From contig JAUYMY010000006.1 of the NCBI GenBank assembly GCA_030699385.1, forward strand, positions 1 through 64,000: a stretch of DNA of 64,000 nucleotides, given 5' to 3'. The notes beneath the pieces were generated by a model that ran no database searches, was not told where the DNA came from, and saw only the letters and a program-made list of their open reading frames with translations. This stretch comes from Methylobacter sp. (GTDB lineage Bacteria; Pseudomonadota; Gammaproteobacteria; Methylococcales; Methylomonadaceae). Below, in pieces: positions 1 through 64,000 of the stretch (position 1 is its first letter; every line of letters begins with the position of its first letter). The translations under genes were made by a program, and so were the position numbers.

Positions 1-22
1 GGTCGCTTTAGAGGATTTAAAA

Positions 23-178
23 ATGCGCGATAATATTAAACTGATCTCATCTGTAGGTTCTGGGCACTTTTATACCTCCACTAAATACAAACGGTCGATG
101 CCCGAAAAAATGGAGATCAATAAATTTGATCCTGTTGTCCGTAAACATGTGATTTACAAAGAAGCTAAAATCAAATAG
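23..178 (+). CDS. rpmG: 50S ribosomal protein L33
   Basis: Encodes a 51-residue basic protein that starts [10 protein letters not shown] and continues through [11 protein letters not shown], the typical bacterial L33 sequence, and ends in a lysine-rich tail. L33 is a small protein of the large ribosomal subunit near the E site. This copy has no CxxC zinc ribbon, so it is the zinc-independent form. A GAGG Shine-Dalgarno lies 9 bases before the ATG. It usually follows rpmB (L28), which would lie off the left edge of the window. A strong hairpin follows the stop codon. Confidence 0.95.
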
Positions 179-194
179 TTATTTGATTTATACG

Positions 195-223
195 CCGGCT
201 TGCATTCAATGAACGCAAGCCGG
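195..223 (+). terminator. Hairpin after rpmG
   Basis: CCGGCTTGC (195-203) pairs with GCAAGCCGG (215-223). The loop can close further through TTC/GAA. Only a weak T stretch follows, so it may act as a bidirectional terminator between rpmG and the converging gene at 245-1636. Confidence 0.5.
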
Positions 224-244
224 ATGTAGCTTTCCAATACGGCT

Positions 245-1636
245 TTACCCGCCTTTCAATTTATCCAGAACCTGGGTCAATTTCTCCATCTGCTTATGCA
301 GTATCCGGCATTGCTTTTCAGCATGTTGCTTATCAAATTCCAATTTCATGCACTTATCATTTAGCTGCTGATTGGCATTTTTCAGCGCCTCATTTTCCAC
401 TTTAAGCGCCTTAATTTGATCGTCCAATATACTGGCAGAAGCACTACTGGCTGGCACCGGCACCGAATTATCCACTCGCGTTAGCGGCTCATTTTCCTGA
501 TCAATGCGACCAGGACGCTCATCAACAGAAAGTGACGTTGCATGTTCCTCTGGCAGTTCAAGGTCATCTGCAATAGCCGGTTTAGGCGCCAGACTGTCCA
601 TGCCGCCCTTTAAGATCATGGCCTCGATTTTATTTCTGAGCAATAAAAACGCCGCCGCCTCGCTAACCTTGCCGTCTTGGCAAACTACAACCACAGGCTT
701 GTCATGGCTTAAGGTTTTAAGCTGCATCCGTAAGGTAAAAAAAGGCGCGCTGATGCTGCCATCAATATGGTGCTGGTCATAATCGTCCTGCGAACGGACA
801 TCGAGCAGCACTGCACCCTGTTGAACGGCCTGCTGCATTTGGGCAAAATCGATAAACTTTAACGACGGCTCTTTTATTAACGAGACAAATTGTTTTTTGT
901 CCAGCCGCAGCAACGTAATGTCAGTCAGCGCGGTAATGGTGACGTTTCTGGGCGCGCCGGACAGTAACGAATCCTCGCCAAAAGTATCGCCGTTGCCCAA
1001 CTGAGCCAGTTTAATGTCCTTTGCATTAGGCGAGGGTTTGCGCGTTAACAGACATTGTCCGTTTTTAATCAGGTAATAATAATCGCCTATGCCACCCTGC
1101 TCCAGTATGGTTTCGCCCTTGTTAAAATGAACGGCCTCCAAACCCATTAATATTTTTTGCAGATTGGCAGGCGGAAGACGCTGAAAAATAGGCGATCGCA
1201 ATAACGCCGTCATCCAGTCATCTGGATCGTTTTCAGTCTCGTCAATGACCATGTAACTGTTGTCCTCTTTAGCAGCCTTATAAACAAGGGGGGGGAGATT
1301 TTTAATAATATCGGCATCCAAGCGAAAAAAACGAACCGTTCCATTCGCGACAGCATCGATTTTTCTTGGAATTTGGTGTGCCAATGCAAATTTGGCCGAA
1401 TCGCTGTTCGCGGCAATCACTTCAACCACCATCCCGGCGGCCTGAAGCGTCACTTCGCCACTGATTAAATACACAAGCTCGGAACTTATATCACCCTTTT
1501 TAAATAAAAAATCATCGTGTATTTCTTCGACCGTAATTTTTGTACATAAGGCATCAAACTGAGTGCCCGCTATCGTCGCCAGCGGGATTAGTTTATGAAT
1601 AATCAGTCTATCTTCAGAAGTGACATCTACGGCCAT
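245..1636 (-). CDS. Cyclic nucleotide-binding / rhodanese domain protein
   Basis: Encodes a 463-residue soluble protein. It has two CRP-type cyclic nucleotide-binding folds, at about residues 10-125 and 145-260; the second carries a recognisable phosphate-binding segment (GDTFGEDSLLSG followed by PRNVT). A rhodanese domain follows at about 268-350 (LLDVRSQDDYD, and VVVCQDGKVS with the active-site cysteine). A coiled coil occupies about 400-460. No DNA-binding helix-turn-helix or enzymatic output domain is visible, so a cNMP or redox/sulfur sensing role is inference from the domains. It converges on rpmG and is divergent from the HtrA protease gene. The ligand is unknown. Confidence 0.8.
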   Translation of the reverse strand: MAVDVTSEDRLIIHKLIPLATIAGTQFDALCTKITVEEIHDDFLFKKGDISSELVYLISGEVTLQAAGMVVEVIAANSDSAKFALAHQIPRKIDAVANGTVRFFRLDADIIKNLPPLVYKAAKEDNSYMVIDETENDPDDWMTALLRSPIFQRLPPANLQKILMGLEAVHFNKGETILEQGGIGDYYYLIKNGQCLLTRKPSPNAKDIKLAQLGNGDTFGEDSLLSGAPRNVTITALTDITLLRLDKKQFVSLIKEPSLKFIDFAQMQQAVQQGAVLLDVRSQDDYDQHHIDGSISAPFFTLRMQLKTLSHDKPVVVVCQDGKVSEAAAFLLLRNKIEAMILKGGMDSLAPKPAIADDLELPEEHATSLSVDERPGRIDQENEPLTRVDNSVPVPASSASASILDDQIKALKVENEALKNANQQLNDKCMKLEFDKQHAEKQCRILHKQMEKLTQVLDKLKGG

Positions 1637-1767
1637 TTAAGTATTCTAAGCAAGATAACAAGGAAATGACAGAGCCAAGTATTTAAAAAATCTACTTTAG
1701 CACACCTTGCATTAAACATTTTCACACATATATTATGCCTCAACACATTAACAAACTGCGGAAAACC

Positions 1768-3132
1768 ATGATGAAGACTAAATCAAGCCAACAACGCTTA
1801 TCGATCACTTTTTTGTCTATTTATTTTGCGCTCAGCTCAATTGCTCAGGCAGCATTGCCGTCTTATATTGAAGGCCAGCTTTTACCATCGCTGGCACCGA
1901 TGCTTGAGCGCAGCATGCCGGCGGTGGTCAATATTTCCACCTCAACCAACATCCAGCTTGGCCAAAATCCGTTAATGCAGGACCCGTTTTTCCAGCATTT
2001 TTTCAACGTACCCAACCAACCGCGCCAACAACAAAAAAACAGCTTAGGTTCCGGCGTCATTATCGACAGCAGCCAGGGCTTTGTGCTGACTAATAATCAT
2101 GTCATCGACAAGGCCGACAAAATTCTGGTGACCTTAACCGACGGCCGCCAGCTCAATGCTAAATTAGTCGGCACCGACCCCGAGGCCGATGTTGCCATCA
2201 TACAAATTCCCGCCGAAAACCTGACCATGCTGCCGATTGCCGATTCCAGCCAGCTGCGGGTCGGCGATTTCGTTGTCGCTATCGGCAATCCGTTCGGTTT
2301 GGGGCAAACGGTCACCTCCGGCATCGTCAGCGCTTTAGGTCGTTCAGGTCTCGGCATAGAAGGTTACGAAGATTTTATCCAGACTGACGCGTCGATCAAT
2401 CCCGGCAATTCCGGCGGCGCGCTGGTCAATCTGCGCGGCGAATTTATCGGCATGAACACCGCTATTCTCGCGCCCAGCGGCGGCAATGTCGGCATAGGCT
2501 TTGCGATTCCGTCCAACATGGTGATGACCATCAAGGAATCGCTGGTCAAACACGGCGAAGTTCGGCGCGGCTTGCTCGGTGTGACCACGCAGGATTTGAC
2601 CCCCGAACTGGTCAAAGCGTTTAACCTGCAAAACAAACACGGCGCAGCGATCAGCCGCATTGAAAGCAACTCGCCCGCTGCGAAAGCAGGCCTGGAGCCG
2701 GGCGATATTATTGTCGCTGCTAATAATCGTCCGATCAAAAACAGCCACGACATCCGTAATATCGTCGGCCTGATGCAGATTGGCGACAACGTGGAACTGG
2801 AATATTACCGAGGTAATGAGAAAAAACGGGTAACGGCAACCATCGGCAAGCAGGAAATGCCGCAATTGGTTGGCAACAAACTGCATCCGACCTTGCAAGG
2901 CACGGTATTAAGCGTCCCGTTAAAAAGCCAGGTTGAAGGCGTGTTAATTGAAAAAATCGACACCACCTCCAGCGCCTGGCGCATCGGCTTACGACCCGGC
3001 GACGTCATCGTGTCGGCCAACCGCTACCGTGTGCGCACACTCGAAGAATTAAAACAGGTCGTTGACCCGAACGGCCCCTTGCTGATTAACATACAGCGCG
3101 GACAGGAAGGCTTCTTTGTTGTGTTAAAGTAA
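1768..3132 (+). CDS. degQ: Periplasmic HtrA/DegQ-type serine endoprotease
   Basis: Do-family protease that degrades or chaperones misfolded envelope proteins. The trypsin-like domain shows the catalytic His (TNNHVI), Asp (EADVAI) and Ser (GNSGGA). Two PDZ domains follow, in roughly the last 200 residues (GLLGV... and GVLIEKI...). The N-terminus is a signal peptide ending AQA before ALPSY, which implies secretion. An upstream ATG at 1735 is in frame, but it would put 11 polar residues before the signal peptide and has no Shine-Dalgarno. The ATG at 1768 (or 1771), behind GCGGA, is preferred. The final GFFVVLK is typical of MucD/DegQ-like proteins. Confidence 0.93.
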   Translation: MMKTKSSQQRLSITFLSIYFALSSIAQAALPSYIEGQLLPSLAPMLERSMPAVVNISTSTNIQLGQNPLMQDPFFQHFFNVPNQPRQQQKNSLGSGVIIDSSQGFVLTNNHVIDKADKILVTLTDGRQLNAKLVGTDPEADVAIIQIPAENLTMLPIADSSQLRVGDFVVAIGNPFGLGQTVTSGIVSALGRSGLGIEGYEDFIQTDASINPGNSGGALVNLRGEFIGMNTAILAPSGGNVGIGFAIPSNMVMTIKESLVKHGEVRRGLLGVTTQDLTPELVKAFNLQNKHGAAISRIESNSPAAKAGLEPGDIIVAANNRPIKNSHDIRNIVGLMQIGDNVELEYYRGNEKKRVTATIGKQEMPQLVGNKLHPTLQGTVLSVPLKSQVEGVLIEKIDTTSSAWRIGLRPGDVIVSANRYRVRTLEELKQVVDPNGPLLINIQRGQEGFFVVLK

Positions 3133-3195
3133 CGACGCATAGGTAATTTCTAAGAAAGAATGCTCCCTAATGATCGAAAGCTGTAGAAAAACAGA

Positions 3196-3468
3196 GTCCA
3201 CGAAAAGCACGAAAGCCACGAAAAAAAAGCAGCGAAAATAATAGCATTGCTTATTTTTGTATCGCTTGGGTATACCTACTTTGTAACTACTCAGGCTATT
3301 GATTCGTGGCTTGCGGCGGTTTTACTAAGCAAAAATGGCAGAAAAGTGACTTTTTTGTCGATTTTTTCTGGTTTTTAAGTCAAAAAATACGCTACAGCCC
3401 AGGTAATTCAGGCCTCAGTAGTTACCCTACTTTTTTGGTTTTTCGTGTTTTTCGTGCTTTTCGTGGAC
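3196..3468. repeat. Dispersed GTCCACG/CGTGGAC inverted-repeat element, copy 1
   Basis: GTCCACGAAAAGCACGAAA (3196-3214) is the exact reverse complement of 3450-3468. The outer flanks resemble the copy at 56361-56450 (AAAACAGAGTCCACG on the left; GTGGACAATT then GTATG and TTTTCAG on the right). The large interior of this copy is explained by a second element inserted at 3283-3425. The 444-base gap between degQ and moaB holds only these repeats; the short open frame at 3306-3563 lies inside them and is not considered a gene. Confidence 0.75.
3283..3425. mobile_element. MITE-like element with 14-bp terminal inverted repeats and 8-bp flanking duplication
   Basis: The left end GTAACTACTCAGGC (3283-3296) and right end GCCTCAGTAGTTAC (3412-3425) are inverted repeats with one mismatch. 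The element is bordered on both sides by CCTACTTT (3275-3282 and 3426-3433), as expected of a target-site duplication. At 143 bp it has no room for a transposase. It sits inside the outer repeat 3196-3468. Related ends occur at 32089-32274 and 34359-34519. Confidence 0.7.
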
Positions 3469-3576
3469 AATTATTTGAGTATGCTTTTTTCAGGAAATGG
3501 CCTTATTTATGTTCTTTTTCAGGGAATTGCCTAATCAAGCTATTCGTGTTCTATAAACATTAAACATCAATCAAAC

Positions 3577-4098
3577 ATGACCACAGACAGACAATTCATC
3601 CCCCTAACCATCGCCATTCTGGTCGTTTCCGATAGCCGCAGCGAGGCCGACGACGTGTCCGGCAACACGCTGGCAGAGCGCGTAAGCGATGCCGGGCATC
3701 GGCTACTGGAAAAAAAAATAGTGCCTGACGACATTTATCAAATCAGAGCGGCGGTTTCCAACTGGATTGCCGATGCTCAGGTCAATGTCATCATCAGCAC
3801 CGGCGGCACTGGCGTCACCGGCCGGGATGGCACGCCCGAAGCCGTAGCGCCCTTGCTGGACAAAACTCTTGACGGCTTTGGCGAAGTATTCAGAATGCTG
3901 TCCTATCAGGATATTAAGACGTCAACTATACAGTCCCGGGCGATTGCCGGTGTCGCCAATGCCACTTATATTTTTTGTCTGCCCGGCTCGTCGGGCGCCT
4001 GCCGCACCGCGTGGGATGACTTGATCAAAGAACAGCTCGACCACCGCACCCGCCCCTGCAATCTGGTGCAACTGATGCCAAGGCTTCTGGAAAAATAA
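3577..4098 (+). CDS. moaB: Molybdenum cofactor biosynthesis protein MoaB/Mog family
   Basis: The 173-residue protein of the MoaB/MogA family acts on molybdopterin (adenylylation step, or a related role in MoaB proteins). It shows the family motifs ISTGGTG near residue 72, GFGEVFR, SYQDI, SRAIAG and LPGSSGAC. The length matches MoaB. It overlaps the next gene by one base (TAATG), so the two are probably cotranscribed. A need for molybdopterin fits the nitrate reductase genes at 11.8-18.6 kb. Confidence 0.9.
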
Positions 4099-4490
4099 TG
4101 CCCTTTTTATTGCTCGGCGCGTTAAGCGCCTTAGTCGGCGTCGCTATGGGCGCGTTCGGCGCTCATGGTTTAAAAGCCATCCTCAGCCCGGAGCTATTGA
4201 CAATCTACCAAACCGGGGCAACTTATCAGATGTACCATGCGCTCGGATTAATCGCTATCGCCCTGTTTCATCGGCAAGCGCCCGACTCCAAATTATTGCA
4301 CTGGGCCGGCTGGCTGATGTTTATCGGCATCCTGCTATTTTCCGGCAGTTTGTATTTACTGGCACTGCTGAGTTTAAAATGGCTGGGCATGATCACCCCG
4401 CTTGGCGGCGTCTGTTTTATCACCGCTTGGTTATTGCTTTCTATTTTCGCGGCCAAACATCACACGATTTTGGCCCATCACCACAGGTAA
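4098..4490 (+). CDS. DUF423 family small membrane protein (YgdD-like)
   Basis: The 130-residue inner-membrane protein has four predicted hydrophobic helices. It begins LLGALSALVGVAMGAFGAHGLK, a start characteristic of DUF423, and contains YHALGLI. The function is unknown in all relatives I know of. It overlaps the moaB stop codon and is followed 5 bases later by pepN, suggesting a three-gene transcript. Confidence 0.88.
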   Translation: MPFLLLGALSALVGVAMGAFGAHGLKAILSPELLTIYQTGATYQMYHALGLIAIALFHRQAPDSKLLHWAGWLMFIGILLFSGSLYLLALLSLKWLGMITPLGGVCFITAWLLLSIFAAKHHTILAHHHR

Positions 4491-4495
4491 CATTC

Positions 4496-7147
4496 ATGCG
4501 CGACGCAAATCCACAAACCATTTATCTGAAAGACTACACCGTCCCCGACTATCTGATTCACAGTGTCGCGTTAAATTTCAGCCTTGATGACGAAAACACG
4601 CTGGTCAGTTCGCGGCTTACACTCAGCCGCAATCCTGCAAGCCAGTCCCAAGACAGCGCCTTGACTTTGTCGGGCGAAAACCTGAAATTGATCCGTATTG
4701 CCCTTGATGACGGCGATGATTTAAGCCAGAACCACTATCTGCAAACTCAGGACACGCTGGTCATTCATCAGGTTCCGCAGCAGCAACGTTTTGTACTGAC
4801 CATCGAAAACGCGATTAACCCGAAAGCCAACACCGCACTGGAAGGCCTGTATCTGTCCAACGGCATGTTATGCACCCAGTGCGAAGCCGAAGGTTTCCGC
4901 AAAATCACCTATTTTCTCGACCGCCCCGACGTGATGACGCTGTTCACCACCACGCTGACCGGCGACAAAGACCGCTACCCGGTATTGCTATCCAACGGCA
5001 ACAAAATCGCCCAAGGCGAGCTGCCGGATAACCGCCATTGGGTAACCTGGGAAGACCCGTTCCATAAGCCCTGTTATTTGTTCGCGCTGGTGGCCGGACA
5101 ACTCGAACGCATAGAAGACAACTTCACCACGCAATCCGGCCGCACCATCGACCTGCAAATTTTTGTCGAAAAACACGACATCGACAAATGCAGCCATGCC
5201 ATGCAATCGCTAAAAAATGCAATGCTATGGGACGAACAGGTGTATGGCCGCGAATACGACCTGGATTTATACATGATCGTCGCGGTGAGCCATTTCAATA
5301 TGGGCGCAATGGAAAACAAAGGGCTTAACGTGTTCAACACCAAGTTTGTGCTGGCGCGCCCCGATACCGCGACCGATTCGGATTATGAGCATATCGAAGG
5401 CGTCATCGCCCATGAATATTTCCACAACTGGACTGGCAACCGCATCACCTGCCGGGACTGGTTCCAGCTCAGCTTGAAAGAAGGCTTCACCGTATTCCGC
5501 GACCAGGAATTTACCGGCGACCGCACGTCCAAAGCGGTCAAACGCATTGAGGACGTAATCGCGCTACGCACCCGCCAGTTTGCCGAAGACGCCGGGCCAC
5601 TGGCGCATCCGATACGCCCCGATGCCTACATCGAAATCAACAATTTTTACACCCTGACCGTGTACGAAAAAGGCGCGGAAGTAGTGCGCATGATTCACAC
5701 GCTGCTCGGCGCGGACGGTTTCCGCAAAGGCAGCGATTTGTATTTTGAGCGCCACGACGGCCAAGCGGTGACTTGCGATGATTTCGTCAGCGCAATGGAA
5801 GCCGCCAACAGCATTGACTTGACCCAATTTCGCCGCTGGTACGCGCAGGCCGGAACGCCGGTACTCACGGTGAAACAGCATTATGACGCAGCCGCACAAA
5901 CACTGACCTTGAACCTAAGCCAAAGCTGTCCGCCAACGCCGGGACAAGCTGTTAAAGAACCGCTGCATATTCCGGTCACCGTGGGTTTACTTAATAAAGA
6001 CGGCTCTGCCCTGCCTTGCAATGCTCAGGGCGACCATCAAGTCATACTGCAACTGACCGAAGCCGAACAAGCCTTTACGTTTAGCGGCTTGGCTGAACAG
6101 CCGGTGTTTTCGATACTTCGCGGTTTTTCCGCGCCGGTTAAACTGGTGATGGAGCGCAGCCTGGATGAATTGGCGTTTTTATTAAGCCACGACAGCGACA
6201 CATTTAACCGCTGGGAAGCCGGACAGCAACTGGCCGGACAGGTTATTGCCGGGCTTATTGCCGATTTACAAAACGGCCGGGAATTACAGATCAACCCGAT
6301 TATGATCCATGCCTTTAAACAGGTGCTGGAACAAGCGTGGGCCGACTTGTCGTATTTTTCGCTGCTGTTAACGCTACCCTCGGAAACGTATCTGGCCGAA
6401 CAAATGCCGGTGGTCGATGTCGACGCCATCCATGCCGCCCGCGAATTTGTCATCCAGACATTAGCCGAACAGCTGCAAAGCCAGTTCCAGCACTTATACA
6501 GCGAGCATCATAAAGATGAATCCGGGCACTTCGATGCCGGTGCAATCGGGCGCAGACGCATCAAAAACACCTGCCTGAGTTATCTTGGCAAACTGGAAAA
6601 CAAAGACATTCAGCAACTGGCGCAGCAGCAATTTAACAGCGCGAAAAACATGACCGACCAAATGACGGCGCTGGCGGTTATCGTCAACAACCCGCATCCG
6701 GCCAAGCAACATTGTCTGGACAGCTTTTACCGGCAGTGGCGCGACGAAGCCCTGGTCATCGACAAATGGTTTGCGTTGCAAGCGGCCAACAGTATGCCCG
6801 ACACTTTTGCCACCGTGCAGGCGTTGATGCAGCATCCGGCATTCGACTTGAAAAATCCAAACCGGGTCAGGTCGTTAATCGGCGCCTTCAGCCAAGCCAA
6901 CCCGCTGCATTTTCATGCCGCCAACGGCCAGGGTTACCGCTTCCTCGCCGACCAAATTATCGCGCTGAACATCTTGAACCCGCAGATTGCCTCGCGCATG
7001 GTGGGCGCCTTAACCTCATGGCGCCGTTATGATGAAGGCCGGCAAGCGCTGATCAAGGCGCAACTGGAGCGGATTATCAACACCGAAGCGATTTCCAAGG
7101 ATGTTTACGAAGTGGCGAGCAAAAGTCTGGCCAATCCCACGCAATGA
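4496..7147 (+). CDS. pepN: Aminopeptidase N (M1 zinc metallopeptidase)
   Basis: Removes N-terminal residues from peptides in the cytoplasm. From the ATG at 4496 it gives 883 residues, close to E. coli PepN (870). The substrate-recognition motif GAMEN is near residue 270. The zinc motif HEYFH is near 306, with the third ligand glutamate about 20 residues later (SLKEGF). A longer in-frame start at 4379 would overlap the DUF423 gene by over 100 bases, so it is rejected; the 4496 start reads MRDANPQTIYLKDY, which matches the family. The last codons overlap the next gene as ATGA. Confidence 0.96.
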   Translation: MRDANPQTIYLKDYTVPDYLIHSVALNFSLDDENTLVSSRLTLSRNPASQSQDSALTLSGENLKLIRIALDDGDDLSQNHYLQTQDTLVIHQVPQQQRFVLTIENAINPKANTALEGLYLSNGMLCTQCEAEGFRKITYFLDRPDVMTLFTTTLTGDKDRYPVLLSNGNKIAQGELPDNRHWVTWEDPFHKPCYLFALVAGQLERIEDNFTTQSGRTIDLQIFVEKHDIDKCSHAMQSLKNAMLWDEQVYGREYDLDLYMIVAVSHFNMGAMENKGLNVFNTKFVLARPDTATDSDYEHIEGVIAHEYFHNWTGNRITCRDWFQLSLKEGFTVFRDQEFTGDRTSKAVKRIEDVIALRTRQFAEDAGPLAHPIRPDAYIEINNFYTLTVYEKGAEVVRMIHTLLGADGFRKGSDLYFERHDGQAVTCDDFVSAMEAANSIDLTQFRRWYAQAGTPVLTVKQHYDAAAQTLTLNLSQSCPPTPGQAVKEPLHIPVTVGLLNKDGSALPCNAQGDHQVILQLTEAEQAFTFSGLAEQPVFSILRGFSAPVKLVMERSLDELAFLLSHDSDTFNRWEAGQQLAGQVIAGLIADLQNGRELQINPIMIHAFKQVLEQAWADLSYFSLLLTLPSETYLAEQMPVVDVDAIHAAREFVIQTLAEQLQSQFQHLYSEHHKDESGHFDAGAIGRRRIKNTCLSYLGKLENKDIQQLAQQQFNSAKNMTDQMTALAVIVNNPHPAKQHCLDSFYRQWRDEALVIDKWFALQAANSMPDTFATVQALMQHPAFDLKNPNRVRSLIGAFSQANPLHFHAANGQGYRFLADQIIALNILNPQIASRMVGALTSWRRYDEGRQALIKAQLERIINTEAISKDVYEVASKSLANPTQ

Positions 7148-7872
7148 AAAACGTGCTGATTACCGGCGCCGCCAAACGCATCGGCGCGGCCTGTGCGCGG
7201 CGCTTGCATAGCGCGGGCTGCAACGTGTTTTTGCATTACCGCTCGTCGGCGAGAGATGCACAACAGCTTTGCGCCGAGTTGAATCAAGCGCGCCCCGATT
7301 CGGCCAAAATCATGCAGGCCGATTTGCTGAACATGGCTGAATTGAAGGCGCTTGCCGAAGCCGCCAAGTTGGCGTGGGGCGGCATTGATGTGCTGATCAA
7401 TAATGCCTCGTCCTTTTATCCGACAGCGATGGCGGAAGTGACTGAAACGCAATGGGATGAATTAGTCGGCAGCAACCTGAAAGCGCCGTTTTTTCTGGCA
7501 CAAGCTTTGGCAAAAACCTTGGCCGACAATAACGGCTGCATTGTCAACATTGTCGACATCCATGCCGAACGCGGTTTAAGCGGCTATCCCGTGTACAGCA
7601 TCGCCAAAGCCGGACTGGCCGCGATGACCAAGATTCTGGCCAAAGAACTCGGCCCCAAAGTTCGGGTCAACGGCGTAGCGCCGGGCGCGATCATCTGGCC
7701 GGACAATGATTTATCCGATGCCGCCAAAACGGAGATATTGCAACGGGTGGCGTTAAAGCGTAGCGGCGAACCGGATGACATTGCCAAAGCGGTGCTGTTT
7801 TTGGTTAACGATGCCAACTACATCACCGGCCAGATACTCAGTGTTGATGGCGGACGCACCTTATTCTGCTGA
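7144..7872 (+). CDS. folM: Pteridine reductase (short-chain dehydrogenase)
   Basis: The 242-residue SDR has the dinucleotide motif TGAAKRIG at residues 7-14 and the catalytic YSIAK near 150. It also has NNASSFYPT and the C-terminal GQILSVDGG. The TGAAKRIG start is characteristic of pteridine reductases, which reduce dihydrobiopterin or dihydromonapterin with NADPH. It overlaps pepN by four bases and ends 12 bases inside the convergent folK gene. The proximity to folK and folB supports a pterin/folate role. Confidence 0.85.
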   Translation: MKNVLITGAAKRIGAACARRLHSAGCNVFLHYRSSARDAQQLCAELNQARPDSAKIMQADLLNMAELKALAEAAKLAWGGIDVLINNASSFYPTAMAEVTETQWDELVGSNLKAPFFLAQALAKTLADNNGCIVNIVDIHAERGLSGYPVYSIAKAGLAAMTKILAKELGPKVRVNGVAPGAIIWPDNDLSDAAKTEILQRVALKRSGEPDDIAKAVLFLVNDANYITGQILSVDGGRTLFC

Positions 7873-8361
7873 AGCCCAAGATGGCGTGACTTTATGTTGC
7901 GCCAGCTTGGACTTGTCGAACCTGTCCCAAAGCTCGGCATAGCTGATATGACTAATCGGATGCTGCAGATTCGGGGCAATTTCCGCCAAAGGCTCCAACA
8001 CAAAAGCATAATGCTCGATTTCATCGCGGGGTATTTGCAAGCGGCCATCGTTGATAATTAAATCGCCGTACAGCAACAAATCCAAATCCAAGGTACGCGC
8101 GGCAAATTTCCGGCTGTCGCGGGTACGGCCATTATCCAATTCGATTTGTCGCAGCAACCTGGTGACCTCCTTCACCTCCAAGTCGGAATCGAAACCTACC
8201 ACCAGATTGTAAAAAACATCGCCGCTAAAGCCGACCGATTCAGATTCATAAACACTTGAAACCGTCAGCTTGCCAAAGGTTTGTTCAAGCGCATAGAGAC
8301 TGGCGGGGACGTGAATCTCCTTGTTGATATTACTGCCTATGCTGATGTAGCCCGTGGTCAC
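7861..8361 (-). CDS. folK: 2-amino-4-hydroxy-6-hydroxymethyldihydropteridine pyrophosphokinase
   Basis: HPPK transfers pyrophosphate from ATP to hydroxymethyl-dihydropterin in folate synthesis. The 166-residue protein shows SIGSNINK at the N-terminus, VYESESVG, FYNLVVGF, and RTLDLDLLLYGD, with the metal-binding aspartates. The C-terminus has IPRDEIEHYAFVLEPLAEIAP. It overlaps the upstream folB stop by four bases (ATGA), so the two are translationally coupled. The downstream end overlaps the convergent folM tail. Confidence 0.95.
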   Translation of the reverse strand: MTTGYISIGSNINKEIHVPASLYALEQTFGKLTVSSVYESESVGFSGDVFYNLVVGFDSDLEVKEVTRLLRQIELDNGRTRDSRKFAARTLDLDLLLYGDLIINDGRLQIPRDEIEHYAFVLEPLAEIAPNLQHPISHISYAELWDRFDKSKLAQHKVTPSWASAE

Positions 8362-8717
8362 GATGGCCGCACTCCACGCTCAATGATAATGCCGACATCG
8401 CGGGCAACCGTGATGGCGCCTTTTTTGTTCAGCGTTATTTTCACCCACGGCACATTAAATTCGTTACGGATAAGCTCGGCTATTTCCGAGATTAACTTTT
8501 CCACCAGCAAAAACTCGCTGGCCTCAACAAAAGCCACAATACGCTGAGAAACTGTCTTGTAATCAAGTGCGTATTGAATCTCGTCGGTTTCGGCGGCTCG
8601 CCGAATGTCCCAGGCCATCTCAATATCGAGGGCAACCGTTTGCCTAGTCACCCTTTCCCAATCGTAAATGCCGATGATCGTTTCTACTTCCAGGCCGCCT
8701 AAAAATATGATGTCCAT
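8358..8717 (-). CDS. folB: Dihydroneopterin aldolase
   Basis: Cleaves dihydroneopterin to the HPPK substrate, the step immediately before FolK. The 119-residue protein shows the FolB pattern GLEVETIIGIYDWER near the start, YALDYKTVSQRI, and EKLISEIAELI, with the conserved catalytic lysine late in ITLNKKGAI. It is the first gene of the folB-folK operon, transcribed divergently from plsY. Confidence 0.95.
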   Translation of the reverse strand: MDIIFLGGLEVETIIGIYDWERVTRQTVALDIEMAWDIRRAAETDEIQYALDYKTVSQRIVAFVEASEFLLVEKLISEIAELIRNEFNVPWVKITLNKKGAITVARDVGIIIERGVRPS

Positions 8718-8813
8718 AATGTTTTCCGGTTATGATGCGTGCTTTTTTTAAAGGCGTAAGTATCAGGGAAACACCCGTTGCTTACAAGTTCAAAATGATG
8801 AAAAGGTTATCCA

Positions 8814-9386
8814 ATGATTGAATGGTTATTTGTCCCAGCCGCCTATTTGATAGGCTCAATTTCCAGTGCCATACTTATTTGCCGACTGATGGGCTTACCC
8901 GACCCCCGCGAACAGGGTTCGGGCAATCCCGGCGCTACCAACGTCATGCGCATCGGCGGTAAAAAAGCGGCGGCAATTACGCTGCTGGGTGATTCGCTAA
9001 AAGGCTTGCTGCCGGTCTATGCCGCAAACTTATTGGGACTGCCCGCCGAACTCATCGCAGCAACCGGCTTGGCCGCCTTTATCGGCCACCTTTATCCGCT
9101 GTTTTTCGGTTTTAAAGGCGGCAAAGGGGTAGCAACATCGGTCGGCGTGTTGCTCGGATTTTCTTGGGCACTCGGTTTTGCCTTCATGGTAACCTGGTTT
9201 TTGATTTACAAACTGGGCAAGATTTCATCGTTATCTGCATTAGTTGCCTCGACCCTGTCGCCGATTTTCGCCTGGTTTATAACCGGCAATGAGGCGATTG
9301 TTGCCGCTTCATTGATGATGACGGTTTTTTTGTTATGGCGGCATAAGAGTAATATTCAGCGCTTGCTGGCTGGACAGGAAGGCTGA
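8814..9386 (+). CDS. plsY: Glycerol-3-phosphate acyltransferase PlsY
   Basis: Integral membrane enzyme that transfers the acyl group from acyl-phosphate to glycerol-3-phosphate, the first step of phospholipid synthesis. The 190 residues contain the three family motifs: SGNPGATNVMR near residue 42, GHLYPLFFGFKGGKGVAT near 98, and the C-terminal LLWRHKSNIQRLLAG. Several hydrophobic helices are present. The divergent arrangement with folB is common in gammaproteobacteria. Confidence 0.95.
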   Translation: MIEWLFVPAAYLIGSISSAILICRLMGLPDPREQGSGNPGATNVMRIGGKKAAAITLLGDSLKGLLPVYAANLLGLPAELIAATGLAAFIGHLYPLFFGFKGGKGVATSVGVLLGFSWALGFAFMVTWFLIYKLGKISSLSALVASTLSPIFAWFITGNEAIVAASLMMTVFLLWRHKSNIQRLLAGQEG

Positions 9387-9426
9387 TTAAAACGAAAGGC
9401 CTTGTCAAACCATGAGCCATGAGCAG

Positions 9427-9490
9427 GATAATCACTGATTAAAAAAACCGTGTAAATCCGCCCCATCCGTGTCATCCGCGTTCCATTATT
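9427..9490. repeat. Partial copy of the 160-190 bp GTAACTACTCAG-type element
   Basis: The segment containing ATAATCACTGATTAAAA, then TGTAAATCCG and ATCCGTGTCATCCGCGTTCC, matches the right half of the elements at 32089-32274 and 34359-34519, without recognisable terminal repeats. It is a decayed fragment in the plsY-rdgC gap. Confidence 0.55.
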
Positions 9491-9570
9491 TAAATCTCAT
9501 TTACTTTATTTTTGTTCCGCCAAATTTGCGATAATACGCAGTCATTTTAATTACCAGGGTTTCGTTACAC

Positions 9571-10479
9571 ATGTGGTTTAAAAATTTAAGTATTTTTCGT
9601 CTTACTGAAGAATTCACTTTAGCTCCAGCCGACCTGGAACTAAAACTCGAACAAATGGCGTTTCGCCCTTGCGGCAGCCATGAAGAATTCACCTTTGGCT
9701 GGACTTCGCCGATAGGAAAATCGTCCGAACAATTGGTGCATAGCGCGAACGGCTTTTTGATGGTTTGCGGAAAAAAAGAAGAACGCGTGTTGCCTGCCTC
9801 GGTCGTCAACGAAATGATGCAGGAAAAAATTGCCGAAACCGAAGAGCAACAAGGGCGCAAACTCTCCAAAAAAGAACGCACTGAAATCAAGGATGAACTG
9901 ATCTTTGAATTGCTGCCCCGGGCGTTCACTTTCTCCAACAAAACTTACGCCTACATCGACCCTAAAGGCGGCTGGCTGATTATCGATTCGGCATCAGCCA
10001 AAAAAGCCGAAGATTTGTTGAGCAATTTGCGTAAAACATTAGGCTCGTTACCGGCCGTGCCGCTGAACACCATCGAAAAACCGGTCAAAGTCATGACCGA
10101 ATGGCTGGTCAACAATAAAACGCCGGACGATCTTACTGTTGAAGACGAATGCGAATTGCGCGCGCCGGAAGAGGAAGGCGGCATTATCCGCTGTAAACGC
10201 CATGACCTGAGCCTGCCGGAAATCAAAAACCATCTGGACACCGGCAAGGAAGTGATCAAGCTGGCGGTGAACTGGGCAGACCGCCTGTCATTCATTATCG
10301 ATGAAAATCTGGCCGTTAAGCGCTTGAAATTTCTTGATTTGATTCAGGATCAGGTGGCCGATATTGACAGTGATTCCGAAGCTGAGCGCTTTGATGTGGA
10401 TTTTTCCATCATGTCGCTGGAACTGGCTAATTTTGTCCCGCGTTTGCTGGAATTGTTTGGCGGCGAAAATAAAGCCTGA
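9571..10479 (+). CDS. rdgC: Recombination-associated protein RdgC
   Basis: The 302-residue nucleoid protein forms a DNA-encircling ring and restrains RecA. It starts MWFKNLSIFRLTEEF, followed by FTFGWTSPIGK, ERVLPASVVNEMM and KKERTEIKDEL, all standard for RdgC, and ends at family-typical length. It is monocistronic, with a repeat fragment upstream and a REP-like palindrome just after the stop. Confidence 0.96.
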   Translation: MWFKNLSIFRLTEEFTLAPADLELKLEQMAFRPCGSHEEFTFGWTSPIGKSSEQLVHSANGFLMVCGKKEERVLPASVVNEMMQEKIAETEEQQGRKLSKKERTEIKDELIFELLPRAFTFSNKTYAYIDPKGGWLIIDSASAKKAEDLLSNLRKTLGSLPAVPLNTIEKPVKVMTEWLVNNKTPDDLTVEDECELRAPEEEGGIIRCKRHDLSLPEIKNHLDTGKEVIKLAVNWADRLSFIIDENLAVKRLKFLDLIQDQVADIDSDSEAERFDVDFSIMSLELANFVPRLLELFGGENKA

Positions 10480-10490
10480 GTGTAATAACA

Positions 10491-10551
10491 GTGGGAGCGG
10501 CCACTCGGCCGCGAACTGCATCATTGTTCGTGGCCGGGTGGCCGCTCTCAC
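10491..10551. repeat. REP-like GC-rich palindrome, copy 1
   Basis: GTGGGAGCGGCCACTCGGCC, a short spacer ending in GTTCG, then GGCCGGGTGGCCGCTCTCAC form an imperfect hairpin of about 61 bases. Closely similar copies lie at 40043-40105 and, more diverged, at 37526-37587. All three are intergenic. It could also act as a terminator for rdgC. Confidence 0.8.
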
Positions 10552-10585
10552 AAGTTTCAATTCCCCCTGTTTCAAGGAGTCTCCC

Positions 10586-11050
10586 ATGCTGGAAAAAAAC
10601 CAACCCGCACCGCAATTCAACTCAAAAAACCAAGACAACGAAGCCGTTAGCCTGTCCGATTATCTGGGCAAAAAGAATGTCGTGTTGTATTTTTATCCCA
10701 AGGACGACACCCCAGGCTGCACCATAGAAGCCAACCAGTTCACCCAGCTTGCCGAAGAGTTTGCCAAAGCCGATACCGTGGTAATCGGCGTCAGCAAAGA
10801 TTCTTGCGCCAGCCACGGCGATTTCATTAAAAAATTCGGCCTGAAATTAGATTTACTGGCCGATGTCGATGGCGAACTCTGCGAAAGCTATGGTGTCTGG
10901 CAGGAACGCGAAAAAAACGGCGTTAAAAGCATGGCCATTCTTCGTTCCACCTTCATCATCGACAAACAAGGCGTATTGGTTGAGGCCGCTTACGGCGTCA
11001 ATCCCGAAGGTCATGCGCAGGACGTGTTAACAACCGTCAAAGGCTTGTAA
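10586..11050 (+). CDS. bcp: Thiol peroxidase, Bcp/PrxQ-type peroxiredoxin
   Basis: Reduces hydroperoxides using thioredoxin-type donors in the cytoplasm. The 154-residue protein carries the peroxidatic cysteine in DDTPGCT. The usual resolving cysteine five residues later is absent (TIEANQF). Another cysteine occurs in VSKDSCASH, which suggests the PrxQ subtype that resolves from helix alpha-3 (inference). The ATG at 10586 is chosen because AAGGAG precedes it and it matches the family N-terminus; the longer in-frame start at 10364 lies inside rdgC. Confidence 0.93.
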   Translation: MLEKNQPAPQFNSKNQDNEAVSLSDYLGKKNVVLYFYPKDDTPGCTIEANQFTQLAEEFAKADTVVIGVSKDSCASHGDFIKKFGLKLDLLADVDGELCESYGVWQEREKNGVKSMAILRSTFIIDKQGVLVEAAYGVNPEGHAQDVLTTVKGL

Positions 11051-11055
11051 CCTTA

Positions 11056-11430
11056 ATGCCTACATTTAATTACACCTTGCATCATGCCAGCCTGATTGTC
11101 ACCGACACTGAAACATCGGTGGCTTTTTACCGTGATATTCTCGGTATGCAGCAAACCGAACGGCCTGACTTAGGTTTCCCCGGCGCCTGGTTTCAGCTCG
11201 GCGCCCAACAGATTCATTTGCTGGAACTGAACAATCCAGACGCCACCACCGGCCGTCCCGAACATGGAGGCCGCGACCGGCACGTTGCCTTAACCGTGCA
11301 GGAACTGGCGCCGATTCGGCAAGTTCTGGATGAAAAAGGCGTTATCTACAGCATGAGCAAATCCGGACGAAAAGCCTTGTTTTGTCGCGATCCCGACGGT
11401 AATGCCATAGAGATTCTTCAGCCGGAGTAA
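11056..11430 (+). CDS. VOC/glyoxalase superfamily protein
   Basis: The 124-residue vicinal oxygen chelate protein has HHASLIVTDTETSVAFYRDILGM at the start and FCRDPDGNAIEILQ at the end, the paired beta-alpha-beta-beta-beta pattern of glyoxalase/bleomycin-resistance proteins. Metal ligands are probably the first His and the final Glu. The substrate is not predictable. It starts 5 bases after bcp, so the two are likely cotranscribed. Confidence 0.85.
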   Translation: MPTFNYTLHHASLIVTDTETSVAFYRDILGMQQTERPDLGFPGAWFQLGAQQIHLLELNNPDATTGRPEHGGRDRHVALTVQELAPIRQVLDEKGVIYSMSKSGRKALFCRDPDGNAIEILQPE

Positions 11431-11441
11431 ACCTGAAGCTC

Positions 11442-11735
11442 TTAGTCTTTAGCCTTGCGTATCATATTGTAAATCTTGAAGCTTAATATCGAGGCGGCTA
11501 ATAATAAGGTAATCGCATTGGCAAAGATAATGGCCTTGTCGCCGAGATGAATGCCGTAAATAAGCCAGCACAGCACACCCAGAGTAAAGGTGCTGTACAT
11601 ACCCAAGGAAAGCGATTCAGTGTTCCTGGTTCTAATCGTCAAGATCGCCTGCGGAACGAATGAAGCAGTAGTTAGTGTCGCGGCTAAATAGCCAATGATT
11701 TCAGCGCTAGTTGTCATAGGTGTGTAACGTCTCAT
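11442..11735 (-). CDS. SemiSWEET-type PQ-loop transporter
   Basis: The 97-residue membrane protein has three helices and the PQ-loop ASFVPQAI near residue 25. LCWLIYGI and an asparagine in FANAITLLL are typical of bacterial SemiSWEET sugar transporters, which work as dimers. The true start may be the internal ATG at 11717 (MTTSAEIIGYLAATL), since the first six residues are not typical. The transported sugar is unknown. Confidence 0.8.
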   Translation of the reverse strand: MRRYTPMTTSAEIIGYLAATLTTASFVPQAILTIRTRNTESLSLGMYSTFTLGVLCWLIYGIHLGDKAIIFANAITLLLAASILSFKIYNMIRKAKD

Positions 11736-11745
11736 TAATAAATTA

Positions 11746-11774
11746 TCACCACGAAATCATATTCTTCGTGGTGA
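11746..11774 (-). terminator. Hairpin between narI and the SemiSWEET gene
   Basis: TCACCACGAA (11746-11755) pairs with TTCGTGGTGA (11765-11774) across a 9-base loop. Read on the minus strand it follows narI and precedes ATAATTTATT, so it is a plausible terminator of the nar operon. The CTTCGTGGTGAAT arm also occurs at 44790, so it may be a dispersed hairpin. Confidence 0.45.
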
Positions 11775-11832
11775 ATAAAATGCTTTCAATGCCCCTATTT
11801 GGTTTGAGAGATTTTCATCACCCGATGGTAAA

Positions 11833-12510
11833 TTAACGCCGACGCACAACTTGATAAGGCCGCGTGACATAGCCCAGCGGCACACTCCACACATGCACCA
11901 AGCGAGAAAAAGGAAAAACCAGGAATAAGGTCTGTCCTAAGAATAAATGCAATTTAAAGATGATACCCATCTCGCTAACTTGATCTGCCGCGCCGCTACG
12001 AAAGGTCACGATGCGTTGCGCCCATTCCCCCAGCAGCAGCATATTGGCGCCGTCATAATGATAAAGCGAAATCGGCAAGGTCAAGAGACCCAGCGCCAGC
12101 TGTACGCCGATCAACAGCAAGATGAAAATATCCATGCGGCTGCTGGTAGCACGAATCCGGGCATCGGTCAGGCGGCGGCGTATCAGGATAATGATGCCTT
12201 TTAAACACACACCGCCGAAAACGCCACCGGCAACCACAGCCAGGATTTGTTTGGCCGACGTTGACAGGCCTAAGGCATGATAAACCGCAGGCGGCGTCAA
12301 CAGGCCGACAAAATGTCCGACGAACAGCAACAAAATGCCGATATGAAATAAATTGCTACCCAACCTTAATTCATCGGCGCGCAAAAATTGACTGGAACCG
12401 GTGCGCCAGGTGTATTGGTCACGATCATAACGCGCCAGGCTGCCGATAAAAAATACGCTGATGGCGACATAAGGGTAATAGCCGAATAATAAGGTATTGA
12501 GATAATCCAC
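11833..12510 (-). CDS. narI: Respiratory nitrate reductase gamma subunit (cytochrome b)
   Basis: The 225-residue membrane protein anchors NarGH and passes electrons from quinol to NarH through two b-type hemes. It starts MDYLNTLLFGYYPYVA, has five hydrophobic helices, and carries the heme-ligand histidines in HIGILLLFVGHFVGLL and in the C-terminal HLFLGQTLFLVFPFSRLVHVW. It is the last gene of narKGHJI and lies 13 bases after narJ. Confidence 0.96.
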   Translation of the reverse strand: MDYLNTLLFGYYPYVAISVFFIGSLARYDRDQYTWRTGSSQFLRADELRLGSNLFHIGILLLFVGHFVGLLTPPAVYHALGLSTSAKQILAVVAGGVFGGVCLKGIIILIRRRLTDARIRATSSRMDIFILLLIGVQLALGLLTLPISLYHYDGANMLLLGEWAQRIVTFRSGAADQVSEMGIIFKLHLFLGQTLFLVFPFSRLVHVWSVPLGYVTRPYQVVRRR

Positions 12511-12523
12511 GATTGACTCCTTC

Positions 12524-13231
12524 TTAAAGGGAACGGTTTTGCGCTTTTACCAACTGATCGCGCGGCGTGATGGTGATTGGACTGACAGTGGCGGTTTGGC
12601 TTTTGCACGCCTCCCCTGCTCCCATGAAACTAACGGCTTCTTCTTCCCAAATTTCATCCATATTGACCAGGGTAGAATCCTCGCCTTCGGTTGCGGCTTG
12701 CAGGCGGATTTCTTCCAGCGCTTCGGGTTCACCGGCAAAACCTGCCAAGGCATCGAAAACTGCACTGAACTCGCTACCGCGCTCGCTTAAACGTGCGCCC
12801 AGCAAACTTAACACCGGCATCGCGTCGTGCAATAGCTGCACCGCTTCGGCCTGTTCTTGCTGCGATAGAAATTCCAAAAATAACGGGATGTAATCCGGCA
12901 GTTCATGGCTGGATATTTCAAAACCGTGCGCTTCGTACATGTGCAGCAGGTTAACCATAGCCTGTCCGCGGTCGCGGGATTCGCCGTGAACATGCTCGAA
13001 TATATGCAGCGACAAAAATCGTCCCCTGTCAAATAGCGCCACATAATCTTCCTGCACATCCAGCAAATCAACGCCGCGATACGAAGCTATCAGCGCCAGT
13101 ACCGATTTTTTATGGTCATCCAGCAGCAGATTTTCCTGTTCGACGACCGCCGCCATTTCGTCTAATGCGTCCAGCATCTCGGCTTCGGGATAGCTCAGCA
13201 GTAGCGATAGAACTTTTAGTGTTTGCATCAT
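12524..13231 (-). CDS. narJ: Nitrate reductase molybdenum-cofactor assembly chaperone
   Basis: The 235-residue TorD/NarJ-family chaperone is needed for cofactor insertion into NarG but is not part of the mature enzyme. Recognisable segments are LKVLSLLLSYPEAEML at the start, LFDRGRFLSLHIFEHVHGESRDRGQAM, and DYIPLFLEFL. It is acidic and all-helical. It lies 6 bases after narH. Confidence 0.93.
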   Translation of the reverse strand: MMQTLKVLSLLLSYPEAEMLDALDEMAAVVEQENLLLDDHKKSVLALIASYRGVDLLDVQEDYVALFDRGRFLSLHIFEHVHGESRDRGQAMVNLLHMYEAHGFEISSHELPDYIPLFLEFLSQQEQAEAVQLLHDAMPVLSLLGARLSERGSEFSAVFDALAGFAGEPEALEEIRLQAATEGEDSTLVNMDEIWEEEAVSFMGAGEACKSQTATVSPITITPRDQLVKAQNRSL

Positions 13232-13237
13232 GATTCC

Positions 13238-14824
13238 TTATTTTGCCGCTTCAACTTTAATCGGAATCTTGATCGGAATGCCGCCGCCACGTTGCGGCTT
13301 ACTGTTGCCGCCAAACAAATTGGTGTCAGTATTGCCCGTAGAACATCCGCTGCCGAAACTGAATCCGCAACCGCCTTGCTCGCCGTAAGCATCGAAAGTT
13401 GAGCTGGCGTATTCGCGATGGCTGCTTGGAATCACAAAACGGTCTTCGTAATTGGCAATCGCCATATAACGGTACATGTCTTCAACCTGCAACTGGCTCA
13501 AACCCACGCGCTCCAAGACAGCGGTATTGACCACGCCATCGACGGTAAGGCTGCGCATGTAAGCCCGCATCGCCAGCATCCGCTCCAAGCCCAATACAAC
13601 CGGCTCTTCTTTACCCGCCGTCAGCAAGTTAGCCAAATACTGCACCGGAATACGCAACGAACGCACGTCGGGAATGTCGCCATCCATGCCGATTTGGTCG
13701 TTTTCCGCTGCCGACTGAATCGGCGATAGCGGCGGCACATACCAAACCATCGGCAGGGTGCGGAACTCAGGATGCAGCGGAAACGCGACTTTCCAGTCTA
13801 TCGCCATTTTATAAACCGGCGATTCCTTGGCCGCAGTCAGCCAGGATTCGGGAATGCCGGCCGCCCGCGCCTCCGCAATCACATCCTCATCATTAGGATC
13901 GAGGAAAACATCCAGTTGTTGCTGATACAAATCCTGCTCGTTCTCGCAGCTTGCAGCAGTTTCGATACGGTCGGCGTCATACAACAACACGCCTAAATAA
14001 CGAATCCGCCCGACGCAGGTTTCCGAGCAAACGGTCGGCTCCCCGGCTTCGATACGCGGGTAGCAGAAGGTGCATTTTTCCGATTTTCCGGTTTCCCAGT
14101 TGTAGTAGATTTTCTTGTACGGACAGGCGGAAACGCACATGCGCCAGCCTCGGCATTTGTCCTGGTCGATCAACACAATGCCGTCTTCTTCGCGCTTGTA
14201 GATCGAGCCGCTGGGACAGGCCGCAACGCAGGTCGGGTTCAGGCAATGTTCGCACAAACGCGGCAAATACATCATGAAGGTATTTTCAAATTCACCGTAC
14301 ATGTCTTTTTGTATGTTATCGAAATTGACATCGCGCGAACGTGACGAAAACTCGGTACCCAGAATTTCCTCCCAATTCGGCCCGCCTTCGATTTTTTCCA
14401 TGCGCTCGCCGGTAATCACCGAATAAGGCCGCGCCGTCGGCGGATTTTTCGATTCTTTGGCGCTATGCAAATGCTGATAATCGAAATCGAACGGTTCGTA
14501 ATAATCGTCGATTGACGGTAAATCAGGATTGGCGAAAATATTGCGCAATATCATGTGCTTGCCGCCTTGGCGCGGTTCTATCTTGCCGTTGATTTTACGC
14601 ACCCAACCGCCGTTCCATTTGTCCTGATTTTCCCATTGCTGCGGAAAACCTACACCCGGCTTGGTTTCGACATTGTTAAACCACGCATATTCAACCCCTT
14701 TACGCGAAGTCCAGACGTTTTTACAGGTGATAGAGCAAGTGTGACAGCCGATGCATTTGTCGAGATTTAGCACCATGCCTATTTGTGCGCGGATATTGCG
14801 CGGCTTTTTGGATTGATTAGTCAT
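13238..14824 (-). CDS. narH: Respiratory nitrate reductase beta subunit (iron-sulfur)
   Basis: The 528-residue ferredoxin-like subunit relays electrons from NarI to NarG. Four cysteine clusters are visible: CIGCHTCSITC near residue 22, CEHCLNPTCVAACP, CRGWRMCVSACPYKKIYYNW, and CTFCYPR. The tryptophan in CRGWRMC replaces a cysteine and gives the [3Fe-4S] cluster known from NarH. The C-terminal tail is unusually rich in Gly/Cys/Ser (GCGFSFGSGCSTGN). It abuts narG with no gap. Confidence 0.97.
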   Translation of the reverse strand: MTNQSKKPRNIRAQIGMVLNLDKCIGCHTCSITCKNVWTSRKGVEYAWFNNVETKPGVGFPQQWENQDKWNGGWVRKINGKIEPRQGGKHMILRNIFANPDLPSIDDYYEPFDFDYQHLHSAKESKNPPTARPYSVITGERMEKIEGGPNWEEILGTEFSSRSRDVNFDNIQKDMYGEFENTFMMYLPRLCEHCLNPTCVAACPSGSIYKREEDGIVLIDQDKCRGWRMCVSACPYKKIYYNWETGKSEKCTFCYPRIEAGEPTVCSETCVGRIRYLGVLLYDADRIETAASCENEQDLYQQQLDVFLDPNDEDVIAEARAAGIPESWLTAAKESPVYKMAIDWKVAFPLHPEFRTLPMVWYVPPLSPIQSAAENDQIGMDGDIPDVRSLRIPVQYLANLLTAGKEEPVVLGLERMLAMRAYMRSLTVDGVVNTAVLERVGLSQLQVEDMYRYMAIANYEDRFVIPSSHREYASSTFDAYGEQGGCGFSFGSGCSTGNTDTNLFGGNSKPQRGGGIPIKIPIKVEAAK

Positions 14825-17800
14825 TTATGCACCCTCTTCTTGCTGATTGGCATCTTGAGCAGGTTCTTCATCCAGCCAATCCACATTGCTCATCTTACGG
14901 ATAATCACAAATTCGTCCCGATTGGAACCGACCGTGCCGTAATAGTTAAAGCCGTAACTTAACTGGGCGTAACCGCCGATCATGTGCGTGGGTTTGAGCG
15001 TCGCACGTGTCACCGAGTTATGAATGCCGCCGCGTCCGCCGGTGGTTTCCGATCCCGGCGTGTTGACGGTTTTTTCCTGGGCGTGATACATCATGCACAT
15101 CCCTTCGGGGACGCGTTGGCTGACTACAGCTCTCGCGACCAGCGCGCCGTTGACGTTGTAGGCTTCTATCCAGTCGTTATCCTTGATGCCGACTTTCGCC
15201 GCGTCGACCTCACCCATCCACACAATCGGCCCACCGCGCGACAAGGTCAGCATCAACAGGTTATCGGTATAAGTGCTATGTATGCCCCATTTTTGATGCG
15301 GCGTCAGGAAATTCAGCACGATCTCATCATTACCGTTGGTTTTTTGCCCCAAAATCGGCGCAATGGAACGGGTATCAACCGGCGGCTTGTAGACGCACAA
15401 AGTCTCGCCAAACGCCCGCATCCAACTGTGATCCTGATAAAACTGCTGGCGGCCGGTCAGTGTGCGCCAAGGAATCCGCTCGTGAACATTGGTGTAACAG
15501 GCGTTATAACAAACATGCTCGGATTCCACGCCGCTCCAAGTCGGCGACGAAATAATCTTGCGCGGTTGCGCCTGCACATCATGGAAACGGATAAGGTCGT
15601 CTTCACGCGGCAAGGCCAAATGAGTGTGATCGCGTCCGGTGATTTTGCTCAACGCCGCCCACGCTTTAACCGCGACATGGCCGTTGGTTTCCGGTGCCAG
15701 CATCAAAATCACTTCAGTCGCATCAATATCGGATTCGATGCGCGGCAGACCTTTGCTGATGCCTTCGTCAGTCACTAGCCGGTTCAACTCACCCAGTTGC
15801 TTGACTTCGGTCTCGGTATTCCAGGCTATACCTTTGCCGCCATTGCCGACTTTGCTCATCAACGGCCCGAGCGAGGTGAACATCTTGTAGGTGTTCGGAT
15901 AATCGCGCTCAACCACGACTAATGTCGGCATGGTTTTGCCCGGAATCGGTTCGCATTCGCCTTTTTTCCAATCCTTGACATCCAGCGGCTGCGCCAGTTC
16001 TGCCGGTGTGTCATGCAAAATCGGCACCGCGACTATATCTTTTTCTACGCCCAAATGGCCTACGGTCAGTTCGGAAAATTTCTTGGCTAACCCTTTATAT
16101 ATATCCCAATCGGAACGCGATTCCCAAGCGGGGTCGACAGCCTTGGACAATGGATGAATGAACGGGTGCATATCCGAGGTGTTCAGGTCGTTTTTCTCGT
16201 ACCAAGTTGCGGTCGGCAAAATGATGTCCGAATACAGACAAGTCGTGGACATCCGAAAATCCAGCGTTACCAGCAAATCGAGTTTACCTTCTGCGGCATT
16301 TTCATGCCATTCGACTTCCGAGGGTTTATCGCCGGAATCGCCTAGATCTTTGCCCTGCAAACCGTGTTGCGTGCCCAGCAAATATTTCAAAAAGTATTCA
16401 TGGCCTTTGCCCGATGAGCCTAATAAATTGGAGCGCCAGACAAACATATTGCGCGGAAAGTTTTGCGGATTATCCGGGTCTTCGCAGGACATTTTCAGCT
16501 TGCCGCTTTTCAGCGATTTGACCACATAGTCAATCGGCTCTTGTTTCGCTTCTGCCGCGTCTTTGACCACTTGCAACGGATTGGCTTGCAGTTGCGGCGC
16601 AGACGGCAGCCAGCCCATGCGCTCGGAACGCACGTTAAAATCGATCAGGCTGCCTTGCCAGTCGGCAGGATTAGCCGTTGGCGACAAAATTTCATGCACT
16701 TTGAGCTTTTCGTAACGCCATTGGCTGGTGTGGTTGTAAAAAAACGAGGTGCTGTTCATCTGCCGGGGCGGACGTTTCCAGTCCAGACCGAACGCCAGCG
16801 GCAGCCAGCCGGTTTGCGGACGCAGTTTTTCCTGTCCGACATAATGCGCCCAACCGCCGCCGGATTGACCGACGCAACCGCACAGCATCAGCATGTTCAT
16901 GATGCCGCGATAATTCATGTCCATGTGATACCAATGATTGATACCGGCACCCAAAATCACCATCGAACGGCCTTGGGTTTTTTCGGCATTGGTCGCAAAT
17001 TCCCGCGCCACCGCAATCACATTTTTCCGCGATACGCCGGTGATTTTTTCCTGCCATGCGGGGGTATACGGAAAGTCTTCGTCATAAGAAGCAGCGACAT
17101 TACCACCGCCTAAGCCGCGATCTATGCCGTAGTTGGCCACCAGCAAATCAAATACCGTGGTCGCCAACACTTCGCTGCCATCGGCCAAGGTGATTTTTTT
17201 CACCGGCACATTGCGCCGTTGAATCGCATCGTGGGCGGAATGGGTAAAATGCGGATGCTTGGAGCCGCCGAAATACGGAAAACCGACACTGACGACAGCG
17301 TCTTTGCTATCAATCAAGCTCAAGCGTAATTGCACCGCCTGATTATCGACGGTTTTTTGTTCGATATTCCAATGCCCGCTTTCGCCCCAACGAAAACCGA
17401 TAGAACCGCAAGGCGGGACAATCTGGCCGTTGATGTCATCGTAGGCGACCGTTTTCCAATCGGGATTATTGTCTTGGCCTAAGTCACCTAAAAAGTCCGA
17501 CGCTCTAAGGAATCTATCCTGCACATAGCCGCCGTCCTGTTCTTTCAGCATCACCAAAAACGGCAAGTCGGTATTTTCGCGCACATACTGATTGAAATAC
17601 GGGCTTTGGCGCTCGACATGAAACTCTTTCAATATCACATGACCTATCGCCATCGCCAGCGCGGCATCGGTGCCTTGCTTCGGATGCAGCCATAAATCGG
17701 CAAACTTGCTGGCCTCCGAATAATCAGGGCTGACCACCACGACTTTTGCGCCTTTATAACGCGCTTCGGTCATGAAATGAGCGTCCGGGGTGCGGGTTTG

Positions 17801-18571
17801 CGGCACATTCGAACCCCACAGCATCAAAAATCCGGCGTTATACCAATCGGCAGATTCCGGCACATCGGTTTGCTCACCCCAGGTTTGCGGCGATGCGGGC
17901 GGCAAATCGCAATACCAGTCGTAAAAACTCATGCTGACGCCGCCGATCAGCGACAGATAACGGCTGCCAGCTGCATAAGACACCATCGACATGGCTGGAA
18001 TCGGCGAAAAACCGATAATGCGGTCGGGGCCGAAAGTTTTGGCCGTGTAAATATTAGCCGCCGCGATGATTTCGTTGACTTCGTCCCAATTAGCGCGAAC
18101 CAAACCGCCCAAACCGCGTACCGACTTGTATTCTGCGGTTTTAGCGGGGTCTTCGACGATGGATGCCCAGGCATCGACCGGGTCTAAAGTCTTCCGAGCC
18201 TCGCGCCACAATCTGACCAAACGGCCGCGAATCAACGGATATTTAAGCCGGTTGGCGCTGTACAAATACCAGGAATAACTGGCGCCACGCGGACAGCCAC
18301 GCGGTTCGTGATTCGGCAAATCGGGACGGGTGCGCGGGTAATCGGTTTGCTGGGTTTCCCAGGTCACCAAGCCGTTTTTAACGTAGATTTTCCAGCTGCA
18401 AGAGCCGGTGCAATTGACGCCATGCGTGGAGCGCACGATCTTGTCGTGCTGCCAGCGCGAGCGATAGCTATTCTCCCAGCTTCGGTCTTCATTGGTCACC
18501 ACGCCGTGATCACCAGAAAAGGGTTCGACTTTTTTCTTAAAAAACAGCAAGCGGTCTAGGAAATGGCTCAT
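14825..18571 (-). CDS. narG: Respiratory nitrate reductase alpha subunit
   Basis: The 1248-residue molybdopterin enzyme reduces nitrate to nitrite on the cytoplasmic face of the membrane. The FS0 [4Fe-4S] ligands His50, Cys54, Cys58 and Cys93 fall at the same numbers as in E. coli NarG. The N-terminus (SHFLDRLLFFK) matches the remnant twin-arginine-like start of NarG. Molybdopterin-binding segments such as GFSPIPAMSMVSYAAGSR and AHYVGQEKLRPQTGW are present. The length equals that of the E. coli subunit. Confidence 0.98.
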   Translation of the reverse strand: MSHFLDRLLFFKKKVEPFSGDHGVVTNEDRSWENSYRSRWQHDKIVRSTHGVNCTGSCSWKIYVKNGLVTWETQQTDYPRTRPDLPNHEPRGCPRGASYSWYLYSANRLKYPLIRGRLVRLWREARKTLDPVDAWASIVEDPAKTAEYKSVRGLGGLVRANWDEVNEIIAAANIYTAKTFGPDRIIGFSPIPAMSMVSYAAGSRYLSLIGGVSMSFYDWYCDLPPASPQTWGEQTDVPESADWYNAGFLMLWGSNVPQTRTPDAHFMTEARYKGAKVVVVSPDYSEASKFADLWLHPKQGTDAALAMAIGHVILKEFHVERQSPYFNQYVRENTDLPFLVMLKEQDGGYVQDRFLRASDFLGDLGQDNNPDWKTVAYDDINGQIVPPCGSIGFRWGESGHWNIEQKTVDNQAVQLRLSLIDSKDAVVSVGFPYFGGSKHPHFTHSAHDAIQRRNVPVKKITLADGSEVLATTVFDLLVANYGIDRGLGGGNVAASYDEDFPYTPAWQEKITGVSRKNVIAVAREFATNAEKTQGRSMVILGAGINHWYHMDMNYRGIMNMLMLCGCVGQSGGGWAHYVGQEKLRPQTGWLPLAFGLDWKRPPRQMNSTSFFYNHTSQWRYEKLKVHEILSPTANPADWQGSLIDFNVRSERMGWLPSAPQLQANPLQVVKDAAEAKQEPIDYVVKSLKSGKLKMSCEDPDNPQNFPRNMFVWRSNLLGSSGKGHEYFLKYLLGTQHGLQGKDLGDSGDKPSEVEWHENAAEGKLDLLVTLDFRMSTTCLYSDIILPTATWYEKNDLNTSDMHPFIHPLSKAVDPAWESRSDWDIYKGLAKKFSELTVGHLGVEKDIVAVPILHDTPAELAQPLDVKDWKKGECEPIPGKTMPTLVVVERDYPNTYKMFTSLGPLMSKVGNGGKGIAWNTETEVKQLGELNRLVTDEGISKGLPRIESDIDATEVILMLAPETNGHVAVKAWAALSKITGRDHTHLALPREDDLIRFHDVQAQPRKIISSPTWSGVESEHVCYNACYTNVHERIPWRTLTGRQQFYQDHSWMRAFGETLCVYKPPVDTRSIAPILGQKTNGNDEIVLNFLTPHQKWGIHSTYTDNLLMLTLSRGGPIVWMGEVDAAKVGIKDNDWIEAYNVNGALVARAVVSQRVPEGMCMMYHAQEKTVNTPGSETTGGRGGIHNSVTRATLKPTHMIGGYAQLSYGFNYYGTVGSNRDEFVIIRKMSNVDWLDEEPAQDANQQEEGA

Positions 18572-18590
18572 AAGATTTACCTATATTTGT

Positions 18591-18699
18591 AGGTCGGATT
18601 AGGCTTGCCGTAACCCGACGCTTTTGTTGTATTGTGTCGGGTTACGCTATCGCTAACCTGACCTAAGCGGCTGTTGGGGCAACCACAAGGGATTGCCCC
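18591..18699. repeat. Palindromic repeats between narK and narG
   Basis: GTAACCCGAC (18610-18619) pairs with GTCGGGTTAC (18636-18645). An outer, less perfect pair (AGGTCGGATTAGG and CTAACCTGACCT) surrounds them. A second hairpin follows: GGGGCAA (18676-18682) with TTGCCCC (18693-18699). Such hairpins in the narK-narG gap may lower or stabilise the transcript on one side of the junction. Confidence 0.65.
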
Positions 18700-18708
18700 T
18701 ACGTCATT

Positions 18709-21390
18709 TTAACAAGGCATAGCCGCTGTTTTACGTGCGTAATACCACCAAGTAATGACTATGCACACCAAATAAAAAGCAATAAAACAATACAAGGCGG
18801 CATCCGGCGTGCCGGTCATGCTGATTGCGGTGCCGTAACTTTTGGGGATAAAAAACGCGCCGTAAGCTGCAATCGCTGAACTAAAACCCAGCACCGCCGC
18901 CGCTTCTTTGGCCGCATCCTTTCTGGCTTTGGCAATCACTTCATCGCCCTGCCCTTTTACCTCGCATAAACGCTCGGTCATAAAGATAACTGGAATCATG
19001 CGAAAAGTGGAACCGTTGCCGATGCCGGTGGTGATAAATAACAGCATGAACATCGCCAGAAAGCCCCAGAAATCGCCTGCATTGTCCGCCGAAGGCATAA
19101 AATGCAACACACCGAATACAGCGGCTATCATGATGACGAAATTCCACAGCGTGACTCTGGCGCCGCCCAATTTATCGGCCAACCAACCGCCGACCGGTCT
19201 GATTAATGCGCCAACCAGTGGCCCCAAAAAGGCGTATTCGGTTGGATTAACATCGGGAAACAGGATTTTAATCAGCATCGGAAAACCCGCTGCGTAACCG
19301 ATAAACGAACCAAAAGTGCCGGTGTAAAGCCAGCACATCAGCCAGTTATGTTTGCGTTTGAAAATGATAGCTTGCTCTTTAAACGACGCTTTAGCCGAAG
19401 CAATATCATTCATGCCGAACCACGCCGCGATGCTGGTGACGATGATAAACGGCACCCAAATAAAACCGGCATTTTGCAGCCAAATGGATTTAGTCACCGC
19501 GCCTTTGACCCAGGTTTGCGGATCGCCGCCCAATGAACCGAACACACCGGCTGCAATCACCAAAGGCACCACAAACTGCACGGTGCTAACGCCCAAATTA
19601 CCCAAACCGGCATTCAAACCCAAGGCTGTACCTTTTTGTGATTGCGGATAAAAAAAGCTGATATTGGCCATGCTGGAGGCAAAATTGCCGCCGCCAAAAC
19701 CGCATAACAAAGCCAGCACCACCATCAACACATAAGGTGTGTCCGGATTTTGTACTGCGAAACCTATCCATAACGACGGCAATAATAACGAAGCGGTGCT
19801 AATCGTCGTCCAGCGACGGCCTCCGAAAATCGGCACCATGAAGGAATAGAAAATACGTAAGGTCGCGCCAGACAGACCCGGTAAGGCCGCCAACCAGAAC
19901 AATTCGTTGGTGGTATATTTAAAACCGATGCTGGGCAGGTTAATCACCACCACGCTCCACACCATCCACACCGCAAACGCCAGCAGCAATGCGGGGATGC
20001 TGATCCACAGATTACGAGTGGCGATACGCTTGCCGGTCTTTTCCCAAAAACCGGCCTCTTCAGGATTCCACTCGGTCAGCACCAATGGCGATGGATGGCT
20101 TAATTCTGGCAGATCTTTGGATATTTGAGTCAGCTCAGGCAAGACGCGGCGTTCCATGCGCACGATGGAAAAATGCATCCAGATCAGCGCAGTCGCCATC
20201 AATGCGAACAGTAACATAAAACAGCTGCTCCAGATGCCGGTCAAATCGTTCAACATGCCGAAAGTCAACGGCAGTAAAAAACCGCCCAGACCGCCTATCA
20301 TGCCGACCGCACCGCCGACCGCGCCGACATTATCGGGATAATAAACCGGGATATGTTTGTACACAGCAGCCTTGCCGAACGACATGAACAGACCCAGCAC
20401 CGAAATCAGCAAGATAAAGCCTGCCGGTTGAATCGCCAGACTAAAGCTAATATCGCCCTTAATGCCGTGAACGATATAATCGGTAGGCGGATAGGACAGG
20501 AAAAACGTGCAAATGGTAGCGACAATAAATGTCCAGTACATCAACAAGCGCGCACCATAGCGGTCGGATAACCAGCCGCCCAGCGCACGAAACAGACTGG
20601 CAAAAATGGAATAGGCCGCCGCCAACATGCCGGCCGACTTAATATCAAAACCGTAAGCGCCGACCAGATAGCGCGGCAGCCACAACGCCAAGGCGACAAA
20701 AGCACCGAATACGCAGAAGTAATACAACGAAAAGCGCCAGACCCGCATATCTTTCAGCGGTTCCAGCTGCTTAATAAATGATTCGGGCTTGATGCCGGAA
20801 TCGCGGCGCTGTTTAAGCATAGGCTCGTCTTCGGTCACAAACCAGAAGATAACCGCCATCAATAACAGAGCGGCCGCCCAAATCTGCGCTACCGCATGCC
20901 AGCCAAAAGCCACCATCACAAATGGCGCGACAAATTTGGTCACTGCCGCACCGACATTGCCAAGGCCAAAAATGCCTAGCGCTGTGCCTTGTTTTTCTTT
21001 GGGATACCAGCGCGACACATAAGCGATGCCGACAGCAAACGAACCGCCGGCAACACCGATGCCGAGCGCTGTCACCAAAAACATCGTATAAGTTTCAACG
21101 ATGGTCAACAAGAATGTGGCAATCGCCGCCGTCACCATCACGCACAAATAAACAATACGGCCGCCGTATTGATCGCTCCAGATGCCCAGCATCAAGCGGA
21201 TTAGCGAACCTGAAAGTATTGGCGTGCCGACCAGCAAACCGAATTCGGTTTCGCTTAAGTTCAAATCTTTCTGAATTTGCAAGCCGATGATAGAAAAAAT
21301 GGTCCATACTGCAAAACAGGTGGTGAAGGCAACGGTGCTTAACCACAGAGCCCGCGACTGTTTGCTGAGTGCGACATTATCAATAGACAT
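18709..21390 (-). CDS. narK: Fused NarK1-NarK2 nitrate/nitrite transporter
   Basis: The 893-residue protein consists of two complete MFS nitrate transporter domains. The first half (about residues 10-420) carries the nitrate signature near GIFGLGNVGAAVTKFVAPF. The second half (about 450-890) carries GLNAGLGNLGVSTVQFVVP. Each half has about 12 hydrophobic helices. In Paracoccus, a fused NarK has a nitrate/proton symporter first and a nitrate/nitrite antiporter second, and the same division is inferred here. It is the first gene of the nar operon. Confidence 0.93.
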   Translation of the reverse strand: MSIDNVALSKQSRALWLSTVAFTTCFAVWTIFSIIGLQIQKDLNLSETEFGLLVGTPILSGSLIRLMLGIWSDQYGGRIVYLCVMVTAAIATFLLTIVETYTMFLVTALGIGVAGGSFAVGIAYVSRWYPKEKQGTALGIFGLGNVGAAVTKFVAPFVMVAFGWHAVAQIWAAALLLMAVIFWFVTEDEPMLKQRRDSGIKPESFIKQLEPLKDMRVWRFSLYYFCVFGAFVALALWLPRYLVGAYGFDIKSAGMLAAAYSIFASLFRALGGWLSDRYGARLLMYWTFIVATICTFFLSYPPTDYIVHGIKGDISFSLAIQPAGFILLISVLGLFMSFGKAAVYKHIPVYYPDNVGAVGGAVGMIGGLGGFLLPLTFGMLNDLTGIWSSCFMLLFALMATALIWMHFSIVRMERRVLPELTQISKDLPELSHPSPLVLTEWNPEEAGFWEKTGKRIATRNLWISIPALLLAFAVWMVWSVVVINLPSIGFKYTTNELFWLAALPGLSGATLRIFYSFMVPIFGGRRWTTISTASLLLPSLWIGFAVQNPDTPYVLMVVLALLCGFGGGNFASSMANISFFYPQSQKGTALGLNAGLGNLGVSTVQFVVPLVIAAGVFGSLGGDPQTWVKGAVTKSIWLQNAGFIWVPFIIVTSIAAWFGMNDIASAKASFKEQAIIFKRKHNWLMCWLYTGTFGSFIGYAAGFPMLIKILFPDVNPTEYAFLGPLVGALIRPVGGWLADKLGGARVTLWNFVIMIAAVFGVLHFMPSADNAGDFWGFLAMFMLLFITTGIGNGSTFRMIPVIFMTERLCEVKGQGDEVIAKARKDAAKEAAAVLGFSSAIAAYGAFFIPKSYGTAISMTGTPDAALYCFIAFYLVCIVITWWYYARKTAAMPC

Positions 21391-21526
21391 AAAATTCTCG
21401 CTTGTGTGTTAAATAATTTGAGTTTTCACCGCGCTGCCCTGAAAACCACTATATCGCCTTTATCAAATACCGGCTTGCGCTATAATTTCAGCACTTAATA
21501 GCACGACAAGAATAGACTCCTTATCT

Positions 21527-21552
21527 AAAAGGTATATTCCAAATACAGTTTT
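21527..21552 (+). promoter_or_regulatory. Possible NsrR operator
   Basis: AAAAGGTATATT, CC, then AAATACAGTTTT form an imperfect dyad that resembles the two 11-base NsrR half-sites (AAGATGYATTT type). It lies about 33 bases before nsrR, in the nsrR-narK divergent region, as expected for autoregulation or control of narK. Weak match. Confidence 0.3.
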
Positions 21553-21584
21553 CTAATATAATTCTTTTCCCAACAGCAAGCAAT

Positions 21585-22088
21585 ATGCAAATTACCCGCT
21601 ACACCGACTACGCACTCAGGGTATTAATTTATCTGTCCATGTCACCGAATCGGCAGGCAAATATCACAGAAATCGCTGATTTCTTTAACATTTCACGCAA
21701 TCATTTGGTAAAAGTGGTGCATCAACTGGGCGGCAAGGGCTTTATTAAAACAACCCGTGGCAAAGGCGGCGGCATATCATTGCAGCACCCGCCGGAAATG
21801 ATTAGCATCGGCGAGGTGGTGCGCAGTATGGAAACACACTTTAATTGGGTTGAATGTTTTGATCCGGTACAGCAGCGTTGCCAATTACTGCCCAGTTGCG
21901 GCTTAAAGCACTTATTAGCGTGCGCCGGCAATGCCTATTTGCAAGTCCTGGACACCGCGACACTGGCCGATATGTTAGCAAACACGGCACCTTTGCAACT
22001 CGCGCCGCACGATGCTGAGATAAGCCGAATGCCAAATAAAGACGTTAAAAACAAGCCCACAAAGGCAGATACTAATAAAACAATGTAA
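21585..22088 (+). CDS. nsrR: Rrf2-family nitric-oxide-sensing repressor NsrR
   Basis: The 167-residue iron-sulfur transcription factor has a winged helix (ITEIADFFNISRNHLVKVVHQL) followed by TTRGKGGGISL. Three cysteines, Cys91, Cys99 and Cys105, match the cluster ligands of NsrR. The extended Lys-rich C-terminus (last 20 residues) is unusual. It is divergent from the nar operon, so control of nitrate respiration or of nitric oxide handling is likely. Among Rrf2 members, IscR is less likely because the cysteine spacing differs. Confidence 0.88.
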   Translation: MQITRYTDYALRVLIYLSMSPNRQANITEIADFFNISRNHLVKVVHQLGGKGFIKTTRGKGGGISLQHPPEMISIGEVVRSMETHFNWVECFDPVQQRCQLLPSCGLKHLLACAGNAYLQVLDTATLADMLANTAPLQLAPHDAEISRMPNKDVKNKPTKADTNKTM

Positions 22089-22209
22089 ATTTAATAAGTT
22101 GAAACGATAACGTTAACTTGTTTATCAAAATAACCGCACATCCACATGAAAAACAATAAATAGAACTATAATAAATTCGTTTTTCTATCTGCAAATAACA
22201 GGAGGCGTC

Positions 22210-23451
22210 ATGCCGCAACCACAAAAATCACCTTCTGGCGCGCTATCAATAGCATTGCTATCACTAGCAAGCGCGGCCAGTCCGGTATCCGCCGACACCA
22301 CTCAAACAATCGAAGATGCGCTTAAATTCGGCAATGGTGGCGCAGTGAAGATAGATACCAATTACCGTTATGAACACGCCGACCAAGACCGGGGGCCGCA
22401 AAAAACCGCCAATGCCAACACTATCCGCACGCGATTAGGCTTGCTGTCACCGGTCTTTCACGGGGTGCAAGGTTTTGTCGAATATGAAGGCACCCATGTA
22501 TTGCAATCCGATTACAACAATGGACGCGGCAATAAACCGGGCTATTCCACGGTTGCAGATCCCGGCTACAACGAGCTTAACCAAATGTGGATCAGTTATG
22601 CCGGCGTTCCCGATACCGTCATTAAAGGCGGGCGACAACGCATCAAGTTCGATGATGACCGCTTTATCGGCAATGTCGGCTGGCGGCAATTGGAAACCAC
22701 CTTCGATTCAGCATTAATCACCAACAATTCAATTAAAAATCTGGCGCTTAATGTCGGCTATATCGGTAACGTACAAACTTTTACCGCGACCTCCGAAACC
22801 GTCAACGCGCCCATAGCGAATGCGAACTATAACCTCGGCGACTACGGCAATTTAATCGGCTATGGCTATTGGCTGGATTACACCCAAAGCGAAAATTTTG
22901 AAAAATCCAGTCAAACTTACGGCTTACGTTTTATCAACAGCGCCAAGCCGAAAAAATTCTATGACCACTACAGCGTGCTGTACACCGCTGAATGGAGCTA
23001 TCAGGAAGATTACAAGCATTCGAGTAATTATCAGGCCAACCGCTTTAATCTGATGGGAGGCTTTGCCGCCTATAACGTCAGCTTTCAAGGCGCCATGGAA
23101 CAGCTTAACGGTTCAGGCAGAAACAAAACCTTCGACACGCCACTGGGCACTAACCACGCCTTCCAAGGCTGGGCTGATGTATTTCTAGCCACGCCGGTCG
23201 ATGGCATCCGTGATGTATTCGGCACCGTCAGCGCCAAATTCATGGATAACGACAGCTTGGTCTTATCAGGCATTTATCACGACTTTACCGACGATACCGG
23301 CAATGCACACTACGGCAAAGAGTGGGATTTTCAAGCGGTAAAAAAATTCGGCAAACATTATTCGCTGCTGGCTAAATATGCCAATTACGATGCCGACAGC
23401 TTTTCTACCGACACGCAAAAAGTCTGGATACAGGGCAACGTCAATTTCTAA
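22210..23451 (+). CDS. Outer-membrane porin, alginate-export-like family
   Basis: The 413-residue protein has a signal peptide ending VSA before DTTQT. The rest has the alternating pattern of an outer-membrane beta barrel and ends in an aromatic residue (VNF), as barrels do. Segments such as IKGGRQRIKFDDDRFIGNVGWRQLE resemble the alginate-export/DUF1302-like porins. AGGAGG precedes the ATG. It follows nsrR after 121 bases; a role in nitrate or nitrite passage is only a guess from position. Confidence 0.75.
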   Translation: MPQPQKSPSGALSIALLSLASAASPVSADTTQTIEDALKFGNGGAVKIDTNYRYEHADQDRGPQKTANANTIRTRLGLLSPVFHGVQGFVEYEGTHVLQSDYNNGRGNKPGYSTVADPGYNELNQMWISYAGVPDTVIKGGRQRIKFDDDRFIGNVGWRQLETTFDSALITNNSIKNLALNVGYIGNVQTFTATSETVNAPIANANYNLGDYGNLIGYGYWLDYTQSENFEKSSQTYGLRFINSAKPKKFYDHYSVLYTAEWSYQEDYKHSSNYQANRFNLMGGFAAYNVSFQGAMEQLNGSGRNKTFDTPLGTNHAFQGWADVFLATPVDGIRDVFGTVSAKFMDNDSLVLSGIYHDFTDDTGNAHYGKEWDFQAVKKFGKHYSLLAKYANYDADSFSTDTQKVWIQGNVNF

Positions 23452-23469
23452 CCCGCACCGCTTATTTAT

Positions 23470-23503
23470 AATTGCGCTAATGTCAAGAGCCATTAGCGCA
23501 ATT
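23470..23503 (+). terminator. 13-bp perfect hairpin after the porin gene
   Basis: AATTGCGCTAATG (23470-23482) pairs perfectly with CATTAGCGCAATT (23491-23503) around an 8-base loop. No T run follows, so it may be a transcript-stabilising hairpin rather than an intrinsic terminator. Confidence 0.5.
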
Positions 23504-23643
23504 CGCGACAACATCAGGCCGCAAAAGCCGTCAATCTAAATCGATAAATCAGTCTTATAGCCCATACAGCTAACCCTAAAATACCTTCGCACCCTGTTAT
23601 TTTTCAGGGTAGAATATCGAAAGTTTAAATCAAGAAAAAAATC

Positions 23644-24024
23644 ATGCCCGTGGATAACTCAGCAAAAAAAATTTTGATCGTCGATGACAGCAAAGTATCG
23701 AGAATGTTAATCCGCTCACACATTATGGCTCAGCGCCCGGACTGGATCACGTCTGAAGCTGCCTGCGGCGAAGACGCTATCGCAATGGTCGACGTCGAGC
23801 AACCTGACTTCTGCACCATGGACATCAACATGCCGGGCATCCCAGGGACTGATGCCGCCGAACAAATATTAGCCAAACACCCTTCGATAAAAATCGTTAT
23901 TTTCTCGGCAAACATTCAGGAAACACACCAGGAACGCGCACGCTCCCTGGGCACAATATTGGTATCAAAACCGGTCACAGAAAAATCAATTACCCTCGCC
24001 TTAGATTATTTTGCAAAAGCTTAA
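23644..24024 (+). CDS. CheY-like response regulator
   Basis: The 126-residue single receiver domain has the acidic pocket (VDDSK), the phospho-accepting aspartate in FCTMDINMPG, the SANIQ switch residue and the lysine in VSKPV. It has no output domain, so it must act through protein contacts. It directly abuts the CheC-like gene and then a GGDEF gene, forming one operon. Dephosphorylation by the neighbouring CheC-like protein is a reasonable inference. Confidence 0.92.
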   Translation: MPVDNSAKKILIVDDSKVSRMLIRSHIMAQRPDWITSEAACGEDAIAMVDVEQPDFCTMDINMPGIPGTDAAEQILAKHPSIKIVIFSANIQETHQERARSLGTILVSKPVTEKSITLALDYFAKA

Positions 24025-24639
24025 ATGAATAGCCTCAGCGAACTTCATCTTGATGCCTTAGCAGAAGTATTCAGCATCGGCGCAGGCCGTGCTGCATTGA
24101 GCCTGAGCGAGATTGTCGGGGACGAAGTGCGCATTTCCGTGCCCTCGGTGCAACTGATTAACGCAGAAGACATCAACGCCGCCACATTATCACTCAACAG
24201 CGGCCGGTTTGGCGCGGTCAATCAACACTTTAGCGGCCCCTTTAATGCCGAAGCCGTGCTGTTATTTACTGAAGAACAAGCCTTAAAAATCGTTAGCGAT
24301 ATGATGGGCTCGCAAATGGCGCCCGAGGAACTCGCAGAATTTGAACATGAAGCCATGTGCGAATTAGGCAACATCATCCTAAACGCCTGCTTGTCGGCAA
24401 TGGCCGACATACTCAGCTTTACCCTGGAAAGCTCACTGCCCCATTACACCGTAGCTTCAGCTGACGAGATACTGTATAAACTCCGGCAGGATAGCAACCA
24501 ACCTTATGTCATGGTGCTGCACATTGACCTTGCCATCGAAAAACGGCATACCGCCGGCAATCTGGTATTTCTGCTCAGTTCCGCCTCACTGACCAATCTG
24601 GTCTCTCATGTCGACCAATTTCTTGGCAAACTTTCATGA
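24025..24639 (+). CDS. cheC: CheC-family phosphatase
   Basis: The 204-residue protein belongs to the CheC/CheX/FliY phosphatases, which dephosphorylate CheY. The second half has an intact active-site pattern (EHEAMCELGNI, with Glu and Asn in the expected spacing). The first half (ALAEVFSIGAGRA) lacks the catalytic Asn, so only one of the two CheC sites appears functional. It starts immediately after the response regulator stop and overlaps the GGDEF gene by four bases. Confidence 0.87.
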   Translation: MNSLSELHLDALAEVFSIGAGRAALSLSEIVGDEVRISVPSVQLINAEDINAATLSLNSGRFGAVNQHFSGPFNAEAVLLFTEEQALKIVSDMMGSQMAPEELAEFEHEAMCELGNIILNACLSAMADILSFTLESSLPHYTVASADEILYKLRQDSNQPYVMVLHIDLAIEKRHTAGNLVFLLSSASLTNLVSHVDQFLGKLS

Positions 24640-25697
24640 CCGATAGCCTACTTACCCAGCCTGCTAACCTGCATACAGCCGATGTCCGCAGCACTGTAAT
24701 ACAGACGGGAACAATCGCGCCAATGCCCTCAAGCGCAAAGCATTTTGAGATAGCAGACATCTGCAACGCACTCAATATCGGTCTGTGTGTTGTTAATGCG
24801 GCGAGACAGGTATTACTCTGGAATCATTGGATCGCCAAACACAGCGGCATCGAAGAAGCCGACGCATTGAACTTGCCACTTGAACAGGTGTTTTCGGAAC
24901 CCGTATCTCCCGCCTTCCTGTCCGCACTGAAAAACTGTCTAGCGCACAAACTGCCGGTGGTTTTATCCACCGCACTGCACCGCACACCGCTGCCCTTGTA
25001 TCATAAAATCGAGCCAGACCTGCAACAAGCCCGCATGTATCAATCAATCAGCATGGCGCCGATTCGCTCACAGCACAATGAAGCCTGCTGCCTGATTCAA
25101 ATTACCGATTCCAGCAACTCGATTAAACGCGAAAAAATACTGCGCTCCCATTCGGAAATACTCAAAAAAGAAGCCACCACAGACGGCCTGACCGATATTT
25201 GCAACCGCCGGTTTTTCGACGCCCACTACGAAATAGCTGTAGCCGACGCTAAAAGACAAAAATACCCGCTATCCATTTTCATGGTCGACATCGATTTTTT
25301 TAAACCTTATAACGACCATTACGGACACATCGCCGGCGACACCGTCATCAAATTGGTCGCCAACGCATTAAAATCACAATTATCACGCGCCACCGACATC
25401 GTCGCACGTTACGGCGGCGAAGAATTCGTGCTGGTCATGCCGCATTTAGCTCAGAACATCGCCGAACAATTTGCCGAAAAACTCAGAGTTGCTGTTTTTG
25501 ACTTGGCCATACCGCATATAAAATCCCCCTTATTTCATCAAATAACCATCAGTATCGGGGTCTGCTCCGGCATTCCGGAAAATAATGACAATCTGTTAAA
25601 CAAAGCAGACACCGCGCTCTATCAAGCCAAACAAAATGGCCGCAATCAATCCATCTTGCTCTCGCTTTGCGAATCCAAAGAATATCTGGAACAATAG
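24636..25697 (+). CDS. Diguanylate cyclase with PAS-like sensor region
   Basis: The 353-residue protein synthesises cyclic di-GMP. A PAS-like region spans about residues 45-165 (GLCVVNAARQVLLWNHWI). A GGDEF domain follows at about 180-345, with the active motif GGEEF and an RATD inhibitory site five residues before it, so product inhibition is expected. It has no transmembrane helix. It overlaps the CheC gene by four bases, placing receiver, phosphatase and cyclase in one operon. Confidence 0.93.
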   Translation: MTDSLLTQPANLHTADVRSTVIQTGTIAPMPSSAKHFEIADICNALNIGLCVVNAARQVLLWNHWIAKHSGIEEADALNLPLEQVFSEPVSPAFLSALKNCLAHKLPVVLSTALHRTPLPLYHKIEPDLQQARMYQSISMAPIRSQHNEACCLIQITDSSNSIKREKILRSHSEILKKEATTDGLTDICNRRFFDAHYEIAVADAKRQKYPLSIFMVDIDFFKPYNDHYGHIAGDTVIKLVANALKSQLSRATDIVARYGGEEFVLVMPHLAQNIAEQFAEKLRVAVFDLAIPHIKSPLFHQITISIGVCSGIPENNDNLLNKADTALYQAKQNGRNQSILLSLCESKEYLEQ

Positions 25698-25787
25698 AGC
25701 AGTCCCATCCTATCTGCCCGATAAAACGCAAAACGGGCGGGGACAATAGGATGATTGAAAAACAGTTAGCCCATTCAGCCTCATCGT

Positions 25788-27263
25788 ATGAACGTAAAAC
25801 CCGCCGCTGTCGCACTGGCTATTAGCCTCGCCCTGCTCTCCCCTCTTTCGTCGCAAGCGCGTGAGCTTGATCTGGGTCTTACCAGTAAAATAGAATTGCC
25901 CGACATGGGGGATTCGACCGGCACGCTCATTACACCCGCCGAAGAAAAAGAATTTGGCGAAGCTTTTTTTCGCAGTCTGCATTCGCAAATTACCATCAAT
26001 CAAGACGCCGAAATCCAGCAATACATTCAAACTATCGGCGAAAGACTGACAACCAATAGCGATGCGCCCGGCAATCCCTTCCATTTTTTTGTCGTGCTGG
26101 ACAACAACATTAACGCGTTTGCCGGTCCCGGCGGCTATATCGGCGTCAATTCCGGCTTAATCTTAATCACCGAAGCTGAAAGCGAATTGGCCTCCGTCAT
26201 GGCGCACGAAATTGCCCACGTCACCCAGCGCCATTTATACCGCGCTTACGAAGCCGCCAACCGCTTATCGATCCCCACCGCCGCCGCAACTTTGGCCGCC
26301 ATTTTATTGGGCACACAATCACCCGCATTGGGTCAAGCGGCAATTATTGCGATTCAGGCCGGCAGCCTGCAGTTTCAAATTGATTTTACCCGCGAAAATG
26401 AAGCAGAGGCCGATCGCGTCGGTATGCAAACCTTAGCCAGTTCTCAATACGACCCGCGCAGTATGCCCACCTTTTTTGAGCGCCTACAGCAATCCACCCG
26501 CTATTATGGACAAAATACCCCCGAGTTTTTAAGAACTCACCCGGTGACCGCCTCGCGCATTTCCGACACCCGAGGCCGCGCCGAAATTTATCCTTATAAA
26601 CAATACCCGGACTCACTAGGTTACCAACTGACCAAAGCAAAACTGCGGGTACTGACCAGCACTAACACCGACGACACGCTTAAATATTTCCAGTCCCGCT
26701 CCACTCAAGGCACCACCGAACAACGCGCCATTGCCCGCTACGGTCTTGGCTTGCAGGCGCTGAATCTGCAAAAATTCGCGGAAGCGGAAAGCATTTTTCA
26801 ACAGCTGAGCCAAGAATATCCCAATCAAACGCAATACCTAAGCGCCCTTGCCCAGACCGCGCTGGATGCCAAAAATTACAATACCGCCTTGGCGCGCTAT
26901 AAAAAACTGAGCGAACAATTTCCTGACAACCAGGCCATTAAACTTGAATACATCAATGCCTTACTGAAAACCGGGAACGCCGAATCAGCGCGGAAAAACC
27001 TGTTACAACTAAAGCCAAAAACCCAGCAAAAACCGATTTATTGGCAACTGCTGGCGCAAGTGTATAGCAACTTAAATAACCCCGCCGAATCGCACCGTTA
27101 TCTTGCCGAATACTACTATGCGACCGGGCAAACAAAAGATGCCATTTTGCAAATACAACTGGCGCAGCAGGCAAAAAACCTTAGCTTCCAACTCTCATCC
27201 ATCCTCAATGAGCGCTTGAATTTCTTTATCAATGAAGAAAAAGAAGCGAGGCGCAACCAATGA
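25788..27263 (+). CDS. bepA: Periplasmic M48 metalloprotease with TPR repeats (BepA-like)
   Basis: The 491-residue secreted protease/chaperone acts in outer-membrane protein assembly. It has a signal peptide ending SQA before RELDLG and the zinc motif HEIAH in MAHEIAHVTQRH. The third ligand is in ENEAEADRVG. C-terminal TPR repeats occupy about residues 300-470 (RYGLGLQALNLQKFAEAE and following). The length matches BepA/YfgC. Confidence 0.9.
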   Translation: MNVKPAAVALAISLALLSPLSSQARELDLGLTSKIELPDMGDSTGTLITPAEEKEFGEAFFRSLHSQITINQDAEIQQYIQTIGERLTTNSDAPGNPFHFFVVLDNNINAFAGPGGYIGVNSGLILITEAESELASVMAHEIAHVTQRHLYRAYEAANRLSIPTAAATLAAILLGTQSPALGQAAIIAIQAGSLQFQIDFTRENEAEADRVGMQTLASSQYDPRSMPTFFERLQQSTRYYGQNTPEFLRTHPVTASRISDTRGRAEIYPYKQYPDSLGYQLTKAKLRVLTSTNTDDTLKYFQSRSTQGTTEQRAIARYGLGLQALNLQKFAEAESIFQQLSQEYPNQTQYLSALAQTALDAKNYNTALARYKKLSEQFPDNQAIKLEYINALLKTGNAESARKNLLQLKPKTQQKPIYWQLLAQVYSNLNNPAESHRYLAEYYYATGQTKDAILQIQLAQQAKNLSFQLSSILNERLNFFINEEKEARRNQ

Positions 27264-27442
27264 AACCTGAATACTACCTGAATAGAAAGGCACTGACTGC
27301 CTGTTATTTACTCTATTAGAATCGGCTAAAGTTCCATAACAACCTGTATTTATTGATTATTTTTTATAAACTATTTTTTAAACCGCTAATCCCTATTTTT
27401 AAATAGACAATAGACAGTCATTTGCATAAAATTCGCCCCGAC

Positions 27443-27612
27443 TTGACGGATTGAGTCCGGTTTAATAACCGACTAAGAGGGGGAATTAGTCTTTTTAGAC
27501 TAGCTGATAATAATAACAAAATAAGTGACACTGCTTGGGTCGAGTTGTAACAATAGCAACTAAACAATAATAATAACAGCACTCAACACGCCCGCTTTAT
27601 GCGGGCTTTTTA
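27443..27612 (+). ncRNA. Candidate small RNA ending in a strong terminator
   Basis: In the 489-base gap between bepA and the ZIP gene no coding frame is evident. A TTGACG box (27443-27448) stands before an AT-rich segment. Then come a short hairpin AGTCT-TTTT-AGACT near 27487, two AATAATAATAACA repeats (about 27510 and 27568), and GTTG/CAAC around 27545. The GCCCGC/GCGGGC hairpin (27590-27606) followed by five Ts ends it. The -35 to -10 spacing is poor, so the 5' end is uncertain. Confidence 0.35.
27590..27612 (+). terminator. Intrinsic terminator
   Basis: GCCCGC (27590-27595), loop TTTAT, GCGGGC (27601-27606), followed by TTTTTATT. It lies more than 320 bases after bepA with no open frame between, so it ends either a long bepA trailer or a small RNA. 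Confidence 0.8.
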
Positions 27613-27752
27613 TTGCCTAAAAAATAGGCGGCTCAAGCCTTAAATCCACGCCAGACACTAACCGCCGTATTACAAACAAACCCAAGCAATCAGGTATTTG
27701 GTTATAATGCCCCGCGCACATTCCAAATCAAAAGCCGATACGGGTAAACCTC

Positions 27753-28703
27753 ATGACATTAACAACAACGACTGTAACGCAATGGCAACGCAATTTTGAG
27801 GACAAAATAGCCGCGCTAAAAGCCAGCGAAAACTATCAAAAACTACTGGCGATGCCGCCGCTAAAACGCTGGGCAACCATAGCGGGATTATTCCTGTTAT
27901 CACAACTCATCGTATTCGGTTTCTTGTACATCGTTTTTGGCCGCATTGTTGTCATCGGCTTTTTTGCCAGCATCCTGGCAGGGTTGGCTACCGGGGTTGG
28001 CGCCTTGCCCGCCCTGTTTTTCAAGGACATCTCCAAAAACCTGTTTAACAGCATGCTGGGTGCCGCCGCCGGTGTCATGCTCGCCGCCACTGCCTTTTCC
28101 CTACTGGTTCCGGGTCTAAACTACGGCAACCAAATCTGGCCGGGGCAAGGCATTTATATCGTGTCTGCAGGCATGTTAATTGGCGCCCTGTTTTTGCATT
28201 ACGCCGACCGCCAGTTGCCGCATGTACATTTTGATTCAGTGTCCGATGTTCATCTAAATTCACTGAAAAAAGTCTGGCTGTTCATTATCGCCATCACCAT
28301 ACACAACTTCCCCGAAGGCATGTCAGTCGGCGTCAGCTTCGGCTCAGGCGATATGAAAAACGGCGTCGTGTTAGCTATCGCCATTGCCCTGCAAAATATC
28401 CCCGAAGGCCTGGCCGTCGCCCTGCCTTTAGTCGGACTAGGCTATAACAAATGGCGGGCAGTCGGCATTGCCACGCTAACCGGCCTGGTCGAACCCGTAG
28501 GCGGCCTGCTCGGCATCACTATGGTCACCGTTTTTGAACCCATCCTGCCGATAGCCATGGGCTTTGCCGCCGGCGCCATGCTCTTTGTAATCAGCGAAGA
28601 AATCATCCCCGAAACCCATTCCGACGGCCGTTCACGCTATGCCACCTTTGCCTTAATGATAGGTTTCATCATCATGATGGTGCTGGACAACATGCTCGGA
28701 TAA
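27753..28703 (+). CDS. ZIP family metal transporter (GufA-like)
   Basis: The 316-residue inner-membrane transporter has about eight hydrophobic helices. The metal-binding signatures are HNFPEGMSVG and, one helix later, QNIPEGLAVALP, as in the GufA branch of ZIP transporters that import zinc and other divalent metals. An EEIIPETH segment lies near the C-terminus. The following gene is another predicted metal-ion transporter. Confidence 0.92.
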   Translation: MTLTTTTVTQWQRNFEDKIAALKASENYQKLLAMPPLKRWATIAGLFLLSQLIVFGFLYIVFGRIVVIGFFASILAGLATGVGALPALFFKDISKNLFNSMLGAAAGVMLAATAFSLLVPGLNYGNQIWPGQGIYIVSAGMLIGALFLHYADRQLPHVHFDSVSDVHLNSLKKVWLFIIAITIHNFPEGMSVGVSFGSGDMKNGVVLAIAIALQNIPEGLAVALPLVGLGYNKWRAVGIATLTGLVEPVGGLLGITMVTVFEPILPIAMGFAAGAMLFVISEEIIPETHSDGRSRYATFALMIGFIIMMVLDNMLG

Positions 28704-28762
28704 AGCTGATTTTTCCTCATTCCCACGCGCCGCACCAACTGCACAAATAGATTTTTGTAGCC

Positions 28763-28801
28763 TGCTGAACGAGGGTAGCTTTGACCTACCCTCGTTCAGC
28801 A
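28763..28801 (+). terminator. 16-bp perfect hairpin between two metal transporter genes
   Basis: TGCTGAACGAGGGTAG (28763-28778) pairs perfectly with 28786-28801 around a 7-base loop. It may end the ZIP transcript or be part of a leader of the UPF0016 gene at 28907. No T run follows it. Confidence 0.5.
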
Positions 28802-28906
28802 AACAGCGCGCCCTCTGTAAATCCAGCAGCAACAGACCAACCCGCTTTCGGCCAACACGCCAAACCTGTCAGCATCCGCCGTAAAAAAACCTTTTCAGGA
28901 AACAAC

Positions 28907-29611
28907 ATGGATCATCTGCACAACTATTTACAACATCTTCTAACCTCACTCAGCACCGCGCATATTTTCGAAAACCTGCAAAGCGCCTTACAGCTGTTTT
29001 TATCGCTACTGAGCAACGGTAATTTTGCCGAAATATCAGCAACCACCCTAACCAGTTTCGTGCTGATTGCAGCGGCTGAAATTGGCGACAAAAGCCAACT
29101 CGTGTGCATGACCCTGGCCTCCCGGCATCGCCCCATGCCCGTCTTACTCGGCGCCATCGCGGCATTTGCCCTTCTCAACACATTGGCCGCCGTATTCGGC
29201 GTCGCCATTGCCAGCTGGCTGCCGGAATACATCGTTGCCGCCATCGTCGCCCTGCTGTTCGCCGGTTTCGGCATTCATTCCTTGCGCGTAGAAGCGGAAG
29301 ATGAAAATAGCGAAGTGAAAGAAAAAAGCGGCCACGGCATCTTCTTCACCACCTTTTTATTGATTACCGTCGCCGAATTTGGCGATAAAACCCAACTGGC
29401 TGTTGTCGGTTTAAGCAGCACCGCCGCACCCATTGCCGTATGGCTTGGCGCCACCGCCGCGCTCGCCTTCACCTCGGCATTGGGCATCCTGGCCGGGCGC
29501 ACCATTTTGCAAAAAGTCCCCTTAGTATTGATGCATAAAATCAGCGGCGTGATCTTCCTCGGCTTATCTATTTTTGCCGCTTACCGGGCTTATATGAGCT
29601 ATACCGGTTAG
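28907..29611 (+). CDS. UPF0016/GDT1 family Mn2+/Ca2+ exporter
   Basis: The 234-residue membrane protein has two symmetrical hydrophobic halves, each with the signature E-x-G-D-K-S/T: AAEIGDKSQL and VAEFGDKTQLA. This family (yeast Gdt1, human TMEM165, Vibrio MneA) exports manganese or calcium. The ATG at 28907 has AGGAAA before it. A longer in-frame start at 28781 would add 42 non-conserved residues that overlap the hairpin, so it is rejected. Confidence 0.9.
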   Translation: MDHLHNYLQHLLTSLSTAHIFENLQSALQLFLSLLSNGNFAEISATTLTSFVLIAAAEIGDKSQLVCMTLASRHRPMPVLLGAIAAFALLNTLAAVFGVAIASWLPEYIVAAIVALLFAGFGIHSLRVEAEDENSEVKEKSGHGIFFTTFLLITVAEFGDKTQLAVVGLSSTAAPIAVWLGATAALAFTSALGILAGRTILQKVPLVLMHKISGVIFLGLSIFAAYRAYMSYTG

Positions 29612-29732
29612 ACCCGCTTTGTTTATTTAACACCCTTAAACGCTTACGAAAAATCGCCTTTTTGTTTAGGCGCGAAGTGTAACAATGCAGTAAAATCATC
29701 CACTTTATTTTGTTTATATCGCCGGAATACTT

Positions 29733-32084
29733 ATGACTACTTGGTTAGAAACCTGTCAACAACAATTGGTCAGGCTGGAAAAAACCTCGGTACTAGCCGA
29801 TAAACTGGTCACCTTGGCTAATAAAACCGGCGTGGATATTTCTGCCGAGTTATTGAATCGACTCAATATTGAAAGACCGCGCCTGAATCGGCAATTAGAT
29901 AGACTCCACGCCAATCGTTTTGAGGTCGCTGTCATCGGTCTCGAAAAAGCCGGTAAAAGCGCCTTACTCAATGCCTGGCTGGAACAGGAAATTTTGCCCT
30001 CGGCACGGGAGCGCTGCACCTTTACCAGCACCGAAATTTGGTCGGCGCAAACCGAGCAAGACCAAGAGCTTTTTATCCAGTATTACAGCAAAGAAGACAT
30101 CAGCAAATTGCAATTACAACGCCGCGATGCCTTGCTGGGCAATTTAAGCGAGCGCGAGCGCAAAGAAATCCAAGAAGATTTTGACGACACCGAAAAACAC
30201 CTCAGCAAAATTTTAGAGTTCGGCAAACAAAAGACCGGCTTTACCCAGAAATTTATTGATATTGGCGAAATCAGCGAGCAACTGCAATCGGCGGTGTTTA
30301 AAAACCGCGCCCAATCTTTAGCCATTAAACGCATACAATTAAAAACCGTGCGCCTGCGTAGCGACCGCGACATTATTTTTCATGATGTGCCCGGCTTTAA
30401 TTCCGGGATATTGATGCACGCCGAACAAGCCATTGAACGGCTGAAAAACTGCGATGCGATTATTTACGCCAAAGAAATGAAACAGCCGTCAGTGACCGGC
30501 CCGGAAAAAGAAATGCTGGCCATTGCCGATTCCGAAGATCCCAGCGTTAAAGTCTCCGATAAAGTGTTTGTGGTGCTGACACAAGCCGACGCAATGGATG
30601 ACCAAATCGACTTTAAAGACACCTACGAAAAGCACCGCAGTTATTGGCCTTCCGTTCCCGAACGCCGCATGATTCCCGTTTGCGCCCGCGCTCATTTGGT
30701 CGAATTTGGCATCCCGTCCGAAGACACGCTACGGCGCACCAAAAGCGCTGACGATAAAGCCAAGATGAAAAAACTGGGCATTACCGACGGCATGACCATT
30801 CTAAAAGACTCGATCAACTATTACATCGACAACGAGCGCGCCAGCGTGCTGGAACGCCGCTGCGATGCCTTGGTCGGCTCCATCCGCCAGATTGCCAATG
30901 AGATATTATTCAAGCTGGAGCCGATTTACGGCGTCTTTGAAGAAACCGAACTGCACGAAGACGACTTGCTCGGCAAAGAGTTTAATCAATGGTGGGGACG
31001 TGAGTGGCAACGTATTAAAAAAGATTTTGACGGCTGGTATTCGGAAGCCATTCAGGGACGCAAAGAAGCCGATGCCGCAGGCTCCGAACATGCCGAACTG
31101 ATTGCCCTGCGTGCAGCTTATGATGAAAAAATCGAAGCAATATTGTCCAATCTTGACACCGCCAAACCCGAAGAACTGAAACGCATTTATACCGCTGGCG
31201 GCACCCTGTCCATGCCCGACCCAAGGGAAGGCAATTATAAAATCCGCGAAGAATTGTTCCGGGAAATTCAAAGAAAATTTGAAACAGAATTGACTGACCA
31301 ACTGGCCTTGGCGCTGCAAACATTGATCGATCAAATTGCCCGTAAAACCCAAAGTTTGCTTTGGGAAACTGAAGACGTGCGCAAAACCCTGCTGCACTCA
31401 GATGTCGACGAAATTCAGGAACAAGCGCGGATTCGCTACGGCTTTCAAGTGCTTTTTTTGCGTTTTAGCCGGGGTGCCGTAGAAGCGTTTATCGCCAAGC
31501 CCTTGCAAGCAAGAGAGCGCTTATTGGACGAACGTGCAGCAGAAATTAAAACCTTGGAAGCCTTTTATCAAGGCAGCGATAAAGCCAAAAGCGAAGGCGG
31601 CCTAAGCCATTATTTGCGTCATGGCAGCTGGGTCAAACCCGCCGAAACCGTCACCAGCCGATCTAAAGCCAGTGCAAAAACACAACAACAAGAAGCCGCC
31701 GTCGTAGCGACAACGGCTGAAGCGGGCGCACTGAAACAAACAAACGAAGCGGAAAAAGCGCTAGAGCCGGGCAACTTTGAATCGGTCGTTAACGAGATTG
31801 CCGGCGATTTGGCGGCGTTACAAGATTATCTAAAAAACAGCGTATTTTATGCCGCCGGATTTATCACCTATTGCAATCAAGAACTTGAGCGCATCCGCAA
31901 CCGATTCAAAGAAATGGAAGACAATGACAGGCAATGGATAGGCATTATCCGCACGGCGGTTAAATATGAAAGAAATCCAAATATCCCCTACAGCATTGCG
32001 CATACACGCCGAGATTTTCGTATGCGTAGAGAAATAGCCCTTGAGATTAAAGAAGTGCGAGAAACCAGCACTAATGTCTTCTAA
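29733..32084 (+). CDS. Dynamin-like GTPase
   Basis: The 783-residue large GTPase has a P-loop GLEKAGKS at residues 69-76, the G3 motif DVPGFNSG near 228 and the G4 motif LTQAD near 290. Long helical and coiled-coil segments make up the rest, with a Ser/Ala/Gln-rich linker at about 645-675. No paired second dynamin is adjacent and no transmembrane paddle is obvious. Bacterial dynamins remodel membranes; some act in stress or phage defence, but which applies here cannot be told. Confidence 0.78.
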   Translation: MTTWLETCQQQLVRLEKTSVLADKLVTLANKTGVDISAELLNRLNIERPRLNRQLDRLHANRFEVAVIGLEKAGKSALLNAWLEQEILPSARERCTFTSTEIWSAQTEQDQELFIQYYSKEDISKLQLQRRDALLGNLSERERKEIQEDFDDTEKHLSKILEFGKQKTGFTQKFIDIGEISEQLQSAVFKNRAQSLAIKRIQLKTVRLRSDRDIIFHDVPGFNSGILMHAEQAIERLKNCDAIIYAKEMKQPSVTGPEKEMLAIADSEDPSVKVSDKVFVVLTQADAMDDQIDFKDTYEKHRSYWPSVPERRMIPVCARAHLVEFGIPSEDTLRRTKSADDKAKMKKLGITDGMTILKDSINYYIDNERASVLERRCDALVGSIRQIANEILFKLEPIYGVFEETELHEDDLLGKEFNQWWGREWQRIKKDFDGWYSEAIQGRKEADAAGSEHAELIALRAAYDEKIEAILSNLDTAKPEELKRIYTAGGTLSMPDPREGNYKIREELFREIQRKFETELTDQLALALQTLIDQIARKTQSLLWETEDVRKTLLHSDVDEIQEQARIRYGFQVLFLRFSRGAVEAFIAKPLQARERLLDERAAEIKTLEAFYQGSDKAKSEGGLSHYLRHGSWVKPAETVTSRSKASAKTQQQEAAVVATTAEAGALKQTNEAEKALEPGNFESVVNEIAGDLAALQDYLKNSVFYAAGFITYCNQELERIRNRFKEMEDNDRQWIGIIRTAVKYERNPNIPYSIAHTRRDFRMRREIALEIKEVRETSTNVF

Positions 32085-32088
32085 ATTC

Positions 32089-32274
32089 GCAACTACTCAA
32101 GAGACTATTAAAATAACCAAATAGAACACGGATGATAAGGGTTAAACGGATAGTTACTGATTAAAAGCACAGTGCATTCTAAAAAAATCTGTGTAAATCT
32201 GTCCTATCCGTATCGCCTAAAGCGCCTACTGTTGGTGTCCGTGTTCTATTTCTTTTTTTCGCTGAGTAGTTAGC
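32089..32274. mobile_element. MITE-like element, copy B
   Basis: The ends GCAACTACTCAA (from 32089) and CTGAGTAGTTAGC (32262-32274) are inverted repeats. Internal AAATAGAACACGGA (32119-32132) is the exact reverse complement of 32238-32251. It has no coding capacity. In inverted orientation it is similar over its length to 34359-34519. It fills most of the gap between the dynamin gene and ispB. No target duplication is visible here. Confidence 0.68.
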
Positions 32275-32419
32275 TATTTCTCGCCTAACCCAAGAAACGA
32301 TGGGGCTAATAGCGTGGGCGATTAATCTATTATTCAGTTATAATAATCGCCCCGAACATTAATTTTTCATAGTTTGCACTTAGAAAAACCACCCCAAAAC
32401 CTACACGCAGCACGACATA

Positions 32420-33418
32420 ATGGCATCGCACTTACAATCCTCCGCCCCCATTGATTTTGATTCAATTAAAAAATTAACTGCCACCGAGGCGAAAGCCGTC
32501 GACCAGCTGATTATTAACGAATTAAGTTCCGACGTTATCCTGATCAATCAAATGGGGCATTATATCGTCGGTAGCGGCGGCAAACGCTTGCGTCCGATGT
32601 TGTTGCTGCTGGCGGCCAAGTCCCTCGGCGGCGCCAGCGACAACCATTTGCTGATGGCGGCAGTGATTGAATTTATCCACACCGCGACCTTGCTGCATGA
32701 CGACGTAGTTGACGACTCAGACCTAAGGCGCGGCAAAGAATCCGCCAATGCGGTTTGGGGCAACGCGGCCAGCGTCTTGGTTGGCGATTATCTGTATTCC
32801 AGCGCCTTTGAAATGATGGTACGCACCGGCAATATGCGGGTCATGGAAATTCTGTCGAAAACCACCACCGCTATTGCCGAAGGCGAAGTGCTGCAATTGT
32901 TAAACTGCAATAATCCCGAAACGACCGAACAAAAATACCTCGAAGTCATTGCCAGAAAAACCGCCATTTTATTCAGCGCCGCTACCAAACTGGCCGCTGT
33001 CATTGCCGGCGCGTCCGCCGAAACCGAGCAAGGCTTGGCATTATACGGACAACATTTAGGTGTCGCTTTTCAGTTGATTGATGACGCGCTTGACTACAAA
33101 GCCAGCGCCGACGAACTGGGCAAAAATCTCGGTGATGACCTCGCCGAAGGCAAACCCACTTTGCCGCTGATTTACGCGATACAAAACAGCAACGAAAGCG
33201 AAGGCCAAATCATCATTGATGCGATCAAAAATGGCGACCGCGATGCTTTTAACGACGTTTACGCCATCGTACAACGCACCAAAGCCATTGATTACACGGA
33301 ACAACGCGCCGATGAAGAAGCCCAAAAAGCCATCAGCGCATTAAGCGTACTGCCTGAGTCCGAATACAAACAAGCGTTGATTTTATTGGCGAATTTTTCT
33401 GTTCAACGTAATTATTGA
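32420..33418 (+). CDS. ispB: Octaprenyl diphosphate synthase
   Basis: The trans-prenyltransferase of 332 residues makes the polyprenyl side chain of quinones. The first aspartate-rich motif is LLHDDVVDDSDLRRG near residue 92. The second is QLIDDALDY near 218. GSGGKRLRPML is at about 51. The length and motif order match IspB. It is monocistronic and probably essential, since respiratory quinone depends on it. Confidence 0.95.
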   Translation: MASHLQSSAPIDFDSIKKLTATEAKAVDQLIINELSSDVILINQMGHYIVGSGGKRLRPMLLLLAAKSLGGASDNHLLMAAVIEFIHTATLLHDDVVDDSDLRRGKESANAVWGNAASVLVGDYLYSSAFEMMVRTGNMRVMEILSKTTTAIAEGEVLQLLNCNNPETTEQKYLEVIARKTAILFSAATKLAAVIAGASAETEQGLALYGQHLGVAFQLIDDALDYKASADELGKNLGDDLAEGKPTLPLIYAIQNSNESEGQIIIDAIKNGDRDAFNDVYAIVQRTKAIDYTEQRADEEAQKAISALSVLPESEYKQALILLANFSVQRNY

Positions 33419-33419
33419 G

Positions 33420-33827
33420 CTAGCCTTTCAGCAACGCATTATAAGCATGGGCTTTTTCCAGCAAGCAATTGTATTTGCGCTCAGCCTTGTCCATTATCTC
33501 GGTTAAAAACTGCATCATCTCACTATTTTCAATGCCGCCAGCGGCCGCCAGCACCTCAGCCTCCAGTTCACTGATGGTGTCGGCATCGACAATCTCATCA
33601 AGCAGCGCGGCGGCGTCCGACTCAGCAACCGCCTTAACCAACTTATTAGCCACTAAATTTTGCCGCAAGATCTGCTGCAAGCCTTCGACCGCTTGCGCGA
33701 TTTGCTGCGTCCTGACATGAGCCGATGTCAGTAAGGTCAGATTTTCGCTAAAAGCCAAAAACGCATTGACCGCCTCGTTAAGCTCAGACAAGCAGCGCTG
33801 ATGTTTTGCCTTAATTGTTTGCCGCAT
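33420..33827 (-). CDS. Uncharacterised helical protein
   Basis: Encodes 135 residues, almost entirely amphipathic helix with no transmembrane segment or cysteine pattern. It is acidic in the centre (ESDAAALLDEIVDADTISELEAEVL). A GGGATAGGG stretch lies just before the ATG. The stop is one base from the ispB stop on the other strand. I do not recognise the family. That it fills the ispB to SRPBCC gap cleanly supports it being real. Confidence 0.55.
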   Translation of the reverse strand: MRQTIKAKHQRCLSELNEAVNAFLAFSENLTLLTSAHVRTQQIAQAVEGLQQILRQNLVANKLVKAVAESDAAALLDEIVDADTISELEAEVLAAAGGIENSEMMQFLTEIMDKAERKYNCLLEKAHAYNALLKG

Positions 33828-33859
33828 AACCCTATCCCATTAATCAAAAAATGCGCTCA

Positions 33860-34342
33860 TTATAAGTCAGATTCCGGCTTATCGGGTGCACCCCATTTAT
33901 TGTGCAAATAGTCGCGGCGCGTATCGAAGATGCAATTCAGTTTGTCGGCTATCAGCAGTGAATTAACCAGCTGCCCCAGCCAACCTAAAGGCATCGCATA
34001 AAACATAATATCTTCAAGCACGATACCGTTTTCAGTCTCGGTCAAACACACCTCATGACTCCAAAACTTGAACGGCCCAATGCGTTGTTCATAGACAAAA
34101 CGCTTGGGTTCGTCGCAGTGACTGACCTCCGACAGCCAGGCCATCGGAATACCAAACACCGCTTTCATTTGATAACTGATCATTAAACCCGCATAAATTT
34201 TTTCCGGCACCGGCGAAGTGATGGTCACATGAAAAAACGTCGGGGTGATGTCATTGAGATTTTTAGGCGACGAAAAAAAGTCCCAAGCTTGCGCGCGTGT
34301 CACCTTAAGCGGCTGCCGTCGATAGAGCTGATAAATTTTCAT
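33860..34342 (-). CDS. SRPBCC (START-like) ligand-binding protein
   Basis: The 160-residue protein has the SRPBCC fold of cyclase/dehydrase-like proteins. It starts MKIYQLYRRQPLKVTRAQAWDFFSSPKNLNDITP and continues with WLSEVSHCDEPKRFVYEQRIGPFKFWSHE, which is close to proteins annotated as cell-division inhibitor SulA-like or polyketide-cyclase-like. It probably binds a hydrophobic ligand. It is monocistronic, next to a MITE-like element. Confidence 0.8.
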   Translation of the reverse strand: MKIYQLYRRQPLKVTRAQAWDFFSSPKNLNDITPTFFHVTITSPVPEKIYAGLMISYQMKAVFGIPMAWLSEVSHCDEPKRFVYEQRIGPFKFWSHEVCLTETENGIVLEDIMFYAMPLGWLGQLVNSLLIADKLNCIFDTRRDYLHNKWGAPDKPESDL

Positions 34343-34358
34343 AAGAATAAGATTTATG

Positions 34359-34519
34359 GTAACTACTCAGGGATTGTTAAAAATAACTAAATAGAACACG
34401 GATGACACGGATGTACGGGTTTACACAGATTTTTTTTAAAAATATACCGTGCCTTATCCGTGATTATCCGTTTGATCAGTGCCATCCGTGTTCTATTTGC
34501 TTTTTAGCTGAATAGTTAC
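34359..34519. mobile_element. MITE-like element, copy C
   Basis: The ends GTAACTACTCAG (34359-34370) and CTGAATAGTTAC (34508-34519) are inverted repeats with one mismatch. Internal AAATAGAACACGGA (34389-34402) is repeated inverted at 34485-34498. The sequence is a reverse-complement relative of copy B at 32089-32274, so the two bracket ispB and its neighbours head to head. Confidence 0.7.
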
Positions 34520-34548
34520 GAAATTGAATTTATTAAGGATAACGCGAC

Positions 34549-35541
34549 CTACTTGCAGGCCGCCAACAAAAATTCTGTTAGCCGTTGTTCCAACCAGTAG
34601 CGCGGCCTGAACGGAATAGCGCCGGAAATAAAACCGACATGGCCGCCGTGCCGAGTAAATTCCAAGCGAACTTGCGGCGATATTTCACTGGCTTCCGGCA
34701 AAACCGCCGCCGTCATAAAAGGATCGTCAAGCGCCTGAATCAACAGCGTAGGCACGGTAATCGCGTGCAGATATTGCCGCGAACTGGAGCGCCGGTAATA
34801 ATCATGCACATCAGCAAAACCGTGCAATTTGGCCACCACCCTATCGTCATATTGCCAGAACGAATGAATCACCGACAAATCGCCTAACGCCCTGATTTTC
34901 ATAACTTCTTCAGTGCGACCCAGATGAGTCAAATGGCGCAATTTATCGTGCATATAGGTCTTTAGCTCACGCAATAAATTAATGCGGTACAGCCGTGAAA
35001 ATCCGCCATCGAGTTTTGTCGCACAAACGCCCAGCAATAACGGTACGGAAACGGCGGCAGCGGCAAATAAATCCACTTGCCCACCCCGTTCGCCCAGCCA
35101 CTTTAACAGCACATTACCGCCCAAAGAAAAACCGACCGCGCCTAATCGCGTGTCGGGTTCGCGTTGGCGCAAGGTTTGGTAGAAAAAATGCAGGTCTTCG
35201 GTTTCGCCGGAATGATAACAACGTGCGCTGTCATTCGGCGTTCCGCTGCAACCGCGAAAATTAAGCACCGCGCTGCGCAAGCCCTGTTTATGCAAGACAC
35301 ATTGCAAGCCTTTGATATAGCCCGACTGCGAACTGCCGGTCAAACCGTGCAACAAGATAATCAGCGGTTGCGTACCGCTGCCGCAATAATCGATGTCGAT
35401 AAAATCATGGTCGGGCGTGATTAAACGTTCGCGGCGATATTCCGGCGGATCGGGCACGCGCCGCAACAAGGCCGGATACAGCGTCTGTAAATGACTGTTG
35501 TTTAACCACCAAGCAGGCTTGAACCTTGTGCTATGCGTCAT
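34549..35541 (-). CDS. Alpha/beta hydrolase (YheT family)
   Basis: The 330-residue cytoplasmic hydrolase of the YheT/EMB8 family has LHGLTGSSQSGYIK (oxyanion region), FRGCSGTPN, the nucleophile elbow VGFSLGGNVLLKWLGE, an aspartate in QALDDPF, and a histidine in RHGGHVGF. The start is taken at 35541 (MTHSTRFKPAWWLNNSHLQTLYPALLR), which matches the family. The open frame extends further upstream only as an out-of-frame shadow of the kinase gene. It overlaps the kinase stop by 11 bases, so they are cotranscribed. Confidence 0.9.
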   Translation of the reverse strand: MTHSTRFKPAWWLNNSHLQTLYPALLRRVPDPPEYRRERLITPDHDFIDIDYCGSGTQPLIILLHGLTGSSQSGYIKGLQCVLHKQGLRSAVLNFRGCSGTPNDSARCYHSGETEDLHFFYQTLRQREPDTRLGAVGFSLGGNVLLKWLGERGGQVDLFAAAAVSVPLLLGVCATKLDGGFSRLYRINLLRELKTYMHDKLRHLTHLGRTEEVMKIRALGDLSVIHSFWQYDDRVVAKLHGFADVHDYYRRSSSRQYLHAITVPTLLIQALDDPFMTAAVLPEASEISPQVRLEFTRHGGHVGFISGAIPFRPRYWLEQRLTEFLLAACK

Positions 35542-37456
35542 GAACGCTGTCCACAAGCGGCAATTCAAACCAAAACACACAGCCCTGCCCTTCTCCCGCC
35601 GACTCCACGCCAATACGGCCGCCGTGATGCTCGACAATTTTGCGGCATAAGGCCAAACCGATGCCGGTGCCTTCAAATCGGCTGCGCGCCTGCAAGCGCG
35701 AAAATACTTTAAACAACCGGTCCATGTGGCTCGGCTCGATACCGATACCCTGATCGCGCACTTCCACCCGTAGCGCTTGCGCCGTGACCATCCCACAAAC
35801 CTCAACCTGCGGCGGTTGATTTTCCGAGTGATATTTCAGCGCATTGCCAATCAGGTTCTGCAACAAGCACGTTAATTCATCGCGACTGGCAAACAACTCA
35901 GGCCATTCGCCGCCAACTTTAATGTCGCCGGCGCAGGCGCAGAGTTCAGGATTAAGAAAAGCCAGCGCTTCATCTAACGAAGCTTTGCTGCTAATCCGGG
36001 TTTTGGCTTCGGATTTACGCCCTACCCGCGAATAATCCAGCAACGATAAAATCATCGCATCCATGCGTTTGGCACCATTCATCGCGAAATCAAGGCACTG
36101 TTGGTTTTCTTCATTCAAGGTGCCGGCCAAGGCGTTTTCAATCAACGATAAATAACTGGTCACCATGCGCAGCGGTTGGCGCATATCGTGAGAGGCCGCG
36201 TAGGCAAATTGTTCCAACTCGGCATTAGAACGGGTCAATTCGGCTTCAGTATATTTGCGCTGGGTAATATCAGTATGCGTTCCAATCAGCCGTAACGGCT
36301 TACCCTCCGCATCACGACTGACCACAATGCCGCGATCCAATATCCATTTCCAGTTGCCATCCTTGCACTTGACCCGATGCTCAGAATGATAAGTGGGCGT
36401 TTGTCCGTCAAAATACGCCCGCACAGTGGCCTGTGCGGGCGCCCTGTCATCGGGGTGAATGCGTTTTTCCCATTCATCCAGACTATTACCCACTTCGTCC
36501 TCATTAAAGCCCAGCATTTCTTTCCAACGTTTGGAAAAAAACACAGTGCCCTCTGCAACATTCCAATCCCAAAGGCCATCGCCCGAGCCCTCAACGGCAA
36601 ATTTCCAACGGTATTCGCTTTCACGCAACGCATTTTCCATCTGTTTGCGCTCGGTAATATCGCGAACAAAAGCGCTAAAAAAATAGCGCCCCTCTATCTC
36701 CAATGCGTCGATAGCCAGCTCCATGGGGAATTCCGAGTTATCGGCACGCAGGCCTATCACTTCCAGACGGGTACCTATGACGTTCGATACGCCGGTTGTC
36801 ACAAATCGCAATAAACCTTGCTGATGCTTTTCCCGGTAATCAGGCGGAACAATTAAATCAGCTACTTTGCTCCCTAATGCCTGCTCGCTGGAATAACCGA
36901 AAATATGTTCAGCCTGCGTATTCCAAGTCATTATCTTGCCGTCATGATCCATTGTGATAATGCCATCCAACGCCGAATCCATTAATAGCCGGGTACGGAC
37001 AACATTTTCTTGTAACTCAATATTGGCAGTATGCAGCGCCTGTTCGGCTATTTTTCTTTGCTGTATCTCAGCTTGTAATTCTGCGATGGTCGGTAAAGAT
37101 AACGCGCGAGGAACAACCCATAACATCAGCGTAGCGGCAATGAGCGAAATAATCGCGGTAATGCCTTTAAGTACACCATCCAGCCAATACAAAGGTATCC
37201 AGATCGTAATGGCCGACAATAAATGGGTAGTGCCGCAAGCTACAATGAATGCGGCAAACAGGGCGACCAGCGCCGGATAAGGCAAATCTTTTCGTCGCCG
37301 AAGAAAATAAACCAAGGTCAGTGGAATGGAATAATAAGCCAGCGTAATCAGTAGATCCGAAATCACATTTAACCACAGCAATAACGGACTCCACGACAAG
37401 CAATAGCCATGCGGAATGAGGTCTTTAATACCAAAAAAGTCAATCAGTGCTTGCAT
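35531..37456 (-). CDS. Histidine kinase with ethylene-receptor-type N-terminal domain
   Basis: The 641-residue sensor kinase begins with three hydrophobic helices (about residues 20-125) that match the ethylene-binding domain of plant ETR1. Asp34, Tyr41, Ile44, Pro45, Cys74 and His78 reproduce ETR1 Asp25, Tyr32, Ile35, Pro36, Cys65 and His69 with identical spacing. The cysteine and histidine bind the copper cofactor in that family. Two PAS domains follow (about 170-290 and 290-420), then HisKA with ASHDMRQPLR and a HATPase domain (NLIGNALKYHSE, GIGLAL). An upstream ATG at 37552 lies in a REP-like repeat and is rejected. Confidence 0.9.
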   Translation of the reverse strand: MQALIDFFGIKDLIPHGYCLSWSPLLLWLNVISDLLITLAYYSIPLTLVYFLRRRKDLPYPALVALFAAFIVACGTTHLLSAITIWIPLYWLDGVLKGITAIISLIAATLMLWVVPRALSLPTIAELQAEIQQRKIAEQALHTANIELQENVVRTRLLMDSALDGIITMDHDGKIMTWNTQAEHIFGYSSEQALGSKVADLIVPPDYREKHQQGLLRFVTTGVSNVIGTRLEVIGLRADNSEFPMELAIDALEIEGRYFFSAFVRDITERKQMENALRESEYRWKFAVEGSGDGLWDWNVAEGTVFFSKRWKEMLGFNEDEVGNSLDEWEKRIHPDDRAPAQATVRAYFDGQTPTYHSEHRVKCKDGNWKWILDRGIVVSRDAEGKPLRLIGTHTDITQRKYTEAELTRSNAELEQFAYAASHDMRQPLRMVTSYLSLIENALAGTLNEENQQCLDFAMNGAKRMDAMILSLLDYSRVGRKSEAKTRISSKASLDEALAFLNPELCACAGDIKVGGEWPELFASRDELTCLLQNLIGNALKYHSENQPPQVEVCGMVTAQALRVEVRDQGIGIEPSHMDRLFKVFSRLQARSRFEGTGIGLALCRKIVEHHGGRIGVESAGEGQGCVFWFELPLVDSVHDA

Positions 37457-37525
37457 GTGTCGATACAGGTGCGATGTGGATTCAAGATAACATAAGCTGA
37501 ATGACCCAGGCATTCTGCTGGTTCT

Positions 37526-37587
37526 GTTGGGAGCTCCGACCTCAGCGAACAATACACGCTAATTCGCGACCGGGTGGCCGCTCCCAC
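37526..37587. repeat. REP-like palindrome, diverged copy
   Basis: The left arm TGTTGGGAGCTCCGACCTC is degenerate, but the right arm ATTCGCGACCGGGTGGCCGC followed by TCCCAC matches the copies at 10491-10551 and 40043-40105. It lies between the CBS gene end and the kinase start, both on the minus strand. Confidence 0.7.
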
Positions 37588-37596
37588 AAAGCCGAG

Positions 37597-38013
37597 TTAG
37601 CTTATTTTACAAGCCTTATACATCCCATCCAGCACCAGTGAATTGGGGCTGATCATGCCGATAATCTTGCCGTTTTCAATGACCGGCGCTCTGACCAAAT
37701 TATAATCGGCAAATAAGCGCGAACAATAACGGATGTCCATATCGGGACGCACCGAAATCACCGGCTTGTTCATAATTTCATACACATTGACCCGGTTTGG
37801 CGCACGGTCTTTGGCCAGCACATGACGGGCAATATCACCGGAATTAATCATGCCGTATTCGTCATCATCATGGCGTTTATTAACAATCAGTACGGCGGTT
37901 TTCAACGCTTTCATCTTTTTCAGCGCATCTTCTACCGTGGCAATGCCGTCGATGGTGCCGAAATCGGTTTTCATCACATCCCTAACACGAATGACAGTGC
38001 GTGGCTCAATCAT
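37597..38013 (-). CDS. Two-CBS-domain protein
   Basis: The 138-residue protein consists of a tandem CBS pair: RVRDVMKTDFGTIDGIATVEDALKKM, then YEIMNKPVISVRPDMDIRYC and ending MISPNSLVLDGMYK. Such pairs bind adenine nucleotides and regulate partners. The ATG at 38013 is chosen because GAGG precedes it and it overlaps the preceding PII-like stop by 8 bases; the alternative is a TTG at 38028. It is the last gene of the DUF1538-PII-CBS operon. Confidence 0.88.
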   Translation of the reverse strand: MIEPRTVIRVRDVMKTDFGTIDGIATVEDALKKMKALKTAVLIVNKRHDDDEYGMINSGDIARHVLAKDRAPNRVNVYEIMNKPVISVRPDMDIRYCSRLFADYNLVRAPVIENGKIIGMISPNSLVLDGMYKACKIS

Positions 38014-38362
38014 ATTTTTTATCCTCAAGTTCTTGGGTTAATAGTTCAACCTGATGCATGACGCCAACGGCATCCTCGACATCAATTTGTATGGCAATAC
38101 CGGTGCCGGGTTTGGTGTCGAATTGCGCCACCTTGGCGATGGTTTCCAAAATCTGCCGACTCAGATGTTCCTCGACCAAAAACAACAACATATCGCGTTG
38201 CGCTTCCAGAGTCAGACCGAAAAATGTTTTCGACTGCTTGGTGCCTTCGCCACGGGCATTATTGACCACGGTTGCGCCTTTTGCGCCGTTTTTACGGGCG
38301 GTGTCGAGCACGAGGTCAGTTTTGTCATCTTCGACAAAGGCGATAATTAACTTGAAATGCAT
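38006..38362 (-). CDS. PII-like signalling protein
   Basis: The 118-residue protein has the ferredoxin-like PII fold: MHFKLIIAFVEDDKTDLVLDTARKNGAKGATVVNNARGEG, then the KTFFGL segment in the T-loop position, and FLVEEHLSRQILETIAKVAQF. The canonical uridylylated tyrosine of GlnB is not present, so it is a PII-like member rather than GlnB/GlnK. The ATG at 38362 has AGGA before it; a further ATG at 38374 overlaps the upstream stop as ATGA. It is between two DUF1538 transporters and a CBS protein. Confidence 0.8.
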   Translation of the reverse strand: MHFKLIIAFVEDDKTDLVLDTARKNGAKGATVVNNARGEGTKQSKTFFGLTLEAQRDMLLFLVEEHLSRQILETIAKVAQFDTKPGTGIAIQIDVEDAVGVMHQVELLTQELEDKKYD

Positions 38363-38370
38363 GGTTTTCC

Positions 38371-39150
38371 TCATGGTTTGGATGAAAGACTGTGTTTGTT
38401 AAGCCATTGTGCGATTTGCGCGTAACCTAAAACAGCAATAATAGGACATAAACTGGCAAAGGCGATCAAGCCGAAGCCATCTAACAAGGGATTACGGCCG
38501 GGAACGGTAGAAGCCAGCCCCAAACCTAACGCGGTTACTAAGGGCACGGTGACCGTAGACGTAGTGACGCCGCCCGAGTCATAAGCCAGGCCAATAATCA
38601 ATTTAGGCGAGAACAGGGTTTGCACAATGACAATGATGTAGCCCGCAATAATAAAATAATAAAGCTCGGTACCCGTGACAATGCGATAAGCGCCCAAAGC
38701 AATGCCAAAGGCCACACCAATAGACACAGCAAAGCGCAAACCCCAGGCACGAATAGCGCCGCCGGAAATCTGTTCGGCTTTCATCGCCACCGCCAGCAGC
38801 GACGGTTCGGCCAGCGTAGTGGCAAAGCCGATGCTGGCCGCGAAGATATACACCCAATAATACGCTTGCCAAGCCACATTCTGTTGAGCCGGATCTATAC
38901 CCAAAAACTCCGGCGTGGTCAGTTGGTTGGCCATCAGCGTCCCCAGCGGAAACAGCGCCATATCCAGGCCTTCCAAAAAAAAGGCAATGCCGAGCAACAC
39001 ATAAATAAAGCCAATCAGCATTTTTTTCGGGTGCGCCACCGGTTTGCGGATAACCAGCAGCTGAAAGCCAACAATGATCGCGGCAATCGGCAAAATATCC
39101 CGGCAGGTTTCCAGCAATACCCCCGCAAATTGGCTCAGCCACCCGCTCAT
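38371..39150 (-). CDS. DUF1538 membrane protein, second copy
   Basis: The 259-residue inner-membrane protein has about seven hydrophobic helices and repeated signatures [14 protein letters not shown] and [28 protein letters not shown]1538 is a predicted transporter family of unknown substrate. It overlaps both neighbours by four bases, so the cassette DUF1538-DUF1538-PII-CBS is tightly coupled. Confidence 0.88.
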
Positions 39151-39875
39151 ATCAGCATCCCGTAAGCCATTACAAAAACGATGGGGGTCAATGAGGCAAA
39201 GGCAATCAGACCAAAGCCGTCGGTCATAGGATTGCGCCCTTTAATGGCGGTGGCTAAACCCACGCCCAACGCGGTCACCAGCGGCACGGTAATGGTTGAA
39301 GTGGTAACGCCGCCGGAATCATAAGCGATGCCGATGATTTCAGGCGGCGCAAACGGGGTCAATACTATCACCCCGCAATACCCGGCAATAATCAGGTAAT
39401 ACAACGGCCAGCCCCGGATAATCCGCAATACACCGACCAAAATGGCAAAACCGACCGATAAAGCCACAGTCAAGCGCAGCCCCAAGGCATAAGAAGTAAT
39501 CGCCTCATCGCCGGGTTCGATAATACCGGCTTTAGAGGCAATATTGGCCGCTTCCTGGGCGACCGCGATCAACGCCGGTTCCGCCACCGTGGTACCAAAA
39601 CCCAAACAAAACGCAAAAGTCAACAGCCAGAACAAACTGCCTTTGCTGGCAAAGGCATAAGCCATTGATTCGCCAATCGGAAACAAGCTTTGTTCAAGCC
39701 CCTGAATAAACAAGGTAAGACCGAGCACCACAAAAAGAGTGCCTACAATTAAATTGCCGACATCGGGAATAGGCTGACGGATCACCAACACCTGGAATAC
39801 TAAAACCACTGCAAGAATAGGCGCCAAGTCTAAAAAGCTGTTGAACAGTTGTTTAACAAAAGCGTTTTTTATCAT
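39147..39875 (-). CDS. DUF1538 membrane protein, first copy
   Basis: The 242-residue paralogue of the next gene has [17 protein letters not shown] and [25 protein letters not shown] in the same positions, and several helices. The two copies probably form a heteromer (inference). It is the first gene of the operon. Its upstream gap of 351 bases carries a REP-like repeat (40043-40105) and no clear gene. Confidence 0.88.
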
Positions 39876-40042
39876 CCAAACTCCTGTCTGGGTTTATGAA
39901 ACAAGCGTTATTATCACTGCAAAGCTCGCCGTGCAAAAGCATTTAAGGTGATTTCCTGAAAAAGACACGGCAGCCTTCATTTACAAGCAAAAACAGTAAA
40001 CACACGTTCCCAGGTTCTAGCGCTCATCGTTATACATAAGTT

Positions 40043-40105
40043 GTGGGAGCGGCCACCCGGCCGCGAATAGTGCGCGATTGTTCGCGGACGGGTGGCCGCT
40101 CCAAC
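40043..40105. repeat. REP-like GC-rich palindrome, copy 2
   Basis: GTGGGAGCGGCCACCCGGCC, then CGCGAATAGTGCGCGATTG, then TTCGCGGACGGGTGGCCGCT form a long imperfect hairpin nearly identical to 10491-10551. The surrounding gap 39876-40226 also holds two similar CGTTCCCA...GTTCTAGCG-type segments (near 40005 and 40125) but no gene. Confidence 0.8.
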
Positions 40106-40226
40106 AAATTTCATCTATTTTCACGCGTTCCCAAACGCCTAAAATTGTGAACCGGAATACTTGTGTATAAACATGAGTGTTCTAGCGTGGCAACGATGAC
40201 ATTTTGTATTCATTCCTAGCAAACAC

Positions 40227-40775
40227 CTAAACCTTAACCGGATTTTTATCTAATTTTCGCTGCAAGGTGCGCCGGTGCATATTTAATGCTCTGGCTGCTG
40301 CGGAAATATTGCCGTCATGCTGCATCATCACTTTTTGCAAATGCTCCCATTCTAAGCGCTTAACCGATAATGGATTTTCGCTGATAGATACCGAGGAATC
40401 GCCTTCATTTTTATGCAAGGCATTAACAATTTCGTCGGCATTGGCCGGCTTGGTCAAATAATGCGTAGCGCCCAATTTTATCGCCTCAACTGCCGTGGCG
40501 ATGCTGGCAAAGCCGGTTAGCATCACACAAGAGGTATTGTCATCTAGCGAAATGAGTTTTTTGACTAATTCCAAGCCGGATTCGTGGCCGATACGCAAAT
40601 CAATCACCGCATATTCAGGCAAATAGCTTTCGGCAATGGCGATGCCGGTGTTGACATCATTCGCCACCAGCACTTCATAATTTCTTCTTTCTAAAGCGTT
40701 TTTTAACACCTTACAAAAAGTCTCGTCATCATCCACCAGCAACAGCCGTGGTTTATCGGTTTCCTGCGTCGTCAT
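40227..40775 (-). CDS. regA: Redox response regulator RegA/PrrA/ActR
   Basis: The 182-residue regulator has a receiver domain (LLLVDDDETF, phospho-Asp in AVIDLRIGHESGLELV, MLTGFAS, LTKPANADEI). A Fis-type helix-turn-helix follows at the end (GNISAAARALNMHRRTLQRKL). This compact form is diagnostic of RegA. It regulates respiration and energy genes in response to the redox state sensed by RegB. Its start overlaps the regB stop by 23 bases. Confidence 0.95.
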   Translation of the reverse strand: MTTQETDKPRLLLVDDDETFCKVLKNALERRNYEVLVANDVNTGIAIAESYLPEYAVIDLRIGHESGLELVKKLISLDDNTSCVMLTGFASIATAVEAIKLGATHYLTKPANADEIVNALHKNEGDSSVSISENPLSVKRLEWEHLQKVMMQHDGNISAAARALNMHRRTLQRKLDKNPVKV

Positions 40776-42135
40776 TATGGTTCTCTGTATGTAAAAGAGG
40801 CAGGCTAATTTCTACATTAGCCCCGCCCGACTCACTGTTATAAAAATGAATTTTCCCACCCAAGCGGTTAATGGTCGAATAAGTTAAGAATAAACCCACA
40901 CCCAAGCCCCGTTTTTTACTGACAACCGGTTGTTTGCCGGCAAAATCGATTAATTCCGGCGGCAAGCCGGGGCCATAATCGCTGATTCTAATAATGGCGT
41001 GTTCTAAATCCCAAGAGGCATGAAGCTCAATGCCTTTTTCCGGCAGCGTCGCTTCAGCGGCATTATTTAAGATATTGATAATCGAGTGGGTCAGCGTTAG
41101 CTCAGCGATAATTTTTGCCTGCATATCAATATCCGGGCTAATAAATAAATTGAGCTTTGCCGTCGATTTGTGGGTACGCCATTGCTTAATAACATCATCA
41201 ACATAATCGGCCATTAACATGGCACTGCCGGATTCGGCGCGCAGTTCGCCGGCTGATGCCGACATCACCGAAAGAGCCGTTTTACAGCGATTGACCTCCT
41301 GCTGCATGATAGCCAATTTTTCGTGCAAATCGGCAAAATGATGAATCGGATAATCCTGCTCAAGCTCATGCGCCAGAATGGCAATAGTCCCTAATGGCGT
41401 GCCCATATCGTGTGCGGCACTCGCCGCCAATGTCCCAAGAGCAACCACGCGCTCATCCCTTAACGCATTTTCGCGCGCTTCCGCCAGATTGCGCTCTTGC
41501 GCCTTCAGCGTTTTAGCCAGCTCAACGACGAAAAAGGCGACCAATCCGGCGCTAAAAACAAAGCCAAACCACATGCCAAAAATATGCAAATTAAAATAAT
41601 GGGTATCCCGCATAATGTGAATATGCTGCATCATTTCATAATTCGCGGCACGGGAATCCATCATTTCAGCTTCGGGCATGTGCGGCTCAATTGACGGCAA
41701 CGGAATATTAAAGCCAATTAATGCGGTATACATCGACGAGGTTAAAATCACCATATACCAGGCATAAGATTGGTGCAGCATAATCGCGGTAATAATCAGC
41801 GGCAATAGGAATACCCAAGTAATGGGATTAGATGCGCCGCCGGTTAAATATAACAAGGCGGTAATGGCAAAAACATCAATAACCAGATGAGAAAAAATCT
41901 CCAGTTCCGTGACCGGCTCGTCTGTCTGCAGGCGCATCGAGGTATAAATATTAACCGCGACGACAGACAATACAACCAGCCAGAGCGGTTGTTCAGGTAG
42001 ACGGATATTCAGGCCGTATATCGATAAGACAATCAGTATGATTTCACTGAGTATCATTAAATTTCTTAATATAAACAACCACTTCAAGTTTTGTCGAGCA
42101 GAAAACTCTGATTTATGCGAGGCGTATGAAAGCAT
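40753..42135 (-). CDS. regB: Redox sensor histidine kinase RegB/PrrB/ActS
   Basis: The 460-residue membrane kinase has six hydrophobic helices in about residues 20-215. The quinone-interaction motif appears as GGASNPI near residue 100. The H-box AAHDMGTPLGTIAILAHEL follows, with the redox cysteine region NRCKTAL about 45 residues later. The ATPase domain has NILNNAAEA and DYGPGLP, then GLGVGLFL. It senses the quinone pool or oxidation state and phosphorylates RegA. Confidence 0.95.
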   Translation of the reverse strand: MLSYASHKSEFSARQNLKWLFILRNLMILSEIILIVLSIYGLNIRLPEQPLWLVVLSVVAVNIYTSMRLQTDEPVTELEIFSHLVIDVFAITALLYLTGGASNPITWVFLLPLIITAIMLHQSYAWYMVILTSSMYTALIGFNIPLPSIEPHMPEAEMMDSRAANYEMMQHIHIMRDTHYFNLHIFGMWFGFVFSAGLVAFFVVELAKTLKAQERNLAEARENALRDERVVALGTLAASAAHDMGTPLGTIAILAHELEQDYPIHHFADLHEKLAIMQQEVNRCKTALSVMSASAGELRAESGSAMLMADYVDDVIKQWRTHKSTAKLNLFISPDIDMQAKIIAELTLTHSIINILNNAAEATLPEKGIELHASWDLEHAIIRISDYGPGLPPELIDFAGKQPVVSKKRGLGVGLFLTYSTINRLGGKIHFYNSESGGANVEISLPLLHTENHNDDAGNR

Positions 42136-42217
42136 TTTTTAAGGATAAGTTGAAATTAAAGACATGCGTTTAAATACATTATCGAGCTTTTACTTTTAAA
42201 TTAAAACAAAACGCCGC

Positions 42218-42234
42218 TGCGACAATATGCCACA
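42218..42234. promoter_or_regulatory. Possible RegA-type binding site upstream of regB
   Basis: TGCGACAATATGCCACA is an imperfect dyad resembling the GCGACA-n-GNCGC type sequences described for RegA/RegR/RoxR regulators. It lies 83 bases upstream of regB. This suggests autoregulation but is a short, degenerate match. Confidence 0.3.
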
Positions 42235-42332
42235 TTTTAGCTTGCGGTATTTGTTGCTATTATTAACTCAACTTTTTAAGACTCATTGAGATTCCTTGCT
42301 GAAAGTTACGTTATTCTTCCTAAAAGCTATTC

Positions 42333-42363
42333 AAGGCGGTTTTTTTTAAACCGCCTTTTTTTT
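42333..42363 (+). terminator. Strong intrinsic terminator oriented to the plus strand
   Basis: AAGGCGGTTT (42333-42342) pairs with AAACCGCCTT (42348-42357), followed by a T run. The T run is on the plus strand, so it stops plus-strand transcripts, yet no plus-strand gene lies before it: regB and msrA are both on the minus strand. It therefore implies an unannotated plus-strand transcript between about 42140 and 42363, or protection of msrA from antisense transcription. Confidence 0.8.
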
Positions 42364-42371
42364 GCCTTGCA

Positions 42372-43004
42372 TTAATCAAAAACAACGCTCAATCCCCCCA
42401 AACCACAGTACCCCATCGGATTCTTAGCCAGATATTGCTGATGCATGTCTTCGGCGTAATAAAATTCACCGGCCTCCCTAATTTCTGTCGTTATTTCGCC
42501 AAAACCCGCTTGCGTCAGTTGTTGCTGATAGCGCTGCTTCGATGCCAGCGCTTCCTCAAATTGCTGTTGAGTATAGGTATAAATGCCGGAACGGTATTGC
42601 GTACCGACATCATTGCCCTGCCTCATGCCCTGCGTCGGGTTATGGGCTTGCCAAAAGAGCCGCAGCAACGCATCAAATGAAACCATCGCCGGATCGTAAA
42701 CCACCCGCACCACTTCCGCGTGACCGGTCAAACCGGTGCATAATTCGTCATAAGTCGGATTGGGCGTACAGCCGCCGGTATAACCAACAGCCGTGCTGAA
42801 TACGCCGGGACATTGCCAGAACTTCCGCTCCGCGCCCCAGAAACAGCCCATGCCGAACAAAACCTGCGCCATCGTTTCCGGGAACGGCGGCACGATAGGA
42901 TGGCCGTTGACAAAGTGTCGGTTGTTAATCGGCATCGGCGTACTGCGGCCGGGCAAAGCCTGTTCAGGCTCGGGTAAAGTCAATTTTTTTGATGAAAAGA
43001 TCAT
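42372..43004 (-). CDS. msrA: Peptide methionine sulfoxide reductase A
   Basis: The 210-residue enzyme reduces methionine-S-sulfoxide in proteins. It has the catalytic motif [13 protein letters not shown] near residue 53 and the family N-terminus [45 protein letters not shown] and GQEIT-like segments ([16 protein letters not shown]) are also present. The length equals E. coli MsrA. It is monocistronic. Confidence 0.96.
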
Positions 43005-43102
43005 GGCCTGTGGTATTTTTATAAGATGATTGAAAGGGCAGCATCAACAAGGAACGGTCATTTTTGATGCACTAAAATAGACGATTTTTTAACTGGAAAA
43101 AC

Positions 43103-43966
43103 ATGATAGAGCAAGATTTATTACGGCGTTTTTTATTTGAAGAACTCGGCGTTCGCGGCGAATGGGTCAAATTGGGCAGCAGCTGGCAAGCGGCAAAACA
43201 GCATCAGCACGGCGCTGAAAATGTGCAGAATCAACTAGGCCAAGCGCTGGCGGCGGTAGTCATGTTATCGGCCACGGTCAAATTTAAAGGCTCGATGATA
43301 CTTCAGGCTCAAGGCGATGGCGACATTAAAACCTTAGTGGCCCAAGCCACCGATCAGCTCAAAATAAGGGGCTTGGTCAGAGGCAAAGACACCGTAAGCG
43401 ATGGCCCACTGGAAAGCCTGTTCGGACAAGGGCGCCTAGTGTTGACCGTCGCCTCGGAAAACGGCCAACCGTATCAGGGCGTGGTACCGCTGCAAGGCAG
43501 CAATTTGGCCGCCGTTTTGGAAACCTATTTCGAGCAATCCGAGCAACTAAAAACCCGCTTATGGCTGTTTGCCAATGCCACCCATGCAGTCGGCTTATTG
43601 TTACAGGAACTGCCGGCACAAGAACATTACCAAGCCGATTGGGAACATATCGAAATATTGGCAAACACCGTGACCGAACAGGAATTGTTCGAGCTCGATT
43701 GCGAACCGCTGCTGTATCGGCTGTTCAACCAGGAAAAAGTCAGGCTATTTGATGCCGAAGCGGTTGAATTTTGCTGCGCCTGCTCGCGTTCAGCTATCGA
43801 ACGCACCTTGTTTTCAATGGGCCGAGCGGAACTTGAAGACATACTCAAAGAACGCGACCTCATCGAAGTCAACTGCGAATATTGCAGCGAGCGCTACTGC
43901 TTTGACAAAATTGATGTGGAAAGCATACTGGCCGAGACCCGCGCCGACAGCGCAACACGGCATTAA
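43103..43966 (+). CDS. hslO: Redox-regulated chaperone Hsp33
   Basis: The 287-residue holdase chaperone is activated by oxidation. The zinc-binding cysteines are in EFCCACSRS (C-x-C) and CEYC near the C-terminus, the expected pair. The N-terminal FLFEELGVRGEWVKL and MILQAQGDGD segments match HslO. It is followed 5 bases later by a lipoprotein gene, probably in the same transcript. Confidence 0.95.
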   Translation: MIEQDLLRRFLFEELGVRGEWVKLGSSWQAAKQHQHGAENVQNQLGQALAAVVMLSATVKFKGSMILQAQGDGDIKTLVAQATDQLKIRGLVRGKDTVSDGPLESLFGQGRLVLTVASENGQPYQGVVPLQGSNLAAVLETYFEQSEQLKTRLWLFANATHAVGLLLQELPAQEHYQADWEHIEILANTVTEQELFELDCEPLLYRLFNQEKVRLFDAEAVEFCCACSRSAIERTLFSMGRAELEDILKERDLIEVNCEYCSERYCFDKIDVESILAETRADSATRH

Positions 43967-43971
43967 TCCTG

Positions 43972-44739
43972 ATGAAAACGCCCACTTTTCGCCTGATAAT
44001 CGTGCTGGCACTGGCCCTGTCATTGACCGGCTGCATGTACTGGATTCGCGCCTATCAAGTCTACTTGCAAATGAGTGACTTCGACCGCCATTTTTCGGTA
44101 ACCGCCGCCGATGAATTCACCTTGCATTTCAAAGAGCCTATCCTTTTCAGCAAAGATTTTGTGTCGCTGTCCAAACTTTACGCCAGCCAGGATGATTTAA
44201 CCGCCAACGGCAGACGCTGGCGCTACTGGTTCCGTAAAGTTGACGGCAACAATAACGTGATAAAACCGGAAGTAAAATTTTATTCGGATTTGAGTTTTAA
44301 CAAAGAAAGCCGCCTGATTGCCTGGTCGTTTTCCTCACTGTTTTTAGCCATCGCCCCCGCCAAATTCCTAGAAGTGTCCTTACGCTCCATCGGCGGCGCT
44401 GAAATCGACAAAGAAAAACAGCAGCTCAAAGCCAACCCCGCATTACTGGAAAAAATTGCCAACGACTTGCCCAAAAAAGCCAGCGTTTTAGCGCAACTCG
44501 GCCAGCCTTTTGAAATCATCGATGAACCGGTGCAAGAGCAGGAAATATATATTTACCGCTTCCTGCTGGAAACCCGGCATATAGAAAAAGGTTACGAAGA
44601 CCGCGCCTTAAACGAAGTTAAAATCACCTTCGACAAAAAAACCCAGGAACTGATTAGAATGGCCGGCCGCTTTGCCGGCCTTAAAGTGTCAATCAACTAT
44701 CGCAAGTTTATCGACGACGCGCAAACCAAGCCCGACTAA
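43972..44739 (+). CDS. Predicted lipoprotein
   Basis: The 255-residue protein has a lipobox LSLTGC (residues 17-22), so it is likely anchored in the envelope by a lipidated cysteine. The remainder is soluble with no family I recognise. The 5-base gap after hslO suggests cotranscription. A hairpin follows at 44754-44797. Confidence 0.75.
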   Translation: MKTPTFRLIIVLALALSLTGCMYWIRAYQVYLQMSDFDRHFSVTAADEFTLHFKEPILFSKDFVSLSKLYASQDDLTANGRRWRYWFRKVDGNNNVIKPEVKFYSDLSFNKESRLIAWSFSSLFLAIAPAKFLEVSLRSIGGAEIDKEKQQLKANPALLEKIANDLPKKASVLAQLGQPFEIIDEPVQEQEIYIYRFLLETRHIEKGYEDRALNEVKITFDKKTQELIRMAGRFAGLKVSINYRKFIDDAQTKPD

Positions 44740-44753
44740 TCCGCCACTTTTCT

Positions 44754-44797
44754 ACCGCGAAGAGCACGAAGAAAAATAACTTCGCGCCCTTCGTGGT
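44754..44797. repeat. Hairpin repeat between the lipoprotein and the cas1 fragment
   Basis: ACCGCGAAGAGCACGAAG (44754-44771) pairs imperfectly with CTTCGCGCCCTTCGTGGT (44780-44797). The CTTCGTGGTGAAT arm recurs in the hairpin at 11746-11774. It may end the hslO transcript; no T run follows. Confidence 0.5.
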
Positions 44798-44843
44798 GAA
44801 TATTAAAAAAACTTAGCAACACCAGCTGATAAAGGAGGAAAAA

Positions 44844-45056
44844 GTGGAACAACTAACCGATTTAAAAGCCATACTGCATTCAAAACGCGGCAACATCTAC
44901 TATCTGGAAAAATGCCGTGTCATGCAAAAGAATGGCCGCGTACTCTATCTGACAGAGGCCAAAGAGCAAAACACCTACTGGAACATCCCCATTGCCAACA
45001 CCACCGTCATCCTGCTCGGTACCGACACTTTACTGGTGGAAAATCTTGATTCTTGA
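44844..45056 (+). pseudogene. cas1: Truncated type I-F Cas1
   Basis: A GTG start behind a strong AAAGGAGG opens a 70-residue frame. Residues 6-60 (DLKAILHSKRGNIYYLEKCR, then YWNIPIANTTVILLGTDT) match the N-terminus of type I-F Cas1, the CRISPR integrase. The frame diverges after LLGTDT, where Cas1 continues into a conserved Ala/Arg-rich helix, and stops. About 260 residues, including the whole catalytic domain, are missing. No other cas gene or repeat array is near. The identification is firm; whether the peptide is made is unknown. Confidence 0.85.
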
Positions 45057-45204
45057 ATAGATTGTCCAAGGGAATCTTTTAAAGCATCTCGGTTCTTTGT
45101 GGTTCGTAAATGGGGCGCGATGCCCCCCTACAAAGCCAACCTTTTTCTTTTTCGCTCTGTGTCGATTGCACTGATGAGTTGAATCTAAGAAATATAGATT
45201 ACAT

Positions 45205-45225
45205 TGCTATCAATATTTGATAGCA
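45205..45225. promoter_or_regulatory. Perfect palindrome, probable HicB operator
   Basis: TGCTATCAA, TAT, TTGATAGCA form an exact 9-bp dyad that ends 9 bases before the hicA ATG. HicB and other ribbon-helix-helix antitoxins bind such palindromes in their own promoters, so it is the likely autoregulatory site. Confidence 0.6.
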
Positions 45226-45234
45226 TTTGCCCTT

Positions 45235-45489
45235 ATGAAAGCCAAACACCTAAAAACCTTGCATTCCGTATTTGCCTTGCCTACACGAGCGTCTATTGTA
45301 TTTGCCGAGCTTGAGGCACTGCTAATCGCATTGGGCGCCGAAAAGACCGAGCGCGAAGGTTCGCGTGTGAAATTCACGCTACAGGGCATGGAATGGCATG
45401 CGCACCGGCCTCACCCAGGAAAAGATGCCAAGAAATATCAGGTTGAGCAATTACGCGAAATGCTGAGCAAACTGGAGATTAAACCATGA
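45235..45489 (+). CDS. hicA: HicA-type toxin (mRNA interferase)
   Basis: The 84-residue toxin has a double-stranded RNA-binding-like fold. The catalytic histidine region is MEWHAHRPHPGKDAKKYQVEQLREMLSKLEI, typical of HicA. The start at 45235 (MKAKHLKTL) is preferred; a longer frame from 45217 begins inside the operator palindrome. It overlaps hicB by four bases (ATGA), the usual toxin-first order of hicAB. Confidence 0.88.
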   Translation: MKAKHLKTLHSVFALPTRASIVFAELEALLIALGAEKTEREGSRVKFTLQGMEWHAHRPHPGKDAKKYQVEQLREMLSKLEIKP

Positions 45490-45818
45490 ACACTATGACT
45501 TATAAGGGCTATACAGCCCGCATTGAATTCGATGAGCGCGATGCTATATTCGTGGGTCAGGTACTGGGAGTAAAAGCCATCATCGGTTTTCATGGCGAAA
45601 CGGTAACCAAATTACGTGCAGACTTCGAGGCCGCCATTGACTTCATGATTGATGATTGCAAGGCGCGCGGCGAGTCGCCGGAAAAGCCTGCCAGCGGCAA
45701 ATTGATGCTGCGCGTGTCTCCGGAGGTTCATGCTGCGGCGCTGGTAGCCGCTCAGGCTACCGGCAAAAGCCTTAATCAATGGGCTGCCGAGATACTTGGA
45801 AAAGCAGCTCATGTTTAA
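45486..45818 (+). CDS. hicB: HicB-type antitoxin
   Basis: The 110-residue antitoxin has the HicB partially degraded RNase-H-like domain at the start (YKGYTARIEFDERDAIFVGQVLG...HGETVTKLRADFEAAIDFMI). A ribbon-helix-helix DNA-binding end follows (LMLRVSPEVHAAALVAAQATGKSLNQWAAEIL). It neutralises HicA and probably represses the operon through the palindrome at 45205-45225. Confidence 0.9.
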   Translation: MNTMTYKGYTARIEFDERDAIFVGQVLGVKAIIGFHGETVTKLRADFEAAIDFMIDDCKARGESPEKPASGKLMLRVSPEVHAAALVAAQATGKSLNQWAAEILGKAAHV

Positions 45819-45891
45819 CGGATAAAAGTTGCGTAGCCTGTTAAAGCATAGCGGAATAGGGGATGATTGAAGCCACGAAGCCCCCGGATTC

Positions 45892-45921
45892 AGCAAGCTC
45901 CATCCTGGCTGCTTGCTTTTA
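45892..45921 (+). terminator. Probable hicAB terminator
   Basis: AGCAAGC (45892-45898) pairs with GCTTGCT (45911-45917), followed by TTTATTT. It lies 74 bases after hicB, so it fits as the operon terminator. Confidence 0.6.
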
Positions 45922-45931
45922 TTTCAGAAGA

Positions 45932-45955
45932 ATGCACGATTCAAGACCTGACCCC
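45932..45955. repeat. Half of a CAAGACCTGACC-type palindrome
   Basis: ATGCACGATTCAAGACCTGA and CCCC match one arm of the complete palindromes at 47933-47993 and 53133-53200. It faces the opposite half at 47853-47877, so the two half-elements bracket the AT-rich genes between them. Confidence 0.65.
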
Positions 45956-46095
45956 GTGTTTTTCGTTATGAACAATGTCCTACTGTTTTCAAGATATTTA
46001 ATACATTAGATATTTTGATACATTAGCTTCTACTTGTAAAAAACCATCAGCTTTAGTACTATAGTCGGCTGTACCGCGATAAAAGCAAGGGGATT

Positions 46096-46395
46096 ATGAT
46101 GCAAGAAATTCTGTTAGAGATAATTAAAATCATATTTGTGCTAGCACTGTCCTTTACCTCAATTATGTTTTTTATTGCCGGACTTAAAATTATATTTGCT
46201 GATAAAGCAACTTATAAACGAAACCACAAATCAACTGCTGGTTTCTTGAATGCTATAAGAGGAACTGTTCCAACCAAAAGAGACGGAACCAGAAGTCACA
46301 ATGTAGTTGCTGGCCTTGCCTATGACGTAAGAGCAAAGAAAATAGTTGCTCAGGGCACTTTATCCAACGAAGCCATCGAAAGCATTCTGCGATAG
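46096..46395 (+). CDS. Small membrane protein of unknown function
   Basis: The 99-residue protein has one hydrophobic helix at about residues 6-35 and a basic, soluble tail (FLNAIRGTVPTKRDGTRSHNVV). A GGGGATT Shine-Dalgarno-like stretch precedes the ATG at 46096 (or 46099). It is AT-rich compared with the chromosomal genes around it. The family is not recognised. It has its own strong terminator and sits just before a second orphan membrane gene. Confidence 0.6.
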   Translation: MMQEILLEIIKIIFVLALSFTSIMFFIAGLKIIFADKATYKRNHKSTAGFLNAIRGTVPTKRDGTRSHNVVAGLAYDVRAKKIVAQGTLSNEAIESILR

Positions 46396-46411
46396 AACTT
46401 ACCAATTTCTG

Positions 46412-46439
46412 AAAAAGCACCTTTTGGTGCTTTTTTTTT
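46412..46439 (+). terminator. Intrinsic terminator after the 99-residue gene
   Basis: AAAAAGCACC, loop TTTT, GGTGC and nine Ts form a textbook terminator. It separates the small membrane gene from the following 430-residue gene. Confidence 0.9.
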
Positions 46440-46462
46440 GCTAAAAATTTTTTGGTGTTTTG

Positions 46463-47752
46463 ATGACAAAATATATTGGTTGGGTGCCAACAGTAGGAAG
46501 AAGACTTTCATATAGCATTATTGGTAGCAGTAGTCATCCATCAGTTGCAGAGACCGCTAATGTTGCTGATGATAAAAAACGACGAATACTTTCCCTCCAG
46601 AAAAGAACACTCATCGATAGCGCATTGCCAGTATTCAAGTCGCCATTAGTCAGACTTCTTTTTAAATTGAGCGGTTCATTCGTGTTTTTTTTAGATGCTG
46701 AAAGCAACAATAGTTTTTCATCTAAAGATCAATTGCTTCGCGGTAAGCTGTATTTATTCACTGATCATGAAGATGAAGAAGTTGATAAAAATGTTTTACG
46801 CATTATAGAAGCTATAAATAATCTAAATAATTTCGACAGCCCCTTGTGCTCGAAAGATATTGATAGTCTTTATTCCGAAATATATCAAAAATTTTTAAAA
46901 GATATTGAAAAACATTCCTTATTTTGCGCTCGCTTTAGTCTTGATAGAGATGGGATAATTGAGATTGAGATTAATACCGACAAAGACATCGAGCATACGG
47001 TATGCGCCCAATTCTTTTTCTTTATCAAAGATATAAGTCATAGGCATCAACACCACCATCCAAAAACAGATACTATTTTAGATATTTATAGGAAGGATAA
47101 CCCTTATTGGCAAGATGAGGTTCTTCGCGCACTGTATAAGAGAGTTTTAGATTTTAAAAGAAGTCGAGATCAGTGGGTTTGTTCATCTGCTCTTGGCATA
47201 TTAAGTTACATTAAAGCTTTTAAGAAAGTCTGCCAAGAGAAAAAAATGGAAATTACAGCTTCAAGAGATGATGACGATCTTTCTGAATCCATAAAAATAA
47301 CAGAAAACGAGTTAAGGCACATCACTTCTCAAGTAGTGGGGTTTAGAAATACGCTTGTAACCATTACGCTTGCAATAGTAGGAGTAATACTAATGCTATC
47401 AAGCCTAGGCACCATAGCAAATCCAACAATTCAAATACCCTCATGCGCTAGATTTATTAGATTCGTATCTGGCAGTATTATAAATAGCCCTACAAATACC
47501 TTTTTGACTGTTTCACTTATTTCCCTAGGCGTTTCAAGCATCATTTATAGGGATTATTGGATGGGAAAATTGACTTGGCCTAAAGACTCAACACGGATAC
47601 TTATTGGTTTTCGAAACCAAGTTGTGTCTGGAGGAATAATGCTTCTTCTATCTGCCATATTCGCTTACGCTGCCCGCTGGATCTTTAATTTGATTGACAA
47701 GTTAGAATCTTTTAATTTGATTGACGAACTAAAATTTTTATTTTTTCAATAA
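46463..47752 (+). CDS. Orphan membrane protein, AT-rich
   Basis: The 429-residue protein (or 430 from a TTG at 46460) has a soluble N-terminal two-thirds. This part contains a charged loop with a histidine cluster (HRHQHHHPK near residue 193) and many Lys/Asp. Three hydrophobic helices lie in the last third (about 302-325, 345-365 and 390-410). Base composition and codon choice are AT-rich and unlike the flanking operons, suggesting transfer. No family is recognised; an effector- or defence-like role is only a possibility from the accessory context. Confidence 0.6.
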   Translation: MTKYIGWVPTVGRRLSYSIIGSSSHPSVAETANVADDKKRRILSLQKRTLIDSALPVFKSPLVRLLFKLSGSFVFFLDAESNNSFSSKDQLLRGKLYLFTDHEDEEVDKNVLRIIEAINNLNNFDSPLCSKDIDSLYSEIYQKFLKDIEKHSLFCARFSLDRDGIIEIEINTDKDIEHTVCAQFFFFIKDISHRHQHHHPKTDTILDIYRKDNPYWQDEVLRALYKRVLDFKRSRDQWVCSSALGILSYIKAFKKVCQEKKMEITASRDDDDLSESIKITENELRHITSQVVGFRNTLVTITLAIVGVILMLSSLGTIANPTIQIPSCARFIRFVSGSIINSPTNTFLTVSLISLGVSSIIYRDYWMGKLTWPKDSTRILIGFRNQVVSGGIMLLLSAIFAYAARWIFNLIDKLESFNLIDELKFLFFQ

Positions 47753-47852
47753 AATAAGCGTCGGTCGGACTCGCTAAAAAACAGTTAGCCTAAATTCCTC
47801 CTTTCAAAAAGTAGAGCAAAGACGGGGTCAGACGTTCGCAGTAACAGAAGAT

Positions 47853-47877
47853 GGGGATCAGGTCTTGCATTGTGCAT
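47853..47877. repeat. Half of a CAGGTCTTG-type palindrome
   Basis: GGGGATCAGGTCTTGCATTG and TGCAT form the outward-facing partner of the half at 45932-45955, with a few mismatches. The pair delimits about 1.9 kb holding the two AT-rich genes. Confidence 0.65.
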
Positions 47878-47932
47878 TTTTTTCATTTTGAGCTACGTTA
47901 ACCATTTGATTTTATGAAACGAAATAAAGTAT

Positions 47933-47993
47933 CAGGTCTTGAATTTTGCACAATCAAATTGCTTTAAAGAAATACACAATGCAAAACCTGACC
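47933..47993. repeat. Complete CAGGTCTTG/CAAGACCTG palindrome, copy 1
   Basis: The element runs from CAGGTCTTGAATTTTGCACA to GCAAAACCTGACCC. It is nearly identical to the reverse complement of the copy at 53133-53200. Such palindromes containing AAGACCTGAC are common near mobile, REP-associated transposase-type loci, although no transposase gene is in this window. Confidence 0.75.
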
Positions 47994-47994
47994 C

Positions 47995-48121
47995 TTAGCT
48001 TCGTTCTGTGAAAGTGTTTGTCCCGATAATGTTGCCAAAGGCTTTGAAACAAGTTGGCAAGAAATATTACGCGGCGAATATCAGTCTGTTTGATGCCCTA
48101 TGGGATGACATAGAACCATGA
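47995..48121 (+). pseudogene. Decayed gene fragment, possibly antitoxin C-terminus
   Basis: One frame reads PDNVAKGFETSWQEILRGEYQSV before a stop at 48091. A shifted frame then continues FDALWDDIEP to a stop at 48119. The two pieces join into one plausible protein tail if a single frameshift is assumed. The F..SW.EIL.GE followed by LWDDI pattern resembles C-termini of small antitoxins, but I cannot name the family firmly. It sits directly next to a palindrome. Confidence 0.3.
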
Positions 48122-48136
48122 GTATTTGCGGTTCGC

Positions 48137-48176
48137 TTGTCATCAAAACTTCATCTTCCTGTCATTTTTTGTTCAT
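48137..48176 (+). promoter_or_regulatory. Tandem Pho box (PhoB binding site)
   Basis: Four 7-base repeats, TTGTCAT, ACTTCAT, CTGTCAT and TGTTCAT, are each separated by exactly four bases, giving an 11-base period. This is the architecture of two adjoining Pho boxes (consensus CTGTCAT, four bases, CTGTCAT). It stands about 135 bases upstream of the metallophosphatase gene, so the pair should be induced by phosphate starvation. Confidence 0.75.
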
Positions 48177-48246
48177 CCAATTGACGCGAAACTGACACCT
48201 TTGCTGCTTAAAGTAGGTGCATCTTCATTTAATGTGGTGGATGCCC

Positions 48247-48315
48247 ATGAAAAAAATCAGCAGCCCTAATACAGTTCAAGACCGCCCAATGCTAGGCAAA
48301 AAGGGGGCGTTATGA
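48247..48315 (+). CDS. Possible 22-codon leader open frame
   Basis: A short frame MKKISSPNTVQDRPMLGKKG, then AL, ends in TGA that overlaps the metallophosphatase ATG as ATGA, which would couple their translation. No Shine-Dalgarno of note precedes it. It may be a leader peptide or chance. Confidence 0.3.
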   Translation: MKKISSPNTVQDRPMLGKKGAL

Positions 48316-49103
48316 GCTTGAAATATCGTTCAATCTGGATTTCCGACACTCATCTTGGCACTAAAGGCTGCAAGGCCGAACAGCTGCGCGATTTTCTCGA
48401 TAACGTCGATTGCGACTATTTATATCTGGTCGGCGACATCATTGATTTGTGGAAATTCAAATCCGGTTTTTATTGGCCTGCCCTACACGGCGACATCGTG
48501 CAACGGGTGATGAACAAGGCTAAAAAAGGCACGCGGGTCATTTATATCCCCGGCAACCATGATGAGCAGTTCCGCAAACATGCCGGGATGCATGTCAATG
48601 GCATCGATATACAGCTCAACGCCATCCATACCACCCGCGATGGACGCAAGTTTTTGGTGCTGCACGGCGACGAATTCGACAGCATCGTTTGCCACAATAA
48701 AAATCTGGCTTACATCGGCGGCGAGGCCTACGAGGCGCTGCTGGTGGTCAACCGCTGGCTGAATGTGTTGCGCACCAAAATGGGCTATCAATATTGGTCT
48801 ATCTCGGCTTTTTTGAAACACAAGGTCAAAAATATCATCAGTTTCATGGATAACTATCAGCATATCCTGAGCCTGGAAGCGCAAAAACGGCAGGTGGACG
48901 GCATTATTTGCGGCCATATCCATCATGCCGATATTACCGAAATGGAATTTGGCAAAACCTACTGCAATTGCGGCGATTGGGTGGAAAGTTGCACCGCGTT
49001 GGTCGAAGATGCCAGCGGTCAATTGTCGATTGTGCATTGGCTGGAACAAAGCGCACAACTGCTGGATCAGCCGCTTGAAACGCCGTATGCGGAGGCCGTG
49101 TAA
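48312..49103 (+). CDS. Metallophosphoesterase, PlcP/LpxH-like
   Basis: The 263-residue calcineurin-like enzyme shows metal motifs SDTHLG, GDIIDLW, PGNHDE, HGDEFD and GHIHHA in order. The family includes UDP-2,3-diacylglucosamine hydrolases and the phospholipase PlcP that removes phospholipid headgroups during phosphate starvation. The adjacent glycosyltransferase and the upstream tandem Pho box favour the PlcP-like lipid-remodelling role (inference). True LpxH would not normally be Pho-controlled. Confidence 0.85.
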   Translation: MSLKYRSIWISDTHLGTKGCKAEQLRDFLDNVDCDYLYLVGDIIDLWKFKSGFYWPALHGDIVQRVMNKAKKGTRVIYIPGNHDEQFRKHAGMHVNGIDIQLNAIHTTRDGRKFLVLHGDEFDSIVCHNKNLAYIGGEAYEALLVVNRWLNVLRTKMGYQYWSISAFLKHKVKNIISFMDNYQHILSLEAQKRQVDGIICGHIHHADITEMEFGKTYCNCGDWVESCTALVEDASGQLSIVHWLEQSAQLLDQPLETPYAEAV

Positions 49104-49104
49104 T

Positions 49105-50145
49105 ATGAAGATTTTTTATGGCGTACAAGGCACCGGCAACGGCCACATCACTCGCGCACGGGTGATGGCAAGGGAACTGTATGCTGCCGGCATTGAGGTC
49201 AAATTTCAGTTTACCGGCCGTCCTGCGGACAAGTATTTCGATATGGAAGCCTTTAACGGCTACCAAGCGCGCACCGGGCTTACTTTTCATACCGAAAAAG
49301 GCCAGGTCAGTTATTTAAAAACCGCATTGGACGCCAAGCCGATTACTTTTATCAAGGATATGAAAGAGCTGGATTTAAGCGCTTATGATTTGGTCATCAG
49401 CGATTTTGAGCCGGTCACCGCGTGGGCGGCAAAAAACCAGAATATCCCGGTGTTAGGCATCGGCCATCAATATGCATTTAACCATGACATTCCCAGGGCG
49501 GGTTCTGATCCTATCGCTGACCGGGTGATGAAATATTTTGCCCCGGCCGATATTGGCGTCGGCTTGCATTGGCATCATTTCGGCCAGCCCATTTTGCCGC
49601 CGATTATCGATACCCCGGAAACGCCCAAAAATATCATTAACAACAAGATCATCGTCTATTTGCCCTTTGAAGACCAAAATGACGTGATCCGTTTGTTAGC
49701 GCCGTTTAGGAATTTTGACTTTCATCTGTATGCGCCGGAACCGGTTGTCTCTACTTTCGGGCACATTACCTGCAACCCGCAGTCGCGTGACGGCTTCCAA
49801 AAGGATTTATATGATTGCGCGGGCATTATCAGCAATGCCGGTTTTGAACTGGCCAGCGAATCATTGCAAATGGGCAAAAAAATTCTGGCCAAGCCGTTAC
49901 ATGCGCAAATGGAGCAAATCTCCAATGCGGCGGCGTTACAGCAATTAGGTTACGGCCATGTCATGCACGATATGAACAGCTCAGTGATTGAGCATTGGCT
50001 GCATGATAAGCGCGCCGTTCATATCACCTACCCGAATACCGCTAAAGTGCTGGTGCAATGGATACAGGACGGTATGCCGCGTATGGATGCCGATTTTATT
50101 GACCGTATTTGGAATACTGTTGAAGTGCTGCGCATTGAATCTTAA
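49105..50145 (+). CDS. Glycosyltransferase, MJ1255/VC2487 family
   Basis: The 346-residue GT-B enzyme starts at 49105 (MKIFYGVQGTGNGHITRARVMA), one base after the preceding stop. The GTGNGHITRA loop and FEPVTAWAAKNQNIPVLGIGHQ are characteristic of this family, as is GIISNAGFELASESLQMGKK, the nucleotide-sugar binding region. It may glycosylate diacylglycerol released by the phosphatase, as Agt does next to PlcP in other bacteria (inference). Confidence 0.85.
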   Translation: MKIFYGVQGTGNGHITRARVMARELYAAGIEVKFQFTGRPADKYFDMEAFNGYQARTGLTFHTEKGQVSYLKTALDAKPITFIKDMKELDLSAYDLVISDFEPVTAWAAKNQNIPVLGIGHQYAFNHDIPRAGSDPIADRVMKYFAPADIGVGLHWHHFGQPILPPIIDTPETPKNIINNKIIVYLPFEDQNDVIRLLAPFRNFDFHLYAPEPVVSTFGHITCNPQSRDGFQKDLYDCAGIISNAGFELASESLQMGKKILAKPLHAQMEQISNAAALQQLGYGHVMHDMNSSVIEHWLHDKRAVHITYPNTAKVLVQWIQDGMPRMDADFIDRIWNTVEVLRIES

Positions 50146-50448
50146 GGTGATTTTTTGGAAAATCAATGCCTTGTTGAATGTTGCCTACGGGTAATGGAAC
50201 GTTACTAAAAATCAATTTAAGTCACTATCACGACTAACAAATTAAGGCATTTCCATTTGCCCAAATGCCACCGCACAACATGTGTAATTAAATATCTATC
50301 TTACGCACCATTTTTGTGCGCGCCTAAACTGATAACATCTGTCTAGCCCTTATCCGCGTGCAGGAACAGATGTATGGTCTATATCTTGCTTTGCATTGTG
50401 TTATCGATGTCTTGTCTCATTTTTAACGCATAACTAAGGATAAATACC
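50146..50448. other. 303-base gap before the Cache-CheW gene
   Basis: No coding frame is evident. A short hairpin CGCAC/GTGCG (about 50304-50320) and an ACATCTGT/ACAGATGT dyad (50335-50342 and 50366-50373) are present, and AAGGA precedes the ATG at 50449. The promoter is probably here, but no box is convincing. Confidence 0.4.
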
Positions 50449-53019
50449 ATGCTGTCAGAAACTGAACGTTTCGAAACTTTCTCCCCCTATATTCGGAGCG
50501 TTGCCCAGTGCAAGGAAATTCTCCGCGACTTGAACGGAACCTGGGGACTGGTGTCCGCCATTGCGGAAATCAGCTGCCCTGCAGAAGCCGCGACTATATT
50601 GCCGGCAATGGAAGCCACAAAAAAAGGTTTTGCCGACCTTGAGAGCAAACTGACCAGCCAGCTGGTGTCCGAAGAAATCAAAAAGACCTGTCTTGAACTG
50701 GAATCCAAAGCCCAGGTGTCGATAGATATTCTGGTGCGCAACCTGTATGAGCGCACCGCAGACATCGGTTTTTTGGCGACCAACGCCGATATATGTAATT
50801 TCGTGCTGGCCTCGGTAAGCGGTGAAAGAACCGATATTAATTCGATTAACCAGCTGCTTGACGAATACTGCTTAAAATACAGCGTCTACGATGACATTGT
50901 CATCCTCGATACCGACAGCCGTATCCTGGCCCGGCTTGACCGCAACGCGTCGGCAATCGCCCAGAGCATTTCCGACCCTATCATCCGCAAAACTTTGAAT
51001 TCGATAGAGGACTATGTCGAAACCTTCGGTAAAACCAGCCTAAGGCCCGGTACAGACCGCGCCTTGATTTATTCGAAACGCATCGTCGACCCGGTCGATG
51101 ACTCGGTGATTGGTGTATTGTGCCTGTCATTCCGTTTCGATAACGAGATGGAAGGCATCTTCCGCAGCCTGCAAAAGAAAGGCGACAAAGCAGTGATGCT
51201 GCTGCTGAACGCGGATTCGGAGGTGATCGCCACCAGCGATTACGACCACATCCCAATCGGCCGCGTCATTGAAGCCGTTTCCGAAGGCGACGCCTACGGC
51301 ATGACCGATTTTGCCGGGCGCGAATACCTGTCAGTCACGCACCGGGGCCGTCCCTACCAAGGTTATGCCGGACAGGAATGGTACGGACATGCGATGATTC
51401 CGCTGCACTCGGCATTCGGTTTTTCCGCATCCGACAAGGAGATCAATGCCGAAATCCTCCGCCATGGCGACTCGCTGTCCACCGAACTGTCCAGCCTGAT
51501 TGCCGACGCTGCCGAAGACATCAACCTGTTCCTGCACCGCGTGATCTGGAACGGCCAGGTCATGGCGACCAACGAGCACGGCAACCTTCTGTCGCTGAAA
51601 GCAATCCTGAAACAACTGCGTTCGATGGGCGCGCGCACCGCCCAAGCGCTGGCCGATTCCAGCAGCAAGCTGCATACCACGATGATTACCTCCGAACTGC
51701 GCAATGCCGAATCCATCGCGCGGCTGATGATTGATATTAAGGACCGCAATCTGTACGAGCGCAGCAATGATTGCCGGTGGTGGGCGCTGACTTCGGAAAT
51801 CCGCCGTATTCTGTCCGAAGGTCGCCTGAGCGCCGACGACAAAGCCAAAATTACCGATATTCTGCTCTACATCAACAAGCTTTACACCGTCTACACGCGC
51901 CTTTTCATCTACGACATCAAAGGCACCATCGTAGCCGAGTCCAATCTGCATAACGATCCGATGGACGCCGTCGGCAGGCAGGTGCATGCCTCGTATGCAC
52001 AGGAGACATTTTCCTTGCGCTCGCCGCAGGAATACCGGGTTTCGCCCTTTGAAGAATCTTGGCTGTACGGAAGCAAGCCGACCTATGTTTACAATGCCGC
52101 GATCCGCCATATTGATGACATGAACAAAGTAATCGGCGGTATCGGCATCGTTTTCGATTCCACGCCCGAATTCAAGCACATGCTTGAAGATTGCTTGCCC
52201 GACAAGCCCGGCGCGTTCGGCCTGTTTGTCGAACGTCCCAGCGGCCGCATTATTGCATCGACCGATGCGTCCAATTATCAAAACGGCGAGGTTCTTTGGA
52301 TAGATCCTGAATTTTTTGCGCTGCAAGAAGGCACGGGGAAATCCAAGATCGTGCTTTATAACAAAAAGTATTATGCGGTCGGTTGTTATTCGTCACGCGG
52401 TTACCGCGAGTTTAAAACTACCGGGGATTATCATAATGACGTGGCCGCTTTCGTGTTCATCCCGATCGGCGAAAAAACCGAAGCTGCTGATTCCGAGCAA
52501 CGCGTCGCCATCACTTATCCGCAAGAGCCGATAACCGGCGATGTCGTCGATTTGGCAACGTTTTATATCGGCTCGGAGGTTTATGCATTTTATGCCGCCG
52601 AGGTACTCGAAGCCATGGATGTTGCGATGATCAATAGCCTGCCCGGCGTAAAATCCTATGTTGTCGGCAGCGTCATGTATTGCGATAACAGCCCCGACGG
52701 CATCAACGAAAAAATCCCGATTATCGTTATCAGCGGTCGGATGCTGACCAACACACCTGTTGATTCGGATAGCCTGGAAAAGAATGGTGGTGCAATCGTC
52801 GTTGTCAAAACCCAGGTGGGCCCGATTGGCCTGTTGGTTGACGGGCTGGATGCCATTCCCAGCTTTGAGAAATCGCAAGTCCAACCGGTTAATGACCTGT
52901 TACGCGGTGACGGCGGTTATGTGAAATCGTTAGTGAACATCCCTGAAAGCAGCGCGACCGGAAGAATGCTGGTCGTATTGAATCAGGATTTGATTTTGTC
53001 GGCGGTGCGTGGGAGGTAG
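50449..53019 (+). CDS. Soluble tandem Cache-like protein with CheW domain
   Basis: The 856-residue protein has no transmembrane helix or signal peptide. Two similar sensory modules are visible: helices leading to DILVRNLYERTADIGFLATN (about residues 92-115) then a Cache-like fold to about 330, and DIKDRNLYERSNDCRWWALT (about 424-445) then a second Cache-like fold to about 660. A CheW domain ends it (about 690-855: FYIGSEVYAFYAAEVLEAM, GPIGLLVDGLDAI). No kinase or MCP domain is present. A link to chemosensory arrays is inferred; the ligand is unknown. Confidence 0.83.
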   Translation: MLSETERFETFSPYIRSVAQCKEILRDLNGTWGLVSAIAEISCPAEAATILPAMEATKKGFADLESKLTSQLVSEEIKKTCLELESKAQVSIDILVRNLYERTADIGFLATNADICNFVLASVSGERTDINSINQLLDEYCLKYSVYDDIVILDTDSRILARLDRNASAIAQSISDPIIRKTLNSIEDYVETFGKTSLRPGTDRALIYSKRIVDPVDDSVIGVLCLSFRFDNEMEGIFRSLQKKGDKAVMLLLNADSEVIATSDYDHIPIGRVIEAVSEGDAYGMTDFAGREYLSVTHRGRPYQGYAGQEWYGHAMIPLHSAFGFSASDKEINAEILRHGDSLSTELSSLIADAAEDINLFLHRVIWNGQVMATNEHGNLLSLKAILKQLRSMGARTAQALADSSSKLHTTMITSELRNAESIARLMIDIKDRNLYERSNDCRWWALTSEIRRILSEGRLSADDKAKITDILLYINKLYTVYTRLFIYDIKGTIVAESNLHNDPMDAVGRQVHASYAQETFSLRSPQEYRVSPFEESWLYGSKPTYVYNAAIRHIDDMNKVIGGIGIVFDSTPEFKHMLEDCLPDKPGAFGLFVERPSGRIIASTDASNYQNGEVLWIDPEFFALQEGTGKSKIVLYNKKYYAVGCYSSRGYREFKTTGDYHNDVAAFVFIPIGEKTEAADSEQRVAITYPQEPITGDVVDLATFYIGSEVYAFYAAEVLEAMDVAMINSLPGVKSYVVGSVMYCDNSPDGINEKIPIIVISGRMLTNTPVDSDSLEKNGGAIVVVKTQVGPIGLLVDGLDAIPSFEKSQVQPVNDLLRGDGGYVKSLVNIPESSATGRMLVVLNQDLILSAVRGR

Positions 53020-53132
53020 TAGCTCTTAACCTATCCAGAAAACATTTGTTTGATGAACAATGACTGGCGGGTATCGGCCAAAAGCTGTCTGTCGTTCAAT
53101 ACAAAGAAACTACAGAAGCTAAAAGAAGCTAA

Positions 53133-53200
53133 GTGTCAGGTCTTGCATTGTGCATTTCTTTAAAGCAATTTGATTGTGCAAAATTCAAGACCTGACACTT
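53133..53200. repeat. Complete CAGGTCTTG/CAAGACCTG palindrome, copy 2
   Basis: AGTGTCAGGTCTT (53133-53145) pairs exactly with AAGACCTGACACT (53188-53200), with GCATTGTGCATTTC and GATTGTGCAAAATTC between. It is the inverted counterpart of 47933-47993, so the two flank the Pho-controlled pair and the Cache-CheW gene. Confidence 0.8.
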
Positions 53201-53269
53201 TATTTCGCGTTTTGTGTTTCGAGGAATTGATCGTTTTGAAGTTGAATAAAGCCGTGCAGGGTGGGCAGG

Positions 53270-53349
53270 CTTTTTGTTGCCATAAGTCAATCGGCACTAT
53301 AACCGCCGTCGGTTTACCGTTTTCATTGTATTTTGAAATTTGTCCCCTA
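53270..53349 (-). pseudogene. Possible antitoxin (Phd/YefM-type) fragment
   Basis: The minus strand reads GQISKYNENGKPTAVIVPID then LWQQK. The ENGKPTAVIVP segment is typical of Phd/YefM antitoxins. No start codon or toxin is nearby. It begins about 24 bases after an attC-like core, so it may be the remains of a second integron cassette. Confidence 0.35.
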
Positions 53350-53372
53350 TTATGCCGCTCGCTCCTTGTAAG

Positions 53373-53408
53373 GCCTAACGTAAAGCTAATCCGACCGCCG
53401 GGTTAGGC
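53373..53408 (-). other. Short attC-like site after the cassette gene
   Basis: Read on the minus strand, GCCTAAC (53408-53402) and GTTAGGC (53379-53373) match the attC outer boxes RYYYAAC and GTTRRRY. The 19 bases GATTAGCTTTACGTTAGGC match 17 of 19 in the larger attC at 53763-53851. Only 36 bases remain, so one inner arm seems deleted. It begins three bases after the cassette gene stop. Confidence 0.5.
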
Positions 53409-53411
53409 AAT

Positions 53412-53744
53412 TTAGTCACCATTGCCGATACCTAAATCCCAGATTACATCGCATTTGCTACAGTATGCACTCCAACTGTCCGGGGTTTCCTTTCTCGAAT
53501 TCCTTGTTATTGTTTTTCCATGACAGATTGGGCATGGAACATGGTATAGCTTGTAAAAGGTCATGGCGAAAACCAGGCAGCCATACCCAAGAATGAAAAT
53601 TACAATGTACTTAATAAGGTGGCTATTGTGCATTAAAAACTCATGAGCCAGATAAACTCCTAGCTGACTACCAATCAGTAGCAACCCAAGAAAAATAAAG
53701 TGTTTTTTGGGGATAGCAAAACTTTCATGTTTTTTTACGAGCAT
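53412..53744 (-). CDS. Small membrane protein with zinc-ribbon end, in an integron-type cassette
   Basis: The 110-residue protein has two hydrophobic helices (about residues 15-35 and 44-63). A C-terminal zinc-ribbon-like part follows with CPICHGKTIT and YCSKCDVIWDLG. The gene is tightly framed by attC-like sites: it starts about 20 bases after one core (GTTAGAC at 53769-53763) and ends three bases before the other site, the compact arrangement of integron gene cassettes. The family is not recognised. Confidence 0.65.
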   Translation of the reverse strand: MLVKKHESFAIPKKHFIFLGLLLIGSQLGVYLAHEFLMHNSHLIKYIVIFILGYGCLVFAMTFYKLYHVPCPICHGKTITRNSRKETPDSWSAYCSKCDVIWDLGIGNGD

Positions 53745-53762
53745 AATGAGAATCTTATATTC

Positions 53763-53851
53763 AGTCTAACGTAGAGCTAATCGGGCGCGGCACGGAAAGC
53801 TGAAAAACAAAACCGTATTGAAACCGCGCTCTGGTTGAGCTCCATGTTAGC
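53763..53851 (-). other. attC recombination site
   Basis: Read on the minus strand, CGCTAAC (one base off RYYYAAC) at 53851-53845 and GTTAGAC (53769-53763) bound an 89-base imperfect hairpin. The inner arms GGAGCTCAACCAGAGCGCGG and CCGCGCCCGATTAGCTCTAC pair with unpaired extra bases on one side, as in attC sites. Length and box order fit attC; no integrase gene is in the window. Confidence 0.6.
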
Positions 53852-54138
53852 GATTGAACCGACGCGCCAGTGATCAATTGAATAAGGCTCTTACTGGATT
53901 GCGTGGAAATGAAGTCAAGCGGAAAAGATACCAGATTGAGGTTTTAAATTAAAGTTTCCACCGGCCAATGTCGCCTGCGTTTAGCTGTGTTACTGTGGAC
54001 AGCACTTGAATGCCATGCCGTTGACAATAATCTGCGATAACCTTTGCTTTAAAGGTTCTGGCAATGTATCTATACAATTCAGTCGCTTACATTTACACTA
54101 TGAGTCCCCAGTGCCATGCCTATTAGCGAGCAATTTTT
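53852..54138. other. Gap before the beta-helix gene
   Basis: I see no open frame or repeat of note in these 287 bases. They would hold the promoter of the secreted protein gene at 54139. Confidence 0.5.
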
Positions 54139-56175
54139 ATGAAATATCTACCCGCTAAAATTTTGCTTATTTTAACTGCGCATTCTCTTGCGCAAGCAGC
54201 ACCCGGTTATTACCAAGGCAGAACGCACCCGAATGCCGGCGATCAGTTGTTAGACGCAAGCGCTTATGGAATCATTGCTGACGATGGTCAAGATGATACC
54301 CAGGCTTTACAAGCTTTGCTCGATTATGCAGCTACTCTCAGTGGCCCTAAACATCGTGTAGAAATTGTATTGCCTGCTGGAGAAGTTTTACTGTCGAACG
54401 AAATCAATATCGATGGCAGTCACCTGATCATAACAGGGCGTGGGGCTGATCCTTCGCAGTCGCGACATACACTTATTCATTTTCGACCCACCACTGCTCA
54501 AGCGTATAAAATCAACAACGACAATATTGATAAACCCGAACCGGATATCGATGGCCCTAACTGGCCGGGCAAAGCTATTTTTCACGTTGAAAGCAGGCAA
54601 GCATTTTCTGCTTCACAGCCGCCGCGCAGCATTAATTGGCATTGGTTGTCTGGCTTTCAAGTGGATGAACAACAGCCTGGGGTTATCGGCAGCCGAGACA
54701 TTCACTTCACTCCTAGTCAAAACGGTGAACCGCCGATTAATGTTGGTGCCACAGTGTTGGTAGGTGCCACGAATACCGTTGACTTTTATCGCTTCATGGG
54801 TTTGACCGATCGCTCCCATTATAAACGTCAGCACCTGCGCTCCCAGATGTTTACGGTGAGCGCGGTTAACGGCAGTCGCCTGACGCTCGACCAACCTTTA
54901 GAGTTTGACGTTCCGTACAGCGACCAGAATCAGCTGGTGGCCGCAAAAAAAGATCCCTATTATTCTACAGTGATGCACGTTACCGCAGTGCAAGATGTAG
55001 GTTTTCGCAATCTCTGGATTAAAACTTCGTTGGATCGAACTGAATACGCTCAACTCAATGCGCGTGCTTACCATCCAACCACCAACACCCAAGGCGTAGG
55101 TTATTACTTGCATAGCCCCGCTTTACAATATGCCTATCATGGCATTTTATTTAAATTTGTCACCAATGCCTGGATTGATAATGTGCGCATTGAAATGGCC
55201 GGTTCGCACGCCTTAGTGACTGAATTTGCCCGCCACTGCACCTTTGAAAACAGTGTCTTTCAAGGGGCGTGGAACAAAGGCGATGGTCAAGGCTATGTAC
55301 GCTTATCCAAATTGTATGACTCCTTATTTCAAAATAACCGCTTGATTGATTTACGGCATTTAAGCCTGCAATGGTCAGCGAGCGGAAATGTGATTCGCAA
55401 TAATGACATTGAAGCCGATCTTAACCTGCATGGCGGCTGGGAACGCAATAATCTACTGGTCGACAATAAAATCAGTATTCCTTATGAACTGTATGATAAG
55501 TCTGGACAACGCACATCAAAATTCCCCCTGTGGTGGAGCCCTGGTGCCAAAGCCACTTGGGCCGGAGCCTCTGGGCCGAATAATGTGTTATGCAATAATC
55601 ATTTTTTACAACAAACGCCAACGGGGCTTTACCAGCCATCAGGTCATTATGACACCCCTAACCTAAGCTACCATTTAGCGTGGGATGGCCAAACTTGGCA
55701 GCATTTGAGCCAACAAGGCAACATGATTCAAGACTGGTCACAAGCCACTGCGTTAGAGAATTACACGCAATCTCCCAATGCCGGTGTGATCACAACAGCC
55801 GGCTGTCCAGAAAATCCACCTGGACGTACTGCGGCTGCGAATGTACTTGCCACCTGTGCGCGAGCAGATGCGCAGTTCACGCTAAGCTTGCCGTGCGTAA
55901 ATGCTGAAGGGCATTATTATCAAGCGCAATTGCAACAAACAAGCGCTAATCTCTCATTAGATACCTTACGTTGGCAAGTGATGCCCGATATTGGTGAACA
56001 AGCTATTGAAGATAACCGCTATTGTTCACTACTCACAACGAATAGTGATGTCATCATGCCTTGTTTATTATTCGACGAACAGCCTTATCAAGTTGGTTTA
56101 AAAGCCGCCAACGATGAGCCGTTTACTTGGACACTAGAAACTCTGGTAACGCATTCAGGAATGAAAATTAAATAA
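54139..56175 (+). CDS. Secreted right-handed beta-helix protein, pectate-lyase-3-like
   Basis: The 678-residue protein has a signal peptide (cleavage after AQA near residue 20). It begins with the pectate-lyase-superfamily motif DASAYGIIADDGQDDTQALQALLDYA. Repeated Asn-rich strands (NVIRNNDIEADLNL, NNLLVDNKIS) indicate a parallel beta helix in the middle. The last 120 residues form a cysteine-containing domain. It may act on, or bind, a polysaccharide; the substrate is unknown. It is monocistronic. Confidence 0.8.
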   Translation: MKYLPAKILLILTAHSLAQAAPGYYQGRTHPNAGDQLLDASAYGIIADDGQDDTQALQALLDYAATLSGPKHRVEIVLPAGEVLLSNEINIDGSHLIITGRGADPSQSRHTLIHFRPTTAQAYKINNDNIDKPEPDIDGPNWPGKAIFHVESRQAFSASQPPRSINWHWLSGFQVDEQQPGVIGSRDIHFTPSQNGEPPINVGATVLVGATNTVDFYRFMGLTDRSHYKRQHLRSQMFTVSAVNGSRLTLDQPLEFDVPYSDQNQLVAAKKDPYYSTVMHVTAVQDVGFRNLWIKTSLDRTEYAQLNARAYHPTTNTQGVGYYLHSPALQYAYHGILFKFVTNAWIDNVRIEMAGSHALVTEFARHCTFENSVFQGAWNKGDGQGYVRLSKLYDSLFQNNRLIDLRHLSLQWSASGNVIRNNDIEADLNLHGGWERNNLLVDNKISIPYELYDKSGQRTSKFPLWWSPGAKATWAGASGPNNVLCNNHFLQQTPTGLYQPSGHYDTPNLSYHLAWDGQTWQHLSQQGNMIQDWSQATALENYTQSPNAGVITTAGCPENPPGRTAAANVLATCARADAQFTLSLPCVNAEGHYYQAQLQQTSANLSLDTLRWQVMPDIGEQAIEDNRYCSLLTTNSDVIMPCLLFDEQPYQVGLKAANDEPFTWTLETLVTHSGMKIK

Positions 56176-56360
56176 TGCGAGCAATATCGGTGGTTGTGCC
56201 ACTATTTAAATTTCCCAGCCCTCCGTTGCTAAAGGTTTTCAGGGTATTCTGTATGTACCCGCGAGGAGGTAGATAGAATAGACGACTGGGCTTGGAAATT
56301 TAATATTTGAACGTGTATAGTTCCCAGATGATTTGCGAGAAATAACATCCCTTGATGATC

Positions 56361-56450
56361 AAAAAACAGAGTCCACGCTTATTACAAAAAACACGAACTT
56401 TTCGTGTTTTTTTGTGCCTTTCGTGGACAATTTTTGGTATGTTCTTTTCA
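56361..56450. repeat. Dispersed GTCCACG/CGTGGAC element, copy 2
   Basis: AAAAAACAGAGTCCACG (from 56361) and CGTGGACAATTTTTGGTATG with TTCTTTTCAG match the flanks of the element at 3196-3468. The interior here is only 44 bases and contains CACGAAC/TTTCGTG hairpins. It lies in the 345-base gap before moxR; nothing else is seen in that gap. Confidence 0.65.
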
Positions 56451-56520
56451 GCAAATCACCTTAGTGCTCAACTCTCGAAACCTGCAGCCCGGTAAATTTA
56501 TTGGGTGAATAAGCCAAATT

Positions 56521-57426
56521 ATGAATAACACCTTAAACAATCTACTGGCGGCAGCCAATCAAATCATCCTTGGCAAAGACCGGCAAATCCGTTTAGCGGT
56601 TTGCTGTTTACTGGCAAAAGGCCATCTGTTAATCGAGGATGTGCCGGGCGTGGGAAAAACCACGCTGTCACACACGCTGGCAAAACTGTTCGGTCTGGAT
56701 TACCAGCGCATTCAGTTCACCAGCGATATTTTGCCCGCTGACATCATCGGTTCGTCGGTGTTTATTGCCGACCAGCAGCAGTTTAAATTCCATCTCGGCC
56801 CGATTTTCAGGCAAATGATTCTGGCTGATGAAATCAATCGCGCCACGCCCAAGGCGCAGAGCGCTTTGCTGGAAGCAATGGAAGAGCAACAGGTCACTGT
56901 CGATGGCAAAACCTATGCTTTGCCGAAGCCGTTTTTTGTCATTGCCACGCAAAATCCTTCCTTTCATATCGGTACTTTTCCGTTGCCGGAATCGCAGCTG
57001 GACCGGTTTTTGATGCGCATCGAACTGGGCTATCCCGATCAGCGGGCGGAACGCGAGTTACTGGCCGGGCAGCTGCGTTATGAGTTGCTGGAAAATCTGC
57101 CGGCGCAGATGTCGGTTGAACAATTGCTGGACTTGCAACAGGCAGTTAGGGCGGTTTATGCGGCACCGGCGTTGCTGGATTATGTGCAGGCGATTATCAA
57201 TTTTACTCGCCAATCGGGGCACTATCATTGCGGCCTGTCGCCGCGCGCCGGTTTGGCTTTGCTGACCGCCGCCAAAGCCTGGGCCTTGATGGACGGTCGC
57301 GATGCGGTCGTTCCCGAAGATGTGCAGGCGGTGTTGGCGGCGGTTGCAGGCCACCGTATCCGTTCAGGTTTAGGCGATTCGGAGGCGATTGTGGCGCCGA
57401 TTTTGACTCAGGTCGCAGTGATATAA
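56521..57426 (+). CDS. moxR: MoxR-family AAA+ ATPase
   Basis: The 301-residue ATPase has Walker A GVGKTTL near residue 44 in EDVPGVGKTTLSHTLAK, and Walker B with LADEINRATPKAQSALLEAMEEQQVTVDGK near 105. Sensor I is in ATQNP. MoxR proteins act as chaperones for complex assembly and usually precede DUF58 and VWA genes, as here. The partner complex cannot be told from the window. Confidence 0.93.
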   Translation: MNNTLNNLLAAANQIILGKDRQIRLAVCCLLAKGHLLIEDVPGVGKTTLSHTLAKLFGLDYQRIQFTSDILPADIIGSSVFIADQQQFKFHLGPIFRQMILADEINRATPKAQSALLEAMEEQQVTVDGKTYALPKPFFVIATQNPSFHIGTFPLPESQLDRFLMRIELGYPDQRAERELLAGQLRYELLENLPAQMSVEQLLDLQQAVRAVYAAPALLDYVQAIINFTRQSGHYHCGLSPRAGLALLTAAKAWALMDGRDAVVPEDVQAVLAAVAGHRIRSGLGDSEAIVAPILTQVAVI

Positions 57427-57438
57427 AAAAGGCGAGCG

Positions 57439-58398
57439 GTGGAACATTCCAAGCTAACATTTAAACAACGCTTTCAGCTCAGCCGTTTTTTTAAAGGCGA
57501 GCCGCCGGTTAGCGGTGCGGTGCAATTGACTCAGCGCCGGGTCTTTATTCTGCCGACACGGCGGGGTTTGGGCATGGTGCTGACGATCGTACTGCTGTTG
57601 CTGATTGCTTTTGTTTACAACAATAATCTGGTCTATTTGCTCGGTTTTTTGTTGGCGAGCGTTTTTTTTATCACCATTTTGCACACTTTCAAGGCGCTGG
57701 CAGGACTGGTGCTGCAGGCCGGCTTTGTGCCGCCGGTGTTTGCAGGGGAAAGTGCAGGCTTTACGCTGACGGTGACTAATCCAGGCAATCAGGCGCGTCT
57801 GGCTTTAAGCGCAAGTTTGGAAACGGAACAGACGTTTAGTCTGGATGCTTATGCCAACAAGACCTTGACGCTGTACGCGGCGACGCAAAAACGGGGCTGG
57901 CAGCAACTCAACACGGTCACTTTTTCCAGCTGTTATCCTTTAGGAATATTTCGCGCCTGGTCGCCGCTCCGGTTCGACAGCAAGGTGCTGGTTTATCCCA
58001 AGCCCAGCGCTTTATCATTGCCTTTCCCAGACGGTTCAGGCCAACAGCAATCAGGGCTGCGCTACAGCAATCGCGCCGGTGATGATGATTTTAACGGCAC
58101 CCGCGCTTATCAGGCCGGAGATCCGTTACGGCAAATTCACTGGAAAGCTTATGCCAAAGGCCAGGGCTTGCTCAGCAAGCAGTATGCGGCCGATGTAGGC
58201 GGCACCGAGTTGTGGCTGGATTATCAAAACACGCCGGGGTTCGATGTCGAACAGCGTTTGAGCCAGCTGTGCCGCTGGGTTATCGATGCAGAAGATGCCG
58301 GTTTGCTTTACGGCCTGCTGCTGCCCGATTGCAAAATTGCGCCTGATTGCGGAATAAAACACCGCGCAGCCTGTTTGGAGGCGTTGGCGTTGTTTTAA
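57439..58398 (+). CDS. DUF58 domain protein
   Basis: The 319-residue protein starts at a GTG behind AGGCGAG. Two hydrophobic helices lie at about residues 36-75, and the DUF58 signature is GTRAYQAGDPLRQIHWKAYAK near 215. DUF58 proteins are the usual partners of MoxR. The transglutaminase-like and VWA genes that often follow are absent, so the locus is a minimal pair. Confidence 0.88.
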   Translation: MEHSKLTFKQRFQLSRFFKGEPPVSGAVQLTQRRVFILPTRRGLGMVLTIVLLLLIAFVYNNNLVYLLGFLLASVFFITILHTFKALAGLVLQAGFVPPVFAGESAGFTLTVTNPGNQARLALSASLETEQTFSLDAYANKTLTLYAATQKRGWQQLNTVTFSSCYPLGIFRAWSPLRFDSKVLVYPKPSALSLPFPDGSGQQQSGLRYSNRAGDDDFNGTRAYQAGDPLRQIHWKAYAKGQGLLSKQYAADVGGTELWLDYQNTPGFDVEQRLSQLCRWVIDAEDAGLLYGLLLPDCKIAPDCGIKHRAACLEALALF

Positions 58399-58495
58399 TG
58401 CCGTACCGTGAGCGCGGCGGTTAAATATTTTCATTGCAAATGTTTGCTGTCGCTTACAATTAAATCCTTTATTACCCTATTTTTGAGAGAAATCG

Positions 58496-58813
58496 ATGAA
58501 CCTAATAAAATTAGCTGTTTTTGTGCTTGCAGTTTGTTTTGCCTCCACCGGCTTTGCTGAGCCGAAAGCAATAAAAACAGATGGCTATGATGTCTTAACT
58601 GAGACATTTTTGCGTCCTTTAAGCTTTATGGGAATGGTTGGCGGAACCGGCGCTTTTGTCATATTAAGCCCATTAACTGCACTGGCCTCAATACCTTCAC
58701 TAAAGGGCGATGCTTTTGAAGATCTAGCGGACACACTTATTGTAAAGCCTTACAAATACACTTTTGTCAGGCCTTTAGGCGATTACGATTATAACGAGGG
58801 TCTGAAAAAATAA
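58496..58813 (+). CDS. Small exported protein
   Basis: The 105-residue protein has a signal peptide (cleavage likely after GFA in CFASTGFA). It contains a hydrophobic glycine-rich segment (SFMGMVGGTGAFVILSP, residues 43-60) and ends in a lysine tail. The family is not recognised. GAGAGAAATCG precedes the ATG. It may encode a membrane-associated envelope component. Confidence 0.7.
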   Translation: MNLIKLAVFVLAVCFASTGFAEPKAIKTDGYDVLTETFLRPLSFMGMVGGTGAFVILSPLTALASIPSLKGDAFEDLADTLIVKPYKYTFVRPLGDYDYNEGLKK

Positions 58814-58855
58814 ATACGCCATCAAGGCGAGTTTTAAATAGGCCGAAAAACGCTG

Positions 58856-58885
58856 TTGACATCGCTAGGAATGGCGCTGTAGAAT
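58856..58885 (+). promoter_or_regulatory. Sigma-70 type promoter of the cold-shock gene
   Basis: TTGACA (58856-58861) and TAGAAT (58880-58885) are separated by 18 bases. Transcription would start near 58892, leaving an untranslated leader of about 145 bases before the csp ATG. Such leaders are typical of CspA-family mRNAs that change structure with temperature. Confidence 0.65.
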
Positions 58886-59035
58886 GCGCCTAGCTTGAAA
58901 TAGTTTTACCGTTATGCTTATCTCTACGAAGTTCTTCATGTGATTGTTCGTCCTGTTATCATTAAGTAATTATCTAATTTCCCAGCTCCATCGGCCTTTA
59001 TATAAGGCTTCAATTACTAAAAAATAGGATTACAC

Positions 59036-59236
59036 ATGACTACTGGTATAGTTAAATGGTTTAACGCTGAAAAAGGTTTTGGTTTTATTCAGCAAGAAAA
59101 TGGCCCTGACGTTTTTGTTCACTTTCGTAACATCAACAGTTCTGGCTTTAAATCTCTTGATGAAGGACAGAAAGTACAGTTTACTGTCACTCAAGGACAA
59201 AAAGGCCCGCAAGCAGAAGAAGTAACACTCGTCTAA
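59036..59236 (+). CDS. Cold-shock protein, CspA family
   Basis: The 66-residue single-strand nucleic-acid-binding protein contains the RNP1 motif KGFGFIQ and RNP2 DVFVHF, with [10 protein letters not shown] and the typical [10 protein letters not shown] start. It acts as an RNA chaperone. A long leader precedes it and a strong terminator follows. Confidence 0.97.
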
Positions 59237-59250
59237 TTGTACGGCACTTA

Positions 59251-59286
59251 AAAAAACCGTAGCTCCAAAAGGGCTACGGTTTTTTT
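59251..59286 (+). terminator. Intrinsic terminator of the cold-shock gene
   Basis: AAAAAACCGTAGC (59251-59263) pairs with GCTACGGTTTTTT (59273-59285) around a 9-base loop, ending in a T run. Confidence 0.92.
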
Positions 59287-59431
59287 ATGCCCGGTGATAA
59301 AGCAAAATCAGTCGGCATTGTTGCGTTAAATAGTCGGGTTCGGTGCCAATAGCGGGATAATACTTCTTCAACGCCGTTAAACTCTTTTATAATGGCGCGA
59401 TTATAAGGACTACAGGCTATGTGCCCATTCT

Positions 59432-61018
59432 ATGACTCATTTGAATAACGCGCTTTTAACACGTTTGGACTGGCTGAATGCAAACGGTCATCAACAACTG
59501 CTTTGCGGCGGGCTTAAAGGTATTGAAAAGGAAAGCCTGCGCATCTGTAAAGACGGGCTGATTGCCCAAACGCCGCACCCTACAGCACTCGGTGCGGCGT
59601 TGACCCATCCCTACATCACCACGGATTATTCCGAAGCGCTGATAGAGCTGATTACCCCGCCGTTTGTCGATGTTAAGGACTCGCTGGCGTATTTGCATAA
59701 CTTGCATCAGTTCGTTTACGAGCATTTGGGGAATGAAATCCTGCTCGGCACCAGTATGCCTTGCGGCATTAACGGCGATGAAAGCATCCCTATTGCCGAC
59801 TATGGCAGCTCCAATATAGGCCGGATGAAGCATGTTTATCGTCATGGTTTGTGGCATCGTTACGGCAGAACCATGCAGTCCATTGCCGGCATCCATTTTA
59901 ATTATTCGGTGCCTGAAGCCTTGTGGCCGGTGCTGCAGCAGGAAAAAAACAGCCCGCTAAATCTGGCTCAGTTCACTGATGATGCCTATTTTGGCTTGAT
60001 CCGAAATTTCCAGCGCATGGGCTGGTTGATTCTGTATTTGTTCGGCGCATCACCCGCTATCTGCAAGAACTTTTTTAACAGCCGTCCGGCTTTAATGGCG
60101 CAGTTTGAAGAATTCGACAGCGGCACACTTTATCATCCTTATGCCACCTCGTTGCGCATGAGCGACATCGGTTACAAAAGCAAAAATCAGGCTAAGCTGA
60201 AAATTGATTACAATTCGGTGGAAGGCTATGTCAGCAGCTTGGGCGCGGCGATTGCGACGCCTTATCTCGAGTATGAAGCAATCGGCACGCGAGTGGACGG
60301 GCAATACCGCCAGCTGAACAGTAATATTTTGCAGATTGAAAATGAGTTTTACAGCACCATGCGCCCCAAACAAATTGCCCAGTCCGGCGAAAAGCCGACG
60401 ATGGCGCTCAAACGGCGCGGCGTCCGCTATATAGAAATGCGCTCGTTGGATTTGGACTTGTTTAACCCTATCGGCATTGATGAGGATAAGGCGCATTTTA
60501 TCGAGGCGCTGTTGCTGACCTGTCTGTTGCAGGACAGCCCGAAAACCTCGGATCAGGAACACGAGATCAATAATACCAATCAACTGGCAGTGGCTAATTT
60601 TGGCCGTAAACCCGGCTTGATGCTGAATAAAAATCAGCAAACAATTTTGCTAAAAGACTGGGCGGCCGAGATTCTTCAGTCTATGCAAGCGGTGTGCGCC
60701 ATTCTTGACCAGGGTAATGCCGATAAACGCTACAGCACGGCCTTGGAAAAACAGCGGGTGATGGTCGAAAAGCCTGATTTAACCGCGTCGGCGCGGATGT
60801 TGGAGCAAATGACGCAGCACCAGCAGCCGTTTGCCCGTTTTGCCTTAAATACGTCCATCGAACATGCCCAGTATTTTAAAAGTAAGCCGCTGGATAATGA
60901 CAAGACACAGCAGTTTGAGTTAATGGCGGTAGAGTCCCATGACAAACAGCGGGAACTGGAAAGCAAACCGCAGATTCCTTTTGATGACTTTTTGCAGCAG
61001 TATTTTTTGCAAGCGTAA
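59432..61018 (+). CDS. gshA: Glutamate-cysteine ligase
   Basis: The 528-residue enzyme performs the first step of glutathione synthesis. It shows the proteobacterial type-1 pattern GGLKGIEKESLRICKDG, TDYSEALIELITPP, and RGVRYIEMRSLDLDLFNPIGI, and a length near the E. coli enzyme (518). The next gene, cysH, supplies sulfite for cysteine, so the pairing links sulfur assimilation to glutathione supply. Confidence 0.96.
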   Translation: MTHLNNALLTRLDWLNANGHQQLLCGGLKGIEKESLRICKDGLIAQTPHPTALGAALTHPYITTDYSEALIELITPPFVDVKDSLAYLHNLHQFVYEHLGNEILLGTSMPCGINGDESIPIADYGSSNIGRMKHVYRHGLWHRYGRTMQSIAGIHFNYSVPEALWPVLQQEKNSPLNLAQFTDDAYFGLIRNFQRMGWLILYLFGASPAICKNFFNSRPALMAQFEEFDSGTLYHPYATSLRMSDIGYKSKNQAKLKIDYNSVEGYVSSLGAAIATPYLEYEAIGTRVDGQYRQLNSNILQIENEFYSTMRPKQIAQSGEKPTMALKRRGVRYIEMRSLDLDLFNPIGIDEDKAHFIEALLLTCLLQDSPKTSDQEHEINNTNQLAVANFGRKPGLMLNKNQQTILLKDWAAEILQSMQAVCAILDQGNADKRYSTALEKQRVMVEKPDLTASARMLEQMTQHQQPFARFALNTSIEHAQYFKSKPLDNDKTQQFELMAVESHDKQRELESKPQIPFDDFLQQYFLQA

Positions 61019-61057
61019 TTCAATCAAACCGAACAGCAGCAACAAGGAAAAACCATC

Positions 61058-61780
61058 ATGACAAGTTTTGATATAGAACCACTACAAACCGAGCTGGCGG
61101 ATAAAAATCCGCGCGTTATCCTGAAAAAAGCGCTGGGGCTGTTCGATAATATCGCCGTTTCATTCAGCGGTGCGGAAGATGTGGTGCTGATTGACATGGC
61201 TTTGGCAATCAGAAAGGACATACAAGTTTTTTCTTTGGATACCGGGCGCTTGCATCCCGAAACCTATCGCTTTATCGAAAAGGTCAGGAAGCATTACCAC
61301 ATCGATATTGAATTATTGACGCCAGACCGCGATGTGCTGGATAGCTTTGTCAAAAACAAAGGCCTGTTCAGTTTCTATGAAGACGGCCATCAAGAATGTT
61401 GCGGCATCCGCAAGGTTGAGCCGTTAAAACGCAAACTGGCGCAAGTCGATGCCTGGATTACCGGGCAGCGTAAAGACCAGAGCCTGGACACGCGGCAAGA
61501 TGTTCCTGAGGTGCAGATAGACACGGCCTTTTCTACAGACGAACATCCAGTGGTTAAATTTAATCCCTTGCTCAACTGGAGTTCCGCGCAAGTCTGGGAT
61601 TATATTGAAGCCTATCAGGTGCCGTATAACGAACTGCATCAGCAAGGTTTTATCAGCATAGGCTGCGAGCCATGTACCCGCCCTGTGTTGCCCAATCAAC
61701 ACGAAAGAACCGGGCGCTGGTGGTGGGAAGCCGGGGCGAAAAAAGAGTGCGGCTTACATGCGGGAAATTTGCAAAAATAA
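61058..61780 (+). CDS. cysH: Adenylyl-sulfate (APS-type) reductase
   Basis: The 240-residue enzyme reduces activated sulfate to sulfite. Four cysteines in ECCGIRK and GCEPCTRPV are the [4Fe-4S] ligands that mark the APS-reducing, plant/Pseudomonas-type CysH rather than the enterobacterial PAPS type. The nucleophilic cysteine is in KKECGLH near the C-terminus. [14 protein letters not shown] is the substrate-binding loop. It lies 39 bases after gshA. Confidence 0.92.
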
Positions 61781-61797
61781 GGCTGAACCAGCACCGT

Positions 61798-62223
61798 TTA
61801 GGCCAACTTTTTAGCCGCCGTTTTTAGCCTGACGATCAGACGCCGATAATCCTCGTCACTTAAGGCATCGTTGACAATCAGCAGCGATTGTTTCCGCGTA
61901 GAGTCTTTAACATGCAAAAATAGCGCAAACACGGTGATAACGGTTGAATTTAAGATTTCAACTGCTTTAAACTCAGTACCGTCGGATATTTCCCACCCCA
62001 AGGCATCGGATTGTTTGATGATCAGCTGTTGGTTTTTTAAGCGCCGTCTAAGCCAGAAAAAATGGCTGCAAATTGCGCACAACAAGGCCAGTTTAACCCC
62101 AATCGGCAAGGCATTGGCGATACTCGACGCCAGCGCCAACCCATGAAAAAAAACCAGCCACTGTTGTAATCTCCGGGAGCTTTTAACTTCAATGAACAGC
62201 GGCAGTTCCGGTTTTTTAGGCAC
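61798..62223 (-). CDS. YgfX-like inner-membrane protein
   Basis: The 141-residue protein has two hydrophobic helices in about residues 23-60 and a soluble tail. The fold resembles YgfX (CptA), a protein next to ygfZ in many gammaproteobacteria; ygfZ is indeed divergent from it here. The usual partner SdhE (YgfY) is not present. The family assignment rests on topology and position more than on motifs. Confidence 0.65.
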   Translation of the reverse strand: MPKKPELPLFIEVKSSRRLQQWLVFFHGLALASSIANALPIGVKLALLCAICSHFFWLRRRLKNQQLIIKQSDALGWEISDGTEFKAVEILNSTVITVFALFLHVKDSTRKQSLLIVNDALSDEDYRRLIVRLKTAAKKLA

Positions 62224-62298
62224 TTTGGCGCACTCCTTGTTTTCTTGCGTTTAAACAGCGATATAATCAGCGCACTTTAAAACCAACTCTGTTATCTG

Positions 62299-63288
62299 AT
62301 GAATTCTAACTGGAAAAATTTTCTGCTGTCTAATAACGCATCAATCGACAACGATGCCGCTATTATTTTCCCTGAACATCAAGGCGACCGGCGTATTTAT
62401 GCCCTGGCGCATCTGGGTGTTTTGACCCTTGCAGGACGCGATACGGCAACGTTTTTGCAGGGACAAATCACCTGCAACATTAACGACATCAGCGATACCA
62501 AAAGCAGCCTCGGCGCCATTTGCAATCCTAAAGGCAGGGCGATCAGCACTTTTTTGCTGGTCAAGGACGGCGCTGATTTTTTGATGATTTTGCCGCAAGA
62601 ATTAGTGGCTGCCGTGCAAAAAAGGCTGCAAATGTATGTGTTGCGCGCCGATGTGCGGTTGACCGATAGCTCGGACGAACTCTGCTTGCTCGGCCTGCGC
62701 GAAGGTCAGCCGCAACTGGATGAGGCGCAAAAATCCACTTTTGCGACGACCCGGCAAGCCGCTATTGCGGTTGAACTTGCTAACCGCCATTTGTTTATTG
62801 CGACGCCTGAACAGGCCCAAACGCTCTGGACGGAACAACTCGCGCTGGGCTTTTTGCCGGAAGATTCGGCGCAATGGCGCTGTTTCGACATCATTGCCGG
62901 GATTCCCTGGCTGACGGCGGCAACCTCGGAAGAATTTATTCCGCAAATGCTGAATTTGGACAAGTTGGGCGGCATCAGTTTTAACAAAGGCTGTTACACC
63001 GGCCAGGAAATCGTGGCGCGGACGCATTATCTGGGCAAGGCAAAGCGGGAAATGTTTGCCGCCGAATGCCCGGCTATTTCAGAGCCGCCTAAGCCTAATG
63101 CCAGCATTATTGATGACAGCGGCGATACCGAACAGAGCGCCGGCAAAGTGCTGTGCGCGCAAACCAGGCAAAATACGTGCTACCTGCTGATTATTCTGCA
63201 AATTTCCGAGACGCATCGCTATAACCTGAGACTCAAAGACCGCTCGGATAAAATAACCTTATTAACCGCATCAACTCTAACACTATGA
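62299..63288 (+). CDS. ygfZ: Folate-binding Fe-S cluster repair protein YgfZ
   Basis: The 329-residue protein supports iron-sulfur enzymes such as MiaB and binds folate. The signature KGCYTGQEIVARTHYLGKAKR is near residue 232, with its essential cysteine. The N-terminal half has LAGRDTATFLQGQITCNI. It overlaps ctaA by four bases (ATGA). Confidence 0.94.
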   Translation: MNSNWKNFLLSNNASIDNDAAIIFPEHQGDRRIYALAHLGVLTLAGRDTATFLQGQITCNINDISDTKSSLGAICNPKGRAISTFLLVKDGADFLMILPQELVAAVQKRLQMYVLRADVRLTDSSDELCLLGLREGQPQLDEAQKSTFATTRQAAIAVELANRHLFIATPEQAQTLWTEQLALGFLPEDSAQWRCFDIIAGIPWLTAATSEEFIPQMLNLDKLGGISFNKGCYTGQEIVARTHYLGKAKREMFAAECPAISEPPKPNASIIDDSGDTEQSAGKVLCAQTRQNTCYLLIILQISETHRYNLRLKDRSDKITLLTASTLTL

Positions 63289-64000
63289 ATCCACAAGCCG
63301 TTGCGCGTTTTCGCCGATTAGGCGTATTGACCATTTTCGCCGTTTATATTGTCATTCTTGCCGGTGGCATTGTGAGAGCTTCCGGTGCTGGCATGGGTTG
63401 CCCCGACTGGCCGACCTGCTTTGGGCAATGGGTGCCGCCTACCGATGAAGCGCAGTTGCCGGCCAATTACCATGAGATTTATGCCGAGCGCGGTTATCAG
63501 GATACGCAATTTAACCCGGTAAAAACCTGGACCGAATACGCCAACCGGCTGGTCGGTGTCACCATCGGTTTCTTGATTTTGCTGACGGCCTGGTCGTCGC
63601 GCATTTATCTTAAAACCGACAAAACCATTTTCCATTTGGCGGTGACGGCGTTTTTGCTGGTCGGTTTTCAGGGCTGGCTCGGTTCGACCGTAGTCGCCAG
63701 CAATCTCAAGCCGGTGATGATCACCTTGCACATGCTGCTGGCTTTGTTCATCGTCGCCTTGCTGATTTACACCATTGCCCGTTCGCAACGTGATGTGATC
63801 GCCCAACTCGACATTCAGGCGCTGCCGGAAAAATTCAAAACCGTGTTGATTGCAGCGATGGTGATGACCTTGATGCAGGTGGCGATGGGGACGCAGGTGC
63901 GCGAAGCGGTCGATTTTATTTCCCATAGCCATAGTTATATCGAGCGCCAATACTGGCGTGACGACTTCCCGATCATTTTTTACATACACCGTTCGTTCTC
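63285..64000 (+). CDS. ctaA: Heme A synthase (partial, runs off the window)
   Basis: The first 238 codons of a COX15/CtaA enzyme, which converts heme O to heme A for cytochrome oxidase. It has VILAGGIVRASGAGMGCPDWPTCFGQWVPP at the start, EYANRLVGV with the glutamate and heme-ligand environment, then further helices (FHLAVTAFLLVGFQGWLGS, VMITLHMLLALFIV) and MGTQVREAVD. No stop codon occurs before the edge. It overlaps ygfZ by four bases, so the two are cotranscribed. Confidence 0.95.
   Translation, partial: MNPQAVARFRRLGVLTIFAVYIVILAGGIVRASGAGMGCPDWPTCFGQWVPPTDEAQLPANYHEIYAERGYQDTQFNPVKTWTEYANRLVGVTIGFLILLTAWSSRIYLKTDKTIFHLAVTAFLLVGFQGWLGSTVVASNLKPVMITLHMLLALFIVALLIYTIARSQRDVIAQLDIQALPEKFKTVLIAAMVMTLMQVAMGTQVREAVDFISHSHSYIERQYWRDDFPIIFYIHRSF

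Follow-up and report, generated by a model that had tools for sequence, protein, structure and literature searches.

A bacterial histidine kinase of Methylobacter with an ETR1-type sensor domain, and its gene neighbourhood in related genomes

The kinase gene and its neighbours

The window (the whole stretch of Methylobacter sp. DNA that was analysed, 64,000 nucleotides) carries on its minus strand a gene at 35531..37456 for a sensor histidine kinase of 641 aa, for which Pfam gives the architecture ETR1_N-PAS-PAS-HisKA-HATPase_c. The gene runs from an ATG at 37456 to a stop codon at 35531-35533. The start pattern MQxLID is common to six relatives, and this ATG is therefore favoured over a longer, mechanically called TTG start.

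The ETR1_N domain (PF25487; residues 26-121, 37094..37381, minus strand) is matched with an E value of 6.5e-36 and a score of 122.9 bits, compared with a cut-off of 27, and alignment locates in it the residues D34, Y41, I44, P45, I71, C74, H78 and K97. The codons from Cys74 to His78 (CGTTH), the two residues being the presumed Cu(I) ligands, lie at 37223..37237 (minus strand), and a single cysteine, Cys19, stands ahead of helix 1. On the same strand follow a first PAS domain at about residues 156-269 (36650..36991; Pfam match 156-250), a second one of the PAS_3 type (residues 305-394, 36275..36544), HisKA with the presumed phospho-acceptor His423 (residues 414-478, 36023..36217) and HATPase_c (residues 526-634, 35555..35881). 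Pfam thus bears out both the pair of PAS domains and the kinase that a preliminary description of this DNA had joined to the ETR1-type domain. Furthermore, the kinase motifs are intact (His423, the N-box, and the G1 and G2 stretches), with HisKA and HATPase_c both scoring over their cut-offs.

Upstream of the kinase, also on the minus strand, lie genes that Pfam and synteny identify as recurring neighbours in the genus: a protein with two CBS domains (37597..38013), a P-II-like protein (38006..38374) and two DUF1538 membrane proteins, one UmpB-like (38371..39150) and the other UmpA-like (39147..39875). Paired DUF1538 membrane proteins are known as UmpAB from Halomonas zhaodongensis (PMC5484666), in a paper whose main text does not contain the words CBS, P-II or histidine kinase.

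Downstream, an alpha/beta hydrolase identified by Pfam and labelled YheT in the preliminary description occupies 34549..35541 (minus strand). Its start codon overlaps the end of the kinase gene by 11 nt, which makes the proposed co-transcription of the two genes plausible; the pairing itself was not found in relatives. With the window hydrolase as query, a match was obtained in 1 of 78 loci (L086), 6.5 kb from the ETR1_N gene there, and among the 26 loci whose gene order we compared the only match was in the window's own stretch (L127). The linkage is accordingly local to the window, and we rejected the hydrolase as a conserved functional partner of the kinase. A scan for promoters and terminators, with 10 sites of each kind compared with shuffle means of 7.3 and 9.0, is no better than shuffles and is uninformative on co-transcription.

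Residues, predicted fold and distribution of the ETR1-type domain

The six ETR1 residues that had been claimed to recur with the same spacing are all confirmed by alignment. D34, Y41, I44, P45, C74 and H78 correspond to D25, Y32, I35, P36, C65 and H69, and I71, which corresponds to Ile62, adds a seventh, so that 7 of 7 ethylene-binding residues of Arabidopsis ETR1 are identical at a constant offset of 9. The ETR1 sequence used for the comparison itself scores as ETR1_N (E 1.5e-33), and window residues 25-84 align with it as an ungapped block with 28 identities in 60 positions. Outside this domain the two proteins differ. ETR1 has a GAF domain, an N-terminal Cys pair and a C-terminal receiver, whereas the window kinase has PAS domains, one Cys and no GAF, and so lacks the hallmarks of the plant receptors (GAF and the N-terminal Cys pair).

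An AlphaFold2 model made with 7 sequences places helices at residues 24-54, 61-84 and 90-119, with a mean pLDDT of 71.5 and a pTM of 0.48. At this modest confidence Cys74 and His78 both fall within the second predicted helix (61-84), and not in different helices. We regard the model as support for, and not proof of, the three-helix ETR1 fold that the preliminary description expected. A sequence comparison with solved chains gave no match to the domain at E values up to 1, and a fold search against solved structures returned nothing at E 0.001. Collectively, the profile match, the residue-for-residue alignment and the predicted helices support the identification of the window protein as a bacterial histidine kinase that bears a sensor domain of the ETR1 type.

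We examined conservation in 64 distinct domains, obtained from 78 instances (loci L005-L112 and the window) after fragments and weak matches had been dropped, a set in which L005-L034 had been picked as best scorers. Equivalents of Ile62, Cys65 and His69 are present in 64 of 64 domains, that of Tyr32 in 63, Asp25 in 62, Pro36 in 61 and Ile35 in 57. A motif ahead of helix 1, Pro15-His16-Gly17-x-Cys19 (PHGxC), is nearly as constant, its four defined residues being found in 64, 63, 62 and 64 of the 64 domains respectively, and Trp22 is present in all 64. One domain (L049) is a natural exception, altered at the Asp25, Ile35 and helix-3 Lys positions while retaining the Cys and the His.

For the order Methylococcales we searched 201 genomes with PF25487 and 103 gave a match (100 of them over the cut-off), all 103 from two families (f1 and f4). 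A sample of the class, 274 genomes in all, contained 14 with a match at E 0.001 and 10 over the cut-off; since three of the latter are from the window's order, the count for the others is 7 of 271. The methane monooxygenase profile PF02461 is present in 166 of the 201 genomes of the order. Some members of families f2, f3, f6, f7 and f8 carry it and none of them has ETR1_N, which indicates that the enrichment of ETR1_N follows the clade. Likewise, the class sample has 6 genomes with PF02461 from other orders, and none of these is among the ETR1_N matches. Co-occurrence with methane monooxygenase was therefore set aside as functional evidence, there being no tracking beyond the clade.

Gene order in relatives and other ETR1_N proteins

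Among the 26 loci compared, some of which are duplicates, ten are cassette-linked ETR1_N loci: the window (L127), L036 (= L139), L037, L039, L041, L089, L092, L100, L128 and L129. In the Methylobacter relatives the order is a DUF1538-DUF1538-PII-CBS cassette, then DsbB, then the ETR1_N protein; in 9 of these loci DsbB separates the CBS gene from the ETR1_N gene, counting L036, where a contig end cuts the CBS gene and leaves just its end. In 7 of the 10 (L036, L037, L039, L092, L100, L128 and L129) the ETR1_N kinase gene has downstream of it, on the same strand, a second kinase, then a response regulator (about 151 aa) and finally a REC-PAS-GGDEF cyclase. The second kinase is either of the CHASE-PAS type or of the HAMP-PAS type behind an NMT1-like gene. 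The preliminary description had stated that no response regulator is adjacent, which is true of the window; in these seven related loci a regulator does lie downstream, beyond the second kinase gene. The context read from the window alone, a YheT partner and no response regulator, thus misleads. What is new here is that the hydrolase linkage is local, and that in relatives the cassette lies upstream and the regulator and cyclase lie downstream.

Besides the window, two more of the ten loci are not among these seven. The stretch of L041 ends inside the ETR1_N gene. L089 has no kinase, and a single protein there starts with ETR1_N and PAS and continues as PAS-GGDEF; over residues 397-693 it shares 88.9% identity with the PAS-GGDEF part of the L037 cyclase, and L089 and L037 have the same flanking genes on either side. 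This arrangement reads as one deletion that would have fused the receptor to the cyclase, seen in one genome and possibly a misassembly.

Several other loci show parts of the arrangement. In L131 (G015) and L130 (G145) the cassette and the regulator/cyclase pair are present with kinases that lack ETR1_N, which indicates that the sensor slot is exchangeable and that the regulator/cyclase module is not tied to ETR1_N. In L040 DsbB stands with an ETR1_N kinase, and the stretch examined has neither cassette nor response regulator. L110, from another family, has a similar response regulator (67%) and receiver (60%) downstream. Outside the genus, no adjacency of DUF1538 and ETR1_N was seen by eye among the matches listed.

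The draft of the window's genome measures 3.57 Mb, at 87.8% completeness, and includes pmoA (PF02461). Its DsbB lies on a separate contig (C71), apart from the cassette and the kinase, which weakens the candidacy of DsbB as an obligate partner. A response regulator 83% identical to that of L037 and a REC-PAS-GGDEF protein (76%) are found on a contig of 6,998 bases (C28), where the pair sits after a Phosphonate-bd-PAS kinase. We built a tree from 43 of 78 kinase cores, namely those that bear ETR1_N or come from the cassette loci, C28, C14 or AzoEtr1. The window core falls in a clade of 10 with support of 99/99, together with five cassette-linked ETR1_N kinases, the C28 kinase, L038, L040 and L110; forks within this clade are mostly unresolved, and deeper joins carry a long-branch warning. 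Because the window core clusters with both the cassette-linked and the C28 kinases, an assignment of its partner from the tree is one of shared history, and it would apply to the C28 kinase as well.

The same genome encodes two further ETR1_N proteins, a kinase of 542 aa on contig C14, immediately followed by a response regulator, and an ETR1_N-PAS-GGDEF-EAL protein on C56. Of the 12 genus genomes in our order-wide PF25487 search, 11 have ETR1_N proteins that end in GGDEF. Across the surveyed loci, 51 ETR1_N rows comprise 38 kinases, 12 GGDEF proteins and 1 cut protein, in a survey where some loci are duplicates and the profiles were built from few local sequences. Of the 38 kinase rows, 12 have no receiver within 6.5 kb, including kinases of L083, L085 and L101; in one L083 kinase, L085 and L101 the ETR1_N-PAS parts rank with those nearest to the window's in sequence (63-67%). 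A pattern that merits follow-up is the recurrence, within the genus, of ETR1_N linked to cyclic-di-GMP enzymes.

Possible ligand, partner and output

Bacterial sensors of this type have been described and tested before (SynEtr1 and AzoEtr1), and the window kinase adds another example. On plasmid ABSP7_p1 of A. brasilense Sp7 (L123), in a stretch without annotated features, we found a 525-aa ORF that corresponds to the AzoEtr1 of the literature in its length and in D35, C75, H79 and K98 (PMC11819568). The window domain is 48% identical to the AzoEtr1 domain over 118 residues, and the two proteins share the ETR1_N-PAS-HK layout, the seven binding residues, PHGxC and the helix-3 Lys (K98, or K97 in the window). 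AzoEtr1 has one PAS domain and the window kinase two. In Azospirillum the response regulator gene overlaps the receptor gene, whereas the window kinase lacks this AzoEtr1-like hallmark of an adjacent regulator gene. Residues 1-130 of AzoEtr1 bind ethylene when expressed in yeast (PMC11819568). SynEtr1/UirS of Synechocystis (slr1212), which we liken by description, also has an ETR1-type N-terminal domain on a histidine kinase (PMC6682694, PMC5812497), and where plant receptors have a pair of Cys close to the N-terminus, cyanobacterial ones have just one (PMC6682694), as does the window kinase at Cys19. SynEtr1 differs in being a light receptor as well, and its regulator slr1213 acts on transcription (PMC6682694, PMC5812497). 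From homology to the tested proteins we infer that the window kinase is probably a Cu(I)-ethylene sensor.

On balance we favour a reading in which such a sensor feeds cyclic-di-GMP through the response regulator and the REC-PAS-GGDEF cyclase. Three membrane helices would form the ETR1 site, where Cys74 and His78 would hold Cu(I) and the metal would bind ethylene. Binding would shift the helix linker and the two PAS domains and so alter autophosphorylation of His423. The phosphoryl group would most likely pass to the single-domain response regulator and the cyclase, encoded on C28 in the window's genome, and ethylene would thereby alter cyclic-di-GMP and through it attachment or the extracellular matrix. 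The regulator and cyclase are proposed as partners because of synteny, the kinase-core phylogeny and the one gene fusion.

A Cu(I)-ethylene sensor might instead have another partner, or no dedicated one: the regulator at 40227-40775, that of the C14 paralogue, or none if the kinase is being lost. We consider this rather unlikely. It is true that no response regulator adjoins the window kinase, that the C14 paralogue has its own adjacent regulator, that the module on C28 has a kinase of its own and that kinase rows without a nearby receiver are known (12 of 38). However, His423, the N-box, G1 and G2 are intact, the window core groups with those of the cassette-linked kinases, and the gene of the regulator at 40227-40775, 2.7 kb upstream, overlaps a kinase gene of its own. 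Several observations bear on the regulator/cyclase route itself and run against it. The second kinase between the ETR1_N kinase and the regulator may be the regulator's real partner, the kinase that precedes the C28 module has a similar core, orphan ETR1_N kinases are common, and a search with a chimeric query (E at most 1e-40) detected an ortholog of the regulator in 13 of the 23 genus genomes, compared with 19 of 23 for a strong match to the window kinase.

Instead of ethylene, the domain could sense Cu(I) itself, the redox state of thiols or some other small molecule, which we judge quite improbable. Methanotrophs regulate by copper, the conserved Pro15, His16, Cys19 and Trp22 could be read in this light, and DsbB adjoins the ETR1_N gene in nearly all cassette-linked loci. 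PHGxC is nevertheless also present in AzoEtr1, an ethylene binder, DsbB lies apart from the kinase in the window's genome and is thus not tied to it, and the domains conserve the equivalents of Asp25, Tyr32 and Ile62, on which ethylene binding by ETR1 depends. As for a chance or convergent likeness of three hydrophobic helices, membrane helices are similar in composition, but 20,000 shuffles of the 60-residue block gave a mean of 4.9 identities and a maximum of 14 against the 28 observed. Together with the profile E value, this refutes the idea, and we give it practically no weight.

Returning to the ethylene-sensing reading, a broader version is more tentative, and we would lean slightly against it: Methylobacter-type methanotrophs may link several ETR1-type receptors to the turnover of cyclic-di-GMP, directly in ETR1_N-PAS-GGDEF-EAL proteins, from kinase to regulator and REC-PAS-GGDEF, and in one species by the receptor-cyclase fusion. 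The DUF1538/PII/CBS genes would be an ion-transport cassette in the same response, and the cue would be ethylene as a toxic co-substrate of methane monooxygenase. This enzyme co-oxidises ethylene to toxic epoxyethane and growth is inhibited (PMC11507031), so ethylene makes sense as a cue for a methanotroph. The same paper, whose main text does not use the word receptor, states that ethylene inhibits methane oxidation in soils and that a methanotroph was reported to switch on a detoxification cluster on ethylene exposure. Predicted ethylene-binding domains are described for many proteobacteria and cyanobacteria, joined to output domains of widely varying kinds (PMC7700396), and ETR1_N-GGDEF proteins may already have been noted there. 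Among the matches listed in a search of titles and the starts of abstracts, with subscription journals mostly outside its reach, there was no paper on the present system.

Taken together, these results make the ETR1-type receptor a ready candidate for an ethylene sensor in methanotrophs. Ethylene lowers c-di-GMP in Azospirillum brasilense by a linking pathway that is called unknown there (PMC11819568). The ETR1_N-GGDEF proteins, the one receptor-cyclase fusion and the kinase-kinase-regulator-cyclase order provide a concrete and testable route from ethylene to c-di-GMP, and the second-messenger genes near the kinase in relatives suggest how ethylene might alter cell behaviour.

Genes beside the ETR1_N kinase, and palindromes of the window

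Upstream of the ETR1_N sensor kinase, a pair of DUF1538 genes is followed by P-II-like and CBS genes (window 37597-39875). DUF1538 was found in 120 of the 201 Methylococcales genomes, nearly all of which hold two copies. The Halomonas DUF1538 pair is described as a Na+/H+ antiporter (PMC5484666), and it is plausible that the pair, together with the P-II-like and CBS proteins, forms a nucleotide-controlled transporter.

Adjoining this cassette, a response regulator gene overlaps a kinase gene (window 40227-42135), a pair that we take to be RegA/RegB-like; the regulator combines a receiver with a Fis-type helix.

Palindromes sharing CGACCGGGTGGCCGCTCCCAC lie at window 37567-37587, 40043-40105 and 10491-10551, and are presumably REP-like. 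Allowing up to three mismatches, we found 5 matches to CGACCGGGTGGCCGCTCCCAC compared to 0 in 100 shuffles. The gap between the CBS and ETR1_N kinase genes is 140 nt long and holds one palindrome arm, in the place that DsbB occupies in relatives.

ETR1_N kinases in other genomes

The ETR1_N kinase of a Methylococcales MAG (locus L049, 7224-8720) retains the Cys and His, with the Asp25, Ile35 and helix-3 Lys positions altered; a change of ligand is possible. In M. tundripaludum, a tandem pair of ETR1_N kinases (locus L083, frames of 931 and 1163 aa) is present in addition to the cassette-linked one.

A second candidate c-di-GMP gene set

About 10 kb away from the window's ETR1_N kinase, genes for a single-domain receiver, a CheC/CheX-like protein and a GGDEF-like protein stand in a row (window 23644-25697). 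The CheC/CheX-like identity is putative, from our reading of the ORF, and the GGDEF-like protein matches a cyclase at 38%. This row may represent a further c-di-GMP set.
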